The position numbers and the translations under genes are program-made. DNA of 64,000 bases, from positions 186,001-250,000 of the forward strand of contig JACYLU010000020.1 in the NCBI GenBank assembly GCA_015272325.1. Reading direction: 5' to 3'. How positions within the stretch are numbered: the first letter of the stretch is position 1; each line of letters begins with the position of its first letter. Positions 1 to 64,000 of the stretch are shown here, piece by piece. This DNA is from Synechococcales cyanobacterium C42_A2020_086. Lineage in GTDB: Bacteria; Cyanobacteriota; Cyanobacteriia; Elainellales; Elainellaceae. The notes under the pieces are model-generated. The model was not told the DNA's origin. It made no database searches and saw nothing but the letters and a program-made list of their open reading frames with translations.

Positions 1-888
1 GGCACGTTGGTTTGGTGGCTCGATCGCGGGCAGGAAAAACTAGAGCAACAGAGCCAGAACCTTAAAGCCTTGCTAGAAGAAAATTCTGCCCCTAATGAGG
101 ACGTTAGGACTTGCTATATCGTTTTTCTCACGGGTGTTGGCGATCTGTCTGCGGATGAGCTAACGGAGGGAGAAACCGCGTTTCTTGATCAATTAGAGCA
201 GGATCAGCCACAGTGTGTGATTGTGCGAGATGTGTTTCCCTATTCGGCGGCAAATGCGGATGTCAGCGGACAGCAGGTATTCGATTTTCTGCGAGAGGTG
301 AGTGAGCAAGCCAATGGATGGTCTGAATTCACAAAGTTTTTGTTAGAAACGCGCAATGTTTGGCGGATGGCTCTTTCGGCCGACAATCGCTATGGGCGGG
401 TTTACAATCCGGCTATTGCTCTCACCGTGGTCGAGCGGATGGCTGCTCAGCAAGAGATTCCGATGTCGGCGGAGGCTTCCATTCAACTCGTCTTGATGGG
501 CAAAAGTGGTGGTGCTCAGGTTGCATTAGGGGCGGCTCCATACTTGCAGCAGTGGCTCAATGCCGAGATCACGGTGGTGTCCTTTGGGGGAGTATTTAAC
601 GGCAATGAGGGCTTTGATGCGGCAGACCAAATTTATCACCTGCGGGGCGAGCGCGATTGGATTGAGGCCATCGGCGGTGTTGTGTTTCCGTCTCGCTGGC
701 GCTGGGTTTGGGGGTCTCCCTATCATCGTGCCCGTCGTGAGGAGCGATACAGGGTCCTCAAGAGTGGTCCTCATGCTCATCAGGGGGATGAAGGGTATTT
801 TGGCAAAGAAGAAGCGGATGAGGGAATTCGTTATGTTGATCTCACGGTTCAGCAGGTTAATCAGTTGCCGATTTGGGCTGATGAGTGA
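1..888 (+). CDS. Hypothetical protein, 5' end cut by window
   Basis: The frame is open from the first base, so the true start lies upstream; 295 residues are visible before the TGA. I do not recognise a named family. A GKSGG motif after a hydrophobic strand (reading LVLMGKSGG) followed by a small-residue helix resembles the nucleophile elbow of alpha/beta hydrolases, and a later conserved-looking segment contains SGPHAHQGDEGYFG. A serine-hydrolase-like fold is therefore possible but unproven. No signal peptide or membrane segment is present in the visible part. A T-run follows the stop at about 891-898, without a clear stem in front of it. Confidence 0.6.
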   Translation, partial: GTLVWWLDRGQEKLEQQSQNLKALLEENSAPNEDVRTCYIVFLTGVGDLSADELTEGETAFLDQLEQDQPQCVIVRDVFPYSAANADVSGQQVFDFLREVSEQANGWSEFTKFLLETRNVWRMALSADNRYGRVYNPAIALTVVERMAAQQEIPMSAEASIQLVLMGKSGGAQVALGAAPYLQQWLNAEITVVSFGGVFNGNEGFDAADQIYHLRGERDWIEAIGGVVFPSRWRWVWGSPYHRARREERYRVLKSGPHAHQGDEGYFGKEEADEGIRYVDLTVQQVNQLPIWADE

Positions 889-1242
889 TGCTTTTTTTGC
901 AGGCGGAACCTTTGCTGCTGATCATGAGGTCTAGCGATTGAGTTTCTGATAAGGGCGCAATATCAACATGATCAATACACTGCACAGTGGACCGACGGTT
1001 GGCTATCGGGCGGACAGCGGGTGATTGGTAAGAAAATAACGCTTTGTAGCCTAGGGAACTTTACACCCGTCAGAATCTGGTTGTTAATCACAACAGATGC
1101 TGAAATTACCGAATTGTGATTCAGCGGAGAGATGCTGTACGCAATGAAATGTTAAGAAATCTTGAGATAGATTGAAAAATCTTGAGATAGATTGAGTCAT
1201 TTCATGGCTGGCAGGACACCCCAATCTCGGAGGCAAAGATCC
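889..1242. other. Intergenic region upstream of glgP
   Basis: No gene is visible. The region is A/T-richer than its flanks and ends with a 20-bp tandem duplication (1157-1195). The reading frame of glgP stays open from TTG 1192, but the better start is ATG 1243, so the duplication probably lies in the promoter or leader. Confidence 0.6.
1157..1195. repeat. 20-bp tandem duplication before glgP
   Basis: The unit AAATCTTGAGATAGATTGAA occurs at 1157-1176 and again at 1177-1195 with no mismatch until its last base. It is one of many short tandem duplications in intergenic DNA of this window. Confidence 0.9.
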
Positions 1243-3783
1243 ATGCAGACGCTAGATAACCCTTCCAACTTGGAAAACGGCGAAATTTTAGTCGAAGATG
1301 ACCGCACGGGTTTAAGTGTGGAAACGCTAAGACGCGCCATGGCGGACAACCTGCGATACATTCAGGGTCGGTTTCCGGGAAGTGCCTCCAAGCATGATCT
1401 CTACATGGCGCTAGCCTACACGGTACGCGATCGGCTGCTACAGCGTTGGTTGGCGACTCAGGAAACCTACCTGAAGCGGGATGTGCGGGTGGTTTGCTAT
1501 CTATCGGCGGAGTTTTTGGTAGGACCCCATTGCGGCAATAACCTGATCAACCTCGGCATTTATGATCAGGTGAAACAGGCAGTCGAAGCGTCGGGGCTGA
1601 ATTTGCAAGAGCTGCTTGATCAAGAAGAAGAACCGGGACTGGGGAATGGCGGTTTGGGACGGCTGGCGGCTTGCTTTATGGATTCCCTATCGTCTCTGGA
1701 GGTGCCGGCGATTGGCTATGGCATTCGCTACGAGTACGGCATTTTCGATCAAGAGATCCGGGATGGCTGGCAGGTGGAAATTACCGACAAGTGGCTGCGC
1801 TACGGCAACCCTTGGGAAATCGCTCGTCCCGAGAACACGGTGGAAATTAAGTTTGGGGGTCATACCCAGGCATATTACGATCAGCACAATCGCTACTGCG
1901 TCCGCTGGGTGCCCGACAAGGTGGTGATGGGTGTTCCCTACGATACGCCGATCTTGGGGTACCGGGTGAACACGGCTAACACGATGCGGCTGTGGCGAGC
2001 CGAGGCGCCGGAATCCTTTGATTTTGCTGCCTTCAATAAGGGCGACTACTATGGGGCCGTGGCAACTAAGGTGGTGTCCGAGAATATCACCAAGGTGCTC
2101 TACCCCAATGATGAGCAAATTCAGGGCAAAGAGCTGCGGCTAGAGCAGCAGTATTTCTTTGTGTCTTGTTCACTGCAAGACATTATCCGCGTGCATTTGC
2201 GAACAGGCAATCCACTGGAAACGCTGCACGAGAAGTTTGCGATTCAGCTCAACGATACCCATCCGTCGATTGCGGTTGCCGAATTAATGCGGCTGCTGGT
2301 GGATGAGCACAAGCTGGATTGGGATCAAGCCTGGACGATTACCCAGAATACCCTCAGCTACACGAATCACACGCTGCTGCCGGAAGCTCTGGAGAAGTGG
2401 TCGCTCGATCTGTTTAGCAATTTGCTGCCGCGCCATCTGGAGATTATTTATGAGATTAACGCTCGCTTTTTAAATCAGGTGCGGATCAAGTTTCCGAATG
2501 ATCTCGATCGGCTGCGGCGAATGTCGATTATTGACGAGGCGGACGGGCGCTATGTGCGGATGGCCCATCTAGCTTGCGTGGGGAGCCACCACATCAACGG
2601 CGTTGCTGAGCTGCATAGCGAACTGCTCAAGAAAACCACCCTGCACGACTTCTATGAAATGTTTCCCGAGAAGTTTACTAACGTCACCAATGGCGTGACA
2701 CCGCGCCGCTGGATCGTGATGAACAATCCTCGACTGACGCAACTCATCACTCAGCGAATTGGCGATCATTGGATTACCCATCTGGAAGATTTGCGGCAGC
2801 TCGAAGGATTTGTGGAGGACGCAAGCTTCCGGCAAGAGTGGCGGCAGATTAAACGGCAGATCAAGGAGGACTTGACGGCGAAGATTTTGCAGCGAACGGG
2901 CATCCGGGTAAATCCTGACACGCTATTTGATATTCAGGTGAAGCGAATTCACGAATATAAACGGCAACACTTGAATGTATTGCATATTGTCACGTTGTAT
3001 AACCGAATCAAACAGAACCCAGATGTTGATATTCAACCCCGTACCTTCATCTTTGGCGGCAAGGCAGCTCCTGGCTACTTCATGGCTAAGCTGATCATCA
3101 AACTGATCAACTCGGTGGGTGAGGTGGTGAACAGCGATCCTGATGTCCGGGATCGGCTGAAGGTGGTCTTTCTGCCCGACTATAATGTGACGAATGGTCA
3201 GAATGTTTACCCAGCAGCAGATCTCTCGGAGCAGATTTCGACGGCGGGCATGGAGGCATCGGGAACTGGCAATATGAAGTTCTCGATGAACGGAGCGTTG
3301 ACCATTGGCACCCTGGATGGCGCGAATATTGAAATTCGGCAGGAAGTCGGAGCCGAGAATTTCTTCTTGTTTGGGCTGACCGCTGAGGAAGTGCTGAACC
3401 TAAAGGCGAGTGGCTATCGCCCCTGGGAGTATTACGAGTCTAACTCGGAGCTGAAGGGAGCAATCGACCTGATTAGCAGTGGGCATTTCTCGCGCGGCGA
3501 CGTCAACCTGTTTAAGCCGTTTGTAGATGTGCTGATGCAGCGGGATCCGTTTTTGCTGTTTGCCGATTATCAGTCTTACATTGATTGTCAGGCGCGGGTG
3601 AGTGCGGCATATCGCGACTGGGATCACTGGACGCGGATGTCGATTCTGAATAGCGCCCGCATGGGTAAGTTCTCTTCGGATCGGTCGATTCGCGACTATT
3701 GCCGCGATATCTGGCACGCGGAGCCGGTGAAGGTGGAGCTGTCGGAATACGATCAGGCAAGTGCAGTCCTGACGATTCAATAA
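1243..3783 (+). CDS. glgP: Glycogen phosphorylase
   Basis: Releases glucose-1-phosphate from glycogen in the cytoplasm using phosphate and PLP. The protein has 846 residues from ATG 1243, the usual length for bacterial GT35 phosphorylases. The N-terminal part carries the [16 protein letters not shown] block. The PLP-lysine signature [10 protein letters not shown] places the Schiff-base lysine at about residue 679, followed by [17 protein letters not shown] chose ATG 1243 because GGAGG stands 9 bases upstream and the protein then begins MQTLDNPSN; a TTG at 1192 and an ATG at 1204 are in frame but lack a good ribosome site. A histidine phosphatase gene follows 38 bases later. Phosphoglucomutase, the next enzyme in glycogen use, is encoded at 23842-25473. 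Confidence 0.97.
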
Positions 3784-3821
3784 GACAATTCAAAGGTGAT
3801 AGTCAATAATGAGTTTACGTA

Positions 3822-4460
3822 ATGAGTTTACACATTCACTTCCTGCGGCATGGTGAGACTACCTTTAGCCAGACTGGAGGCTACTGCGGCATTCTTGACC
3901 CCGATCTGACCGAGGCTGGCTACGAGATGGCTCAGGCCTTTGCGGCCGCCTACAAGACGGTGCCGTGGCAAGCTGTTTACGCTAGTCCCATGAAGCGCAC
4001 CATTGCCACTGCTCAACCGCTGTGCGATGCTGTGGGGCTAGAGATGCAGTTGCGTGACGGGCTGAAGGAAATTCATTACGGCGAGTGGGAAGGCAAAACT
4101 CAGGAAGAGGTGAAGGCGCAATTTACGGACGACTACGTGCGCTGGCTGACGGAACCGGCTTGGAACCCTCCGACGGGCGGTGAAACGGCTGTGCAGCTTG
4201 CTAGCCGTGCTTCGCTGGTGATTGCTGAGATCGAGCAAATGTATCCTGATGGCAATGTGCTGGTGGTCTCCCACAAAGCGACGATTCGGGTGCTGCTGTG
4301 TAGCTTGCTGGGAATTGACTTGGGGCGATACCGCGACCGCATTGACACACCGGCTGCCTCGATTAGCGTTGTTAAATTCGATATCCACGGACCGCTGCTG
4401 CAACGTTTGGGCGACCGCTCTTACATGAGTGCTGTCCTGCGTGAGCGTCCGGGGACTTAG
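3822..4460 (+). CDS. Histidine phosphatase family protein
   Basis: A 212-residue phosphoglycerate-mutase-like phosphatase. The phosphohistidine motif LRHGETTF gives the nucleophile at His10, the acid segment is LKEIHYGEWEG, and the second catalytic histidine lies in VVSHKATIR. The substrate cannot be read from sequence; relatives act on phosphosugars, phosphoserine or alpha-ribazole phosphate. Its position 38 bases after glgP suggests co-transcription. The 13 bases at the start are duplicated (ATGAGTTTACGTA at 3809, ATGAGTTTACACA at 3822), so a second, out-of-frame ATG at 3809 opens a 15-codon reading frame that overlaps the gene start. Confidence 0.9.
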   Translation: MSLHIHFLRHGETTFSQTGGYCGILDPDLTEAGYEMAQAFAAAYKTVPWQAVYASPMKRTIATAQPLCDAVGLEMQLRDGLKEIHYGEWEGKTQEEVKAQFTDDYVRWLTEPAWNPPTGGETAVQLASRASLVIAEIEQMYPDGNVLVVSHKATIRVLLCSLLGIDLGRYRDRIDTPAASISVVKFDIHGPLLQRLGDRSYMSAVLRERPGT

Positions 4461-4503
4461 AACCGCATCTAGAGCGTCATATCAGTTAGATATCAGTCAG
4501 CAG

Positions 4504-7287
4504 TCAGATAGAATGTGCTGCCGATCGCTTACTGTTACTGTAGCGCCGCAGTAGCTTTTGCGCTTCTACAATCCAAAAGCCGAGGGTGCCCACGTTCAAG
4601 CAAATTAACAGCTCGATTAGGGTCAGTGGCTGAGTTTGGAAGATCGGCTGCATCCACGGCGTGTAGATGACGGTGAGTTGGAGGACAAAGGTGGCGAGAA
4701 TGGCACCTAGCATTGGCAAGTTCGTTAACACACCTTTGCTGACAATCGACTCGCGTTCAGAGCGCATGGCTAGCGCTAGGAAGATCCGCGTGAAGGCTAG
4801 GCTGGCAAATACCATGGTCTGCCACGCTGCCCAGTTGGCTCGATGGGTGAAGTAGGTCAAGGCCAGCAGCGCCAACCCAATGAAGGAGCCAATCATCACA
4901 ATGTCTCGGCCGACCCCACGACTAAAGACACTTTCGTTCGGCGGGTAGGGCGGCCGCTGCATCACGTCTTTTTCTCCAGGTTCTACGCTCAGCGCTAGCG
5001 CCAGCAAGCCATCTGCTAGCAGATTAATCCAGAGAATTTGAGTGGGACGCAACGGCTGCGGTAACAGGAATAGCGGTGCAAACAGCATTACGACTACAGT
5101 GCTGGTATTACCGGTGAGGGTGTAGCGAATGAATTTGCGAATGTTATCGTAGATAACGCGCCCCTCTTCGACGGCGGCTACAATCGTGGAAAAATTATCG
5201 TCGAGCAGCACCATGTCGGCAGCTTCCTTAGCGACATCCGTGCCCGTGATGCCCATTGCTACGCCGATATTGGCCTTACTGAGGGCTGGTGCATCGTTGA
5301 CGCCATCGCCAGTCATCGAGACAATGTGCCCCCGACGCTGTAGCGCCTCTACAATTTTTAGTTTCTGCTCGGGTGAGACGCGGGCGTACACCGCAATGTC
5401 TTCTACCTGCTGCTCTAGATCGGCTGTGTCCATTTGATTGAGCTGCTGCCCTGATAAAAATTTGCCGTTGCGCGAGATTTCCAACTCCTCGGCAATGTGC
5501 TTGGCCATGAGCGGATGGTCGCCGGTAATCATCACGGTGCGAATACCCGCCCGAGTACAGGTTCGCACGGCTTGCTTTGCTTCGGGACGCGCCGGATCGA
5601 GCATGCCTACCAATCCCACTAGGATCAGCGCTTGCTCGACCTCGATTTCTTTGCCCTCCTCGGGGATTTGGTCTAGTAGGCGGAAGCCTACTCCCAGGAC
5701 TCGGGTGCCCATTGATGCTAGCTTGTCGTTGTCTGCGCGCACTTGGTCTCGCGCGGCATCATCTAGGGGTTCAACGTGATCGTCTTGCCAGTAGTGAGTA
5801 GCGATCTCTAGCAATCCATCGAGAGCGCCCTTGGTAAAGGCAATATAGGGTTTATTGGCGACGGTTTGCAGGCTGGCAATTTGCTGCGCGACCGGGTGGG
5901 ACCAATTCACATTGCTGAATGTGTGGATTGTCGTCATCCGCTTACGCTCGGAGTCAAACGGCGCTTCTTCGACGCGGGGAAAGAGCTGCTCTAGCTCGTC
6001 TTTGTCGAGTCCTAATCGATCGGCAGCAATCACCAGGGCAATTTCGGTGGGGTCGCCTAGGGCTTTAGGAGTCTCTGTGTCGCTGCTGTCGTCATCCATG
6101 ACGGTGGCATTGTTGCAGAGAGCACTACCAACAACCGTTAGCGCTAGCGAGACTTCCATTTTGCTGCCTTTACCCGGTTGAAAGATTGACTTTTTGCCGT
6201 CTAGCCGCGAGGTGATCTGGGCATAGGATTCTTTTATTTCTACTCGTTTGCCCGCCAGTGATAGCAGCGTTACCGTCATTTGGTTTTCAGTGAGGGTGCC
6301 GGTTTTATCGGAACAGATTGTCGTCACTGACCCTAGGGTTTCCACGGCGGGTAGTTTGCGGATCAGGGCATGGCGCTTCAACATTCGCCGCGCTCCAATG
6401 GCTAGAGCAATGGTTACTACCGCCGGCAGACCCTCAGGGATAATGGCAACTGCCAAGCTTACCGCCGTCAGGAACATTTGCGTCAGATTTTCGCCCCGGA
6501 TGACCCCAAAGGCAAAGATGCCCGCTACCAGGATTAGGGCCGCCAGCGCCAACCGCTTGCCGAGTTGATCGAGCCGTCGCTGTAATGGGGTTTGCTCTTG
6601 TTCGACCGCCTGCATGGAGTGGGCGATCTTGCCGAGTTCGGTAGCCATGCCGGTTTCCGTCACCACCGCTTTGCCCCGGCCGTAGGTGACTACGGTACCC
6701 ATGTAGACCATATTGCGACGATCGCCTAGGGGCAGATTGTTGCCGGAAATGGGTTCTAGGCTTTTTTCAATGGCTTCCGATTCACCGGTAAAGGCTGCTT
6801 CCTGGGTGCGCAAGTTGGTGTTTTCCAGCAGGCGTCCGTCGGCAGGTACCTGGTCGCCATCTTCGAGCTGAATGATATCGCCGGGAACCAGCTCGCGAGC
6901 ATCGATTTGCTGCCAGTCTCGATCTCGCAATACCCGCGCCTTGGGAATCGCCATCTTGCGCAGCGCTGCGAACTCTTTGCCGGCTCGATATTCTTGGGTA
7001 AAGCCGAGAATGGCGTTAAAGGCAACTACCGCAAAGATGGCAATGGCGTCTTTGTAATCCTGGAGAATCAGCGTCACTACACCTGCTGCAATCAAGACCA
7101 GCACCGTCGTTGAGGTCAACTGCTCCCACAGCATCAGCCAGGGGCTTTTCGGCGGCTGCTCGGTTAGCTGATTGGGTCCATACTGCTCAAGGCGTTGCTG
7201 GGCGTCTTGGGAGCTGAGTCCCGTTGATTCATTGGTCTTGAACGCCTGCACCACATCCGCTGCATCCTGCTGATACCAGTCGCTCAT
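4504..7287 (-). CDS. P-type cation-transporting ATPase (P2A, Ca2+-ATPase-like)
   Basis: A 927-residue ion pump of the inner or thylakoid membrane. It has an N-terminal cation-ATPase domain, the actuator motif TGES (residues 167-170), the membrane motif PEGLPA (from residue 284) and the phosphorylated aspartate in DKTGTL (Asp327). The TGDHP hinge and TGDGVNDAPAL follow, then a C-terminal six-helix domain. PEGL with the long C-terminal domain places it with SERCA/PacL-like Ca2+ pumps rather than CPx heavy-metal pumps; Mn2+ or Na+ transport is also possible. It is convergent with the phosphatase gene, 43 bases apart. No regulator is adjacent. Confidence 0.93.
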   Translation of the reverse strand: MSDWYQQDAADVVQAFKTNESTGLSSQDAQQRLEQYGPNQLTEQPPKSPWLMLWEQLTSTTVLVLIAAGVVTLILQDYKDAIAIFAVVAFNAILGFTQEYRAGKEFAALRKMAIPKARVLRDRDWQQIDARELVPGDIIQLEDGDQVPADGRLLENTNLRTQEAAFTGESEAIEKSLEPISGNNLPLGDRRNMVYMGTVVTYGRGKAVVTETGMATELGKIAHSMQAVEQEQTPLQRRLDQLGKRLALAALILVAGIFAFGVIRGENLTQMFLTAVSLAVAIIPEGLPAVVTIALAIGARRMLKRHALIRKLPAVETLGSVTTICSDKTGTLTENQMTVTLLSLAGKRVEIKESYAQITSRLDGKKSIFQPGKGSKMEVSLALTVVGSALCNNATVMDDDSSDTETPKALGDPTEIALVIAADRLGLDKDELEQLFPRVEEAPFDSERKRMTTIHTFSNVNWSHPVAQQIASLQTVANKPYIAFTKGALDGLLEIATHYWQDDHVEPLDDAARDQVRADNDKLASMGTRVLGVGFRLLDQIPEEGKEIEVEQALILVGLVGMLDPARPEAKQAVRTCTRAGIRTVMITGDHPLMAKHIAEELEISRNGKFLSGQQLNQMDTADLEQQVEDIAVYARVSPEQKLKIVEALQRRGHIVSMTGDGVNDAPALSKANIGVAMGITGTDVAKEAADMVLLDDNFSTIVAAVEEGRVIYDNIRKFIRYTLTGNTSTVVVMLFAPLFLLPQPLRPTQILWINLLADGLLALALSVEPGEKDVMQRPPYPPNESVFSRGVGRDIVMIGSFIGLALLALTYFTHRANWAAWQTMVFASLAFTRIFLALAMRSERESIVSKGVLTNLPMLGAILATFVLQLTVIYTPWMQPIFQTQPLTLIELLICLNVGTLGFWIVEAQKLLRRYSNSKRSAAHSI

Positions 7288-7478
7288 GGCTCCACCCTTA
7301 CTCTGTGCTGCGGCTACTATATCACCCGCATCAAACCACAGATAGAGCCAGGCTACCTCTGTCTAACGCTATACATCCGCTTCGCCGCAAGGCGTTCTGC
7401 TGAGATTGGATGCTAGCGCTGTTTAGGAGCGAAGGGTCAGACTAACACCCTATGGCGAATCAGTAATAACTAGAATAT

Positions 7479-7559
7479 GGGCAGAGTCGGACTCGAACCG
7501 ACATGACCGAAGTCGCCACATTTTGAGTGTGGTGCGTCTACCAATTTCGCCATCCGCCC
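7479..7559 (-). tRNA. tRNA-Leu (anticodon CAA)
   Basis: On the minus strand the sequence folds as a class II tRNA. The acceptor stem is GGGCGGA with TCTGCCC (one G-U pair), the anticodon stem CCACA/TGTGG encloses loop CTCAAAA, and anticodon CAA reads UUG. A short variable arm and the T arm GTCGG-TTCGAGT-CCGAC are present. CCA is not encoded. Confidence 0.95.
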
Positions 7560-7786
7560 GTAGCGCTTCATCATTATAGCTCATTGCAATTCATTTTGGG
7601 TAATGGTGACTAGGTGAGCTTACCTCAATGAGCTACAGAATATAGCTTGTGTGGTGGCAGGAACTCATCATCGAAATCGAACTTGGGGTGTGAACGTTCC
7701 CAATCACCCGCCGCAGATAACCGTGAACTCCAACCGAACACCTCTCAACGGTCGGTGTGCACTGGGAACGTTAGACTGTCAGTATC
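7560..7786. other. Intergenic region with a 10-bp inverted repeat
   Basis: No gene is visible. AACGTTCCCA at 7693-7702 is mirrored exactly by TGGGAACGTT at 7763-7772, enclosing 60 bases. It could be the ends of a miniature element or an RNA stem. It lies just beyond the 3' end of the VOC remnant. Confidence 0.5.
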
Positions 7787-7945
7787 TCAGCCACGGCGCG
7801 CTGCCTCGATCATAGCGATGTCAATCTTTCGCATCGTCATCATCGCATTGAACGCACGCTTGGCGGCAGCAGGATCGGGATCGGTGATTTCCTCGGCACT
7901 TCCGTCATACCACAGGCAAACCATGTTCTTTGCGATCTTGGACAT
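7787..7945 (-). pseudogene. PhnB-like VOC protein remnant with in-frame internal deletion
   Basis: The 52-residue frame joins the first about 20 residues of a PhnB-like VOC protein (MSKIAKNMVCLWYDGSAEE) directly to a typical C-terminus of the same family (ITDPDPAAAKRAF...MMTMRKIDI...AAIEAARRG type). Family members are usually about 150-160 residues, so about 100 central codons are missing without a frameshift. The start ATG at 7943-7945 keeps a ribosome site (GGAGA, 6 bases upstream). The deleted part holds the metal-binding strands, so the product cannot be an active enzyme. An intact but different VOC gene lies just upstream on the same strand. The family call rests on my memory of both terminal signatures. 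Confidence 0.7.
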
Positions 7946-7998
7946 GCGCTTCTCCGTTGAGATTAGGACTGATGATTTTCTTGAATTCACCTTTCGAG

Positions 7999-8379
7999 CT
8001 ATTTCATTGAGTGCAAGCCAAACATATTGCCTTCAGAATCTATAGCAAGAGAAATAAAGCCATATTCGCCAATCGACATCTTAGGCTTTTGGACACGACC
8101 ACCTGCTGCTTCAACTCTAGATTCTTCGACCCCACAATCTTCACATGAAAAATAAATCAAAGTGCTATTTCCACCGGATTTAAAACCCTGCATTTTGACA
8201 AGGGCACCGCTAGCACCATACTTTTCCATATCCGATGGAAATGACAACATTTCGATACTGGAATCATCAGGGTCACTCAATACATCCAAATTCACACCAA
8301 GCACGGATTCATAAAACTGTTTAGCCCTAGCTAGATCATCTACATAAATTTCAAACCAGGCTACAGGATTATTTGCCAT
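7999..8379 (-). CDS. VOC family protein (glyoxalase-like)
   Basis: A 126-residue single vicinal-oxygen-chelate domain: it begins MANNPVAWFEIYVDDLARA, has the ARAKQFYESVLG helix and ends near SEGNMFGLHSMK. Such proteins act as small metal-dependent enzymes or ligand-binding proteins; the substrate is unknown. ATG 8379 is chosen because GAGGAGA lies 6 bases upstream; the open frame extends further (to 8496) but only with low-quality sequence. It precedes the VOC remnant on the same strand, so the two may once have formed an operon. An imperfect palindrome at 8435-8460 lies in its promoter region. Confidence 0.88.
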   Translation of the reverse strand: MANNPVAWFEIYVDDLARAKQFYESVLGVNLDVLSDPDDSSIEMLSFPSDMEKYGASGALVKMQGFKSGGNSTLIYFSCEDCGVEESRVEAAGGRVQKPKMSIGEYGFISLAIDSEGNMFGLHSMK

Positions 8380-8434
8380 GAGATTTCTCCTCAATAAATT
8401 ATTGATTTGCCTAAAGTTTGTGAAGTTGACAATG

Positions 8435-8460
8435 CAGTTGACCAAATGGTTGGTTAACTG
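8435..8460. promoter_or_regulatory. Imperfect palindrome upstream of the VOC gene
   Basis: CAGTTGACC and GGTTAACTG form 9-base arms with one mismatch around an 8-base spacer, 56 bases upstream of the VOC start. The size and position fit a dimeric repressor operator. No regulator gene is adjacent. Confidence 0.4.
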
Positions 8461-8946
8461 TGTAAAAACTGTGTTCACTCCACTTTTTTTACTCATCTAC
8501 AACAATTTGAAAACTACCGAAGATCATGCGGCTTCCGTCGAAAGGCATTGGGTTACTCTTTTTATTCATGCGAGAGTCCTTCATAACTTTTTCCATACCA
8601 GAATCTCTCGCTTCTCGTGAGGGCGATGGTAGGCAACAAATAGAGCGTCCAAGCAGCTACAACGCGCTGATCTCCAACCATCTTCAGCTATAGAACAAGA
8701 GTACTATAAGATCGGGAACCTGTCTACCCAACCATCGGTAAAGATCTGCAACAGAAAGGTTTAAAGGAGGTGGCATTTTTCGCAAGCATCAGCATAACGT
8801 GGTGCTGACCCGTTTCAAACAGATTTGAACCGCATATTGCTTTTGGAACTGGAACTTGATTTACGAAGGCTTATCCGATCGCTTTGCCTAGCGCAAACAC
8901 AGCTAGCGAAAGTGCGTCTTATAACTTCAACACATTCAATCAACTC

Positions 8947-8968
8947 AATGTAGATGAAATGTAGATGA
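8947..8968. repeat. 11-bp perfect tandem duplication
   Basis: AATGTAGATGA occurs twice head to tail (8947-8957 and 8958-8968) in non-coding DNA. Confidence 0.9.
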
Positions 8969-9634
8969 TGTAAATTCCACAAGATGCCCATTCGGCGAGT
9001 GCAAACGGTGTGCAAGGTTGGATTTTAAGGTTCTCTGGTTCGCGATGTTTTGGGTTACTGCGCCGAGACCGCTTAGGAGGGAGGATTTTAGACCTTCTGC
9101 GTATACCGCAGGATATCAAATCTCAAAAATCCTTATGTGAAAAGGACTTCAGTCGGCCACTTATTAAGTTGGACTAATTTTGGACTACGGTCCTGAGGGG
9201 TTTCCGGGCTGCGGTCCCACGGCATCTGCTGTCTGCTCAGTCGGGCTTGGCATGAAGAAAGAGCCACTAAATCTGGTTATGCTTTCTTCATTAGTTTATA
9301 TCCTAGCTCGTTCCAAGGTTAGCAAACCTAGCATCTCTAGTACTTGACTCCTAAGTTGACTCAGTCACCCATCTAATTTTCTCAAGCTCTTTGCTATGGA
9401 GCAGATCAAGGCTTCCTAGTTTCTATATCCGTTAGTTTTTCTAATCTGTTCCAAGCCTAAACACTAAAAATCATCCTCTCAGCCTAAAGGGACAGATTCC
9501 AGCGGCGTCTAGCCTGCATCATCCATAGCAGCATCAGTAGCAGCAATGGATAGAGCTAAGTCGCCTCCATTCCCAGCTGAGTCATAGCAGGCATTTCCTC
9601 GCTCCCCACGCAACCATCAGAATACCTAGAACTA

Positions 9635-9780
9635 TCTCAAAATTGTCTCAAAATGAGACTTTTAATCTTGTTTTAAGTCTAATTTTAGGACCTAAATATC
9701 TCAAAATGAGTCTCAAATAAGTCCCATAGTAAAATTATGAGACTAATTTTGATAAGTTTAAGACTCAATTTAAGACAAAA
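9635..9780. repeat. Cluster of TCTCAAAA / TGAGAC motifs
   Basis: TCTCAAAA occurs at 9635, 9646 and 9699, with TCTCAAAT at 9711. TGAGACT follows at 9654 and 9738, and related TAAGTCT, TAAGACT and TAAGAC strings fill the remainder. TCTCAAAATGAGA is itself a near-palindrome. The block is strongly A/T-rich compared with its flanks and is not at any gene start. Confidence 0.6.
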
Positions 9781-9872
9781 TTCGCTGCAAGATACTTCTG
9801 AGCACCTTGGGGTAACGCCTACAACTGCCATCTGCCCCAATTACCCTTCAACACGAAACTCTCTTTAGCCAC

Positions 9873-9896
9873 AAAAAAAGGCGCAGAACCTGCGCC
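9873..9896 (-). terminator. Rho-independent terminator of the epimerase gene
   Basis: On the minus strand GGCGCAG-GTT-CTGCGCC is followed by seven T residues. It stands 30 bases after the epimerase stop codon, a textbook intrinsic terminator and the clearest one in the window. Confidence 0.9.
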
Positions 9897-9926
9897 CGAA
9901 CATGAGGAGCTTAGTTGTCAGGTTGT

Positions 9927-10961
9927 CTAGCGTAAATCCACTGCCGCCACAGACCGCGGATTCACCGTAACGCCGTAATACGAGCAATACCAATCCACAA
10001 ACCGAGGAATTCCCACCTCGATGGGGGTTTTCGGTTCAAATTGTATGTCCCTTCGCAGAGCCTCAATGTCAGCATAAGTTTCCAGCACATCTCCGGGTTG
10101 AAGCGGCAACAGGTTTTTCTCTGCCTTTCGCCCCAAGCTTGTTTCCAGAACCTCAATAAACCGCAGCAACTCCACAGGTTGATGATTGCCGATGTTGTAG
10201 ATGCGATAGGGAGCTTGACTACCGGAAGCATCACCTAGTTCGTCTCTACAAGGAACATGATCGAGAACCTGAATCACACCCTCGACAACATCATCAATAT
10301 ACGTGAAATCTCGCTTCATCTCGCCATGGTTATACACCCCAATAGGTTTGCCCTCTAGAATAGAGCGAGTGAACGAAAAAGTAGCCATGTCAGGGCGTCC
10401 CCAAGGACCATATACCGTGAAAAAGCGAAGTCCAGTTGTAGGAATACCATAGAGATGACTATAGGTATGGGCCATTAACTCATTCGCTTTCTTTGTAGCC
10501 GCATAAAGACTAATGGGATGATCTACATTGTCTTCAACCGAAAACGGCAGCTTACGGTTTGCACCATACACCGAACTCGATGACGCAAAAACCAAATGCT
10601 GTATCCCCATTTGCCGGCAACCCTCCAACACATGGAGAAACCCAACCAGATTACTATCAACATAGGTATGGGGATTAGTCAGCGAATAGCGGACCCCCGC
10701 CTGCGCAGCCAGATGGACAACACGGTCTGGAGAATAGGTAGTGAACAACGACTCCATACCCAGGCGATCAGCTAGATCGAGCTTGTGAAACTGAAACTGC
10801 GGCTGAGACTGAAGGCGGATCAAGCGGCTCAGCTTCAAGTTCACATCATAGTAATCGTTCAGATTATCAATGCCAACGACGTGATGCCCCTGCTCCAGCA
10901 AACGCTGACTGACATGAAATCCGATAAATCCAGCTGCACCCGTTACCAGAATCGTGCTCAT
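9927..10961 (-). CDS. NAD-dependent epimerase, UDP-glucuronate 4-epimerase-like
   Basis: A 344-residue short-chain dehydrogenase fold enzyme that changes the configuration of a nucleotide sugar. The NAD-binding motif GAAGFIG spans residues 8-14, the catalytic serines are in FASSSSVYG (around 126-133) and the YxxxK pair is Tyr153/Lys157. The N-terminus and the segment NDYYDVNLK are typical of UDP-glucuronate 4-epimerases, which supply galacturonate for surface polysaccharide. ATG 10961 has GAGG about 7 bases upstream. The gene ends at a strong terminator. A histidine phosphatase gene lies 138 bases upstream on the same strand. Confidence 0.9.
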   Translation of the reverse strand: MSTILVTGAAGFIGFHVSQRLLEQGHHVVGIDNLNDYYDVNLKLSRLIRLQSQPQFQFHKLDLADRLGMESLFTTYSPDRVVHLAAQAGVRYSLTNPHTYVDSNLVGFLHVLEGCRQMGIQHLVFASSSSVYGANRKLPFSVEDNVDHPISLYAATKKANELMAHTYSHLYGIPTTGLRFFTVYGPWGRPDMATFSFTRSILEGKPIGVYNHGEMKRDFTYIDDVVEGVIQVLDHVPCRDELGDASGSQAPYRIYNIGNHQPVELLRFIEVLETSLGRKAEKNLLPLQPGDVLETYADIEALRRDIQFEPKTPIEVGIPRFVDWYCSYYGVTVNPRSVAAVDLR

Positions 10962-11099
10962 CGTTTACCTCGTCCACACATCATCCAACTATCATTGCAT
11001 CAGTTGTTTGGGTCCGCAGCCCCTACCTGCTCGACAATCGCAAGCATTAGCCCGTAGCTCTCTCGTAAAGGTAATGTAATAAAGAAACCGCGCTTAAGT

Positions 11100-12326
11100 C
11101 TATGCAAAATTCAAAGCCTGTAGCACCGGCGGATGGTTCAGTGCCGGATAGTGCAATACACTTAGGGTTCCCGGATACAACTGCAAATACCCGGATGCTC
11201 CCGGCTCCAGTCCAATCGCTCGTCCCAAGATTTGCTTGATTTCTTGATCTGTCGCCACCACCAACCCGGTGATCAACGTATCTGCTGCAGGGGAGCGTGA
11301 CCCAATTGCCCGTTCCCATGCCTGTGGAAAATCCTGCCGCATCACCTGAAGCTGCACTGTCGTTGGATGATACCGCAGCAGTTGAGCCGTCATGGTCTGA
11401 TTAGCGACCCCCAGACTCGTCAGGCTAAAATCAATTGGAATTGTCTGCAAGTGCTCTGCTAGCGACTGCACCGCCCCTGCCTCAGCATTCGCTGCCACCA
11501 GCAACAGCCGCAACCCCTGTTTGCCTGCCTTCAACTTCGGCAGCGTCTCCCCCAGATAACTCGTTATATTCAAAGCCCGCAGTTGCGCAGCATCTGGCCG
11601 TCCTGCCAGAAAATCCAGAACGCTGACGCCCCCGTTAGACTGTTGCAACCGATGATGCTGTTTCACCGCCAACCCCAACGCAGTACTGATGAGAGCATGA
11701 TTGGTCCCGCCATGGCTGACCACCAGCACCGTTTGTCCCGGATGTTGCTTCAGCAGCTTATGCCAAAACTGCTGCGCTCGTTCATACAACTCCTGCACCG
11801 GAAAATAGTTTCCCTTCTGCGCGGTCGGCAGTGGCAAGCAAAACTCATGAGGACGCTGCTGCCAGCAATCGTACTCGTCCCGAAACTGCTCCCGCACTTG
11901 CCGGAAGGGCAATCCCTCCCAGCCAGGCAAATGAATTTCCCGCAGCAGCAGGTCTACCACAATGGGAGGCAAGCCATTCATATGGGTCTGCATGGCCGCA
12001 AGCGTTTCCGTCACCCGCCGCAACGGGCTGCAATAGACGGCATCAATTGGCCAAGCGTGCAACAACGCCCCAGCCTGCCGAGCCGTTTCCTGACCGTGAG
12101 GCGTGAGTACTGCCGCATCCGAACTCCCTTGAAAGCGTCCTTGTTGGTTAAACGTACTCTGTCCATGCCGCACCAGAATCACCCGCGTCGTCGTCAGTAA
12201 ACGCGGTAGAGGAAACTGCAAGAAAGGCGAGCGGATACTGCCTGAAGCCTCAGACAAGCTCACAGGTTGCAGAGTGAAATAGGTTCTTCCTGAATACTGA
12301 ACCTCGACACTGAGTTGCGACTGCAT
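11100..12326 (-). CDS. Two-domain histidine phosphatase family protein
   Basis: A 408-residue protein with an N-terminal extension of about 45 residues and a phosphoglycerate-mutase-like domain containing VRHGQSTFNQQGRFQG. The second catalytic histidine is in VVSHGGTNHAL. The C-terminal third (from about residue 255) continues with a region starting LRLLLVAANAEAGAVQSLAEHL that lacks an RHG motif and may be a degenerate second domain. The substrate is unknown. ATG 12326 is preceded by AGGAGGAG, a very good ribosome site. It is divergent from the kinase/regulator pair across 442 bases that carry the CATGAA palindromes. Confidence 0.85.
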   Translation of the reverse strand: MQSQLSVEVQYSGRTYFTLQPVSLSEASGSIRSPFLQFPLPRLLTTTRVILVRHGQSTFNQQGRFQGSSDAAVLTPHGQETARQAGALLHAWPIDAVYCSPLRRVTETLAAMQTHMNGLPPIVVDLLLREIHLPGWEGLPFRQVREQFRDEYDCWQQRPHEFCLPLPTAQKGNYFPVQELYERAQQFWHKLLKQHPGQTVLVVSHGGTNHALISTALGLAVKQHHRLQQSNGGVSVLDFLAGRPDAAQLRALNITSYLGETLPKLKAGKQGLRLLLVAANAEAGAVQSLAEHLQTIPIDFSLTSLGVANQTMTAQLLRYHPTTVQLQVMRQDFPQAWERAIGSRSPAADTLITGLVVATDQEIKQILGRAIGLEPGASGYLQLYPGTLSVLHYPALNHPPVLQALNFA

Positions 12327-12768
12327 AGTCTCCTCCTAAGGAGCAATCAACTGCCCACTGAGTCCACCGACTGAGTACGGAGCTTACCCCCATACACCAA
12401 CAACCTCTCCAGACCGGTAGCCAGAAAGCAACGCGAAACAAGAACGGAAAAAGCCATCAACCGAATCATGAACCTGGTTGTGGGAGCCAGGTTGTGAAAT
12501 AGATCGACCTCAAAGAGGACAGAGACCACGCAATGACCTAAGCATCCTGCGGGTTTGCCCCTCATTGGGGTCTACGCCTAACACAGTGCCAGGTACCCAT
12601 GAAACCTTCATGAGGGATGCATGAGAGTCATTTCATGAGAAGAACCTAAGAGCACCATGAAAACCTTTTCATCCATCCTCATAACCTAGCTAGAGGCAGG
12701 TTGAGGAACTGCCCTTTTGCAGCCAGCGTCAATCTTTCCTGAGCGGAACATATTACAGTATTAGAAAA
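12327..12768. promoter_or_regulatory. Divergent control region with CATGAA/TTCATG palindromes
   Basis: Two perfect palindromes are present: CATGAA-ACC-TTCATG at 12598-12612 and ATGAAAA-CC-TTTTCAT at 12657-12672. Between them lie further CATGAG copies at 12620 and 12634, the latter within TTTCATGAG. The cluster spans 75 bases between the divergent phosphatase and kinase genes, where a binding site for the adjacent response regulator would be expected. The rest of the region shows no gene. Confidence 0.6.
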
Positions 12769-14310
12769 TTGGAAAATTGCTTAGATTCGATCCGCCAAAC
12801 ATCAGGAATTTGTCTCGTGAGTCCGGTTCCGTTTCGTTCCCCTGCTGTTGCCCAGTCCGATTCGGTCTCCACCCATCCCTTAGGGTGGCGGCGGTTCTTG
12901 GGTGAGGCTCGTACCCGGATTCTCCTCCTATACTTAATTGTGATGGTATTTGTTGCCACAGCATCTGTGCCAGTGTTCCTTGGCTTGTTCTTTCGCAGTG
13001 TCAATAATCGCGTTCAAAACAGTCTCAACGCCGAAATGGAGCGATTTCGCCAAAGCTATGTGACCTGGGAGCGAACCCCCAATCGTTCCGAGCGGGATTT
13101 ACGCAAGTTCTTAACTGAGTATCTAGCGGTGCAGTTGCCCGGCGACGACAATTTCCTGATTGCCTTCATCGACAACCAGCTTTACAAGTCCAATCCTGCT
13201 GTGCTCCCCGAGGTGCTCCAACCCGGTTCACCACTCGCTAATCGCTGGCTCCACATTAGCCGCCCCGTAGCCGGACAGCTAGACGTTGCCGATCCAAAGA
13301 TTGGTAGTGTCCTCTATATTGCTCAACCCCTAGTGCTGCGAGGTAGCATTCGCGGTGTTTTCGTCGCTGTACACACCACCGCTGGCGAGCAAGCTGAAGC
13401 CTTCGATAGCGTCTGGATTTTTATCAAAGTGGCGCTGGGCGTCGTTGTGATCTCCTGCCTACTAGCCTGGTTTGCCACCGCTCAAGTCCTCGCTCCAGCC
13501 AAAAAGCTAGCGATCACCGCCCGCTCTATCAGCGAAACCGACCTAACCCAGCGCATCCCTGTCCGCGGCAGTGGCGAAATGGCTGAACTCGCCGATACCT
13601 TCAATGCCATGATGAACCGTCTGCAAGACGCCTTTATGAGCCAACGCAACTTCATCAACGATGCCGGACACGAACTGCGCACGCCCATCACCATTATTCA
13701 GGGACATCTAGAACTGCTCAGCGACGATCCGCAAGAGCAGCGGGAAACCCTCGATCTGGTCATGGATGAACTCGACCGAATGAGCCGTCTCGTCAACGAC
13801 CTGATCCTGCTAGCCAAAGCCGAGCGCCCCGATTTTCTGCGCCTAGAAACCATCGAGGTTCGCTCCTTTATTCAAGAGCTGTTCACCAAAGCCCAAGCCC
13901 TCGCCGATCGCCAGTGGCAGCTCCACATTCACGGCAACGGTCGCATCGTCGGCGATCGCCAGCGCCTCACCGGAGCCTTGATCAACCTGGCCCAAAATGC
14001 CGCCCAGCACACCCAGCCCGACGACATCATTGAACTTGGCTCCAGCATTACCCGGCACGACGTCCGCTTTTGGGTCAGCGATAGCGGCGAAGGCATTGCC
14101 CTCAGCGACCAGCAGCGCATATTTGATCGCTTTGCTCGAGCCACCAGCAAAGTCCGCCGCTCCGATGGCTCCGGGCTGGGGCTGGCCATTGTCCGCGCTA
14201 TCACCGAAGCCCATGGAGGACGAGTCGAACTCAACAGCACCCCCGGCGTTGGCTCCACCTTTACCTTGATTCTGCCCCTAGAACCGCCTAAGGAGAAATG
14301 GTCTGTATGA
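12769..14310 (+). CDS. Membrane sensor histidine kinase
   Basis: An orthodox sensor kinase of up to 513 residues. The first membrane helix is at about 50-75, a periplasmic sensor of about 140 residues follows, then the second membrane helix (about 218-243) and HAMP. The HisKA box contains GHELRTPITII with the phosphorylated histidine, and the ATPase domain ends with SDGSGLGLAIVRA. The start is uncertain: ATG 12769 gives a long polar N-terminus, and an in-frame GTG at 12817 is an alternative. Its stop overlaps the regulator's ATG (ATGA), so the two are translationally coupled. The signal sensed is unknown. Confidence 0.93.
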   Translation: MENCLDSIRQTSGICLVSPVPFRSPAVAQSDSVSTHPLGWRRFLGEARTRILLLYLIVMVFVATASVPVFLGLFFRSVNNRVQNSLNAEMERFRQSYVTWERTPNRSERDLRKFLTEYLAVQLPGDDNFLIAFIDNQLYKSNPAVLPEVLQPGSPLANRWLHISRPVAGQLDVADPKIGSVLYIAQPLVLRGSIRGVFVAVHTTAGEQAEAFDSVWIFIKVALGVVVISCLLAWFATAQVLAPAKKLAITARSISETDLTQRIPVRGSGEMAELADTFNAMMNRLQDAFMSQRNFINDAGHELRTPITIIQGHLELLSDDPQEQRETLDLVMDELDRMSRLVNDLILLAKAERPDFLRLETIEVRSFIQELFTKAQALADRQWQLHIHGNGRIVGDRQRLTGALINLAQNAAQHTQPDDIIELGSSITRHDVRFWVSDSGEGIALSDQQRIFDRFARATSKVRRSDGSGLGLAIVRAITEAHGGRVELNSTPGVGSTFTLILPLEPPKEKWSV

Positions 14311-14975
14311 GTCACATCTTGATTGTGGAAGACGAGCCTCGGATTAGCGCCTTTCTAGAAAAAGGGCTGCAAGCCAACGGCTTTACCACGAGCGTTATTC
14401 AAGACGGCGACGACGCCATTAGCTTTGCCCTCGACGGCACCTTTGACTTAATCATCCTAGATTTGGGGCTGCCCGGCAAAGATGGACTCATGGTCTTAGA
14501 AGAAATTCGCGGTCAAGGCATCCAAACCCCCGTGATCATCCTCACCGCCCGGGACGACGTCAACGATAAAGTCTCCGGCTTTGAATCTGGAGCCGACGAC
14601 TACGTCACCAAACCCTTCCGCTTTGAAGAGCTACTAGCTCGCGTTCGCGCCCGCCTGCGCACCAGTAGTGCTAGCCAAACCCATGCCGACACCACCGTTA
14701 AATTTGGCAGTATTCTCCTCGACCTGCGCACCCGTCGTGTCCATGTCCAAGATCGCCTCGTAGAGCTGTCTGCCCGCGAGTTCACCTTAGCAGAAATCTT
14801 TTTGCGTCATCCAGGGCAAGTGCTGAGCCGCCAGCAGCTCCTTGACCGCGTCTGGGGATACGACTACGACCCCGGCTCCAACATTGTTGATGTCTACGTG
14901 GGCTATCTGCGCAAAAAGCTCGGCAATGACCTCATTGAAACCGTGCGCGGCATGGGTTATCGTCTGCGAGCATAA
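14307..14975 (+). CDS. OmpR-family response regulator
   Basis: A DNA-binding partner of the upstream kinase: a 222-residue receiver plus winged-helix protein. Acidic residues Glu8/Asp9 (IVEDE), the phosphorylated Asp52 (ILDLGLPG) and the TKPF lysine are present. The C-terminal winged helix holds LSAREFTLAEIF and ends with TVRGMGYRLRA. I chose ATG 14307, which overlaps the kinase TGA and has AAGGAG about 12 bases upstream; an ATG at 14298 is less likely. The CATGAA palindromes upstream of the kinase are candidate autoregulatory sites. The gene is convergent with the hybrid kinase, only 7 bases apart, leaving no room for a terminator. Confidence 0.95.
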   Translation: MSHILIVEDEPRISAFLEKGLQANGFTTSVIQDGDDAISFALDGTFDLIILDLGLPGKDGLMVLEEIRGQGIQTPVIILTARDDVNDKVSGFESGADDYVTKPFRFEELLARVRARLRTSSASQTHADTTVKFGSILLDLRTRRVHVQDRLVELSAREFTLAEIFLRHPGQVLSRQQLLDRVWGYDYDPGSNIVDVYVGYLRKKLGNDLIETVRGMGYRLRA

Positions 14976-14982
14976 TGCCAGC

Positions 14983-17900
14983 CTAGGAACGACCATACAG
15001 CCAAACCCGCAGCAGCGACAGCAGTTGCTCTGTATCCACCGGCTTCGTGATATAGTCAGACGCTCCTGCCTCCAGACACTTCTCCCGGTCTCCTTGCATT
15101 GCCTTAGCCGTCAAAGCAATGATGGGCAGCGAACGAAAGCGCTCCTGCTGACGGATAGCCCGAGTTGTCTCATAGCCATCCATTTCAGGCATCATCACAT
15201 CCATTAGAATTACGTTTACATCCGGATTCGCTTCTAATGCCGCAATTCCTTCACGGCCATTTTCCGCATAGACAACCTGCATTTGATATCGCTCTAGTAA
15301 GCTGGTTAGCGCAAAAATATTTCGCACATCATCATCGATAATTAGCACCTTCTTATCCGCCAGCACTGGGTCATTTTGGCGCACCTGCTCCAACATTTGC
15401 TGCTTGGGTTGCGGCAGCTCGGACTGAATACGGTGCAAAAACAGGGCTGTTTCATCCAGCAAACGCTCCGGTGAGCGCACATCTTTAACAATAATTGTTT
15501 CCGCCAGACGGCGCAGCTCAGTTTCCTGCTGACGAGTTAGCTCCTTGCCGGTATACACCACAATTGGCAATCGGGCGAGCTGCTGATCCTGCTTGATGTG
15601 TTCAATCAGCTCAAAGCCGCTCATATCGGGCAATCCCAAATCTAGCACAATACAATCAAACCGTTCCGCTCGTAGCGTGGTCAATGCCTCTGCACCCGTG
15701 TAAACCGCCGTACTTCGGACATCACCATTGCCAATCAGCTCAATAATACTTTGCGCCTGCACCGGATCATCTTCGATCACCAACAGTCGTTTCACCCGAC
15801 GTTCTACAAATCCCTTAATGTCTGTTAACGCTTGCGTAATCGACTCTGCAGATACTGGCTTTTGCAAATAGGCAATGGCACCTAGCTGCAAGCCCCGCTG
15901 CTGCTCCTCATCCACCGACAAAATATGCACCGGAATATGGCGCGTCTCGGCGTTATGTTTGAGCCGGTCCAGCACTGTCCAGCCGTCCATATCCGGCAAC
16001 CGAATATCCAGCATCACCGCGTTTGGCTTAAATTCCTGCGCTAGAGCCAATCCTGCCCCACCCTGCAGTGACACCAGCACCTTAAAGCCCTGCTTATGTG
16101 CCATTTCCATCAAAATTCGCGCAAAGTTGACATCATCTTCAATGATTAGCAGGACACGGTCATCGAGCTGGATTGTATCGCGATCATCCGGCAGGGCAGG
16201 ATGGGGCAACGGCATTGCTGAGGCAACCACCGACTGTAGTTCAGGTGGCGCCGCCGAGTTCACAGTGGCAGTACGGTTCACCGCCGTAGCAGTGCCACCC
16301 ACAGAACGGTTCGCTGTGCCAATCGCGGAATCGCCAGCAGCCTCCTGCCGCCGCGGCTCAACCGGCAGATAGAGCGTAAAGGTACTGCCCTGACCCGGCT
16401 GACTCACCAGCTCAATACAGCCCCCCAGCAAATGTGCCAGTTCGCGGCTAATCGACAGCCCCAGCCCTGTCCCACCATATTTGCGGCTCGTCGTGCCATC
16501 TGCCTGCTGAAACGCCTCAAAAATCAGCTTTTGCTTCTCGGCTGCAATCCCAATCCCAGTATCGGTCACCGCAAACGCTACAGCCGGCACTGGAACCGCA
16601 TCCTCTTGCAGTCTATGCTCAGCAGCTTGAATGTGCAGCGTCACCCCTCCCCGTTCCGTGAACTTGAAAGCATTCGCCAGCAAATTCTTCAAGATCTGTT
16701 GCAGTCGCTTGGGATCCGTCTCCAGGATAGGCGGCAGATGGGGATCAAGCACAATATCAAACGCTAGTCCTTTATCGCTCGCCACCTCGTCAAACGTACG
16801 CTGCAACGAGAGTTGCAGATCGCTAAAAGGCATCACCTCCAGATTCACAACCATCATTCCAGATTCAATTTTTGCCAAATCCAGAATGTCATTGATCAGC
16901 TCTAGCAGATCATTACCCGCTGAATAGATCGTGCGGCTATATTCAATTTGCTTGTCATTGAGATTACCGTCCGCATTGTCGGCCAGCAAGCGGGCCAAGA
17001 TCAACAAACTATTCAGGGGTGTTCGCAGCTCATGCGACATATTTGCGAGAAACTCAGACTTATACTTCGAGCTGAGCGCTAACTGTTCTGCTTTTTCAGC
17101 AATTGCCTGTCGTGCCTGTTCAATCTCTTGATTCTTACGCTCTACCTCCCGCTTTTGCACGGTCAGTAACTCCGCTTTCTCTTCCAGCTCCTCATTTAGT
17201 TGCTGCAATTCTTCGTTCGTTTGCTGTAACTCCTCCTGCTGCTCCTTCAGCAATGCCTCAGATGCTCGTAACTCCTCTGCCTGTTGCTCCAACTGTTGGT
17301 AGCTAGATTCCAGTTCACTCTGCCGCTGCCGCAATTCCTCAGTTAGCGCCTGTGACTGCTGCAACAATTGGGCAGTACGCGCATCTGCCGCAATCGTACT
17401 CATTACCACACCAATGCTTTGCGTCACCTGCTCTAGAAACCGCAGATGCATCTCACTGAAGCGCTGAAACGATGCCAGCTCGATCACGGCCGTCACCTGA
17501 TCTTCAAACAATACCGGCAGCACCACGATATTCGTTGGCGCAGCCTCTCCTAGCCCCGAACTAATCCGAATGTAGTCACTAGGCACATCGGTTAGCAGAA
17601 TCCGCTGCTTTTCCAGCGCACATTGCCCCACTAGCCCCTCTCCCAACCGAAACCGATTGGCCAAATGCTTGCGCTCCCGATAGGCATAGCTGCTCAGCAG
17701 CTTCAGCACTGGCGCTTCGGTTTCAGACTCCTCCAGCACATACAGTACCCCCTGCTGCGCTCCGACGAGGGGAGCCAGTTCCGACAAAATGAGCTGCGAC
17801 ACCGCTTCTAGATTGCGCCGTCCCTGCAAGAGCTGCGTAAACGCTGCCAAGTTCGATTGCAGCCAAGACTCCTCATCATTGCGCTGAGTCGTTTCCCGCA

Positions 17901-18666
17901 GATTCGCGATCATCTGGTTGAGGGTGGTTGTTAACAGTCCAATCTCGTCTTGCCGTCCGCTCTCAGGCAGCGTTACCGACAGATCGCCCGCTCCCACCCG
18001 GCTGGCTGCCTCCGACATATCCTGCAGCGGCTTAGAAATATCGCGTGCCAGCAGATAGCCAATGCCCGCCAACAGTAGTGAATAGAGCGGCACCCCGAAT
18101 AGAATACTATTCACCGTACGTCGAGTCGCCTGTTGCGCCGCCTGGGTACGTTGGTCTAGCAGCCCCTGCTCCTCGGTTTTTATCTCCTCAATTAAGCTGG
18201 TCAACTGCTGAGTTAATTGGGTCCCCCGATCCGCCAGAATGCGCGCCCGCGCTGCTTCAAACCCTTGCGTTCGCCGCACCTCAATGGTGCCCCGCATATA
18301 ATCCAGCCGGGTCGTGACCAACTGCTCCAACGCATCCAACCGTCGCTGCTGCTCTGGATTATCGACAACAAGCCGCTGCAATCTCTTAATGTTTTGCTCT
18401 AGAGCTGGAGCAGCGGCTTCATACGGTTCCAGATAACGCGATTCGCCCGTAATCACATAAGTTCGCTGTCCCGCCTCAGCAGTCCGAAACCCTGAATTCA
18501 GTTCCTCTAACTCCCGCAGCACCCGATAGGTATGAGTCTCCTGTAGCGACGCCTCCACCAACTCATTGATGCCGTGATAGGACACCGCTGCAATCGTCGC
18601 AAAGATACCCAGCCCTAGCGCAAAACTCGCCGCAATTTTGCTACCAATTCGAAAACGACTCACCAT
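14983..18666 (-). CDS. CHASE3-HAMP-GAF hybrid histidine kinase with three receivers
   Basis: A 1227-residue multi-domain phosphorelay protein. In order: membrane helix, CHASE3 sensor (about 35-175), second helix (about 185-207), HAMP, GAF (about 285-430), a coiled coil rich in Gln/Glu/Leu (about 435-535), HisKA with [13 protein letters not shown], ATPase with [12 protein letters not shown], then three receivers. Their phosphorylation sites lie in [24 protein letters not shown] and [13 protein letters not shown]. Such kinases often end multi-step relays and interact with CheB/CheR-type proteins; a cheR-cheB-kinase operon lies 1.4 kb away, but partnership is only an inference. There is no output domain. 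Confidence 0.93.
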
Positions 18667-19008
18667 GCCAACGCTAACGGTAATTCAAACCGGGATTGTT
18701 CAGATGAAAACAATCCATATACCTTTGTTATCTTGGCACAGGAGACAGCCCATCAAACGGCATTCGTTATCAAGATGCGTCTCTAGGCTCGCCTAAGCAC
18801 AAAAATAGGTGAGATGCAGATAAAACAATGACACATTTATGTCATTAGGGTGATGCTTAATCTCGCCATTTGTGCAGCAAAATCCAGATCTGCATAGTGT
18901 TCTGTATGTGTGTTCTGTATATAGTCCTCTGAAGCGGCACCACGGCCGCTCCAGAATGCTAGCTCAATTACCCAAGGTAATAGCTAGGGCAAAGTTGCTC
19001 AAGCAGGC
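18667..19008. other. Intergenic region upstream of the hybrid kinase
   Basis: No gene. It holds the inverted repeat ATGACA-CATTTA-TGTCAT (18828-18845, perfect 6-base arms), a possible operator for the kinase gene about 160 bases away, and a 13-bp tandem duplication (TGTTCTGTATGTG at 18898, TGTTCTGTATATA at 18911). Confidence 0.5.
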
Positions 19009-19626
19009 TCAATTTAAGATCACGCTGCCATCGTTCTGAATATTCAGCGCGCTGCGGCTGACGTCAAAATTAGCCGCTTCATTCAGCGTCACATCCAATG
19101 TGCCAGCCGCCCCAGCCTGTGGAGTAACCGTCACAAAACCACCATCAGGGCGCACAAACGTCATATTCACCGGCAACGGCAAACGCTGTAACGTAGCTTC
19201 AGAACTAGCCTCCAACATTCGCTGCTGGGTTTCGCCCAAGACTTGATACATCACCACCGTGTTAGTAGCATTCACCAGCCGCACCGTCACCACCCCATCC
19301 ATTGGCGTCACGATAGCACTAATTGGCTGCTGGGTTTCAGGCAGAGGCGGCTGAACAGGAACAGAGCCAGTCGGGGCAGTTGGAGCACCCGGAGAGACCG
19401 CCTCCGGCGATGGCATCGCTCCATCACTCGCCCCAATCCGTTGCGTTGCGGCATTTGCCGGGCAGCCCGGAGGCACAATCCGTGTACTGTTGAAAGGCTC
19501 TTCGTAATAAATGCCCGGACAAGGATTAAGTGGACTCGGAACCGCCAGACCAGCCCCAGGCACGATCAATCCCAAGCAACTACCCACCAGCGCACTCCAC
19601 CGCAGAGACGAATGCAAATTGAACAT
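19009..19626 (-). CDS. Exported hypothetical protein
   Basis: 205 residues, no family recognised. The N-terminus MFNLHSSLRWSALVGSCLG continues into a hydrophobic stretch ending GAGLAVPS, a plausible signal peptide. A low-complexity Pro/Ser/Gly section (about 60-95) follows, then a compact C-terminal region of short beta strands with repeated VTV/VRL patterns. This suggests a periplasmic or surface beta-domain. I chose ATG 19626 because GGGAGGA precedes it by 5 bases; an upstream ATG (19647) has no such site. It is transcribed away from the chemotaxis-like operon. Confidence 0.7.
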   Translation of the reverse strand: MFNLHSSLRWSALVGSCLGLIVPGAGLAVPSPLNPCPGIYYEEPFNSTRIVPPGCPANAATQRIGASDGAMPSPEAVSPGAPTAPTGSVPVQPPLPETQQPISAIVTPMDGVVTVRLVNATNTVVMYQVLGETQQRMLEASSEATLQRLPLPVNMTFVRPDGGFVTVTPQAGAAGTLDVTLNEAANFDVSRSALNIQNDGSVILN

Positions 19627-20061
19627 GAGAGTCCTCCCAAATTGCACATCAAATCACGACTGTCTTTGAGTCGGCAAAATCGACGAGGCAACTTCAAGCT
19701 CGACTGAGATTCGACTTCAAATCTTGACTTTAAATCTTGACTTTAATCAGGGCCGCTACACGGTCACGAATGAACTTCCGCCCCAAGCCAAAATCGAACT
19801 TCTACCGACTCTATCTGCATCTTGTAAAACAGTGCACCAAAGAAAATCCCTCGAATGGTGGAATCAAACGACGGGAATGTCTAATATCGAACCTTGTTCA
19901 ATCATTTCTTTTTTCTTTCCCCTGATAGTCGCTGCTGCCTCATCACAGCATTTATGGTAGTTAGTAAGTGCTCTGCGAGCACCCAGACCAAGCGGCACTG
20001 CTAGAATTTAGCCTCTGGCATCTGCTGAATAGAACCTGTCTATGCAGAAGACATTGCCCCG
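19627..20061. other. Intergenic region upstream of the cheR-like gene
   Basis: Divergent promoter region without a gene. It contains the perfect 13-bp tandem duplication at 19719-19744 and a T/C-rich stretch near 19908. Confidence 0.5.
19719..19744. repeat. 13-bp perfect tandem duplication
   Basis: AAATCTTGACTTT occurs twice head to tail (19719-19731, 19732-19744). It brings two TTGACT -35-like hexamers 13 bases apart, so it may affect promoter choice. Confidence 0.9.
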
Positions 20062-20913
20062 ATGACGACCTCCGAACCAAGCCCAACCAAGATGCAACCT
20101 ACCCTGGAGGACATTGAAATTCAGTTACTTCTAGAGGGAATCTATCAATATTACGGCTTCGATTTTCGCAACTATGCCATGTCCTCCTTGAAACGTCGGA
20201 TTCGCGGCATTATGCAGGCGGAGGGGTTGACGCGGGTTTCTGCCCTGCAAGATCGAATTCTCCACGATCGTCAATGCTTCGACCGCTTCATGGTCAGCGT
20301 CACGGTCAATGTCACCTCCATGTTTCGTGACCCCAGTTTCTTCCTCGCCTTTCGGCAGAAAGTCGTACCTTTGTTGCGCACCTATCCCTACATTCGCATC
20401 TGGCACGCTGGCTGCTCCGCTGGGCAAGAAGTCTACTCAATGGCTATTCTGCTCCAGGAAGAAGGTCTCTACAATCGCTGTCGCATCTACGCTACCGACA
20501 GCAACGAACTCGTTCTAGCCAAAGCCCAGAGCGGTATTTACCCCCTAGAGCTGATGCAAGACTACACCCAGCTTTACCTCAAGGCAGGCGGCAGGCGCTC
20601 TTTTTCTGAATACTACACCGCTGCCTATGACAGCGCCATTTTTCGAGCGTCCCTAAAAGAAAACATTATTTTTTCGCAGCACAATCTTGCGACGGATCGC
20701 TCCTTTAATGAATTTAATGTGATTCTCTGTCGCAATGTTTTGATTTATTTCGACCCGATCCTACAACGCCGAGTCCATCAGCTTTTTTACGAGAGTTTGT
20801 GCACCTTTGGTATTCTGGGGCTAGGGCGGCAGGAATCGCTGCGGTTAAGCCCTTACGAGAAACAGTACGAAGTGCTAGCAAAGGGCGAAAAGCTATACAG
20901 GAGGCTAAGCTAG
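20062..20913 (+). CDS. CheR-type protein-glutamate methyltransferase
   Basis: A 283-residue SAM-dependent methyltransferase that would methylate glutamates on a receptor or receptor-like protein. It has the N-terminal helical domain with SSLKRRIRGIM, the VSVTVNVTSMFRDPSFF block, the SAM motif IWHAGCSAGQEVYS and the later NVILCRNVLIYFD motif, all diagnostic of CheR. An alternative in-frame ATG at 20092 would remove ten residues. It overlaps the cheB-like gene by one base and opens a three-gene operon with a hybrid kinase. No methyl-accepting protein or CheA is in the window, so this is likely an alternative signalling module rather than chemotaxis. Confidence 0.93.
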   Translation: MTTSEPSPTKMQPTLEDIEIQLLLEGIYQYYGFDFRNYAMSSLKRRIRGIMQAEGLTRVSALQDRILHDRQCFDRFMVSVTVNVTSMFRDPSFFLAFRQKVVPLLRTYPYIRIWHAGCSAGQEVYSMAILLQEEGLYNRCRIYATDSNELVLAKAQSGIYPLELMQDYTQLYLKAGGRRSFSEYYTAAYDSAIFRASLKENIIFSQHNLATDRSFNEFNVILCRNVLIYFDPILQRRVHQLFYESLCTFGILGLGRQESLRLSPYEKQYEVLAKGEKLYRRLS

Positions 20914-21482
20914 TGAACGTCCAGATTGTTGTGATGGGAGCATCTCTGGGCGGGCTATCGGCTTTGAAAGTCCTGCTGAGTGGGTTGCAGCCGAAGTTCC
21001 CTGTACCCATTGCCATTGCTCAACATCGCCATCGCGATTCCCGCAGCGACATTATCGACTTTCTACAGCACTACACTTCCCTTGAGATCCGAGAGGTAGA
21101 AGACAAAGACAGTCTGCAACCCGGACAGGTTTACTTTGCCCCGGCGGACTACCATCTGCTGATTGAACCCGGTTACCTCACCTTGTCCACCGACGCTCCC
21201 GTGTCCTATGCTCGCCCGTCTATTGACGTGTTGTTCGAGTCTGCTGCCGAGTCCTATCGTGAACATACCGTAGGCGTGATCTTAACCGGAGCCAACCAGG
21301 ATGGGGCACGAGGCGCAGCCGCTATCAAAGCTCAAGGAGGAACTGTGATTGTTCAAGATCCACGTACTGCCGAAGGAACTATGATGCCTAAAGCGGCCAT
21401 TAGCACCACAACCGCCGATCAAATCCTGCCATTGCTCGACATTGCTCCCTACCTCAGCGCCCTCTGTTCTCTCTCCCGCTAA
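20913..21482 (+). CDS. CheB-type methylesterase without receiver
   Basis: A 189-residue stand-alone CheB catalytic domain, the opposite activity to CheR. The catalytic serine is in MGASLGGLSAL, the histidine in AIAQHRHRDS and the aspartate region in VILTGANQDGARGA. It lacks the N-terminal receiver of classical CheB, so its activity is not controlled by its own phosphorylation. The start is GTG 20913, which overlaps the cheR TAG by one base and has GGAGG 9 bases upstream. The hybrid kinase gene begins 3 bases after its stop. Confidence 0.93.
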   Translation: MNVQIVVMGASLGGLSALKVLLSGLQPKFPVPIAIAQHRHRDSRSDIIDFLQHYTSLEIREVEDKDSLQPGQVYFAPADYHLLIEPGYLTLSTDAPVSYARPSIDVLFESAAESYREHTVGVILTGANQDGARGAAAIKAQGGTVIVQDPRTAEGTMMPKAAISTTTADQILPLLDIAPYLSALCSLSR

Positions 21483-21485
21483 ACC

Positions 21486-23606
21486 ATGCCGCCCGATCCC
21501 AAGGTCAATCTCCTGCTAGTAGACGACCGCCCCGAAAATTTGCTGGCGCTAGAGGCCATGTTGGGTTCCCTAGATATCAATCTAGTGAAAGCCACGTCGG
21601 GTGAAGAGGCATTGCGGCGTCTGCTGGATCAGGACTTTGCAGCTATTCTGCTAGATGTACAGATGCCCGGCATGGACGGCTTTGAAACCGCCACCTTGAT
21701 CCGCAATCGCAAACGCACCAGCCAAACGCCGATAATTTTCCTGACAGCCTTTGAAACCGACGATAGTGTAGTCACTCGTGGCTATACACTGGGCGCAGTC
21801 GATTACCTCTTCAAACCGATCAACCCGGCGATTCTTCTCTCCAAAGTCTCCGTGTTCGTCGATCTGTTTAAGAAAACCGACGCCATCCAGCGCAAAACGG
21901 CTGAGGTCGAGCAGCAGGCCACCCAGCTCGCCGCTATCAATGCCGAACTACGTGGCCTCTTTGCCGCCATGACCGATGTTGTACTGGTGCTCAATGCCGA
22001 GGGGCAGTGCCTCAAAATCGCCCCGACCAGTCCGCCACCGCTCTACAAACCCGCTGACTCCCTGATCGGTCAAACCCTGCACCATATCTTTCCGCCACCT
22101 CAAGCCGAGCAGTTTCTAGACTGCATTCAAACCACCCTCAAAACTCAGCAGCCACACAACATTGAATACCAGCTCACCATCGAAGCCCAGACCGTCTGGT
22201 TCAACGCCAACATTTCGCCAATTGCCGCCGACGCCGTCATTTGGGTCGCCCGCGACATTACCGAGCGGAAGCAAGCCGAGCAGGCCCGCACGCAAATCAT
22301 CCGCGAACAAACTGCCCGTCAGGAAGCCGAAGCCGCCAACCGCATGAAAGACGAGTTCATCGCGGTGCTCTCCCACGAACTGCGCACACCCCTCAACTCA
22401 ATTTTGGGCTGGGCGCAACTGCTGCGCAGCAAAACCCTCGACGAAACCACAATTGACCGGGCACTGGAAGTCATCGAGCGCAACGCCACCGCCCAAGCTC
22501 AGCTCATTGAAGACATTCTCGACGTGTCCCAAATTATCCGCGGCAAACTTCGCCTCAACCTCTGCCCGGTCGATCTCAGCGTTGTGATCGGAGCCGCCAT
22601 CGACACCGTGCGCCCCTTAGCAGATGCCAAAGCCATCTCGCTGGACGTCCAGACCACCACCACTACCGTCTGTGGTGATCCAGCGCGTTTGCAGCAGGTC
22701 GTCTGGAACCTGCTCTCGAATGCCATCAAATTTACGCCCCCGGGCGGTCAGATTTGGGTTCGGCTAGAACACGACACACCAAAAGTCTGGGCGCACGGAG
22801 AGGCTGCCATCCCACCCCACGCCGCTCCGGACTACGCCCGCATTACCGTCACCGACACCGGCATTGGCATCCACCCCGATTTTCTGCCCCATGTCTTCGA
22901 TCGCTTTCGCCAAGCCGACAGCACCACCACCCGCACCTACAATGGGTTGGGCTTAGGGTTAGCGATTGTGCACCATCTAGTCGAGATGCACCACGGGCAG
23001 GTGTGGGCCGAAAGCCCCGGCGAAGGGCAAGGCGCCACCTTTACCATCCAACTACCACTCGCGTCCCGACCCGATCAAGCAGCCGCTGACTCGCCCAACC
23101 ACCGATCGGACTCCGATCCTTCATCAGCACCACTTGCACGGACTGCAACCCACACCGCCTCTGCCAATGCTCCATCACCAGTCACCGTTCTAGAAGCCAA
23201 TCCCGCCGCTCTAGACGCGCTGCCACTGGCCGGTCGTCGCATTCTTGTCATCGACGACGAGGCAGACATCCGCGACTTCCTCAGCTTTTGGCTAGAACAG
23301 CAGGGTGCTCAAGCAATCGCTGTGTCCTCAGCCGCCGCTGCCCTGAAACAGCTTGCCGACTCTCCCTTTGATCTGATTCTCTGCGACATTGCCATGCCCG
23401 AAATGGATGGGCATACTCTGATACAGCAGATCAGACACTCCGCCGCCCAGCCCGCCATTCCTGCCATTGCCCTTTCTGCCCATACCGGAGCCGCCACCCG
23501 CCAGCAAGCCCTCGCCTCTGGCTTCCAGCTCTACCTCTCAAAACCCGTTGAACCGAAGCAGTTGCTTGCCGCCATAACGCAACTCTTCAATGAAGAACTG
23601 AATTGA
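21486..23606 (+). CDS. Hybrid histidine kinase (REC-PAS-HisKA-HATPase-REC)
   Basis: 706 residues, soluble. An N-terminal receiver (AILLDVQMPGMDGFE) is followed by a short coiled coil and a PAS domain (about 155-265). HisKA with [15 protein letters not shown], an ATPase domain with GLGLGLAIVHHL, a Pro/Ser/Ala-rich linker and a C-terminal receiver (LILCDIAMPEMDGHT) complete it. It is the third gene of the cheR-cheB operon, so its input may be the methylation state of an unlinked receptor. A 13-bp tandem duplication spans the stop codon (GAATTGAAGGAAT from 23600, GAATTGAAAGAAT from 23613). Confidence 0.93.
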   Translation: MPPDPKVNLLLVDDRPENLLALEAMLGSLDINLVKATSGEEALRRLLDQDFAAILLDVQMPGMDGFETATLIRNRKRTSQTPIIFLTAFETDDSVVTRGYTLGAVDYLFKPINPAILLSKVSVFVDLFKKTDAIQRKTAEVEQQATQLAAINAELRGLFAAMTDVVLVLNAEGQCLKIAPTSPPPLYKPADSLIGQTLHHIFPPPQAEQFLDCIQTTLKTQQPHNIEYQLTIEAQTVWFNANISPIAADAVIWVARDITERKQAEQARTQIIREQTARQEAEAANRMKDEFIAVLSHELRTPLNSILGWAQLLRSKTLDETTIDRALEVIERNATAQAQLIEDILDVSQIIRGKLRLNLCPVDLSVVIGAAIDTVRPLADAKAISLDVQTTTTTVCGDPARLQQVVWNLLSNAIKFTPPGGQIWVRLEHDTPKVWAHGEAAIPPHAAPDYARITVTDTGIGIHPDFLPHVFDRFRQADSTTTRTYNGLGLGLAIVHHLVEMHHGQVWAESPGEGQGATFTIQLPLASRPDQAAADSPNHRSDSDPSSAPLARTATHTASANAPSPVTVLEANPAALDALPLAGRRILVIDDEADIRDFLSFWLEQQGAQAIAVSSAAAALKQLADSPFDLILCDIAMPEMDGHTLIQQIRHSAAQPAIPAIALSAHTGAATRQQALASGFQLYLSKPVEPKQLLAAITQLFNEELN

Positions 23607-23841
23607 AGGAATGAATTGAAAGAATTCCTGTAGGGAAATGAATCAGGCAAACTGCCATAAGAGCGCTGCTGCCCTTCTAGTGAGCTTCTGGTTAAGATAT
23701 AGCGCCAAAAACAGTGTTGCCCTCCAAACCAGCTCAACGGCCTCAACCCAAACTCAACTCAATGTTCGGTCATTCAGAGGCAACGGTTAGACTAGTCAGT
23801 CCCATCAGACCAGCCGGACCAGTCAGACTCAGTGATCTAGA

Positions 23842-25482
<1,641 letters not shown>

Positions 25483-25702
25483 TCAAAGGCAATAAATCTA
25501 GGAACGGTAAAAATAGAGCACCAGGAACTGTCGATAAAGTCAATAGAATAGTCACAGACGATACCGTTCATTACATTTCTGTAAGTTTAGTCACAGTTTT
25601 CTCAGTCTTTCTCTTACTCACGGTACAACCAAACTAGCAGCGATCTCAAATACCATACTGAACTAAAACCCGACTAACCTACCGAGCGTGGAGGACATTC
25701 CC

Positions 25703-26053
25703 ATGAGTATTCAAGATCAGGCACGGGAAGCGTTGGCTCACCAGCGGCAGCAGCACGAACAGCGGCATGATGCCATGCTTAGCCGCGCCGAGGAGGAATT
25801 GCAGTCGCGAGAAGTCAACTCCGCAACCGATGAGGCCGCCCGCGAATTACTTGCCCAGCAGCGCCTAGAGGAAGAGCAGCAGCAAGACGCCATGCTCGAC
25901 CGGGCAGAAGTCGCTCGCCAACTCCACGAACTGCACTCTCCCACCGATGAGGCCGCCCGCGAATTGCTAGCCCAGCAGCGCCTCGAAGAGCGGCAGCGGC
26001 AAGACGCCATGCTAACTCGGGCAGAAGAAGAAATCAGCTCAGAAGGCGCTTAA
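25703..26053 (+). CDS. Small soluble protein of three 39-residue repeats
   Basis: 116 residues, no known family. Three copies of a charged helical unit (consensus DEAARELLAQQRLEEEQQQDAMLDRAE) are spaced exactly 39 residues apart: the invariant DAML tetrapeptide is at 23, 62 and 101. Gln, Glu, Arg and Ala dominate, with no Cys, Trp, Phe or Tyr. This predicts long amphipathic helices, either a helical bundle or a coiled coil. ATG 25703 is chosen because GGAGG lies 9 bases upstream; an ATG at 25688 is less likely. It is monocistronic and divergent from pgm. Copies 2 and 3 are much closer to each other than to copy 1, implying a recent duplication. Confidence 0.75.
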   Translation: MSIQDQAREALAHQRQQHEQRHDAMLSRAEEELQSREVNSATDEAARELLAQQRLEEEQQQDAMLDRAEVARQLHELHSPTDEAARELLAQQRLEERQRQDAMLTRAEEEISSEGA

Positions 26054-26117
26054 TCGTTGCTCTAGCAGCTGTTCTAGCCGCAAAAGCAGATTCACAATCA
26101 ATTCTGTTCAGTCCTGT

Positions 26118-26576
26118 TCAGTTGCGGTCCGCCAGTTGCTGCATCAAGGCATGACACTGGGCTTCAGCCGCTTGATAGGCAGTTAGGTATTCTTGACCGC
26201 CTAACATTACATCGCCATAGTATTCATAAGGAGTCGAGCCGTAGATGGGCAAAGGATCGTCTTCGGGGTAGTCTTCTTTTGCTTCTTCCACCGCCGCTTT
26301 CAATTGGGTTACGGTTAGCCGCTGTGCTGGGAAATAGCGGAGGCTCTCTGGCGATTGGTGTAAATGTGGCAACGACGGATCGATAATGCAGTCTTCGAGT
26401 TCTAACCAGCCGTGTTCTAGAAGCCTATAGGGCTTGCCGGGCAAGATCAAAAACCCTTGCACATAGAGAGCACCCTCAATCACCAAGGCTGCGTGATAGG
26501 CATTATCAAAGGGCTTACGAGCTTTGCTATTGATTCGCTCTGCTACCTCACGAGAGCGCACTGCGTCCAGAGTCAT
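26118..26576 (-). CDS. Hypothetical soluble protein
   Basis: 152 residues, family not recognised. The sequence is well mixed, with structured-looking segments (HAALVIEGALYVQGFLILPGK and HGWLELEDCIIDPSLPHL) suggesting a mixed alpha/beta fold. The C-terminus contains the tyrosine-rich YGSTPYEYYGDVML. No signal peptide, membrane helix or nucleotide-binding motif is visible. It lies between the repeat protein (convergent) and a toxin-antitoxin locus (divergent) in an accessory-looking stretch. Confidence 0.65.
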   Translation of the reverse strand: MTLDAVRSREVAERINSKARKPFDNAYHAALVIEGALYVQGFLILPGKPYRLLEHGWLELEDCIIDPSLPHLHQSPESLRYFPAQRLTVTQLKAAVEEAKEDYPEDDPLPIYGSTPYEYYGDVMLGGQEYLTAYQAAEAQCHALMQQLADRN

Positions 26577-26821
26577 GCCGTAATTGAAGCTCCATTTGCA
26601 AAAGATGGCTTAAGATACCACTGCTGAGTATAGCGAGTTTGGTAGCCTTCGATCGGGTGTCTGTTTGTTCTCTATGTTCTCTGTTCTACGGAATTGAGCA
26701 TTCTGCTACATGTCCGTTCAGAGAATATCCGTGTCAATTACGGTGCAAACTGCCCGGATCTGTCTGCTTCGTATAATTAATAGATTAATAGAAAGCAGCA
26801 AGCCATGAGTCGAATAAAGCG

Positions 26822-27046
26822 ATGCAGCAAACCTATAAACTCCAAGCCGTCATTGAATCCGTCGAAGCCCTCTCTGAGGAAGAGCAGGACATGCTGTTCG
26901 ACCTGATCCACAAACGTCGCATCGCCCACCGCCGTCAACAAATCGCCCAGCGTGCTCGCGACATCACAGAAGCGATTCAAAATGGCACAGCTAAAATTGG
27001 TACCGTTGATGAGCTGGTAGCAGACCTCTTTGGCGACGAGGAATGA
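26822..27046 (+). CDS. Antitoxin of a type II toxin-antitoxin pair
   Basis: A 74-residue acidic-ended protein typical of small cyanobacterial antitoxins: an N-terminal helix VIESVEALSEEEQDMLFDLIHKR, a basic middle, and a C-terminal tail ending DELVADLFGDEE. Its TGA overlaps the toxin ATG (ATGA at 27043-27046), the usual coupling for such pairs. A TATAAT -10 box at 26772 lies 50 bases upstream of the start. Because the toxin frame has a stop codon, this gene may now act alone. Confidence 0.8.
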   Translation: MQQTYKLQAVIESVEALSEEEQDMLFDLIHKRRIAHRRQQIAQRARDITEAIQNGTAKIGTVDELVADLFGDEE

Positions 27047-27327
27047 GAAAAGTCATCTGGGAAGAAGGGTTCCGTCGTGCCGTTAGGCGCCGCACCAGAA
27101 AACAGCCCCAGCTGCAAGCCAAAATCATTCAAACCCTAATTGATTTAGCCAGCGATTCCTTCATGCCCTCGCTCAAAACCCACAAGCTGCAAGGTGAGCT
27201 AAAAGGTCTCTAGGCATGCTCCGTTGAATATGACTTGCGAATCGTTTTTCGGTTTGAACCGATTGCTGATGAATCTGAGTCCGCAATCGTGCTAATCGAC
27301 GTTGGCACCCACGACGAGGTGTACTAA
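27043..27327 (+). pseudogene. RelE/YafQ-like toxin interrupted by an in-frame TAG
   Basis: Reading from ATG 27043 gives a RelE/ParE-superfamily toxin of 94 codons: MRKVIWEEGFRRAVRRRTRK, then KTHKLQGELKGL, a TAG at 27211-27213 (codon 57), then ACSVEYDLRIVFRFEP and IVLIDVGTHDEVY with a TAA at 27325. The frame is otherwise intact and both halves fit the family, where a Trp (TGG) normally follows the KG(L/K) motif. A single G-to-A change explains the stop. The 56-residue product would lack the catalytic C-terminal strand residues, so the toxin is probably dead unless TAG is read through. Confidence 0.82.
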
Positions 27328-27605
27328 CCTAAAAGCTCTGCTGCCATACCCAACCAAGGCCCCACTGCCTGAAACACTTCCACTCCGGTCTGCCAAGTTG
27401 ACTTTCCCGCCTCTGTCGTTTCTTTGAGATTTTTCATCATCTCACTCACATTCTGTAGATTTTTGCCAATCAGTTCCTTGTCTGGCTGCTCCTTTTCTGC
27501 TTTCCGCTTCGCAGGCTTGAGATAATCCAGCAGTGAATCCTTTTGCTCCGGTATCAGGCTAGAGGCAGCGATCACCCCTTGCAATTTTCCCAGCAGCGCC
27601 ACCAC
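27324..27605 (-). CDS. Hypothetical protein, possibly the 3' part of a decayed gene
   Basis: 93 codons open from GTG 27605. The product is helical and charged, with a segment PAKRKAEKEQPDKELIGKNL and a hydrophobic end VGPWLGMAAELLG, reminiscent of C-termini of cyanobacterial effector-associated proteins. No ribosome site precedes the GTG. Upstream the same frame reads QQDLTGAE behind a TAG at 27630-27632, and another frame reads ITTSGGQVWIGQAGENLNQ. The original gene may therefore have been longer and is now broken by stop codons or a frameshift. Its stop overlaps the toxin stop by four bases. Confidence 0.45.
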   Translation of the reverse strand: MVALLGKLQGVIAASSLIPEQKDSLLDYLKPAKRKAEKEQPDKELIGKNLQNVSEMMKNLKETTEAGKSTWQTGVEVFQAVGPWLGMAAELLG

Positions 27606-27828
27606 CTCTGCTCCGGTCAGGTCTTGCTGCTATGCCGCATTCCCCCAGATAATGCCTGGTTCAGATTCTCACCAGCTTGCCCAATCCACACCTGTCCACC
27701 ACTGGTTGTAATATTGCACCTGCTGAGACTGCGTCGGCTACTGCTAACCAAACAGTTTACGCCACTGCCTTGACTTTCTCCACCCGCGCCTTGCCGAACC
27801 AGGGACCAGCGAATAATGCGCTTCGGTT

Positions 27829-29220
27829 CTATGGCTTTTGCACAGGCAGATCAGCTCCTTTCCAGGCAATCCAAGAGCCAGGAATATTCACAACGTGTTC
27901 AAAGCCATGCTTTTTGAGAAGACTCGCTGCAATTGAGGCACGATAACCACTGCCGCAGTAAGTGACGATCGTTTGGTTGCGATCGAGTTGATCCACGTGT
28001 TCTGCCAAATGCGCCACAAACAAGTGCTTGGCTCCTGGCACAAATCCTTTCTGGTATTCATCATCTCCCCGAACATCCAGCACAGTGACGGAAGGATCTT
28101 GCCGGTGCTGATTCAGTTCATGCACAGTCCATTCTTCTACGCTTGACAGCGGTAATCCAGCATTTTGCCAACTGGTCATACCGTCGTGTAAATAGCCCAC
28201 TAAATTGTCGTAACCAATGCGGAACAATTGATCGGTAACAAGCTTCACATCTCGTTCACTTTCCACAACCACCAGGATTGATTGTTCTGGATCAATCATC
28301 CAGCCCACCCAGTTGGGAAACTCTGGGCGCAGGGCGATATTGATTGCACCGGGGATATGGCCACCGCCAAAGGCCAGAATCGATCGCGCATCAATCACCA
28401 CCGTACTCTCATCCTGCATCTTTTGCTGAAACTCGTCAGGAGTCAGCGGTTGTAGAGTTGGCGAGCAACCCACAACGGTTGCACCCTTAGCATTTACCTT
28501 TTTGAGCCGAGCATAGTGACGCGGAGGTTCCGGCATCTCGCTCATGATCCATTCCACAAATTCACTTTCCGAGCGCTCCTTGAACGCAGGATTAAAGATG
28601 CGCTCATTGCCGATCGTGCTTTGTCTGCGATCGCCAATCGACTTACCGCAAGCAGACCCCGCGCCATGACAGGGATAGATTTCGATGCGATCGCCCAAGG
28701 GCAACATTTTGTCAAACAGCGTATGATACAACTGTGCCGCTAGTTTCTTCTCCGTACCACCACCCAACAGATCAGGGCGACCCACATCCAGATTGAACAA
28801 TGTATCGCCTGTAAATAGCCCGAAGGGTTCTTTGCCTTGCTTCGAGTCGTAAATAAGCAGCGAAATATGTTCGGGGGTATGTCCTGGTGTATGCAACGCC
28901 CGCAGCATGACGCTGCCAATTCTAATTTCGTCGCCCTCTTGCAATTGATGTAGGTCAAACTGATAATCTTCGGTCTTCCCACCGTAAATGGGAACATTCA
29001 TCCTCGCTTTTAGTTCATGGGAACCAGAGACAAAATCGGCGTGAATGTGGGTTTCAATACTGGCAATTAGTCTTACCCCGATCTCTCTAGCTCGTTGCAA
29101 ATACACATCTACATCCCGTCGCGGGTCAATAATCGCAGCAACTCCGGCTTTATCATCTCCTATGATATAGGACAGCTGGGCTAGACCTTCTACATTGATT
29201 TGCTCTAGTACAAGTGCCAT
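27829..29220 (-). CDS. Persulfide dioxygenase-rhodanese fusion (CstB-like)
   Basis: A 463-residue protein with an N-terminal metallo-beta-lactamase domain of the ETHE1/persulfide dioxygenase type and two rhodanese domains. Iron ligands are in THIHADF (His58, His60, Asp62), LHTPGHTPEH and TGDTLF. The first rhodanese domain (about 265-355) has no cysteine in its active loop (VVVESERD). The second carries the catalytic Cys422 in YCGSGYR. This order matches CstB, which oxidises persulfide and transfers sulfur to make thiosulfate during sulfide detoxification. ATG 29220 has GAGGA about 11 bases upstream. No sulfide:quinone reductase or CsoR-type regulator is adjacent. Confidence 0.9.
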   Translation of the reverse strand: MALVLEQINVEGLAQLSYIIGDDKAGVAAIIDPRRDVDVYLQRAREIGVRLIASIETHIHADFVSGSHELKARMNVPIYGGKTEDYQFDLHQLQEGDEIRIGSVMLRALHTPGHTPEHISLLIYDSKQGKEPFGLFTGDTLFNLDVGRPDLLGGGTEKKLAAQLYHTLFDKMLPLGDRIEIYPCHGAGSACGKSIGDRRQSTIGNERIFNPAFKERSESEFVEWIMSEMPEPPRHYARLKKVNAKGATVVGCSPTLQPLTPDEFQQKMQDESTVVIDARSILAFGGGHIPGAINIALRPEFPNWVGWMIDPEQSILVVVESERDVKLVTDQLFRIGYDNLVGYLHDGMTSWQNAGLPLSSVEEWTVHELNQHRQDPSVTVLDVRGDDEYQKGFVPGAKHLFVAHLAEHVDQLDRNQTIVTYCGSGYRASIAASLLKKHGFEHVVNIPGSWIAWKGADLPVQKP

Positions 29221-29970
29221 AATGTCTCATCCTCTTAATTTTCGTTTGGCTTGCGCGATTTCCAGTTTGCTGATGCAGTTAATTACCAGCTTGCATTCAT
29301 ACATTCTGAACCATGCTAAATTGTGCCCCTAGAAGCACTGCTCTGCCTGTGGGCTGAATCGCAATCAAATTTCATTGATTTGCTGTTCCTATTTCACTAT
29401 CGCTTCACTTAAACCTAGAGCCGCAAGGTCTAGCGCTATTGCCCCAAAGCGCAGTTCACTCGTGTGGGTGATGAACGACTTTAACAGTTGGTCAATTGAC
29501 TAACCCTGATTTCACCGGGTGTCTACTCTTAGCTCAATGCATTTGGATGCATAGACAGATTGACGCAATACAAATCAACAGCCTCAGTGTGCTGTTTCGG
29601 AGGAGAACCGCAAGTTCAACACAAGCTTACGACCTTTCTAGGCAATGGTTGGATGCTCTGCGAGTGACAGGCTGCCCCATGCCCGGCAACTGCCGCTATT
29701 GGTTAGCTTAACGGTGCCGATTCTGCCTCGACTTACTCCCTCTAACTAAATAACTATCCTACTGACCAAGCATATAGTAAATGCAATTGCTTCTCGAAGA
29801 ATCCAACCTTGGTAAGATTAATAGCCCTACATCGATGATGCTTAGGCGTCAGAGATGGATTGTAGGCTGATAGCTAACGACGCTGGCGGACTTTGATCAC
29901 GTAAAGCCACCAAGGGCGGCCCCCTGTCACCTCGCTACAATCCTTACCAGGGAGCTAAGACAGCACACAA
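29221..29970. other. 750-bp intergenic region with one possible structured element
   Basis: No convincing gene: an open frame at 29496-29711 (+) has no ribosome site or recognisable motif. Near its right end GGATTGTAG (29857-29865) is exactly complementary to CTACAATCC (29935-29943), enclosing a G/C-rich segment that can fold further. Confidence 0.5.
29857..29943. other. Possible structured RNA or palindromic element
   Basis: Nine-base perfect arms enclose 69 bases containing internal complementary strings such as TGG...CTTT with AAAG...CCA around GATCACGT. It does not match a riboswitch, SRP RNA, tmRNA or 6S RNA as I know them. It lies downstream of the ABC ATPase gene, so it could also be part of that transcript's 3' end. 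Confidence 0.3.
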
Positions 29971-30990
29971 TTAACGCATGTTTTGTTTACGCTCGGCTTT
30001 GAGGTCGCGGGTACCGGCGGCGGCCAATTCCGCATCGAGCAGCGTTTGCCCAGTGGCGGCTAAATACACGTCATCCAGGCTGGGGCGCGACTGGGAAATG
30101 CCAAAGGTGGGGAGTCCAGCGTCTTTTAGGGCTTGCTGAATCGTCAGCAGCGCTTCGCTTTGGGGCGTCACTACCAGATTCAACGAATTGCCCTGGGCGG
30201 CGTTGATGATGACCTCTTGCACAAAGGGCATGGCTTGCAGCATTGCCTTGGCGTTCTCGGCTTCTTCTATCGGCGTGAACTCGCGGATTCGCAGCGTTAC
30301 CCGGTCGCCACCCACTCGGTCTTTTAGCTCTGATGGAGTGCCAGCCGCAATCACCACGCCCTTATCGATAATTGCCACCCGATCCGCCAAAGCATCCACT
30401 TCTTCCAGGTAGTGGCTAGTCAGCAGCACAGTGGTGCCGTTGTCGCGGAGGTTGCGCAAAAAGTCCCAGACCACCACACGGCTCTCGATATCTAGCCCGA
30501 CGGTGGGTTCGTCGAGTACCAGCACATCTGGCTGATGCAGCAGCCCCGCCGCCAGATCGAGCCGCTTCTTGAGACCACCGGAATAGGTGCCGGTTTTTTG
30601 ATCGGCCCAGTCCTGTAAGCCGAGCAGCGATAGGGATTTCTCGATTCGCTCGGCAATAATGGCGGGTGGCAGGTGATAGATTGCGGCTTGCAATTGCAGC
30701 AACTCTCGCCCGGTCAGCACCTTGTCAAGAGCGACCTCCTGCGCCACATAGCCCAGCTTTTGTCGCACCTGCTTGGGCTGATCGAGCACGGATATGCCCG
30801 ATACTTCTAGACGTCCAGCGTCGGGAGTCGCCAAGGTACAGAGGCAGCGCAGCGTCGTGGTTTTGCCTGCCCCGTTCGGCCCTAACAGGCCAAAGATTTC
30901 TCCCGGCTCAACTTGAAACGAGACATCTTTGACGGCTTCCACCGTGCCATAGCGCTTCTGAAGATGGTCGATGAGTACCGCAGCGGTCAT
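29971..30990 (-). CDS. DrrA-like ABC transporter ATP-binding protein
   Basis: A 339-residue ATPase subunit: Walker A GPNGAGKTTT, Q-loop VAQEVALDKVLTG, signature YSGGLKKRLDLAAG, Walker B VLVLDEPTVGLD, the switch histidine in LTSHYLEEVD, and a C-terminal extension ending with SLDDVYLAATG. This arrangement is that of daunorubicin-resistance-type exporters (DrrA), which pair with a DrrB membrane subunit to export drugs, lipids or polysaccharide precursors. No DrrB gene is adjacent: downstream lies 750 bases of non-coding DNA and upstream a divergent operon. The permease must be elsewhere. Confidence 0.92.
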   Translation of the reverse strand: MTAAVLIDHLQKRYGTVEAVKDVSFQVEPGEIFGLLGPNGAGKTTTLRCLCTLATPDAGRLEVSGISVLDQPKQVRQKLGYVAQEVALDKVLTGRELLQLQAAIYHLPPAIIAERIEKSLSLLGLQDWADQKTGTYSGGLKKRLDLAAGLLHQPDVLVLDEPTVGLDIESRVVVWDFLRNLRDNGTTVLLTSHYLEEVDALADRVAIIDKGVVIAAGTPSELKDRVGGDRVTLRIREFTPIEEAENAKAMLQAMPFVQEVIINAAQGNSLNLVVTPQSEALLTIQQALKDAGLPTFGISQSRPSLDDVYLAATGQTLLDAELAAAGTRDLKAERKQNMR

Positions 30991-31251
30991 ACTTCTACCC
31001 GTTCACAACTGCAACAAATCTTAGGCGTTCCGCTTTTCATTGTAGTACTGCAACGGACTGGGGGCTGGCTGTTCTAGAAACCTTTTCTGTCGGGCTGTTT
31101 CTGTCAAGCAGTCAGGGTGGCAACCTAGCGAACTTCGCTGAACCGCCAAAGCGTAGCCGGAGACACAATTCCCCGACCTCCTACTTGTTATAACTAGTTA
31201 CCATCTTCCAGTAACTGAACCAGTTCAACATACAGGGATTAAGCAACAGCG
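30991..31251. promoter_or_regulatory. Divergent promoter region of the split glutamate synthase operon
   Basis: The inverted repeat AGTTAC-CATCTTCCA-GTAACT (31196-31216) lies 36 bases upstream of the first gene. Its T-N11-A geometry fits LysR-type regulators. No GTA-N8-TAC NtcA box was found here. Confidence 0.4.
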
Positions 31252-32199
31252 ATGTGTGGGATTGCGGGGTTGATTTATCATAGCCCAGCGCTCTATAGCA
31301 GTCTGGGTTCTACGTTGCTGGCGTTGATTCAACCGTTAGAGAGTCGAGGTCCTGACTCCTGCGGCATCGCCCTCTACAGCGATCAGATCACAGCAGGGCA
31401 AGTCAAGCTGTTGCTCCACGGCACCGAGGCAACTCCTTGGCAGCAGGTTCATCCTTGGCTGGAGCAGGCGGTCAGGATTGTGCAGCGGCGAGACGTACCG
31501 CAAGGACTGCAACTCACCGTCGATCTCAGTCATTCCACCTTCGATCCGGTGCGCTTCAAACAAGAGCTGCATCAGCAGTTTCCGTCGCTGCATGTGGTTA
31601 GTATCGGGCAGTCGCTGGAGATTTATAAAGCCACCGGATCGGTGGAGTCGTTATCGCGCAAGTATGGGCTGTCTAGCTTTAGCGGCAGCCACGGCATCGG
31701 GCATACACGCATGGCGACGGAATCAGTTGTGGATACACACCATTCGCATCCGTTCACTAGCAGCTATGATTTGTCGCTCGTGCACAACGGGCAAGTGTCG
31801 AACTATTACAAGCTGCGTTTTCAGCTCGAACGCATGGGAGCCGTGTTTGAAACCCAGAACGACTCGGAAGCCCTAGCCCACTATATTCACTACCAGCTCC
31901 TGCAAGGCAAGTCTTTGGAGGCAGCCCTGCATCAGCTTTTGCAGGACGTAGACGGCACCTACACATTTCTTGTAGCGACCGGCGATAAAGTCGCCCTCGT
32001 ACGCGACAAGTTTGCCGCTAAGCCAGCTGTGATCTACGAAACCGAGAATCAGGTGGCCATCGTCTCAGAATACCGCGCCTTGCTGACTCTGCCAGGGTTT
32101 GATCCGGCGGCAACGATTCGGGAGCCAGGAGCGGGAGAGGTGAATATCTGGTCGGTGACACCATCGACGATGCCAACGCGAACGCTAGTGAGTCAGTAA
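31252..32199 (+). CDS. Class II glutamine amidotransferase subunit (GlxB/MgsA-like)
   Basis: A 315-residue N-terminal-nucleophile amidotransferase that releases ammonia from glutamine. Met is followed by the catalytic Cys2 (MCGIAGLIYH). RGPDSCGIAL, IGHTRMATES and the LVHNGQVSNYY oxyanion segment complete the active site. In classical glutamate synthase this is the N-terminal domain of a protein of about 1500 residues; here it is a separate gene, followed 16 bases later by the GXGXG subunit and then the FMN subunit. This order matches glxBCD and mgsABC (N-methylglutamate synthase), which I cannot tell apart from sequence alone. Confidence 0.88.
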   Translation: MCGIAGLIYHSPALYSSLGSTLLALIQPLESRGPDSCGIALYSDQITAGQVKLLLHGTEATPWQQVHPWLEQAVRIVQRRDVPQGLQLTVDLSHSTFDPVRFKQELHQQFPSLHVVSIGQSLEIYKATGSVESLSRKYGLSSFSGSHGIGHTRMATESVVDTHHSHPFTSSYDLSLVHNGQVSNYYKLRFQLERMGAVFETQNDSEALAHYIHYQLLQGKSLEAALHQLLQDVDGTYTFLVATGDKVALVRDKFAAKPAVIYETENQVAIVSEYRALLTLPGFDPAATIREPGAGEVNIWSVTPSTMPTRTLVSQ

Positions 32200-32215
32200 A
32201 GGGTGAGATAAACGA

Positions 32216-32953
32216 ATGACACAGGGAACGACACAGCAAACGCGTTCAGAACCCCTTCCAGAAACGGTGATTGACTGCAGCGAGCTAACCACCCGAGACA
32301 TCAACCAAGCCCTGCGGGACCATGCGGCTGCTGGTACTGAAGCCGTGACGCTGCTCAACCCTGCGGGTCGCCATAATCTGGCAGTGGGTTTAGCCAGTCC
32401 CATGCGGATTGCGATTCAAGGTCCGGTGGGCTACTACTGCGGCGGGCTGAGCGACGGCATCACGCTAGATATTGAGGGGAACTGCGGCTGGTCGGTAGGG
32501 GAAAACCTCATGTCTGGGCAAATTTGCGTGAAGGGCAGCGCCTCGGCCAATGCGGCGGCTACGGCTCGCGGCGGCACCATTTGCGTGCTCGGCAACGCCG
32601 GACCACGAGCGGGGATTTCCCTCAAGGGCGCTACGCTGATCGTTCGCGGCAATGCTGGTCCTAGCAGTGCCTTCATGATGCAGCAGGGGCGGCTGATTAT
32701 CTGTGGCGATGCGGGCGAGAATCTAGGCGATTCCATCTATGACGGCGAAATCTTTGTCGGCGGCAGGGTAGCCTCCCTCGGTGCCGATGCCCGCTTCGAG
32801 CCAATGACAGACTCGGACTGGACCATGCTGACATCAACGCTCGCCCCCTTTGATATTGCAGCTCAGGAGTATGACTTCAAGAAAATCGTTTGCGCCAAGG
32901 AGCTGTATCACTTCAAAGCCAGAGAGTTCAGCAAGTGGAAAGATGCCTACTGA
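32216..32953 (+). CDS. GXGXG (FwdC/GltB C-terminal-like) subunit, GlxC/MgsB-like
   Basis: 245 residues. The first 70 are polar; the remainder is a right-handed beta-helix of the GXGXG family, recognisable by repeated turns such as GNCGWSVGENLMSG, GNAGPRAGISLKGA, GNAGPSSAFMMQ and GDAGENLGDSIYDG. In glutamate synthase this helix is a structural C-terminal domain holding the glutaminase and synthase domains together. It starts 16 bases after the amidotransferase gene and is followed after 137 A/T-rich bases by the FMN subunit. Stand-alone copies occur in Glx and Mgs complexes. Confidence 0.87.
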   Translation: MTQGTTQQTRSEPLPETVIDCSELTTRDINQALRDHAAAGTEAVTLLNPAGRHNLAVGLASPMRIAIQGPVGYYCGGLSDGITLDIEGNCGWSVGENLMSGQICVKGSASANAAATARGGTICVLGNAGPRAGISLKGATLIVRGNAGPSSAFMMQQGRLIICGDAGENLGDSIYDGEIFVGGRVASLGADARFEPMTDSDWTMLTSTLAPFDIAAQEYDFKKIVCAKELYHFKAREFSKWKDAY

Positions 32954-33090
32954 AGCAGTTTATTACTGAACGACTCATTCAATCTCATCCCAGCATTCTG
33001 CTTTGTTTCTAGTTCTTGATGCTTATTGTCTCAAAGTCGTCCGTTTTGTGTTAATACCAACATCAATTTTTTATTTCACTTTTAATTCCT

Positions 33091-34416
33091 ATGACTGATC
33101 CTGTGCTTTACACCAGTAGCACCTTCACACCCCAAGTCATCGACGCGATTCAAACCCGAGCCGAGCTGGGTCGCTATCACATTCGCGGCTTCGGAGCCTT
33201 GCGGAATCTGCCGCGCCTTGACGATTTGGTGTTCCTTACCGCCTCCCTGACGCGGCTGCCGCTAGAAGGCTATCGGGAAAAATGCGACACCAAAACCGTT
33301 TTGGGAACCCGCTACGCCAAACGCCCGATGGAGTTGGAGATCCCAATTACGATTGCCGGCATGAGTTTTGGAGCGCTGTCTTGCAATGCCAAAGTTGCGT
33401 TAGGGCAGGCGGCTACTTGGCTGGGCACCTCGACAACCACAGGTGACGGCGGCATGTTACCCGCGGAACGAGAAGCCTCCTCCAAGCTGGTGTATCAGTG
33501 TTTGCCGTCGCGCTACGGGTTTGATCCGCGAGATTTGCGGCAGGCAGACGCGGTGGAAATCGTTGTGGGGCAGGGCGCTAAACCGGGCGGAGGTGGGCTG
33601 CTGCTGGGGCAAAAGGTGAATCAGGTGGTGGCAGGAATGCGCACCCTGCCGGAAGGAGTCGATCAACGCTCGCCCTGTCGCCATCCCGACTGGATTGGCC
33701 CCGATGACCTGAAGATCAAAATTGAAGAGCTGCGGGAAGCTACGAACTGGGAAATCCCGATTTACGTCAAGATGGGGGCGACGCGAGTCAAGGACGACGT
33801 CAAGCTGGCCGTGAAAGCTGGAGCAGACGTGATTGTGCTGGACGGCATGGAAGGCGGTACGGCGGCTACCCAGAGCATCTTTCAGGAGCATGTGGGCATT
33901 CCAACGCTGCCCGCGATTGTGCAAGCGGTGGAGGCACTGAAGGAAAGCAATGTCTACGGCGAGGTGCAGCTTCTGGTTTCAGGAGGCATTCGCTCCGGTC
34001 CGGATGTCGCTAAGGCGCTGGCGCTGGGGGCAGATGCGGTCAGCATTGGCACGTCGAGCTTGATTGCCATGGGCTGCAATAAGCCAATCTATGTGGAGGA
34101 CTATCGGGCACTGGGCACCGAGCCGTATCATTGCCACCATTGCCATACCGGCCGCTGTCCCGTTGGCATTGCTACGCAAGACGAGGAACTGATGGCACGG
34201 TTGCCGGTCGAGGAAGCTGCGACCCATGTGGCCAACTATCTGCAGGCTATGGTCATGGAGACCCAATCCATCGCTCGCGCCTGCGGCAAGTCCAATGTGC
34301 ACAATCTGGAGCGGGAAGACCTCGTGGCACTGACGCTAGAAGCCTCGGCGATGGCAAAACTGCCCCTAGCGGGCACGGATTTCATCATGGGCATAGGGCA
34401 TCAGCCCGGTCACTGA
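33091..34416 (+). CDS. FMN-dependent glutamate synthase-like subunit (GlxD/MgsC-like)
   Basis: The 441-residue catalytic subunit with an alpha/beta barrel that binds FMN and an iron-sulfur cluster. ITIAGMSFGALS, TGDGGMLPAER, GQGAKPGGGGLLLG and VLDGMEGGTAATQ are the family's FMN and substrate segments. The cluster cysteines are in CHHCHTGRCPVGIATQD. It would use ammonia from the amidotransferase subunit to make glutamate, or use methylamine to make N-methylglutamate if this is an Mgs complex. It is 137 bases after the GXGXG gene, so co-transcription is likely but not certain. Its end overlaps the convergent YbjN gene by 7 bases. Confidence 0.9.
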   Translation: MTDPVLYTSSTFTPQVIDAIQTRAELGRYHIRGFGALRNLPRLDDLVFLTASLTRLPLEGYREKCDTKTVLGTRYAKRPMELEIPITIAGMSFGALSCNAKVALGQAATWLGTSTTTGDGGMLPAEREASSKLVYQCLPSRYGFDPRDLRQADAVEIVVGQGAKPGGGGLLLGQKVNQVVAGMRTLPEGVDQRSPCRHPDWIGPDDLKIKIEELREATNWEIPIYVKMGATRVKDDVKLAVKAGADVIVLDGMEGGTAATQSIFQEHVGIPTLPAIVQAVEALKESNVYGEVQLLVSGGIRSGPDVAKALALGADAVSIGTSSLIAMGCNKPIYVEDYRALGTEPYHCHHCHTGRCPVGIATQDEELMARLPVEEAATHVANYLQAMVMETQSIARACGKSNVHNLEREDLVALTLEASAMAKLPLAGTDFIMGIGHQPGH

Positions 34417-34877
34417 GCGCTCCGCTGTCCGCCGAATTTTTGCAGAATCAAATCATTGTAAGTATCGGCGATGGTGACGACCGAAAGAATGCAGGTTTGT
34501 AGCTCCATCAGATCCATGTTTTCGCCGCCCAGTACGCTATGGGCAAACAGCACCTCTCCAGCATCGCTGAGCTGAAATGCCCCAAACCGCATGCGGCTGT
34601 TCTCGTTTAGCAGGTACTGCATCAGGTCCGGCGTCAGCGGACTGCCGGTTGTAACGCAGCTGCATGCCCGCACAATCGCCAAATCGCCGGTTTCCCAGGG
34701 ATGCACCTCCCACGCCAGCACCTCGACCTCGATCGCCGCCGAGCCGTAGCGAAGGTGAAATTTGGGCTGCTCAACTTCGGCTTCAAGCGTGTCTTTGAAT
34801 AAACTAGAGTTGCACAGATAGTCAGTCACCTTGGTGTAGGTGGTCTGCTGAACCGGATTCAGGAACGAAATGGGCAT
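34410..34877 (-). CDS. YbjN-domain protein
   Basis: A 155-residue soluble protein resembling YbjN and type III secretion chaperone-like folds: a helix (TTYTKVTDYL), paired strands, and a final helical pair containing ELQTCILSVVTIADTYNDLIL. Such proteins are small folding or binding modules of uncertain role, common in cyanobacteria. I chose ATG 34877, where similarity-like sequence begins, although the ribosome site is weak; the frame is open further upstream. It overlaps the GlxD-like gene tail to tail by 7 bases, and the Met-rich zinc-ribbon gene lies 109 bases upstream on the same strand. Confidence 0.75.
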   Translation of the reverse strand: MPISFLNPVQQTTYTKVTDYLCNSSLFKDTLEAEVEQPKFHLRYGSAAIEVEVLAWEVHPWETGDLAIVRACSCVTTGSPLTPDLMQYLLNENSRMRFGAFQLSDAGEVLFAHSVLGGENMDLMELQTCILSVVTIADTYNDLILQKFGGQRSAQ

Positions 34878-34986
34878 GAGATAACATTGCAAACGGCTGC
34901 CAATAGCCCTGTTGATCCTAGCAGTTGGTTCGTGCCGGCGGTCAGGCTGTGCCAGATTTACCAGATTTAGTAGCATTCCTGGCAGG

Positions 34987-35589
34987 TCAATCCAACTGAG
35001 CACCGCAGCTCGCACAAAAGCGATCGTCGGGCTTCACGGCTGTACCGCACTGGCTGCAAAACTGGCGAACTGTTTTGGCGGCACTACTAGCGGCACTACT
35101 AGAAGAACTGCCCATCCGCAGCTCCATGTTGCCCATGCGCATTTCCATCGGATTCAAGCTCATCGACATATCGCCCATGCTCATGTTGCCTGCCGTATCC
35201 ATCGACATGTTGCCCATGGTCATGGGTTTCATCGGCTCCATTGGCGGCATGGGTTTCATGGGTTCCATCGGCGGCATCGAGGATGAAGCAGCACTCTCCT
35301 GCAGGGGCAGCGACTGCGAGGCATCGAGCACCGGCGGCTGGCTTAAGAGCGCCATACTGCTGCCCTGCACCTGCAAAAACGACGCGCCTTGGCTGCCATG
35401 AATTTGAATCACCACACCGCTGCGGGTTTGAAACGCTTCGGGGGGAGCGGTCCAGTTACCGGTGTGCCAACTGCTGCTGGCTTGCTGCTGCTGACCCACG
35501 CCGCTAAAGGATACAGTCACCCGAGTTTGCGGTCCCTGATTTTCTAAATACACTCGCTGTCCTGAACCGAGGTCACAGACATACGCCAT
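34987..35589 (-). CDS. Zinc-ribbon protein with methionine-rich repeats
   Basis: 200 residues, family not recognised. The N-terminal about 100 residues look beta-rich (MAYVCDLGSGQRVYLENQG...VTVSFSG). Then a 55-residue segment contains 19 methionines as MEPMKPM and MSM/GNM repeats, followed by a Ser/Ala linker and a C-terminal zinc ribbon (CSQCG...RFCASCG). Methionine clusters of this type bind Cu(I) in copper-handling proteins, so a metal-related role is possible, but nothing else in the window supports it. A 27-bp tandem repeat encodes part of the Met segment. ATG 35589 has GAGGG upstream; a further ATG at 35658 is less likely. Confidence 0.72.
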   Translation of the reverse strand: MAYVCDLGSGQRVYLENQGPQTRVTVSFSGVGQQQQASSSWHTGNWTAPPEAFQTRSGVVIQIHGSQGASFLQVQGSSMALLSQPPVLDASQSLPLQESAASSSMPPMEPMKPMPPMEPMKPMTMGNMSMDTAGNMSMGDMSMSLNPMEMRMGNMELRMGSSSSSAASSAAKTVRQFCSQCGTAVKPDDRFCASCGAQLD

Positions 35590-35755
35590 GATCATTACCC
35601 TCTGTGCTACCTCTTCATTGTGAAAGGCAGCCGAGAGGAACAAAGGGTTTTTAAGCATTCATTAACCTTCCACTCCAGTTTGAATTGCTACTGACCGCCC
35701 GGATTGTGATCTCAGTGCCTAAAATTAAGCAATATTGGAAGAAGAGATCATTTAG

Positions 35756-37240
35756 GTGAATCAATTCATGGAGCTTCGAGGTACAGCGATACCACGGTTG
35801 GAGTGGTCGGGAGATTGTTTGACCATCGGTTTGTTTGAGGATGCGCTAGAACTCACGGGCGACCTCGCAGACCTCGATCAGAAGCTGTTCGGCACCTTGG
35901 CTGAACTGATCGCGGAGTTTGAGTTTAAAGGTAAAGAAGGCAGCAGTGTCATCACCCGCGTCGGTGCAGGCAGCCCGATCCGCAAAGTGGCGCTGGTGGG
36001 GCTAGGCAAAACCGAGGCCCTAAAGTTGGATACACTACGACGAGCGGCAGCAGCGGCGGCCCGGCTAGCCAAGAAAGAGAAATGCAAGACTTTAGGCATT
36101 AGCCTGCCCTTGTGGAACGGAGATGCGGCGCTAAGTGCTCAGGCGATGGCAGAAGGGATCGAGCTGGCGCTGCATCAAGATACCCGCTTCAAGTCCGATT
36201 CCGAAGACAAGGGCAGCAAGCTAGAGCGCATCGAGTTGCTAAGCGTCGGCGATCAGGAGGCCGCGATTACGCGAGCGCGGCAGATTTGCCTAGGCGTGAT
36301 TCTGGCTCGCGAGCTAGTCTCGGCTCCTGCTAACATCGTCACGCCCATCACAATGGCGGAAACGGCCGAGGCGATTGCCCGTGAGTACGGTCTAGAGCTG
36401 GAGATCCTAGAGCGCGAAGACTGCGAGAAGCTGGGCATGGGGGCGTTTTTGGGTGTGGCTCAAGCGTCGGATCTGCCGCCTAAGTTTATTCACCTCACCT
36501 ACCGTCCAGAAGGCACTGCCCGCAAGAAGGTGGCGATCGTCGGTAAGGGATTAACCTTCGACAGCGGCGGTCTCAACATCAAAGGAGCGGGCAGCGGTAT
36601 CGAGATGATGAAAACCGACATGGGCGGCGCGGCAGCAGCCCTAGGTGCAGCCAAGGCAGTTGGGCTGATCAAACCGGATGTAGAGGTGCATTTCATTAGC
36701 GCCGTTACCGAGAATATGATCAGCGGTCACGCCATGCATCCTGGCGATATTCTCACCGCCTCCAACGGCAAAACCATTGAGGTCAACAATACCGACGCTG
36801 AAGGTCGCCTGACTTTGGCCGATGCGCTAGTGTTTGCCGAAAAGCTGGGCGTTGAAGCCATAGTGGATTTGGCGACGCTCACCGGAGCCTGTATTGTGGC
36901 CTTGGGGGATGATATTGCTGGATTGTGGACAGAAGACGATACCCTGGCCAACCAGATTACCCAAGCGGCCGAGCAAGCCGGCGAGAAATTCTGGCGGATG
37001 CCGATGGAAGAGAAATACTTCGAGGGAATGAAGTCGGTAGTGGCTGACATGAAGAATACCGGCCCGCGGCCCGGTGGTGCCATCACAGCAGCGCTCTTCT
37101 TAAAGCAATTTGTCAAGGAAACGCCCTGGGCCCATCTCGATATTGCCGGTCCCGTTTGGACCGATAAAGAGAACGGCTACAGCAACCCTGGCGGCACTGG
37201 CTACCCGGTGCGGACCCTGGTGAACTGGATATTGAGCTAA
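35756..37240 (+). CDS. pepA: Leucyl aminopeptidase (M17)
   Basis: A cytoplasmic, two-metal hexameric exopeptidase that removes N-terminal residues from peptides. Of 494 residues, the N-terminal third is the variable regulatory domain. The C-terminal catalytic domain contains the lysine and aspartate of [10 protein letters not shown], the [10 protein letters not shown] segment, and the signature [14 protein letters not shown] carrying metal-binding Asp and Glu and the catalytic arginine. The gene starts at GTG 35756 or ATG 35768; neither has a strong ribosome site. It is monocistronic and divergent from the zinc-ribbon gene. Confidence 0.95.
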
Positions 37241-37408
37241 CTGTCACGTAAGTTGAGCGCCCCCGCAGATTTTCCCCCTTCCTCCTAGGGCGAGTAAAAG
37301 GCAAAAGAGACTGTCCCATACTAACCCCTGGAGGGACAGGGAAATCATTGTTGACGCTGGCTGCTGCTAGTGCTGCTCACGCTTAATCGTGCCCGCTTGC
37401 GCCTCTGA

Positions 37409-37430
37409 TCATCTAGCTCTCATCTAGCTC
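37409..37430. repeat. 11-bp perfect tandem duplication
   Basis: TCATCTAGCTC occurs twice head to tail (37409-37419 and 37420-37430) between pepA and a small hypothetical gene. Confidence 0.9.
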
Positions 37431-37446
37431 ACTGATTGACATCGAT

Positions 37447-37722
37447 TTACATCAATGCAGGAGGATAAAGCTGCCCCATAAGCTGCTGCAAAAAGCGATG
37501 GGCGTACTCTAACGAGAAGTGGCGGGGCTTCCCTTGATACACAATTTGATATTCATCAGGATATTCCCCAGTTCCGTAGCCCGAAATCAGATGTCGATAA
37601 AAAGCCTGTTTAGCGAGGCGCTCTACTTCTGACTTCAGCTCAGACCTCCGCTCAGATGTTAGACAAGTTAAATGCTCTGTATCCCGTTCTGTTTGAGGTT
37701 GTGCAGTAGCTGTGGAATGCAT
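37447..37722 (-). CDS. Small hypothetical protein
   Basis: 91 residues. The N-terminal 25 are polar and probably disordered. A helix (ERRSELKSEVERLAKQAFYRHLISG) is followed by a short hairpin YQIVYQGKPRHFSLEYAHRFLQQL. The basic, aromatic second half suggests a small folded domain; the family is not recognised. It is a separate transcription unit between convergent pepA and the RNA methyltransferase gene upstream on the same strand. Confidence 0.65.
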   Translation of the reverse strand: MHSTATAQPQTERDTEHLTCLTSERRSELKSEVERLAKQAFYRHLISGYGTGEYPDEYQIVYQGKPRHFSLEYAHRFLQQLMGQLYPPALM

Positions 37723-37889
37723 ATCTATTCCCTCAATGCTATCTCCCTTTGTTTTAGATCACCAATGGCTACAATCCGTCCTCCAAACGTGGGAGTTTAC
37801 ACAAATTCATCTCAGAATCGATTGACTTGAGAAGTGATTCAGCTTAAGGATTTTTCTGCCCAATCGCCATCATAGGCGGCTTCTGGCGA

Positions 37890-38882
37890 CTAAAGCAGCA
37901 CCCGTCTAGAGCGCTCCAGCAAGGTCGAAAGCAGTTCGGCGGACTGTTTGGAGGGCAGTGGATTCCTCGTTGTCTCTTGATTCGGCTGATTCTGCAACAG
38001 GATCGTGAACGCTCCGGCTCCTAACCCCGTGTGGGGAAACATGCGATAGCAGGGCAGATCAGTAAACGGGGACTGGTAGGCACTGAGCCAAGGGACCGCA
38101 ACAGGCTGAAAGGCAGGAAACCGCTTGAGAAACCACTCACTCACCTGCTCGTTTTCCTCTATTGAGTAGGCGCAGGTCATATATAGCAGCCAACCTTGAG
38201 GAGCCACAAGCTGCGCGGAGTTGGCAAGAATCCGCTTTTGGCGATTGGCATTTTTGTTAATCGTGACGGGATGGAAGCAGCCGGGCGCTTTTTCGCCTTT
38301 TGCCAGCAGCGATTGTCCAGTGCAGGGAGCATCCACCAAAACTAGATCGGCCGCTTGGGGTAGGGCGGCAGCCAATACGCTGGAATCTAAATTCAAAACA
38401 GCACCCGGCTTGACCTGACAACGCTGCAAGTTTGACACCAAAGCGCCCATACGCTTGCCGATTACCTCGTTGCTCAGTAGAAATGAAGGGTGCAAGGCTC
38501 GCCAGGCAAACAGACTCTTGCCCCCCGGAGCGGCGCACACATCGACAACCAGCGGTATGCCTACCAGATCGGTGGCTTGAGGCAGGCACAGCAGCGGCGT
38601 CGCGGCAAACACCGAGGAAAAATCTAAACAGTAGAAGGCTCCCTGCTGATGCAGCGGATGTTGCCCTGGTCGCTGTCCTGGCGCTAAACGATCCACAAAG
38701 TCGGGCTGCCAGTCGATCGGTGGCTCGATAGCAAATGGCACCTCGTCTGGGCGGGGCTGCAGCCAAAGAATGCAGGGAGAAAAAGCCTGCGGCCGCACCA
38801 GTGCTTCAATAAACTGCTGGCGTTGAGCGGCATCGGCAAACAGCCGCTGACTAAATTTGAGCAGCAGGTTCGACTCGACCAT
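37890..38882 (-). CDS. RsmB/NOP-family RNA cytosine-C5 methyltransferase
   Basis: A 330-residue SAM-dependent methyltransferase acting on cytosine in rRNA or tRNA. The SAM motif is VDVCAAPGGKS. The two family cysteines are in VDAPCTGQS and YMTCAYSIEENE, the second being the catalytic nucleophile in this family. It lacks the N-terminal NusB-like domain of true RsmB, so the target is uncertain. ATG 38882 is supported by AAGGGG 4 bases upstream; an in-frame GTG at 38906 is the alternative. mnmH, another RNA-modification gene, lies upstream on the same strand after about 90 bases. Confidence 0.88.
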   Translation of the reverse strand: MVESNLLLKFSQRLFADAAQRQQFIEALVRPQAFSPCILWLQPRPDEVPFAIEPPIDWQPDFVDRLAPGQRPGQHPLHQQGAFYCLDFSSVFAATPLLCLPQATDLVGIPLVVDVCAAPGGKSLFAWRALHPSFLLSNEVIGKRMGALVSNLQRCQVKPGAVLNLDSSVLAAALPQAADLVLVDAPCTGQSLLAKGEKAPGCFHPVTINKNANRQKRILANSAQLVAPQGWLLYMTCAYSIEENEQVSEWFLKRFPAFQPVAVPWLSAYQSPFTDLPCYRMFPHTGLGAGAFTILLQNQPNQETTRNPLPSKQSAELLSTLLERSRRVLL

Positions 38883-38972
38883 ACAACCCCTTGAACTATC
38901 CACCAAGTGCCACGCCTTTCCTAGGATAGACCTAGCCTAAGCAATCCAGTCTCCGCGTTTTGTCGCCTCGTC

Positions 38973-40043
38973 TTATTGCAGGTGAACTGACAGGGGCAGA
39001 GAGGCGTCAGATTCGGGAGCGCGATTTGTGAGCCGTTGCTGAACGTCCAGCAGACGCTTGGCGCTGTCGATAACCGAGAGACCCGTCACATCAACCGGAT
39101 AGATGGCTACGTTGCGGCGCTGCAAATCGTAGGTGTAGGTTTTGTCGTAGTAGTCCAAAATCAGGTCAAAGGCTGCCGCTAGGCAATTCTGCTGAATCAG
39201 CTCGATGGCCTGCTGGGTGCGGAGGCCGCCTAGCCGCTTGCGGATGCGCTCAGTGGCAGCTACCAACTCCTGACGGTCGGCACTGCCGTATTCCTCCACG
39301 AGAGCGGCTAGTCGCTCTGGGCGAGAGCGGCTGATCTCTAGAACGGTCGCCTGCTCCATCTGCTGAAACAGTGCCTCCGGGATGCGGCAGGTGCCAATTC
39401 GCTTGCTCTCGGCTTCAATCCAGATGGGCTGATCGTCCCCAAAGGCAGCCCAGCGCACGGCAATCTCGTTTTCAAAGTGTTCGGTACTGGGCTGAGGCGG
39501 CAGACCCAAACCACCATAGCTGCTGCCTCGGTGGCTGGCTAGTCTCTCCAGATCTAGGACGGGCGCTCCCAGATCGGCCAAGGCATGTAAGATCGCCGTT
39601 TTGCCAGTGCCGGTCATACCGCCTAGGATGATCAGCGGTTTCGGGCGTTCAAAACTAGCCTGTGCCCAGCGCCGAAAGGCTTTGTAGCCGCCAATCAGCA
39701 GCGACACCTCCATGCCTGCCATTTCCAGCACCCACGCTACCGCCTCGCTGCGCATGCCCCCCCGCCAGCAGTGCAGCCGCACTCGCCGATCGGGAGCCAG
39801 AACCTTAGCATCAGCAATAAACTGAGCAAATTTGGGTCCTGCTAAGGCAAAGCCCAACTCCACCGCCTGATCTCGCCCTCGCTGCTTGTAGCAGGTGCCA
39901 ACTTGTGCTCGCTCGGCATCGGTGAACAGGGGAAAGCTAATCGCGTCGGGAATGTGACCCTGACTATACTCAGATGGGCTACGCACATCGAGCAGCACCC
40001 CTGGGGTCTGTAAAAACTCTTCAACTGAAAGCAGCTTGGGCAC
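38973..40043 (-). CDS. mnmH: tRNA 2-selenouridine synthase
   Basis: Replaces sulfur of 2-thiouridine at the tRNA wobble position, through a geranylated intermediate, with selenium. The 356-residue protein has an N-terminal rhodanese domain with catalytic Cys92 (LHCWRGGMRSE) and a C-terminal P-loop domain (GGMTGTGKT, residues 141-149) plus the HRGSSYGGLG segment, the complete layout of MnmH/SelU. A selenophosphate synthetase (SelD) is needed for full function but is not in this window. It lies upstream of the RNA methyltransferase on the same strand. Confidence 0.94.
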   Translation of the reverse strand: MPKLLSVEEFLQTPGVLLDVRSPSEYSQGHIPDAISFPLFTDAERAQVGTCYKQRGRDQAVELGFALAGPKFAQFIADAKVLAPDRRVRLHCWRGGMRSEAVAWVLEMAGMEVSLLIGGYKAFRRWAQASFERPKPLIILGGMTGTGKTAILHALADLGAPVLDLERLASHRGSSYGGLGLPPQPSTEHFENEIAVRWAAFGDDQPIWIEAESKRIGTCRIPEALFQQMEQATVLEISRSRPERLAALVEEYGSADRQELVAATERIRKRLGGLRTQQAIELIQQNCLAAAFDLILDYYDKTYTYDLQRRNVAIYPVDVTGLSVIDSAKRLLDVQQRLTNRAPESDASLPLSVHLQ

Positions 40044-40156
40044 GAATGTTCTAGAAACTAACCTGAAGCGGATGCTTACCGTCTAGTGTAGTACTCAGAC
40101 GCGTTTTCAATGCGTTTTCGATGCAGCATCGGTCTGCCTTCTCTCCAGCAACTGCC

Positions 40157-40711
40157 ATGGTGCTTTATCTCAGTCCCATCCAGCAGCAACAGATCGCCAG
40201 CCATGCGGAACAGACCTACCCTGAAGAGTGCTGTGGGCTGCTGCTGGGTCGTCTAGAGCGGCAGGTTGCTCCCGTTGATTCAGATTTAATAGATACATTA
40301 GATCCATTAGGTCTCGATCAATCCCGGCGCTGGCTGGTCGAGGTCTATCCGGCTCAAAACACCTGGAATGCCGAGGTTGCCGCCGCCATGACCGACCTGA
40401 TGGAGGTCTCTCTCAATCAGACCCCGGATCTGAGCAAACGCCGCCACTACTGGATCGACCCCCAGGAGCTGTTTGCGGCTCAGCGCCATGCCCGCCAGCA
40501 GCAGCTTGATATCATCGGCATCTACCATTCCCACCCCGATCACCCGGCCATACCGTCCGAGAGCGACCGACGGGTAGCCTGGGCAGAATACGCCTACGTA
40601 ATTGTGTCGGTCAGGCAGGGAGTCGCGCAAGATATGCTGTGCTGGAGCCTCGATCAGCAGCAGTTCCAGCCGGAGGTAATGATTCTAACTCCAGATTCGG
40701 GTAAATCTTGA
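40157..40711 (+). CDS. JAMM (M67) family metallopeptidase
   Basis: A 184-residue Mov34/MPN-type zinc peptidase. The active-site glutamate is in YPEECCGLLLG and the zinc motif HxHx10D is complete: His124, His126, Asp137 in YHSHPDHPAIPSESD. Bacterial members release ubiquitin-like sulfur carriers from their adducts (Mec with CysO is the known case). The next gene, 121 bases on, is an E1-like activating enzyme with a rhodanese domain, so a sulfur-carrier cycle is likely. I chose ATG 40157; the preceding in-frame ATG at 40121 overlaps an 11-bp tandem duplication. Confidence 0.92.
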   Translation: MVLYLSPIQQQQIASHAEQTYPEECCGLLLGRLERQVAPVDSDLIDTLDPLGLDQSRRWLVEVYPAQNTWNAEVAAAMTDLMEVSLNQTPDLSKRRHYWIDPQELFAAQRHARQQQLDIIGIYHSHPDHPAIPSESDRRVAWAEYAYVIVSVRQGVAQDMLCWSLDQQQFQPEVMILTPDSGKS

Positions 40712-40832
40712 CAGAGGATAAAGTCTGATCGGATCGGAGAGCGACACCTGCTTTAATAGAGAGAGGCAATGTCACCCATCTCATCCCCTCAAACCTGTCC
40801 TACTTTTTCTCCCTTCATGCATTAAACCAATC

Positions 40833-42008
40833 ATGCTTAATCCTAATTTGGATGAGATCCAACTCAGTAAAGACGAGTACGAGCGCTACTCGCGCCATCT
40901 GATCCTGCCGGAGGTGGGGTTAGAGGGACAAAAGCGGCTGAAGGCGGCTAGCGTCCTTTGTATTGGGACTGGTGGACTAGGTTCGCCGCTGCTGCTGTAT
41001 CTAGCGGCCGCCGGGATCGGTCGTCTGGGCATCGTTGATTTTGATGTGGTTGACAGCTCGAATCTGCAGCGGCAGGTGATCCACGGCACTTCCTGGGTCG
41101 GCAAGCCCAAAATCCAGTCGGCAAAAGACCGAATTTTGGAAATCAACCCCCATTGTCAGGTCGATCTCTACGAAACGCGCCTCAGCTCCGAGAACGCGCT
41201 GGATATCGTCGAACCCTATGACATTGTGGTGGACGGCACCGACAACTTCCCAACGCGCTACTTAGTCAATGATGCCTGCGTGCTGCTCAACAAGCCCAAT
41301 GTCTATGGCTCGATCTTCCGATTCGAGGGGCAAGCCACCGTCTTTAATTACCAAGGCGGACCGAACTACCGCGACCTCTACCCAGAACCACCGCCACCCG
41401 GCCTAGTGCCCTCCTGCGCTGAAGGAGGCGTGTTAGGCATTCTGCCAGGCATTATCGGCGTCATCCAAGCTACCGAAACGGTGAAGATTATCCTAGGCAC
41501 CGGGCAAACCCTCAGCGGTCGCCTGCTGCTCTACAATGCTCTGAATATGAGCTTCCGAGAACTGAAACTGCGCCCCAACCCCGAGCGCCCGGTGATCGAG
41601 AAGCTGATCGACTACGAAGAATTTTGCGGTATTCCCCAAGCCAAAGCTGCCGAAGCGCAACAGCAAGCCTCTATGGAAGAAATCACGGTGCAACAGCTCA
41701 AAGAAATCCTCGACAGCGGCGCGGATGACTACGTGCTGCTCGATGTCCGCAACCCCAACGAATACGAAATCGCCAAGATTCCCGGTTCGGTGCTGGTACC
41801 CCTGCCCGATATCGAGAACGGCGATGGGGTCGCTAAAGTTCAAGAAATCCTGAACGGTCACAAGCTGATTGTTCACTGCAAGATGGGCGGTCGCTCCGCT
41901 AAGGCAATTGGCATCCTTAAGGAAAAAGCAGGCATCGATGGCATCAACGTCAAAGGCGGCATCAATGCCTGGAGCCAGGAAGTCGATCCCTCGGTGCCAC
42001 AGTACTAG
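40833..42008 (+). CDS. moeB: MoeB/ThiF-type adenylyltransferase with C-terminal rhodanese
   Basis: A 391-residue E1-like enzyme that adenylates the C-terminal glycine of a ubiquitin-like sulfur carrier (MoaD/ThiS type) and supplies sulfur from its rhodanese domain. The nucleotide loop is GTGGLGSP (45-52), a conserved cysteine is in VPSCAEGG (Cys195), and the rhodanese catalytic Cys349 is in VHCKMGGRS. Where many MoeB proteins have the zinc motif CPVCG this one reads ERPVIEK. No sulfur-carrier gene is adjacent. A 13-bp duplication spans the stop codon (CACAGTACTAGAG at 41998, CACAGTACTCAAG at 42011). Confidence 0.93.
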   Translation: MLNPNLDEIQLSKDEYERYSRHLILPEVGLEGQKRLKAASVLCIGTGGLGSPLLLYLAAAGIGRLGIVDFDVVDSSNLQRQVIHGTSWVGKPKIQSAKDRILEINPHCQVDLYETRLSSENALDIVEPYDIVVDGTDNFPTRYLVNDACVLLNKPNVYGSIFRFEGQATVFNYQGGPNYRDLYPEPPPPGLVPSCAEGGVLGILPGIIGVIQATETVKIILGTGQTLSGRLLLYNALNMSFRELKLRPNPERPVIEKLIDYEEFCGIPQAKAAEAQQQASMEEITVQQLKEILDSGADDYVLLDVRNPNEYEIAKIPGSVLVPLPDIENGDGVAKVQEILNGHKLIVHCKMGGRSAKAIGILKEKAGIDGINVKGGINAWSQEVDPSVPQY

Positions 42009-42081
42009 AGCACAGTACTCAAGCCGCAGAAAGCAGATAAGGCCGCTTCGTCATTTGCTTAGGCGTGTAGACTGGAAGCGA

Positions 42082-42525
42082 GGGAAGAGGAGGCGCAGGC
42101 AGTTGCAGACTTCGGTCTGAGGAAAGTCCGGGCTTCCGAAAGACCAGACTTGCTGGGTAACGCCCAGTGCGGGCAACCGCGAGGAAAGTGCCACAGAAAC
42201 ATACCGCCTGCTGAGGAGGTCGGGAATTGGGGCAACCCACACTGCCCGCTCTCCCCAGTTCAGGTAAGGGTGCAAAGGTGCGGTAAGAGCGCACCAGCAG
42301 CGTCGAGAGGCGCTGGCTCGGTAAACCCCGGTCGGAAGCAAGGTCGAAGGAGCAATGGTTGGTCTTTTTCCAGCTCCGAGCAGGACGGAGGAAACTCCAC
42401 CCCTGCGGAATCCGCTAGAGGTGTCTGGTAACAGGCATCCCAGATAGATAACTGCCCTTCTGGGGGTGACCGCTTTGGCTGCTGCCTCCAGAAGAACAGA
42501 ACCCGGCTTATGTCCGCCTCTTCCC
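42082..42525 (+). ncRNA. rnpB: RNase P RNA (bacterial type A)
   Basis: The catalytic RNA that trims tRNA 5' ends. The universally conserved GAGGAAAGTCCGGGCT block follows the first helices. GTAAACCCCGGTCGG and the 3' motif AGGACGGAGGAAACTCC are visible further on, followed by GATAACTGCC. The ends pair as P1: GGGAAGAGG (42082) with CCTCTTCCC (about 42517-42525). The ends are set by this pairing and may be off by a few bases. TAGACT at 42068 is a plausible -10 box. Open reading frames across the region are not genes. rnc starts 57 bases downstream. Confidence 0.95.
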
Positions 42526-42581
42526 TTCTTCACTTCGAGTCTGCAAAGGTTAGGTTTCGGCTCTAGTGCCGTAGTTCCCTC

Positions 42582-43322
42582 ATGTCCAGTCTGCTTCATC
42601 CTCTGCGCCAAAACCAACTGCGTCGATTTGTGCAGAAATTGGGTCTGCCCGATACAGCTGCGGTGCAGTGGTCGTTGCTTGATCTAGCACTGATTCACCC
42701 GACAGCATCACTGGCAGAAAACAATCAGCGTTTAGAATTTGTGGGCGATGCGGTTGTCAAGCTGGCGGCGGCTGAGTTCCTCTATCGCACCTATCCTGCC
42801 GCACCCGAAGGTGAATTGTCTGCCATCCGCAGCGTGTTAGTTAGCGATCGCTGTTTGGCGCAGATTGCCGATAGTTATGGACTAGAGCGCTACCTAGTGA
42901 TGTCCAACAGCGCCTTGGGGGACAAAGTAGGGCAAGAATCGCGGTTAGCGGCGGCCTTCGAAGCTGTGTTGGCGGCTTTGTTCCTGAGCACTCACGATTT
43001 GTCCTTGATCCACCCCTGGCTCGATCGGCATTGGCAGCAGCGGGCCGATCAGGTTCGCCGCGACCCTACGCTGCAAAACTACAAAGGCGCATTGCAAGGC
43101 TGGACGCAAGCCCACTATCAGACGTTGCCCGAATATCGCGTGGTGGAAGTGGGACAGAGCTATGGTGACCGCGAACGCTTTGTTGCCGAAGTCTGGTTTC
43201 AGGGCAAAGCCTGGGGGCAAGGTAAAGGACAGTCCAAAAAAGCTGCAGAACAGGCGGCCGCGCAGCAAGCATTTTGGGCGCTACAGCAGCTAGCGGATCA
43301 AGGAGGCATGGCAGACAAGTGA
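42582..43322 (+). CDS. rnc: Ribonuclease III
   Basis: A double-strand-specific endoribonuclease that processes rRNA precursors and structured mRNAs. It has 246 residues: the catalytic domain has the signature NQRLEFVGDAVVKL (Glu52, Asp56), the second acidic cluster is ESRLAAAFEAVLAALFL, and a C-terminal dsRNA-binding domain (about 165-240) contains GQSKKAAEQAAAQQAF. It directly follows the RNase P RNA gene on the same strand, so read-through from rnpB could contribute to its expression. Many cyanobacteria have more than one RNase III; which paralogue this is cannot be decided here. Confidence 0.94.
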   Translation: MSSLLHPLRQNQLRRFVQKLGLPDTAAVQWSLLDLALIHPTASLAENNQRLEFVGDAVVKLAAAEFLYRTYPAAPEGELSAIRSVLVSDRCLAQIADSYGLERYLVMSNSALGDKVGQESRLAAAFEAVLAALFLSTHDLSLIHPWLDRHWQQRADQVRRDPTLQNYKGALQGWTQAHYQTLPEYRVVEVGQSYGDRERFVAEVWFQGKAWGQGKGQSKKAAEQAAAQQAFWALQQLADQGGMADK

Positions 43323-43340
43323 GGGCCTTGTTCAGATAGG

Positions 43341-43529
43341 TCAGTTAGTCTTTCGCAGGAACATCCAGCAGTAGATCAGCGCTGCAATTTGCAACGGCAT
43401 GATAGACAGATAGCCCTTGAAAGGTGCAATCAACTCTATCTGGGAAAAGCCGCTGAAGTATCCCGCACCCATTAAGGCTAGTAATAGAATCAAGACAATT
43501 TTCTTTCGCTTCAATCCCGCTATATTCAC
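43341..43529 (-). CDS. Small membrane protein
   Basis: 62 residues with two predicted membrane helices (about 9-25, IVLILLLALMGAGYFSG, and about 40-57, LSIMPLQIAALIYCWMFL), a lysine-rich start and RKTN end. Family not recognised. It lies just upstream of the DUF2752/TM2 pair direction-wise (same strand) and 18 bases past the convergent rnc. The start ATG has only a weak ribosome site, so the call is tentative. Confidence 0.5.
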   Translation of the reverse strand: MNIAGLKRKKIVLILLLALMGAGYFSGFSQIELIAPFKGYLSIMPLQIAALIYCWMFLRKTN

Positions 43530-43575
43530 GCCTCAACACGTTTCAACGTTTCAACATAGTAAATCAGAAACACAT

Positions 43576-43605
43576 TTGAATTCATTTTGCTTGAATTCAT
43601 TTTGC
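43576..43605. repeat. 15-bp perfect tandem duplication
   Basis: TTGAATTCATTTTGC occurs twice head to tail (43576-43590, 43591-43605). Just upstream CGTTTCAA is also doubled (about 43537-43552). Confidence 0.9.
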
Positions 43606-43657
43606 TTCAGTTGCCTGATTTTTTGACTCACGCGGGAACTGGTGATTGGCGACACCA

Positions 43658-44113
43658 CTAAGGGAAGTCAGAAAAATCAGGATACCGTTCTTCAGCATTG
43701 GCTAATTGAAACAAACGATAAGCATGATAAGTAAGCAACACTATCAAGAAAAGCAACAGAAATCGACGACTGCATACTACTGAAACATAGAATGTTTTAA
43801 TCTGTCTCATTGTTAGCAGTTCAAGAATGATATGAATAGTGGCAATGCCGAAACCAACAAATAGAATCGGACCAAACAAATGGTAGATAACAGCTTGATG
43901 TAAATCACCTTGAGCGACTGCTATAAACGATCGGGTCATGCCGCAAGTCGGGCAGGGGACACCCGTTAGATGGCGAATGGGACAGGTCAAGAGCGGCACG
44001 CTATATCCCCAACTCTGGCAGTAGGCAATTGCCAGAGGCGTTACGGTAAACCCTAGCCAACCCCAGCGAACTCGACGAGCAGAGATGGATAGACGCGCTG
44101 CACTATTTGACAT
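43658..44113 (-). CDS. DUF2752 membrane protein
   Basis: 151 residues with the family hallmark CPIRHLTGVPCPTCGMTRS (conserved cysteines flanking a membrane segment) and two further hydrophobic helices (about 78-97 and 115-135). The function of DUF2752 is unknown. A TM2-domain gene lies 65 bases upstream on the same strand, a pairing often seen in bacteria, and a small membrane protein is encoded downstream. The three may form one transcription unit. Confidence 0.85.
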   Translation of the reverse strand: MSNSAARLSISARRVRWGWLGFTVTPLAIAYCQSWGYSVPLLTCPIRHLTGVPCPTCGMTRSFIAVAQGDLHQAVIYHLFGPILFVGFGIATIHIILELLTMRQIKTFYVSVVCSRRFLLLFLIVLLTYHAYRLFQLANAEERYPDFSDFP

Positions 44114-44178
44114 GCCTAGGAAGCCACTTAGGATAGCTACTGATACAACACTCTATGTTGAAATCTGCGGTTTGCGAG

Positions 44179-44439
44179 TTAGAACCAACCCTTCTTGTGA
44201 GCGATGTAGGTATTGACAAATTCATCATCGCTTTTGGTTAGGTAGATGATTCCCTCAACCATACCAATAACTCCCATCACCCAAGCTCCCAAACCGCAGG
44301 TCAAAACTGAGACTAGCAGCATGATTAAACCTTCGGTTGTGTATCCCAAGATAAACTTGTGAATGCCAAGAGCACCCAGGAGGATGGCACAAATGCCAGC
44401 GGCAATCTTCTTATCTGCTCTTGTAGTCGGTCCGGTCAT
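44179..44439 (-). CDS. TM2 domain protein
   Basis: 86 residues: a short polar N-terminus with DKKIAAGICAILLGALGIHKFILGY, a glycine-rich turn, and the second helix LIMLLVSVLTCGLGAWVMGVIGMVEGIIYL, the classical TM2 hairpin. Its role is unknown. ATG 44439 is chosen because GGAG lies 9 bases upstream; an in-frame ATG at 44457 overlaps that site and is less likely. It is probably co-transcribed with the DUF2752 gene. Confidence 0.88.
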   Translation of the reverse strand: MTGPTTRADKKIAAGICAILLGALGIHKFILGYTTEGLIMLLVSVLTCGLGAWVMGVIGMVEGIIYLTKSDDEFVNTYIAHKKGWF

Positions 44440-44801
44440 GGCAAAAAACTCCTGCATAGATTTTTGAGCTTCGCAAGCAGTGTTCCCATTTATGTTTTAC
44501 TTCTATCTCAAAAGCAAACATGGCTAGCTAGCGGGGGTTCTGCCAGTCCACCCGAGCTGTTGATCCACCCTGCGTAGAATTGGCATGATATTGTCACCCA
44601 TCCCACTTAAGCGATTGCATCACTGGCAGAACGATTTCTCAATCTGTTGGGTTGCAACGGATGACAATTGTTACTTGTTTGGGAATTCAAACTTTCCAAT
44701 CTGGCAATAATCCTGATTCTGTTCAAATGTAACAGTCCAAATGTGAAAAATGCAGGCTGTTAGAGTTTTTTACACCACTTCTCTAGACCACGGAGGCTTC
44801 C
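44440..44801. other. Divergent intergenic region
   Basis: Promoters for the TM2 gene (left) and the VOC gene (right) must lie here. No gene is seen. A degenerate 14-bp duplication (TTCAAATGTAACAG, TCCAAATGTGAAAA) lies at about 44722-44749. Confidence 0.4.
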
Positions 44802-45233
44802 ATGATGGACGACAATCCCAATATTCTTTCCCATGTCTCAATTGGCACCAACGATTTTGCACAGGCGCTAGCCTTCTACGACCAAGTCTTGCTAACGCTC
44901 GGCTGTCAGCGGCTCATGGAGCATCCGGGCGCAGTGGCCTACGGCAAGCAATATCCAGAGTTTTGGGTGCAAACGCCGATCGATGGTCAGCCGGCTACTG
45001 TGGGCAATGGTACCCATATCAGCTTTGTTGCTCCTACAAAGGACGCAGTGCACGCCTTCTATGATGCTGCCTTAGCTGCGGGAGGAGTAGATGAGGGTGC
45101 TCCTGGTCCTAGACCCGATTATGGCGATCCCTACTATGGCTGCTTTGTGCGGGATCGGGACGGGCACAAAATTGAAGCCTCCTATTGGGATCTGCAGCTC
45201 GTTCAAGAGCTTTACGGCGACCCAGATGCATAA
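44802..45233 (+). CDS. VOC family protein (glyoxalase/dioxygenase-like)
   Basis: 143 residues forming one vicinal-oxygen-chelate domain: LSHVSIGTNDFAQALAFYDQVL at the start, GNGTHISFVAPTKDAVHAFYDAAL in the middle, and YYGCFVRDRDGHKIEASYW at the end, with metal-ligand candidates His at the start and middle and Glu in the last strand. The substrate is unknown. Two ATGs stand in tandem at 44802 and 44805; GGAGG lies 11 bases before the first. The gene is monocistronic. Confidence 0.88.
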   Translation: MMDDNPNILSHVSIGTNDFAQALAFYDQVLLTLGCQRLMEHPGAVAYGKQYPEFWVQTPIDGQPATVGNGTHISFVAPTKDAVHAFYDAALAAGGVDEGAPGPRPDYGDPYYGCFVRDRDGHKIEASYWDLQLVQELYGDPDA

Positions 45234-45593
45234 CTCAAGCCTATGCCGATCTCTGCTAACCTCAGTTCAAGGGGCGTGATCTCTACCTGCTGCTGTTCTC
45301 CTGATTACCCTAGATCGACGCATCCGTCTCGATCCAGTTCCTGTGAATTCAGGCGATGCAAAACCCGAGGTAGGGAAATCTGCACCTTAGAGGGATGCAG
45401 ACTTTATTGACAGAAGATGAAAATTGTTTAAACTTCATTTCCAGAGAGAATTCCAGAGATGAGGGGCTGCAGCAATGAACTGCCCGTTCGGATCCATTCT
45501 CTAAGAATGCAGCACAGGCAGCAGCCACTGGTTTTACGATGTCTAGCATTTGCTTAACATTGGCTTAACATTTAGAACTTAGGAGTTTCTGTT
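45234..45593. other. Intergenic region upstream of the glycosyltransferase
   Basis: No gene seen. An 11-bp tandem duplication (GCTTAACATTG at 45552, GCTTAACATTT at 45563) lies about 20 bases upstream of the glycosyltransferase start. Confidence 0.5.
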
Positions 45594-46682
45594 ATGCGCA
45601 TTGCTCAAGTTGCCCCGCTGTGGGAGCGAGTTCCTCCCCCTGCTTATGGTGGAACAGAGTTAGTGGTTAGTCACCTAGCAGATGAACTGGTTCGGCGTGG
45701 CCATGATGTCACCCTCTTTGCTACCGCAGACTCGATTACCCTGGCAAAGCTTGTGCCCGGAGCGCCGCAGCCCATGCGTCTAACAGGAGTGACACCCAAC
45801 GAGTATCAAATCTATGACCTGATGCAGCTAACGCGCGTGCTGCAACAAGCTGATCAATTTGATGTAATTCATTTCCATGTTGATGCGTCCGCTCTTCCCT
45901 ATGCCAACGTTTTGAAGACCCCTGTAGTGCACACCGTTCACGGTATTCTCACGCCGCTGGTAGAGCAGCTATTTGTGCAAAACCGGCATCAAAACTTTGT
46001 CAGTATTTCAAACTCGCAGCGCCGTAACGACTTGGGTCTCAACTATGTTGCTACTGTATATAACGGTATTGATCCCAGCACCTACGAGTTTCATCCCGAA
46101 CCTGATAACCCGCCGTACCTTGCCTTCTTTGGGCGCATCTCCCCTGAAAAAGGACCGCAGTTAGCCATTGAATTGGCAAAGCGGACCGGGTGGAAGCTGA
46201 TTATGGCCGGTAAAGTCGATCGAGCCGACCAAGCTTTTTACGAGCGGGAAGTGAAGCCCCTGATCGACGGCGAGCAGATCGTTTACGTCGGTGAAGCGAA
46301 CCATGCTCAGAAGAGCGAAATCATGGGAGGAGCCGTGGCTACCCTTTGCCTGCTCACCTGGGAAGAACCCTTTGGGTTGGTTATGCCTGAGTCTATGGTT
46401 TGCGGTACGCCGGTGATTGCGATGGCTCGCGGCTCAGCGCCTGAGCTGATTGTTCACGGTAAAACGGGCTTCCTATGCCACAGTATGGAGGAGTGCGTCG
46501 AGGCCGTAGCGCGTATTGATCAGATCGACCGCCGCACCTGCCGAGAGCATGTCGAGCAAAACTTTAGCCATTTCCGAATGGTTGATGGCTACGAAAACGT
46601 CTATCGCAAGCTATTGGAAGCGCGGTTTGCCCGAAATGGGCATCTACAGGGTGCTAACCTCAAGTCCCTTGAGCAGCTCTAA
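45594..46682 (+). CDS. Family 4 glycosyltransferase
   Basis: A 362-residue GT-B enzyme transferring a sugar from a nucleotide donor. The N-terminal acceptor domain starts MRIAQVAPLWERVPPPAYGGTELVV, and the donor domain contains FFGRISPEKGPQLAIELAKR and the E-x7-E type motif EEPFGLVMPESMVCGTPVIA. The acceptor cannot be predicted; relatives build exopolysaccharide, lipopolysaccharide or glycolipids. It is not in a polysaccharide cluster here. A hairpin with T-rich tail downstream probably ends its transcript. Confidence 0.9.
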   Translation: MRIAQVAPLWERVPPPAYGGTELVVSHLADELVRRGHDVTLFATADSITLAKLVPGAPQPMRLTGVTPNEYQIYDLMQLTRVLQQADQFDVIHFHVDASALPYANVLKTPVVHTVHGILTPLVEQLFVQNRHQNFVSISNSQRRNDLGLNYVATVYNGIDPSTYEFHPEPDNPPYLAFFGRISPEKGPQLAIELAKRTGWKLIMAGKVDRADQAFYEREVKPLIDGEQIVYVGEANHAQKSEIMGGAVATLCLLTWEEPFGLVMPESMVCGTPVIAMARGSAPELIVHGKTGFLCHSMEECVEAVARIDQIDRRTCREHVEQNFSHFRMVDGYENVYRKLLEARFARNGHLQGANLKSLEQL

Positions 46683-46717
46683 TTGCCTACATTAGCAGCA
46701 GCGAATATAGAATGACT

Positions 46718-46766
46718 CGGGGGTTAGAAGATGCACGGTCATAGTCTTGCAACCCCCGATTTCTTT
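46718..46766 (+). terminator. Probable terminator after the glycosyltransferase
   Basis: CGGGGGTT (46718-46725) pairs perfectly with AACCCCCG (46751-46758), followed by ATTTCTTT. The 25-base loop is long for an intrinsic terminator, so confidence is moderate. Confidence 0.55.
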
Positions 46767-46819
46767 AAAGCATATTGCTGACATTATTTCTAAATCTGCT
46801 TTGTCAATCTGGTGCAAGT

Positions 46820-47749
46820 CTATTCTGACCCAGGCTCCCTGAGAAAAATCTCTTCAACTGTGGTCTGCTGCATCGTCTGTCGCATAATCGTCAAAAACTG
46901 ATGCACACTGGCTGAGGTGTCATTGCTGCGCCAGGCAACGGCGACTTCTGCACAGGGTGCTGGCTCCGCAAGGGGTTTGTAGATCACGCCGGTGCGCTGC
47001 ATGTTTTGCAGGGAAACAGGGACGATGGCTACCCCAATGTTGCCCGCCACAAGACTAACAATGGTTTGCATTTGCATGGCTTCCTGGACCACCTTGGGGC
47101 TGAAGCCCGCCTGCTGGCAGAGGCCGATGATTTGGTCGTAGGCCCGAGGAGAGAGTAACCGCGGGAATAAAATGAATGACTCATTCGCTAATGCTGCGAG
47201 CGCAATCTGAGATTCTGCGGCGAGGGGGTGAGTTTCCGGGAGAGCAACCACCATTGGCTCACGCACAATGATCTGTAGGTGCAGCGTTTTGTCTTCGACG
47301 GGCGGCCGCAAAAAGCCAATGTCAATCTTGCCTTCACGTAGCCACTGCAATTGCTCGTTGGTTGCCATCTCGTGAAGTTCTAGCCGCACTGCGGGGACCT
47401 GACTGCGGAATGCTCGCAGGATCAGCGGCAGCACATTGTAGGCTGCTGAGCTGACAAACCCAATTACCAACTGCCCTCGCTCACCACGGCTGATTTGTCG
47501 TCCGGTTTCAATCGCCTGCTCTAGCTGGCGCAATAGCTGGCGTGTGTCGTCTAGGAACTGCTGCCCTGCCTCCGTAAGCCGTACTGACCGCTTGGTGCGA
47601 TAGAACAACTGAAATCCAAGGTACTCTTCAAGCTGACGGATCTGCTGGCTTAGGGGCGGTTGGGCCATGTGTAGTCGCTCCGCCGCTCGGCCAAAGTGCA
47701 GTTCTTCAGCAACCGCAACAAAATAGCGCAAGTGGCGAAGTTCAATCAT
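46820..47749 (-). CDS. LysR-family transcriptional regulator
   Basis: 309 residues: an N-terminal winged helix (LRYFVAVAEELHFGRAAERLHMAQPPLSQQIRQLE, residues about 5-40) and a two-lobed periplasmic-binding-protein-like effector domain. The helix-turn-helix resembles aromatic-catabolism regulators of the BenM/CatR type, but the ligand is unknown. No divergent target gene exists: the next gene upstream runs on the same strand. A perfect 14-bp tandem duplication (47760-47787) stands directly before its start, where its own operator would be expected. Confidence 0.92.
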   Translation of the reverse strand: MIELRHLRYFVAVAEELHFGRAAERLHMAQPPLSQQIRQLEEYLGFQLFYRTKRSVRLTEAGQQFLDDTRQLLRQLEQAIETGRQISRGERGQLVIGFVSSAAYNVLPLILRAFRSQVPAVRLELHEMATNEQLQWLREGKIDIGFLRPPVEDKTLHLQIIVREPMVVALPETHPLAAESQIALAALANESFILFPRLLSPRAYDQIIGLCQQAGFSPKVVQEAMQMQTIVSLVAGNIGVAIVPVSLQNMQRTGVIYKPLAEPAPCAEVAVAWRSNDTSASVHQFLTIMRQTMQQTTVEEIFLREPGSE

Positions 47750-47759
47750 TCACTACAAT

Positions 47760-47787
47760 CGATTCACGAACGGCGATTCACGAACGG
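47760..47787. repeat. 14-bp perfect tandem duplication before the LysR gene
   Basis: CGATTCACGAACGG occurs twice head to tail (47760-47773, 47774-47787), filling most of the 42-base gap between two genes on the minus strand. Confidence 0.9.
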
Positions 47788-47791
47788 AGCA

Positions 47792-48919
47792 TTAACGAAT
47801 GCTGCCCGGTAGCGGAGCCGTCGGCGCAAAGCCACCCTGAATCGGCATAACGTTACTGAGAGGCGGAGCGGGAATCCCAGCCCCTCCTGCTCCTGGAGGA
47901 AGCATTTCTACCCCCCAGAGCGGTTGGGATGGCGAATCAGGGGGATACTGAGGCACAGCTGCTGCTGGAGCTGGAGCAACCGTCTTGGCAGCATTCCACG
48001 CTTCGGTAGCTGCTTGAGTGGCTTGAGTCGCAACAACCATGGGCACCGTCGGTTCAGCCGTGTCCACAGGTCGCACTAAGGTGGCCATATGCTGCGGGCA
48101 AAGCCGCTCGGTACCAAAGCGGATGTAGGCATCGCGATTGTGATAGTAGTTGCCCGCCACCTGCCCTTTAAACTGACGGTCGAATAGGGTGCGCACGCCC
48201 CAGTAGCCCTGCCCCGAACTTAGCCAATTGCAGATTTGCCGCCCAATCTGGATGCGATCTTGATCGCTGAGGCGCTCCCGCTCCGATGGTTGCAGAGCTT
48301 GCGAGTAATCGTAGAGCACGTCATTTTCGGGTTTCGTCCAAGAGACCGACGTGGCTACCGGGGTAGCAGAAGCTGCAGCCACGGCGACCATAGGCTGCTC
48401 GGGCGGGTGAATCACCAGCGATGCTAGCGTTGTGCCCCGCTTCGATGCCCGCAGCACCGAGGCAATTGATCGCTCCGCTGAGGTGGATTTAATGATGGGG
48501 AAAAAGGCGACCAGTGCTCGGACGGCCGGCAGCTCATCGCGGAGAGCCTCAGTGTAGGAACTCTGGGGATAGCGCTGGGCAAAGTTTTGCATTTCCTGTT
48601 GCAGCGTCAGCAGATACCCGATGCGCAGGTGCTTCATTTGCTGAGCTTGAAATACCCGCTCGGCAGCTTCTACTACTTCTAGGAGATCGTTGAACTGCTG
48701 TGCCTGCTGCTTGTGCCAGGGCAATGGGGAATGGTCTAGGAGGTTCGCCAGGGATTGCACCTGAGCTGCATCTGCTGCAGTCACCTTGGGCAGGTGCCCC
48801 GCCGTAACCGCCTCAGGCAACTGGTGGATTTTGACCCGCACCACTAATTCAAAGACGCTGTAGCTGAGTCCCACCAGCGCCGCGATCGTCACACAACCTG
48901 CTACCAACAATCTGCGCAT
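47792..48919 (-). CDS. Membrane-anchored hypothetical protein
   Basis: 375 residues. One N-terminal membrane helix (about 4-27, LLVAGCVTIAALVGLSYSVFELVV) is followed by a helical region. A compact segment (about 200-265: IQIGRQICNWLSSGQGYWGVRTLF...TERLCP) with two cysteines looks like a small disulfide-linked domain. The C-terminal 90 residues are Pro/Ala/Gly-rich and disordered. It is probably periplasmic and anchored in the inner membrane. Family not recognised. It ends 42 bases before the LysR gene on the same strand. Confidence 0.75.
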   Translation of the reverse strand: MRRLLVAGCVTIAALVGLSYSVFELVVRVKIHQLPEAVTAGHLPKVTAADAAQVQSLANLLDHSPLPWHKQQAQQFNDLLEVVEAAERVFQAQQMKHLRIGYLLTLQQEMQNFAQRYPQSSYTEALRDELPAVRALVAFFPIIKSTSAERSIASVLRASKRGTTLASLVIHPPEQPMVAVAAASATPVATSVSWTKPENDVLYDYSQALQPSERERLSDQDRIQIGRQICNWLSSGQGYWGVRTLFDRQFKGQVAGNYYHNRDAYIRFGTERLCPQHMATLVRPVDTAEPTVPMVVATQATQAATEAWNAAKTVAPAPAAAVPQYPPDSPSQPLWGVEMLPPGAGGAGIPAPPLSNVMPIQGGFAPTAPLPGSIR

Positions 48920-49380
48920 CTCAACCGTCCCTATGATTCACGACTCATTCTTGAACGTAAAGCCAAGTAATTGCCGGTAGAAGCTACCCCGTCCCACTTT
49001 CTGATCTGACTGAATTTCACCCATTCAGTGCCCGCTCGCTCTTGCGACTTTATGCGAATTTGCCTTGAAGCAGAGAAGGCAATCCCGGTTCAGCGTTGCT
49101 CGCCCTACTGTGCCAATTTTATAACCGGACAGAAGGCAACTGCAGAGGACCAAGGGCAACTTCATACAGGCTACAAACTCAAACAGCGCCTTTGAACATA
49201 ACAATTAGGTCTCTTAGGTTTCTAGCCCTTCCATGATTCGCAGTGCAGTGGGCAACAGCTTTACCGGGGCGCAGTGTGTTGCTGCCGCCCATCAATCCAC
49301 AGCATAGCAAGCCCAAGTACCAACGCCCAGCCGCTTTAAGCCTGCTGAGGGTCAGCCGAGGGAATCGGTTTCCGCCACAG
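48920..49380. other. Intergenic region with decayed coding sequence
   Basis: No intact gene. Open frames on the minus strand continue from the TetR-like remnant at its right end but show no recognisable TetR ligand domain. Confidence 0.4.
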
Positions 49381-49560
49381 CAGCGGACAACGCAGACTAA
49401 GTGGCAAGGTAGGGTTCTGCGGGAAACGCCAACCCGCTGTGCCACTTCCTGGAGTGTCAGCGCCTCGACCCCTTGGTGATGAGCTGCAGGGCTGCATCGA
49501 TTCAGATGTGCCGCAGTTCTCGAGGTGATCCGGTTTTTGGACGTTCACTTGGGAAACGAA
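49381..49560 (-). pseudogene. TetR-like regulator remnant (HTH region only)
   Basis: Reading the minus strand from about 49560: RFPSERPKTGSPRELRHI, a TGA, then IDAALQLITKG; after a one-base shift in a G-run at about 49471 it continues VEALTLQEVAQRVGVSRRTL. Restoring CGA for TGA and one G gives a basic arm plus helix-turn-helix of the TetR/AcrR pattern (G..ALTL..VA..VGVS..TL, normally followed by YRHF; here PCHL). The ligand-binding domain is not recognisable downstream. It is therefore a pseudogene with at least one nonsense codon and one frameshift. It lies divergent to the DUF3291-like gene and its paired palindromes. Confidence 0.55.
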
Positions 49561-49702
49561 GCCAACCTCAGCGGCAGAGGACATGCTCTTCCATAGAAGC
49601 ACTTCCCATAAAAGCACTTCACTGTATAGCAACAGGTTTCCCGAATCAGGACGAACAATTTAACAAAACGACCCCACGAGTGCCGCCCCTAGATTGACCC
49701 TA

Positions 49703-49762
49703 TGTTGACGATATCAACATTGTCAGCATACAATGCTTTTCTAGATGTTGACGGTGTCAACT
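49703..49762 (+). promoter_or_regulatory. Sigma-70 promoter with two palindromic operators
   Basis: TTGACG (49705-49710), an 18-base spacer and TACAAT (49729-49734) form a strong promoter for the DUF3291-like gene. The palindrome TGTTGACGATATCAACA (49703-49719) covers the -35 box. A second, TGTTGACGGTGTCAACT (49746-49762), lies just after the expected start site. Centres are 43 bp apart, about four helical turns, as for a repressor bound at two sites on one face. Confidence 0.75.
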
Positions 49763-49830
49763 TAGACTGTTTTCTCACTGCAGCCCGCCTCTGTTCCAGT
49801 TCAATCGATCCAATCTTCTGGAGGACCATT

Positions 49831-50241
49831 ATGATACTCGTTGCAGCCACTCGGCTTCGCCTTCGCTCGCCCCGCTATCTGCTGCCCTTCCTCCGCTACG
49901 CCTTCACCAGCTTCTGGCAAGCTCATCGAGCACCGGGCAATCTAGGCGTCCGCGTCCATCGTCAGCCGCAGCTTGTGTTTTGGACCCTCAGCCTCTGGCA
50001 GGATGAAGCTAGCCTGATGGCCTATCGCAACTCCGGCTCCCACCGCCGCGCCATGCCCAAACTCGTAGACTGGTGCGATGAAGCGATCACCGCCCACTGG
50101 CCGCAGGAGCACCCCACCTTTCCCACTTGGGGCGAACTCGAACAGCGATTAGCCACTAGCGGACGCCCAAGCCGCGTTCGTCATCCGTCTGCTGCTCAAG
50201 CTGCTCTGCTGAACCCAATTAAACCTCACGCTAACCAGTAG
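49831..50241 (+). CDS. DUF3291/monooxygenase-like small protein
   Basis: 136 residues. The first 90 form a dimeric alpha-beta-barrel-like domain (MILVAATRLRLRSPRYLLPFL, HRQPQLVFWTLSLWQDEASLMAYRNSGSHRRAMPKLVDWCDE) resembling DUF3291 and antibiotic-biosynthesis-monooxygenase-like proteins; the C-terminus is basic and probably flexible. The reaction is unknown. ATG 49831 is preceded by GGAGGACC; the open frame extends upstream across the promoter and is not coding there. It sits alone behind a promoter with two palindromic operators, so it is probably induced by a small molecule. Confidence 0.75.
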   Translation: MILVAATRLRLRSPRYLLPFLRYAFTSFWQAHRAPGNLGVRVHRQPQLVFWTLSLWQDEASLMAYRNSGSHRRAMPKLVDWCDEAITAHWPQEHPTFPTWGELEQRLATSGRPSRVRHPSAAQAALLNPIKPHANQ

Positions 50242-50260
50242 GATTGCGCTGCCCCGCCAG

Positions 50261-50301
50261 AATTTTCTAGGTCAAAATTTTCTAGGTCAGAATTTTCTAG
50301 G
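50261..50301. repeat. 15-bp direct repeat, three copies
   Basis: AATTTTCTAGG recurs at 50261, 50276 and 50291, with linkers GTCA(A/G) making a 15-bp period. The array ends 33 bases before the HCF173-like gene start. Confidence 0.9.
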
Positions 50302-50334
50302 ATGGAGAGGCAGGGTTGAGAGGCATCGCCGATT

Positions 50335-51852
50335 ATGACTTCGCAAAACTCGTCGCAGTGGGATTTGGGTCGCTTCGTCAAAACACTGTCCTACTTTGGA
50401 GCCGTACCGTTGCTCAGCCGCTTTGACTGGTTTCAGCAGTGGTTCGGCAGCCGCCCCGATCCCACCGTAGACAGCTCCAGTTTGCTGACCAGCTCGGCTC
50501 CTACCGTTGAGGCAGTGAACTCGGAGGCAGCTGGTGTCATCCTCGTCGTCGGGGCAACTGGCGGCGTCGGCAAGCGGGTTGTGCAGCGGCTCATGCAGCG
50601 GGGCGTAGCAGTGCGGGCGCTCGTGCGAGATGCCGATCGTGCTCGGGCCATGCTGGGCGAATCGGTGCCGCTGATCGAAGCCGACATCACGATTCCCGAA
50701 ACCCTTACTCCTGCTGTCATGGAAAACGTCAGCGCTGTGATCTGCTGTAGCGGTACGCGGGTGCAGCCGGTTGAAGGCGACACACCGAATCGCGAAAAAT
50801 ACTATCAGGGCATCAAGTTCTACCTACCGGAAGTTGTGGATACGCCGGAAGTCGTCGAGTACCAAGGGCTGCAAAACCTAGTGCAGGCGGCTGGCGAGCT
50901 AGGACTCACCCATCGAGCCATTTTTGACTTCACTCAACCTAGCGATTCGTTTAAAGAAATCTGGGGTGCGCTCGATGATGTGGTCATGGGCGGGGTCAGT
51001 GAGAGCAGCCTACGTTTAGCCGATGGCGTCGCCTATTTTTCAGGTGTGGTGTCCACAGCCAATTCCGGCGGCTTTGCCTCGGTGCGAACACGCAACCTAG
51101 AGCCTGCCCTCGATTTGTCTCAGTATGACGGCGTCGAACTGCGGGTCAAAGGCGACGGCAAGCGCTACAAGTTCATGCTGCGCAGCGAAACCCGTTGGGA
51201 TGGGGTTGCCTACTGCGCTTCCTTTGACACCGTGCCTGATCGTTGGGTCACCGTCCGGCTTCCCTTTGCCAGCCTAATTCCAGTGTTTCGCGCTAAGACG
51301 GTGAACGTTGGTCCTGTAGACACCCGCCATGTCTCCGCCTTTCAGCTCATGCTCAGCAAGTTCGAGTACGACGGAGCCTTGAATCCCCACTTTGAACCCG
51401 GCTTCTTTCAGCTTCAGATCGAGTCGATTCGGGTGTACCGCCAGTCCGAAGTCCCCAAATTTGTGCTGGTAAGTTCCGCTGGTGTCACGCGCCCCGGCAA
51501 ACCCGGACTCAATCTAGACGAAGAACCACCTGCCGTCCGCCTGAACGATCAGCTTGGCGGCATCCTCACTTGGAAGCTAAAGGGCGAAGACATGGTGCGG
51601 CAAAGCGGCATTCCCTACACAATCCTCCGCCCCTGCGCCCTCACCGAAGAGCCGGGCGGTCAGCCGTTACGCTTCGAGCAAGGCGATACCCTCACGGGCA
51701 AAGTGAGCCGCGAAGATATTGCCGAACTCTGCATTCAGGCCCTGGCGCTCCCCCAAGCTCGCAATGTCACCGTGGAAATCGCAGAAGGTGAGGGGGGTTG
51801 TGCGGTAGGAGATTGGGAATGTTTATTTGGACAGGTGAAGGCGGATCGGTAA
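50335..51852 (+). CDS. HCF173-like NAD(P)-binding protein with CIA30 domain
   Basis: 505 residues. An atypical short-chain-dehydrogenase Rossmann fold starts at about residue 64 (ILVVGATGGVGKRVVQRLMQRG), is interrupted by a CIA30 domain (about 190-365, including FTQPSDSFKEIWGALDDVVMGGVSESS), and resumes with KFVLVSSAGVTRPGKPGL. This SDR-with-inserted-CIA30 order is that of plant HCF173, which is needed for psbA mRNA translation. A role in photosystem II assembly or thylakoid biogenesis is a reasonable inference for the cyanobacterial protein, but not shown. Its stop lies 5 bases from the convergent carotenoid oxygenase stop. Confidence 0.85.
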   Translation: MTSQNSSQWDLGRFVKTLSYFGAVPLLSRFDWFQQWFGSRPDPTVDSSSLLTSSAPTVEAVNSEAAGVILVVGATGGVGKRVVQRLMQRGVAVRALVRDADRARAMLGESVPLIEADITIPETLTPAVMENVSAVICCSGTRVQPVEGDTPNREKYYQGIKFYLPEVVDTPEVVEYQGLQNLVQAAGELGLTHRAIFDFTQPSDSFKEIWGALDDVVMGGVSESSLRLADGVAYFSGVVSTANSGGFASVRTRNLEPALDLSQYDGVELRVKGDGKRYKFMLRSETRWDGVAYCASFDTVPDRWVTVRLPFASLIPVFRAKTVNVGPVDTRHVSAFQLMLSKFEYDGALNPHFEPGFFQLQIESIRVYRQSEVPKFVLVSSAGVTRPGKPGLNLDEEPPAVRLNDQLGGILTWKLKGEDMVRQSGIPYTILRPCALTEEPGGQPLRFEQGDTLTGKVSREDIAELCIQALALPQARNVTVEIAEGEGGCAVGDWECLFGQVKADR

Positions 51853-51857
51853 CGTAT

Positions 51858-54185
51858 TTACTCCAGACTGACTGAGGCTGAGTACTCACTCCCTTCTGGT
51901 TTCGCTGGCAGCACCTGGGATGGCATCTGAGATTGCAGCCTTGTTTTGAGAGATTCCTCCAACGTCTGCTCAACGAAATGGGGGTAAATCCATTCGTCAA
52001 ATAATTCTCTGACGGTTTTCTGCCGACCCAGCGTAGCCGCCAAGTTGTTCAATCCACGAATTAAGCGTCGGAATTGCCGCGGTAGAGAACGGTTGCCCGC
52101 TAGATAAACGGCTTCGTCATAATCCTCGTGAACAGTTTTCTCTCGTTTCTGGCGACGCTCTGCTGCCGAATAGCGATATTGCTCAAAGTCCGCTTCGGAC
52201 AGCCAAGTGGAATGCAGCGTTAATCCTAGATTTAATTTTTCTGCATGGCGGAGCCGACAAACGGGACCCGCTTTCAGATCGCCCGCTTTGAAGATCCAGA
52301 ACTCATCGTTAGCGCGATCCGCTTGCTCGGGATCGTCCGCCAGCACCACACAGCTGATGTAGCCAGCCAATTCAGAAGCGTCGGTTTTGCTGGGAATGTA
52401 TTGCGGAGAGAAGGCAGCATAGCCCTGGGGAAAAGCATAGGCATCGGCAATGGTCATTTGCTCAGTATCTAGACGCAGCAGTGTGGGTGGCAGATCTTCA
52501 GAGGGTAAATTGGCTACGGGAATCTCTCGGTATTCGCGCTCTTTGTAGGCATCGTAAATGCGTTGGGGAATCAACTCCCAGGAGAAACCCCAAGACATCC
52601 AGTAAATATGGTTGACCTGGGCAGACGAGGGGTCAGCATCGCTGGGTGCAACCTGCAAATCGCGATGGGTATACACCGAAGGCAGCCAGGAATTCGCTTT
52701 AGACTGGTCTGAACCGGGTTCGCTGATGCCCTTAGATGACAGCAAAGCCCCCGTTTTAGCATCGAATTCATAGCGGTAAAACGAGCCGAGATCCGTTGTG
52801 CCTACCATTAGACCTTGCAGGTCATGGCGCAGGTAATGTCTGCTCTTAGCATTCTTTACCGGCAAGTCGTAGCGATTGATCCATTCAGTGGGATCTAAGC
52901 CATTGTGGTGCCCTACATGGAAAACCAGTTTATTGTCGGCATTGCTGTAATCCACGGCAAAGTGCGACACCGTGCGGGGCAGACTCAGGCGGGTTGCTGT
53001 GACAAACTGGGGCGGTTCGTCGGCTTGACCGCCAGCAGTGAGATCGGCGCGGCGCACCACATAAAAATCGGTGAACGCTGTAGACTTGAACAACTGCAGA
53101 AAAATAGAGTAGAGCTTGGCCCCTAGCGGTTGAGAGAACCATTGGCTGGTAAACCAGTCGGTCGATAGCCAGCCCAAATAAAAAGGGGAAAAGATTTGCG
53201 AATATTCCAAACCAAATTGCAGATCACCCAGAATCACATAATCCTCGGTTAGCCCCATTTGGTGAACCGATTGCTGAATCACCACGGGTGGATGGTTGCT
53301 CAGGTCAACCGGCTGATCGGCCACAGCTGAGCGGGTGGAATTGTCTTTGGGAAGCACTAAGCGCCAGCGTTCTGTAGACCCATCGGACTGCCAGCGAATC
53401 AAATCGGTAAAGCTTCCCCAGCGTTCGTTGCCGCTCAGTCGCTGCTGCCGATTTCGACCAAAAGTAACTTTGCCCGTTTGCTTGAGCTGATTGATGCGTT
53501 TGAATAGAGCATTTAAGACGCGATTGACCGGCGTGCGGAATCTGCCGCTGTATCCCGAAGAATAGTTCACAATGAACGTATCTCGAGAAGCACTGGTTCC
53601 CTTTTCATTAGAAGTCGGGGGATCGGCAACTGGATGAGCTGAGCCACTATAGATTTGAAAGATTTTAGGAACAGGCAGCAAACCAAAGAAAATCATGATC
53701 CAGTCTTTTGTTTTGCCAACGGGTTCCACGACCTCCATGGCTTCCGGATCAAACGTATAGGGACGCCCAGCATCATACGTGATTAAAAGACGGTTGGCAG
53801 TTTTTTGAAAGGCGGTATTGAGCTGATTGCGCGAGCCTAATTGCAGCGTCAACCGAGGTACTCCACCATCTCGAAAGGCGTAGCGCTTGAATGGCTTGCC
53901 ATATTGTGCAACCAGATCGGCGTAGTAGCAGGGAGTCTTTGCCATCCGTGTCTTGAGCATCACCTTACCCGCTGCAAAGCTCAGCCGGTAGACCATGCCA
54001 TCGCCATTGGCAAAGGCCCGTTCTCCAGCTATCGCCTTCTCACCAGGAGGCAAGGGAGCAACCACAAATACATGCCCGCTCAAGTCATCCAGCGAAACCC
54101 CGGGCTTGAGATCGTAAGCCTCTAGCGGCCATTCATCCTCTCGACGCGATGCTTGAGTCACAGACAGGGGAACAAACGATTTCAT
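51858..54185 (-). CDS. Carotenoid oxygenase family protein, long form
   Basis: 775 residues, well above the 480-500 of typical cyanobacterial carotenoid cleavage oxygenases. The N-terminus (GHVFVVAPLPPGE..., FANGDGMVYRLSF) matches the family's first blade. Iron-ligand histidine candidates lie in VSHFAVDYSN, VFHVGHHNGLD and LTLHSTWLSE, and a FSPQYIPSK segment lies before the last. The chain ends with about 90 extra residues that are helical and charged. It would cleave or isomerise an apocarotenoid or related polyene; regiospecificity is unknown. It begins 58 bases after the STAND/WD40 gene on the same strand. Confidence 0.87.
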   Translation of the reverse strand: MKSFVPLSVTQASRREDEWPLEAYDLKPGVSLDDLSGHVFVVAPLPPGEKAIAGERAFANGDGMVYRLSFAAGKVMLKTRMAKTPCYYADLVAQYGKPFKRYAFRDGGVPRLTLQLGSRNQLNTAFQKTANRLLITYDAGRPYTFDPEAMEVVEPVGKTKDWIMIFFGLLPVPKIFQIYSGSAHPVADPPTSNEKGTSASRDTFIVNYSSGYSGRFRTPVNRVLNALFKRINQLKQTGKVTFGRNRQQRLSGNERWGSFTDLIRWQSDGSTERWRLVLPKDNSTRSAVADQPVDLSNHPPVVIQQSVHQMGLTEDYVILGDLQFGLEYSQIFSPFYLGWLSTDWFTSQWFSQPLGAKLYSIFLQLFKSTAFTDFYVVRRADLTAGGQADEPPQFVTATRLSLPRTVSHFAVDYSNADNKLVFHVGHHNGLDPTEWINRYDLPVKNAKSRHYLRHDLQGLMVGTTDLGSFYRYEFDAKTGALLSSKGISEPGSDQSKANSWLPSVYTHRDLQVAPSDADPSSAQVNHIYWMSWGFSWELIPQRIYDAYKEREYREIPVANLPSEDLPPTLLRLDTEQMTIADAYAFPQGYAAFSPQYIPSKTDASELAGYISCVVLADDPEQADRANDEFWIFKAGDLKAGPVCRLRHAEKLNLGLTLHSTWLSEADFEQYRYSAAERRQKREKTVHEDYDEAVYLAGNRSLPRQFRRLIRGLNNLAATLGRQKTVRELFDEWIYPHFVEQTLEESLKTRLQSQMPSQVLPAKPEGSEYSASVSLE

Positions 54186-54243
54186 GATGGTAGGTCCTTC
54201 AGGAGTTACAACAGAGAATTCAAGTTAGGCGGCAACACATCAT

Positions 54244-57200
54244 TCAAGACACTTGTGCACTCATACACGGTTCGAGCTGGCTTTCGGGAACAGACTCTAC
54301 CGCCCCCAAGGTGCGCAATGACAGACGCTGGGCAGTAGTTAGTCCAGTGGCACCGTTAAGCTGTAGCCCTTCATAGAGTTTCTGCGAGCGCAGCGTGGTG
54401 AGAGTCTCTCCGTTGCGCCAATTCCAGAGATGGATAGTTTCGTCTTCACTGGCGCTGGCCAGGAATTGACCCTCTGGGCTGAAGGCAATAGACCACACCC
54501 AGTTGCGGTGACCCTCTAAAGTCCTAACGCATTCACCCGTCTGGATATTCCAGAGCTTGACGGTGTGATCGCAGCTCGCGCTCGCCAACCAGCGTCCGTC
54601 CGGGCTGAAGGCCGTAGCCAGTACCCAACCTGTATGACCGGTTAGCGTCTGGATGCACTGGCGGCTCGTTAAGTCCCAGAGGCGCACGGTTTCATCAATT
54701 CCTCCGGTTGCCAGAAGCTGCCCATCGGGACTAAACGTAGCCGTTCTGCCCCAATTCACATGGCCTTCTAGATAGTAAGACTGGCGGCTGTCCTGCAAAT
54801 TCAGGATATGAATATTGCGATTGTTGCTGGCAGCGGCTAAGTGGACTCCATCGGGACTAAAAGAAATCAACCCCGTCTTGGTGACATAGCCCGGAATAAC
54901 CTGCAAACATGCGCCAGTCTGGGCATCCCAGAGGCGAATCGTTTCATCAAAACTGCCGCTGGCTAACGTTTTGCCATCCGGGCTAAACACCACCGACCAA
55001 ACGCCGCCGCTATGCCCATTCAGCGTTTGCAGACAAACCTGTTGCTCTATATCCCAGAGCCTAATCGTGTGGTCCTCGCTGCAGCTTGCTAAGGTGCGTC
55101 CGTCAGGATGTAGAGACACCGCCAGCACGGAGCCGGTATGTCCTGCCAAAGCATACAAATGTTGATGGGTTGGCCCATGCCAAATCCGAATCAGTTGGTC
55201 TTTGCCGCCGCTAATCAGCCGTTGCCCGCTGTGGTCAAAAATAACGGAGCGAATGCAATCGCTGTATCCCCGAATTACTTTCAGGCATTTGCCGTCTTGC
55301 ACATTCCAAATTCGGACGGTGCCATCTTCACCGCAGCTCGCAAACCGCTGGCTATCGGGGTGGAAGCTCACAAACCATAGTTGCTCTGTATGGCCTCGAA
55401 TCGTGCGGAGACAGTGACCCTCCATATCCCAGATTTTGATGGTCCGGTCTTCGCTACCGCTGGCAATTAACCGGCCATCCCGACTGACGGCAATACACCA
55501 AACCCAACGATGATGCCCTCGCAGCACATGTAAGCACTGACCGGTTTGCACATCCCAGAGGCGAATGGTTTGATCGAGACTACTGCTGACTAGGCGTTGG
55601 CCGTCGGGAGTAAATAAAACAGGCAGAACCCAACTCCGATGTTCGGTCAAAACCCGAAGACATTTCCCACTCTGGGCATCCCATAGGCGAATGGTTTCGT
55701 CGGCAGCGCTGCTGACAACCAGCCGGCCGTCGGGGCTAAAGGATCCAGACAAGACCCAGCCGCTATGGCCGCGCAGTTCCCGTAGGCAAATTCCTCTTTG
55801 CCAATCCCAAAAGCGAATGATAGCGTCATCTCCGCCGCTTACTAACGTCTGCTCATCAGGACTAAAGGCTGCCACGTAAAAAATAGAAGGCGTGTCCGTT
55901 ACCAGAGTCCGCAGGCAGCGCCCCGATTCGGTATCCCACAGACGAAGTGAGCGATCCTCGCTAGCGCTGACCAGCACGCTACCACTGGGACTAAAGGCAA
56001 TCTTGCGCACCCAGTTGGTATGCCCTTGACAGGTTAAGAGGCACTGCCCATCGGAAACGCGCCAGAGATGAATTTCGCCATTGGCATTGCTCGTCGCCAT
56101 TTTCTCGCCGTCGGGGCTGAAGACAACCGCCAGCACAGTACCAAACGTGCGATTAAAGACCGTTTTGGCAAAGGCTGCGTGGGCAAAGTTGGCATTGTGC
56201 AGTTTGACGTCCTGCAAATCGGCTTGCCAGATGCTCAAATAGGAGCAGTCTATACCGCTGAGATCTGCTCTTAGTTGCCGCAGCAGGTTCAACACGTTGC
56301 CTGCCAAGTAACCCGGCTGCAAAGGAGCTGCGCTGCGCTGCTTCTCCAGCAGAGCTTTCAACTGATCTTCGATAGTTTTGCAGTTGCCCCAATGCGAGAG
56401 CAGGCATTCCAGCAACGGCTGCAGAATCAGATTGCTCTGCGCTTGCCGGATATAGTCTTTGCCTTGGGCTTTCAGCAACGCAAATTGGGTCAGCCAGTCA
56501 TACTGCTGCTGACGAATGCTTTCACAGGCTTGGGCAATCAACCGTTGGGTGACATACTCCATCACCACTGGCTGCAGCGACCACTGTTTCTCGTTGCGTT
56601 CAATTAAACAGCGACGGCTGAGGGACTGGAGCGCCTCCAATAGCTGCTGCTTGCTCGGAACAGACACCACATCGGCAGCAAGTTCACTGTGAGACACCGG
56701 TTCCCGATTCACGGCTAGCCAGTACATCACATCCTGTTCCGCCGCCGAGAGCCGCTCGAACTGCCGAGATAACACATCTTGAATGTCCTCAAAGTGCAGC
56801 CAGCCTTCGTGCAATATGGGCAGCAGTTCTGCCAGATCACCATCAAACAGCTCCTGCACACCCGACGCTACCATATTCAGCGCCAGCGGATTGCCCGCAT
56901 AGTGCTCGCAAACGGTTTGCAGCTCCGAATCGGCAATACCAAAGCAGCCTTTGCTCTGGAAGATAGCTCGACTTTCGCTCAGGGCTAATCCCTTTAAGGT
57001 GAACGAGCGCACAGGGGAATTCACGGCTTCGAGTCGAGCCAGGTCGCGTGGCTTTTCGCGGCTGGTGATCACCAGGCTACTAGAATGCTCGGTTTCGGCA
57101 ATTCTCTGCATCAGCAGCCCATACTCCTCATAGCCCAGACGGTAGGACCCAGCAGAGCTGCCGCTTTGCAGAATTGATTCCACATTGTCGAGGATCAGCA

Positions 57201-57846
57201 AACAGCGATGTTGCCGTAGATAGTGCAGCAGGCGAGTCACCTGCGCTTCTAGACTAGTCGGATAATCAACTTCCTGCTGCTCGGAAAGAAACTGCAGCAT
57301 CTCCTTGAGGGTTTCTTCCACGGGTGGAGCATTCAGCAGCGACCGCCAAATCACGAACTGGAAGGCATCTTGACTCTGTTTGGCCAGCCTCACCGCCAGC
57401 GTAGTTTTGCCCATGCCGCCCATGCCAAGGATCGCAACAACACGACACCGCTCTTGCGTCACCCAGTGGTGCAGTGTGGTCAGTTCTTCACTGCGACCGT
57501 AAAACACCGCCGCATCGGGAGCATCGCCCCAATCCTGGTGGCGCAGGATTGCCCCTGAACCATTGCCAGTTTGCTGGTAATGTGCCAGCACCTCGTGCAG
57601 ATTATGCTTTGTGACTCGTTTCCCTAGCCGATTGCCGAGCGCCTGCCACAGTTCAGACCCCGTGTTCTTCAAATGACCCAGACTGTAGTAATAGCCGTGC
57701 TCTGCGGCCGCATCGATGATTTCTTGGTAGGACTGCCGGCTCCAAACGCCGCGAAATACGGCTTTTTGAGCCTCGTTCAGCTCGCCTCGCCCCAACAATC
57801 GCTTGACGAGCACCAGCGCTTCTTCTAATTCGAGTTCCCTGATCAC
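54244..57846 (-). CDS. STAND NTPase with 14 WD40 repeats
   Basis: 1200 residues. An N-terminal helical domain (about 1-95, with a QSYQEIIDAAAEHGYYYSLGHLKN helix-turn-helix) of the kind in vWA-MoxR-associated proteins precedes an NB-ARC switch. Its Walker A is GMGGMGKTT, Walker B is CLLILDNVES and the sensor is VITSREKP, with a winged-helix region after it. From about residue 560 there are 14 WD40 repeats, each ending like IRLWD...CL, enough for two seven-bladed propellers. Such proteins sense a ligand and oligomerise for signalling, differentiation or phage defence; the trigger is unknown. No separate effector domain is visible. Confidence 0.92.
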   Translation of the reverse strand: MIRELELEEALVLVKRLLGRGELNEAQKAVFRGVWSRQSYQEIIDAAAEHGYYYSLGHLKNTGSELWQALGNRLGKRVTKHNLHEVLAHYQQTGNGSGAILRHQDWGDAPDAAVFYGRSEELTTLHHWVTQERCRVVAILGMGGMGKTTLAVRLAKQSQDAFQFVIWRSLLNAPPVEETLKEMLQFLSEQQEVDYPTSLEAQVTRLLHYLRQHRCLLILDNVESILQSGSSAGSYRLGYEEYGLLMQRIAETEHSSSLVITSREKPRDLARLEAVNSPVRSFTLKGLALSESRAIFQSKGCFGIADSELQTVCEHYAGNPLALNMVASGVQELFDGDLAELLPILHEGWLHFEDIQDVLSRQFERLSAAEQDVMYWLAVNREPVSHSELAADVVSVPSKQQLLEALQSLSRRCLIERNEKQWSLQPVVMEYVTQRLIAQACESIRQQQYDWLTQFALLKAQGKDYIRQAQSNLILQPLLECLLSHWGNCKTIEDQLKALLEKQRSAAPLQPGYLAGNVLNLLRQLRADLSGIDCSYLSIWQADLQDVKLHNANFAHAAFAKTVFNRTFGTVLAVVFSPDGEKMATSNANGEIHLWRVSDGQCLLTCQGHTNWVRKIAFSPSGSVLVSASEDRSLRLWDTESGRCLRTLVTDTPSIFYVAAFSPDEQTLVSGGDDAIIRFWDWQRGICLRELRGHSGWVLSGSFSPDGRLVVSSAADETIRLWDAQSGKCLRVLTEHRSWVLPVLFTPDGQRLVSSSLDQTIRLWDVQTGQCLHVLRGHHRWVWCIAVSRDGRLIASGSEDRTIKIWDMEGHCLRTIRGHTEQLWFVSFHPDSQRFASCGEDGTVRIWNVQDGKCLKVIRGYSDCIRSVIFDHSGQRLISGGKDQLIRIWHGPTHQHLYALAGHTGSVLAVSLHPDGRTLASCSEDHTIRLWDIEQQVCLQTLNGHSGGVWSVVFSPDGKTLASGSFDETIRLWDAQTGACLQVIPGYVTKTGLISFSPDGVHLAAASNNRNIHILNLQDSRQSYYLEGHVNWGRTATFSPDGQLLATGGIDETVRLWDLTSRQCIQTLTGHTGWVLATAFSPDGRWLASASCDHTVKLWNIQTGECVRTLEGHRNWVWSIAFSPEGQFLASASEDETIHLWNWRNGETLTTLRSQKLYEGLQLNGATGLTTAQRLSLRTLGAVESVPESQLEPCMSAQVS

Positions 57847-58018
57847 GTGACACCCTCCAGCCGAATAGGTGAATGAATCGAACCGTTCTGTCCATAGTTA
57901 CAAACAACACCCTCTGAAACCCACACCAAAACCCACGCCCAGTAGTGATGAACACCCGCTTACTCCTGTGTGGTGCTTCAGCCCGGCTAACGGCAATTCC
58001 TGAGAAATCACTGAGAAT

Positions 58019-58064
58019 CCAATCTGGAACCCAATCTGGTTGAACATCTATGGTTGAACATCCA
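58019..58064. repeat. Adjacent 12-bp and 14-bp tandem duplications
   Basis: CCAATCTGGAAC/CCAATCTGGTTG and TGGTTGAACATCTA/TGGTTGAACATCCA overlap, as if one duplication was followed by another at its edge. Confidence 0.75.
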
Positions 58065-58542
58065 TAACTTAGCGGATTCCTCCTCTCGCCAATCGAAATG
58101 TGTTCATCCCCGAATTGGGTCGCGACGCTCTAGCAACACCAGCAGTCCTGAACCACGGGTGAACAAAGGGAGTGGTGAACGTCTTTCCCGTCGGAGAAGT
58201 TCTTTCACAATCCAGATCGGATTGCAATAGCAGCGATGAATTGTTGCCTTCAGCCATCGATTCAACCTCGCAAGACTGCGTGGCGATCGCGCCCAACCCG
58301 TTCGTAGAGCCAACTGCGGCTATACCTCGTTACCTGGACAACATCCATATCCCGCAGCTGCAACGAATTGCCATAATCTACAGCAACTTGAAATAGTTGA
58401 AATTAAAATGGTTGAAATTAAATGGTCGAGAACGCTAAAAAAGAATGGTTCTTGCTATACCAGCTCTGTATAAGCTGTCAGCCGAAACGAACGAGGATTG
58501 AAAGCCAATGCTGACCAATGAAGCTGACTAATGAAGAAAATT

Positions 58543-58577
58543 CTTGAATGAAATGCTTGAATGAAATGCTTAAATGA
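58543..58577. repeat. 13-bp tandem repeat, 2.7 copies
   Basis: CTTGAATGAAATG at 58543 and 58556, then CTTAAATGA from 58569 with one mismatch. The surrounding DNA also contains several scattered ATGAAG and AATGAA strings. Confidence 0.85.
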
Positions 58578-58704
58578 TTGGTTGAGCCAGTTGCAATTTG
58601 ATTTGATATGCATCATCTGGCTTGAGGCAACGCTTGGGCTTAACCACTCTCACTGCCAACACACCTTTGCGGGCACAGCCCAACGCACGACTAAATGGGT
58701 TGCC

Positions 58705-58923
58705 CTAATCCTCCGGCACTGCAAATAAGCTGACCAGATCCCCAGCTTCGCGTTTGATCTGCCCAGAGTAGAGAGCAGAGTGTAGCTGTTCTAAGGCATC
58801 GAGATCGGCTAGCTGATAGCCCTTCACGGCTAAAACCTGACGAATTAGGCCTTCGGACTCAACGCTAAGATAACCTGTTTGAAACGCAGACTGAACTAAG
58901 CGACGGATGATAGAGAGCGGCAT
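58705..58923 (-). CDS. Small hypothetical protein
   Basis: 72 residues: an N-terminal MPLSIIRRLVQSAFQTGYLSVE, a helix SEGLIRQVLAVKGYQLADLDALEQLHSALYSG, and an acidic end. All-helical and soluble; family not recognised. I chose ATG 58923 because the sequence before it is low-complexity Ser/Arg; no clear ribosome site is present. It is alone between the STAND promoter region and the divergent CapA-like gene. Confidence 0.6.
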   Translation of the reverse strand: MPLSIIRRLVQSAFQTGYLSVESEGLIRQVLAVKGYQLADLDALEQLHSALYSGQIKREAGDLVSLFAVPED

Positions 58924-59262
58924 GAGGGGTCGAGAAGTCGAAAAATGTGAGGACGACTGCAAAGACGACTGCCAAACAGCAGAAAGGAAGCTAGCTTCAA
59001 TTCTGTTCGATCGGCACCGGTAGTAAGTTGATGCTGATCGGCATCTGCGGTGATCTGAACCTTGCGCAGAGGTGATTGAGCGCACTCCCTTGCTAGGTCA
59101 GATTGCGAACGTGAGAAAAACTTTAAAAAACTTTTTCTTCCGGAACCGGCGATACCCCATCCAAACTCAAAAGCTTGCGGTATCGTTAACTAGTCATTTT
59201 TTATCTCTGAGCAAAAACTAAGGTGATCTGAGGTCACCCTGTGGGTGGGGAGGAGTGAATCC
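58924..59262. other. Divergent intergenic region
   Basis: Contains the promoters for the small hypothetical gene and the CapA-like gene. A near-duplicate of AAAAACTTT lies at about 59115-59136. Nothing else is seen. Confidence 0.4.
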
Positions 59263-61416
59263 ATGAGTCATTTAGACAGTTCTTGGCAAACGTCTGTGAT
59301 TAAGCTGGCGCAAACAGGCAACTTGCGGGCAATCACCTTCTGGCTCAACCGTTATCTAGTCCCCCAAGGCATCTGTGCTCAGGTGCAAGTCCTTCCAGAA
59401 CAGCCGGACTGTCTGCTAGTGCGGGTAATCTGCCGACAAGCGCCAGATAGTGATCGCCTGATGCGGTTTATCTGCAATCGCTTGTGCCAGCTCAATATCA
59501 AGAGCCTGAGAAGCCTGCGGATCACGGCGCAAGTGATCGGGTCGCACCAGATTCTCTGGGAAAAGTCAGCTCGCATCGTGCCGGTTGGGTCGGCTGCTCC
59601 AGAAGTCGCTAGCGTGCCAGATCAGCCCCCCCAATCTGCGCCGCAAGTAGGAGCGGTAACTGGAACGAGTACGGCTGGGCGGTTGGCAGCGCCTCCAGCA
59701 GCAATTGCCTCCCAGTCTCCTCCAGTGGCAACAGCAGACGGTTTTGCCTTGGTGGAAAGGGCTTCCCCACCCTCTGCCCCAGCCAAACGCCAGACCAAGT
59801 CCCGCAAACTAGCCCGCAAACTAGGTCAACCGCTCTCCTGGCGGAGCCAACAACGGCAGTGGACCCAAGCACTCCAGCAGCAAATAGTATCCCTACGGTC
59901 GTCGGCGCTCGATGCCACTGAACAATCTGTACGCTGGTTTAGCTACCAAACTCCGCAGATGCGGGCTGTGCTGCTAGGGGGTTCGGCAGTTGCCGCCTTT
60001 CTGATTGGCTGCGGTTTCGAGCTGCTGGGCTATTACACCGACCCGAATGCCCTTCCCCCCTCTAAAGCCACTCTGACTGATCTTCTGCCGGCGAACCTGC
60101 TGCCATCGGCATCGGTGAAGGCTGCTTCTGAGCGGGTCACGGTGATTCGGCCGCCGGTTGCCCAACCCGATGATCCAACCATTACCCTGCTATTTAGTAA
60201 TAGCGCTGCTCTGACTCGCGTTCCCGATGCGGTTCCAGTCATCAGCCCTACTCCCGATGCACCGCCTCCGTTCTATGGCATTGAGCCATATCGTCAGGCA
60301 GATCTAGTGATGACGAACTTGAGCCAGCCGCTCGGTGTCGGCAATTCCCGGACCGTGCAGCCTCCATCGTTAGCGTCGGGAGAGACCGCAGAAACCTCAG
60401 TGAGCCGTTCCCTAGATGCCTCACTAGATGCCAATGATGCCAACCTAGGTCCAGACGCAGTCCAAGATGAGGAGTCAGCTCCCCTAGATGCAGAGAACGC
60501 CACCGAGAGCGCCGAAGAAGGGACATTCGAGGAATCAGCAGCAGAATTCATCGAAGAAACCCCGGAAGATAGCGAATCCAACCTGCGGCGAAAACAGGCA
60601 AAACCGCTGCGACCAGCGGATCTAGTCGGCAATAGTGTGGATATCGTCAGCGTCGTGGATGACCCCGTCATGCAGCAAGGTACGGCGGGTTTAACGAGTA
60701 CCTTGAAACTCCTAGAGCAGAGTGGTGTTTACCCGATTGGGGCCGGAGAGACGCCTCAGTCTGCCCGGCGGCCGCAAGTGTTTGAGGTGAAAGGACAGCG
60801 GATCGCCTATCTCGCCTATTCCGATTCCAGTCCCCATGCGGTGAATGACAGTGCTGCTGGGGTGAATGTGGGCGTGAGTCAACAGGTCGAAGAAGACATC
60901 AAAGCTGTCCGGGACCAAGTAGACTGGGTGATTGTGAACTACGGATGGAACCGAGAGCTGCGGCCCTACCCGGAAGAGTGGCAAATCAGCTTGGCCCACA
61001 GCGCTATTGACCATGGAGCAGATCTCGTGGTGGGCTATCACCCAACCATCACCCAGGGTGCAGAAATTTATAAAGGGCGCGGCATTGTCTATTCTTTGGG
61101 CAGCACGCTGGATGAATACGACGAAAAGCCCGCCGGCAGCTACGACACCGCTGCTCTCCAGGTGACGCTCGATGGACACAACATGAAGCTAGAGTTTCTG
61201 CCGATTCAGGTGAAACGGGGTCGAGCTGAAATTGCTGAAGGGGAGCCAGGCACAACCATTATGCAGTACATCGAGCAGGCATCCAGTTTGTTTGATCAGC
61301 CCCTACGCTCGCTAACAACACTGAATGCCCAACTGCGGCTCTCGCTGCCAGCCGCTCCTGATACGACAATGCCCACCGAGCCGTTTATCAACTATCCTGG
61401 CTCAGCCCCTGAATAG
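59263..61416 (+). CDS. CapA-like protein with degenerate active site and membrane anchor
   Basis: 717 residues from ATG 59263, which has GGAGGAG 8 bases upstream. A cytoplasmic N-terminal domain (about 1-105) is followed by an Ala/Pro linker, one membrane helix (about 232-255, AVLLGGSAVAAFLIGCGFELLGYY) and a long acidic linker (about 370-450). The C-terminal domain is of the CapA/PGA-synthesis metallophosphatase-like type (about 455-640), with DLVVGYHPTITQG and GIVYSLG. The usual first motif (GDxML) is not visible and the ANNHxxD motif reads VVDDPVMQQG, so metal binding is doubtful. It may be a regulatory or structural paralogue. Confidence 0.82.
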   Translation: MSHLDSSWQTSVIKLAQTGNLRAITFWLNRYLVPQGICAQVQVLPEQPDCLLVRVICRQAPDSDRLMRFICNRLCQLNIKSLRSLRITAQVIGSHQILWEKSARIVPVGSAAPEVASVPDQPPQSAPQVGAVTGTSTAGRLAAPPAAIASQSPPVATADGFALVERASPPSAPAKRQTKSRKLARKLGQPLSWRSQQRQWTQALQQQIVSLRSSALDATEQSVRWFSYQTPQMRAVLLGGSAVAAFLIGCGFELLGYYTDPNALPPSKATLTDLLPANLLPSASVKAASERVTVIRPPVAQPDDPTITLLFSNSAALTRVPDAVPVISPTPDAPPPFYGIEPYRQADLVMTNLSQPLGVGNSRTVQPPSLASGETAETSVSRSLDASLDANDANLGPDAVQDEESAPLDAENATESAEEGTFEESAAEFIEETPEDSESNLRRKQAKPLRPADLVGNSVDIVSVVDDPVMQQGTAGLTSTLKLLEQSGVYPIGAGETPQSARRPQVFEVKGQRIAYLAYSDSSPHAVNDSAAGVNVGVSQQVEEDIKAVRDQVDWVIVNYGWNRELRPYPEEWQISLAHSAIDHGADLVVGYHPTITQGAEIYKGRGIVYSLGSTLDEYDEKPAGSYDTAALQVTLDGHNMKLEFLPIQVKRGRAEIAEGEPGTTIMQYIEQASSLFDQPLRSLTTLNAQLRLSLPAAPDTTMPTEPFINYPGSAPE

Positions 61417-61511
61417 ATTAACGACCAAAGCCAAGAGGCAGCCTAGGCTAGCCATAGACCTGGAAGACGTTATCGTAGGGCTGGACACCCATCCGCTCAG
61501 GAGGAAAAACT

Positions 61512-62381
61512 GTGGTTGCAATCACCCGTGAGCAGCGGCAGTACGAGACATATATTTTGACAGACCCGCAGGCCGAGGCTCAAGCCGAAATTGTGCCCGA
61601 ACGCGGCGGCATTCTGACCCGCTGGCAGCTTCAGGGACAGGAACTACTCTACCTAGATGCTGAACGGTTTGCCCAACCCGAACTAACGGTTCGTGGCGGT
61701 ATCCCAATTCTATTCCCGATTTGCGGCAATTTGCCCGACGATACTTATACCTATGGCAACCAGTCCTACAGGCTGAAGCAGCACGGCTTTGCCCGCGATT
61801 TGCCCTGGCAGGTGACCGAACAACGCACTGGGAATGGTGCTGCCCTGACTCTATCGCTGACCAGCAACGAGCGCACTCGCGCAGTCTATCCGTTCGAGTT
61901 TCAGATGGACTTCACTTACCGGCTGCATCACACCACGTTGTCCATCGAGCAGCGCTATCTCAACCGCTCAGCGGTAGCTATGCCCTTCTCAACCGGACTA
62001 CATCCCTATTTCCAAGTCAACGATAAAACCCAGCTACGCTTCGACATTCCGGCAACGCAACTGCAAGACCAGCGGACGCAAAGGGTGCATCCTTTTACGG
62101 GGGGATTTAATTTTGATGTCGATGAAATTGATGTAGCCTTTCGGGACATCAGCCAGCCCAGCGCCAGCGTCACAGACCCAGAACGCCAACTGCAGATGAT
62201 GATCGAGTTTGATCCTATCTACTCGACCCTGGTTTTTTGGACCGTTCAAGGGAAAGCCTATTATTGCTTGGAACCCTGGACAGCCCCTCGCAATGCTCTG
62301 AATACTGGAGACCATCTGATAACCCTGGAACCCGGGAATGAGCTGCGTACCACCGTCAAGCTAACGGCTCGGTTCCTCTAG
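61512..62381 (+). CDS. Aldose 1-epimerase family protein
   Basis: A 289-residue galactose-mutarotase-like beta-sandwich. Conserved segments include GGIPILFPICGNLPDD, KQHGFARDLPW with the catalytic-type histidine, ACYPFEF-like RAVYPFEFQMDFTY, and STGLHPYFQVND. These fit the hexose-6-phosphate mutarotase (YeaD-like) branch, which would act on glucose-6-phosphate; the exact sugar is not certain. The start is GTG 61512 with AGGAGG about 6 bases upstream. It follows the CapA-like gene by 95 bases and may be co-transcribed with it. Confidence 0.9.
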   Translation: MVAITREQRQYETYILTDPQAEAQAEIVPERGGILTRWQLQGQELLYLDAERFAQPELTVRGGIPILFPICGNLPDDTYTYGNQSYRLKQHGFARDLPWQVTEQRTGNGAALTLSLTSNERTRAVYPFEFQMDFTYRLHHTTLSIEQRYLNRSAVAMPFSTGLHPYFQVNDKTQLRFDIPATQLQDQRTQRVHPFTGGFNFDVDEIDVAFRDISQPSASVTDPERQLQMMIEFDPIYSTLVFWTVQGKAYYCLEPWTAPRNALNTGDHLITLEPGNELRTTVKLTARFL

Positions 62382-63055
62382 TCACTCTGCTCCTTATTCT
62401 TGCTCTCAGGAGTGGTGTTTTAGGGTATCGCTGATCTGCCAGCATTTTTCCAAATGAGAGGCTTGCCGCTGCTGGCGAAGACGCGGGAGCAAGGGCAGGT
62501 ACTTCAACGCCCAAGCCTGAATGGAGGTGCGGAGAGAATTCATGATTGCAGCTCAATGAGTCTGAGAGGGGTAATGGGTAAACATCCGTGTGAAGTTAGC
62601 GGCACGTCTGACGAGCCATCATCACAGTTCCAGCTTGCCTGAACCTCCTAGCGTTGACTAGTACACAGAGGGGTAAAACCATAAAAAATCTGTGATTTTT
62701 GTAACAATTTATCTTTATAGTTGCGATTGACTTTGGCATTCTGGGATGGCAAGGCCGATGGCAGAATCGCATAATTCACCCGCTCACCTTTCTACCGCTT
62801 CATAGGTTCTACCCCTTGAGAGGTTTGGGAGAGGTTTGGGAGAGGTTTGGCTGACGGAGCACTTGTTCATAAAGTGTCAAACATGGGCAGCTACTTCAGT
62901 GGGAAATTTCCCTCCAGGCTCGTGCCAGATAGAGGAGGAATTGATTATAGTGGGGAGGGTCTAGGCACCATAGTCCATCGGGAAGCACATAGCCATCGGG
63001 CAGGCAATGCAGTCCTAACTACTGGTGATTTGGGTTGATTCTGAGGAGGCTCACT
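62382..63055. other. Intergenic region upstream of the S1-domain gene
   Basis: No convincing gene. It contains the three-copy 11-bp repeat (62819-62850) and an A/T-rich stretch at 62680-62730 that may hold the promoter of the S1-domain gene. Confidence 0.5.
62819..62850. repeat. 11-bp tandem repeat, three copies
   Basis: AGAGGTTTGGG is repeated at 62819, 62830 and 62841, the last copy losing its final base. Confidence 0.9.
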
Positions 63056-63937
63056 TTGTCCTTTTCCGCTGACGATTTCGCGAAGGCTCTGGAACAACAT
63101 GACTACCAATTTCAACGGGGTCAGGTGGTTCGGGGCAAGGTTGCAGGCTATGACTCCGATGGCGTCTACATCGACATTGGCGGTAAAGCGGCTGCCTTTT
63201 TACCGTTGGAAGAAGCATCCCTCAAACGAGTAACCAACATTGCAGAATGGCTGCCTCAAGGTGAAGAGCGCGACTTTTTGATCATTCGGGAACAGGATGC
63301 TGATGGGCAGGTCACTCTTTCCATTCGGCAGCTCGAGATTCGGCAAGTGTGGCAGCGGCTGCTAGAACTTCAGGAAACCCAACAAAGCGTGCAGGCCCGG
63401 GTCAGCGGTGTCAACAAGGGAGGCGTCACGGTAGATGTGCAGGGCATCCGGGGTTTTATTCCCCGTTCCCACTTGGTAGAGCGCGACAACCTAGAATCAT
63501 TGATTGGCAAAGGGCTGACCGTGACTCCGATCGAGGTCGATCAAAGCCGTCGCCGACTGGTGCTCTCGCAACGGCTCGCCACCCAAGCCGCTAGCTTGAG
63601 TCAGTTGGAGGTTGGGCAATTGGTGAGTGGTAAGGTAGTCAGCATCAAGCCATTTGGGGTATTTGTTGAATTTGACGGCACAACCGGCTTACTCCACATC
63701 AATCAAATCAGCAAAAACTACGTTGCCTCGCTAGAGGCGCTGTTTTCCCTGGGGCAACCCATCAAAGCCTTGATCCTGGATATTGACGATGTCAAGCGCC
63801 GGGTCTCTCTCTCCACGAAGCTCCTAGAAAACTATCCAGGTGAGATGCTGGAGAAAATGCCCGAGCTGATGGCAGAGGCAGAAGCCCGCGCCGAAAAAGC
63901 CCGTAAAACCCTAGCTCAGCGCGGCAGCGAAGAATAG
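63056..63937 (+). CDS. S1 RNA-binding domain protein (ribosomal protein S1 homologue)
   Basis: 293 residues with three S1-type OB folds: about 22-92 (GQVVRGKVAGYDSDGVYIDIGGKAAAF), 105-175 (VQARVSGVNKGGVTVDVQG) and 190-260 (GQLVSGKVVSIKPFGVFVEFDG). It ends in a charged helix. It is shorter than six-domain S1 of other bacteria and matches the second cyanobacterial S1-type protein (Rps1b-like), which binds mRNA or the ribosome. The start is TTG 63056 (protein MSFSADDFAKALEQ) with GAGGAGG 7 bases upstream; the frame is open to an earlier TTG at 63035 that would overlap the ribosome site. A 17-bp-period duplication spans the stop codon. Confidence 0.92.
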   Translation: MSFSADDFAKALEQHDYQFQRGQVVRGKVAGYDSDGVYIDIGGKAAAFLPLEEASLKRVTNIAEWLPQGEERDFLIIREQDADGQVTLSIRQLEIRQVWQRLLELQETQQSVQARVSGVNKGGVTVDVQGIRGFIPRSHLVERDNLESLIGKGLTVTPIEVDQSRRRLVLSQRLATQAASLSQLEVGQLVSGKVVSIKPFGVFVEFDGTTGLLHINQISKNYVASLEALFSLGQPIKALILDIDDVKRRVSLSTKLLENYPGEMLEKMPELMAEAEARAEKARKTLAQRGSEE

Positions 63938-64000
63938 ACAGTAATAAAGAATAGACATAGCAAATCACTCAGCTCGCCACAGCTGCCTGGGGTTGCTCTT

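Follow-up and report, generated by a model that had tools for sequence, protein, structure and literature searches.

A double-operator TetR promoter that may have outlived its own repressor gene in a cyanobacterium

A DUF3291 gene, its promoter and a broken neighbour

The window analysed here is a 64,000-nucleotide stretch (C6:186001–250000) of the draft genome of Synechococcales cyanobacterium C42_A2020_086, an assembly of 5.93 Mb in 38 contigs. It contains an intact gene of the DUF3291 family, a promoter framed by two palindromes and, on the opposite strand, the remains of a regulator gene. The features, in order along the window, are these:

49273–49356, minus strand: C-terminal piece of the remnant, GWALVLGLAMLWIDG, set against AWSLVHGLAMLLiDg in the class, after about 85 lost codons
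49370–49420, minus strand: continuation of the remnant past a second frameshift, with TAG at 49399–49397, matching APY..F..DK.ALLAAVAE in the class
49422–49519, minus strand: decayed TetR helix-turn-helix from the profile alignment, reading ELRHI*IDAALQLI, frameshift, VEALTLQEVAQRVGVS
49702–49720, no strand assigned: predicted operator 1 (promoter-distal), ATGTTGACGATATCAACAT, one mismatch to the class consensus, with the −35 hexamer inside it
49705–49710, plus strand: −35 hexamer TTGACG, inside operator 1, placed as in other operator pairs
49729–49734, plus strand: −10 hexamer TACAAT, between the operators, 18 bp 3′ of the −35 hexamer
49745–49763, no strand assigned: predicted operator 2 (promoter-proximal), ATGTTGACGGTGTCAACTT, one mismatch to the class consensus
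49820–49824, plus strand: GGAGG, which, judging from the sequence, probably serves the DUF3291 gene as ribosome-binding site
49831–50241, plus strand: intact DUF3291/ABM-like gene (P0001, 136 residues; Pfam), presumed to encode a monooxygenase-like protein

The product P0001 passes the Pfam gathering scores of both PF11695 (DUF3291; E 4e-6, 26.9 bits, cut-off 23.5) and PF03992 (ABM; E 3e-6, 27.9 bits, cut-off 23.1), which upholds the DUF3291-like gene that an earlier note had read at 49831–50241. Its superfamily suggests a monooxygenase-like activity, and one may reasonably guess that it oxidises a lipid or a compound derived from carotenoids. No Rfam family was detected within 48900–50400. 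Further along, a plus-strand gene at 50335–51852 carries a CIA30 domain flanked on either side by NAD(P)-binding matches, and a minus-strand gene at 51858–54185, two genes from the DUF3291 gene, gives a weaker match to RPE65.

The operators are 19-bp palindromes, 43 bp apart, framing the sigma-70-like promoter TTGACG-N18-TACAAT; this was the arrangement proposed in the earlier note, and it is indeed present, with the palindromes at 49702–49720 and 49745–49763. Operator 2 sits immediately 3′ of the inferred transcription start. A joint pattern derived from the two window sites themselves has no third match in the window, its four strand-wise hits standing against 0.12 expected, and none of 100 shuffles gave four hits.

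The divergent gene had been described as retaining a TetR-like helix-turn-helix broken by a TGA and a frameshift. Both lesions are there (TGA at 49504–49502, frameshift near 49477), and the damage goes beyond that description: the helix-turn-helix is spread over three frames, a second frameshift lies near 49421, further stops occur at 49399–49397 (TAG) and 49338–49336, about 85 codons are absent between 49370 and 49356, and the C-terminal piece falls outside the interval 49381–49830 of the earlier note. The TetR assignment is supported. Read through its lesions, the remnant passes Pfam TetR_N (26.8 bits, cut-off 24), and when a profile built from 28 related TetRs was aligned with frameshifts allowed, 49519–49370 scored 75.4, whereas nothing elsewhere among the 298 segments of the window exceeded 41.2. 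The segment at 49370–49420 reads APY..ALSAAVAE. The C-terminal piece, in which only the last part of TetR_C_33 remains, scored 44.9, the top of 686 segments, with 28.6 the best elsewhere. Against single proteins, the remnant region scored 120 with the TetR of a genome from another family (G380) and 105 with the one surviving class TetR of its own genome (C33, named for its contig), while the four other TetRs of the own genome gave scores of 45–66. These profile and single-protein scores, together with the multiple lesions, lead us to read the remnant as a decayed TetR of the YHHGDLR/TetR_C_33 class rather than as a sequencing error. The C33 TetR (L053) was considered as its closest relative and rejected in that role, as it shares fourth to fifth place among 28; many class members are no farther from the remnant, so a recent duplication is unsupported.

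A TetR class and its paired operators

The class comprises regulators with TetR_N and TetR_C_33 domains and a YHHGDLR N-terminus. Relatives of the C33 TetR at E ≤ 1e-20 were found in 37 of 388 genomes of the taxonomic class, the own genome counted; no genome of the same genus was among the 60 searched as relatives. Of 30 class TetR loci, 18 have a GTTGAC-N3-GTCAAC-like site in the 300 bp upstream when one mismatch is allowed over the 12 core positions, and 22 have one when two are allowed. The eight loci lacking such a site at up to two mismatches in that interval are L056, L064, L071, L075, L076, L078, L081 and L082; at L056 an operator pair lies about 600 bp upstream, the flank of L071 is cut, and L075 and L078 possess weaker pairs. 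The 48 sites collected, one of which is the C33 site, yielded the class consensus ATGTTKACRSYGTCAACAT, flanks included.

Pairing follows a plan. The distinct pairs number 27, of which 18 adjoin a TetR gene, eight are unlinked and one is the window pair. Their spacing is 33 bp in 17 and 34 bp in three; the 43 bp of the window is among the longer ones, three other pairs having 45 and 46 bp. A −10 element of the form T-A-...-T lies 16–19 bp 3′ of the TTKACR of the distal operator in 24 of the 27 pairs, against a null of 0.14, the exceptions being L059, L061 and L144. The window pair satisfies this plan, with two ATGTTKACRSYGTCAACAT-like palindromes, the −35 hexamer in the distal one and the −10 hexamer in the gap.

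Operator pairs also occur away from the regulator genes. At least eight unlinked pairs were found in at least six of 23 TetR-positive genomes; among the matches listed, four front a 2TM gene and four an FAD-oxidoreductase-like gene, the Pfam results covering three of the four 2TM genes and, for the oxidoreductase, its L145 relative. The unlinked pair of G013 is on the same contig as its TetR, about 14 kb off. In 23 TetR-negative genomes there were no operator pairs, and the 29 single sites seen there each had two mismatches. Because unlinked pairs are found in TetR-positive genomes and none in the TetR-negative ones, control in trans looks like a normal habit of the class, judging from the genomes compared. 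Elsewhere, class operators front small monooxygenase-like genes (Monooxy_af470-like at L074 and L066, ydhR at L078) as well as the FAD-oxidoreductase-like genes identified by Pfam.

An intact counterpart of the window locus exists in G380 (locus L012), where a class TetR with TetR_N and TetR_C_33 is divergent from a DUF3291 gene and the paired sites GTTGACAGTATTAAC and GTTGACATCATAAAC, 33 bp apart, lie between the two. When 24 other DUF3291 loci were checked, L012 alone had a pair in which neither site exceeded two mismatches; at that threshold, L009 and L015 each show a single operator-like site. A short frame at L012 1380–1456 (MSRRYTNEDIRQILQQAELL...), between the G380 operators and the DUF3291 gene, resembles by eye the start of the 2TM genes fronted by other class operators, and may be what is left of one, its promoter having passed to the DUF3291 gene. 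The regulator of DUF3291 genes varies within the group, since a PadR gene adjoins them at L002, L005, L009, L015 and L020. TATGCAA-type palindromes were seen 5′ of the DUF3291 genes in L002, L005, L009 and L015, and a carotenoid oxygenase (RPE65, PF03055) gene is the neighbour of DUF3291 in L005 and in L009, and of a fragment of DUF3291 in L023. In the DUF3291 tree, the sequence from the window falls in an unresolved fork, and the operator link with G380 may or may not be shared by descent.

The surviving paralogue and the proposed reading of the sites

The earlier note had called for a genome search for a TetR paralogue and for further TGTTGAC-N3-GTCAACA sites. Five intact TetR_N genes in the own genome score over the cut-off, and one of them belongs to the class: the C33 TetR, a single open frame of 231 residues that exceeds the Pfam cut-offs for TetR_N (E 1.8e-13) and TetR_C_33 (E 1.5e-17), is the sole match in its genome at E ≤ 1e-20, has a matching site in front and is adjoined by an aldo/keto reductase gene. 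The exact motif has no match across the genome, and the sites were located by a looser search and then by the class consensus; with up to two mismatches, a consensus scan of the 5.93 Mb returned only operator 1, operator 2 and C33:82900–82918. This third site lies directly upstream of the C33 TetR gene, has two mismatches to the consensus, and its partner, 45 bp off, is a half-site only. By composition, 0.04 places are expected by chance in the genome at up to one mismatch and 1.0 at up to two. The window pair is therefore far above chance, and the C33 site draws its weight from its position, since about one site with two mismatches per genome is expected by chance. The two 2TM genes (PF13239) of the own genome stand beside no consensus site at up to three mismatches.

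The C33 TetR lies in a stretch of lower GC (0.474). The contig end that holds it (C33:79500–102000; L043, L153) has a GC content of 0.47, as against 0.54–0.56 elsewhere on the contig, and is perhaps an island. Foreign origin of the whole contig was considered and set aside: in tetranucleotide use three of four sampled segments match the genome (r 0.94–0.95) and most of the contig looks native, the segment at the end beyond the TetR being the one that mismatches (r 0.75).

From these sequence comparisons, the window probably holds a double-operator TetR promoter that has lost its own repressor and is now read in trans by the C33 paralogue. The C33 repressor would bind both window operators, covering the −35 hexamer at operator 1 and the start region at operator 2, and the DUF3291 gene would be shut off until a ligand, perhaps an oxidised lipid or an (apo)carotenoid, releases the repressor. 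The local TetR would have become redundant and then decayed, and selection acting via the C33 paralogue would have preserved the operators.

The earlier note had left open whether the DUF3291 gene is now constitutive or held by a paralogous repressor. The second half of that proposal fits better, since the genome has one intact class paralogue with a matching site in front and its three best operator matches are the two window sites and that one, and the occurrence of unlinked pairs in TetR-positive but not TetR-negative genomes also favours control in trans. The first half survives as the main rival, a possible but rather unlikely one: the repressor is dead with nothing in its place, the gene is expressed constitutively, and the palindromes persist only because decay set in recently and operator 1 partly coincides with the −35 box. 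Operator 1 does include TTGACG, the strong promoter match persists, and each operator is already one base off the consensus. However, the promoter needs neither operator 2 nor the right half of operator 1, which we infer have no promoter role protecting them, yet the operators together keep 34 of 36 specified bases. The gene, in contrast, has stops, frameshifts and a deletion, and keeps 14 of 26 residues common to at least 85% of the intact members (which themselves keep a mean of 95%, and at lowest 77%, of the near-invariant residues); moreover, a paralogue with a matching site is present. The difference in retention (Fisher p 3.5e-4) is no more than suggestive of operators outlasting the repressor gene, because residues are being compared with bases and the −35 box takes up part of operator 1.

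It is improbable that the palindromes are read by a protein other than the dead TetR and the C33 paralogue. There are four further intact TetR_N genes in the genome and a LysR gene 2 kb away, but in each site 18 of the 19 positions, with the flanks counted, agree with the consensus of the YHHGDLR class; no such palindrome was found near the other four TetR genes (in fetched stretches, with half-sites read by eye); and another gene separates the LysR gene from the operators. The LysR (46820–47749, minus strand) is close to AlsR, at 362.5 bits, below the cut-off of 430. It is very hard to credit that errors of sequencing or assembly have made a working TetR gene look broken: the assembly is a draft in 38 contigs and offers one version of the locus, but at least five separate lesions and some 85 lost codons exceed what sequencing error would produce.

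Relation to known switches and significance

Among TetR/AcrR regulators with TetR_C_33 (PF13305), the C33 paralogue and the G380 regulator share TetR_N and TetR_C_33, and the divergent arrangement with palindromes over the promoter is that of the window; the window differs in that its regulator gene is dead and any control would come from an unlinked paralogue. In tetR/tetA of Tn10, two palindromes in the divergent intergenic region overlap promoter elements. The window resembles it in having two palindromes that overlap the promoter in a divergent intergenic region; the operator sequence and the target are different, as is the spacing, which is 43 bp in the window and 33 bp in most pairs of the class, and the window promoter is sandwiched, with the distal operator supplying the −35 hexamer. 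Cyanobacterial DUF3291 genes with a divergent or adjacent PadR gene share the target family, whereas the window has a TetR-type regulator and a different operator. The parts of the literature that we searched gave no account of a DUF3291–TetR switch or of the operator and promoter plan of the class.

Taken together, a broader model may be proposed, one that in our judgement has an even chance of being right: an undescribed cyanobacterial regulon with movable ‘sandwich’ promoters, rewired in this genome to an unlinked paralogue. TetR_C_33 repressors would act on an operator(−35)/−10/operator unit placed before FAD-oxidoreductase-like, 2TM and monooxygenase-like genes. If this is true, two local switches would have become one two-target regulon after the death of the local repressor. 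The locus offers a clean natural case for the fate of operators once a repressor gene dies, with the plain prediction of one surviving paralogue and three operator-like places in the genome. It also shows how operators and promoter are laid out in one cyanobacterial TetR class, a switch type to which a number of small monooxygenase-like genes are thereby linked.
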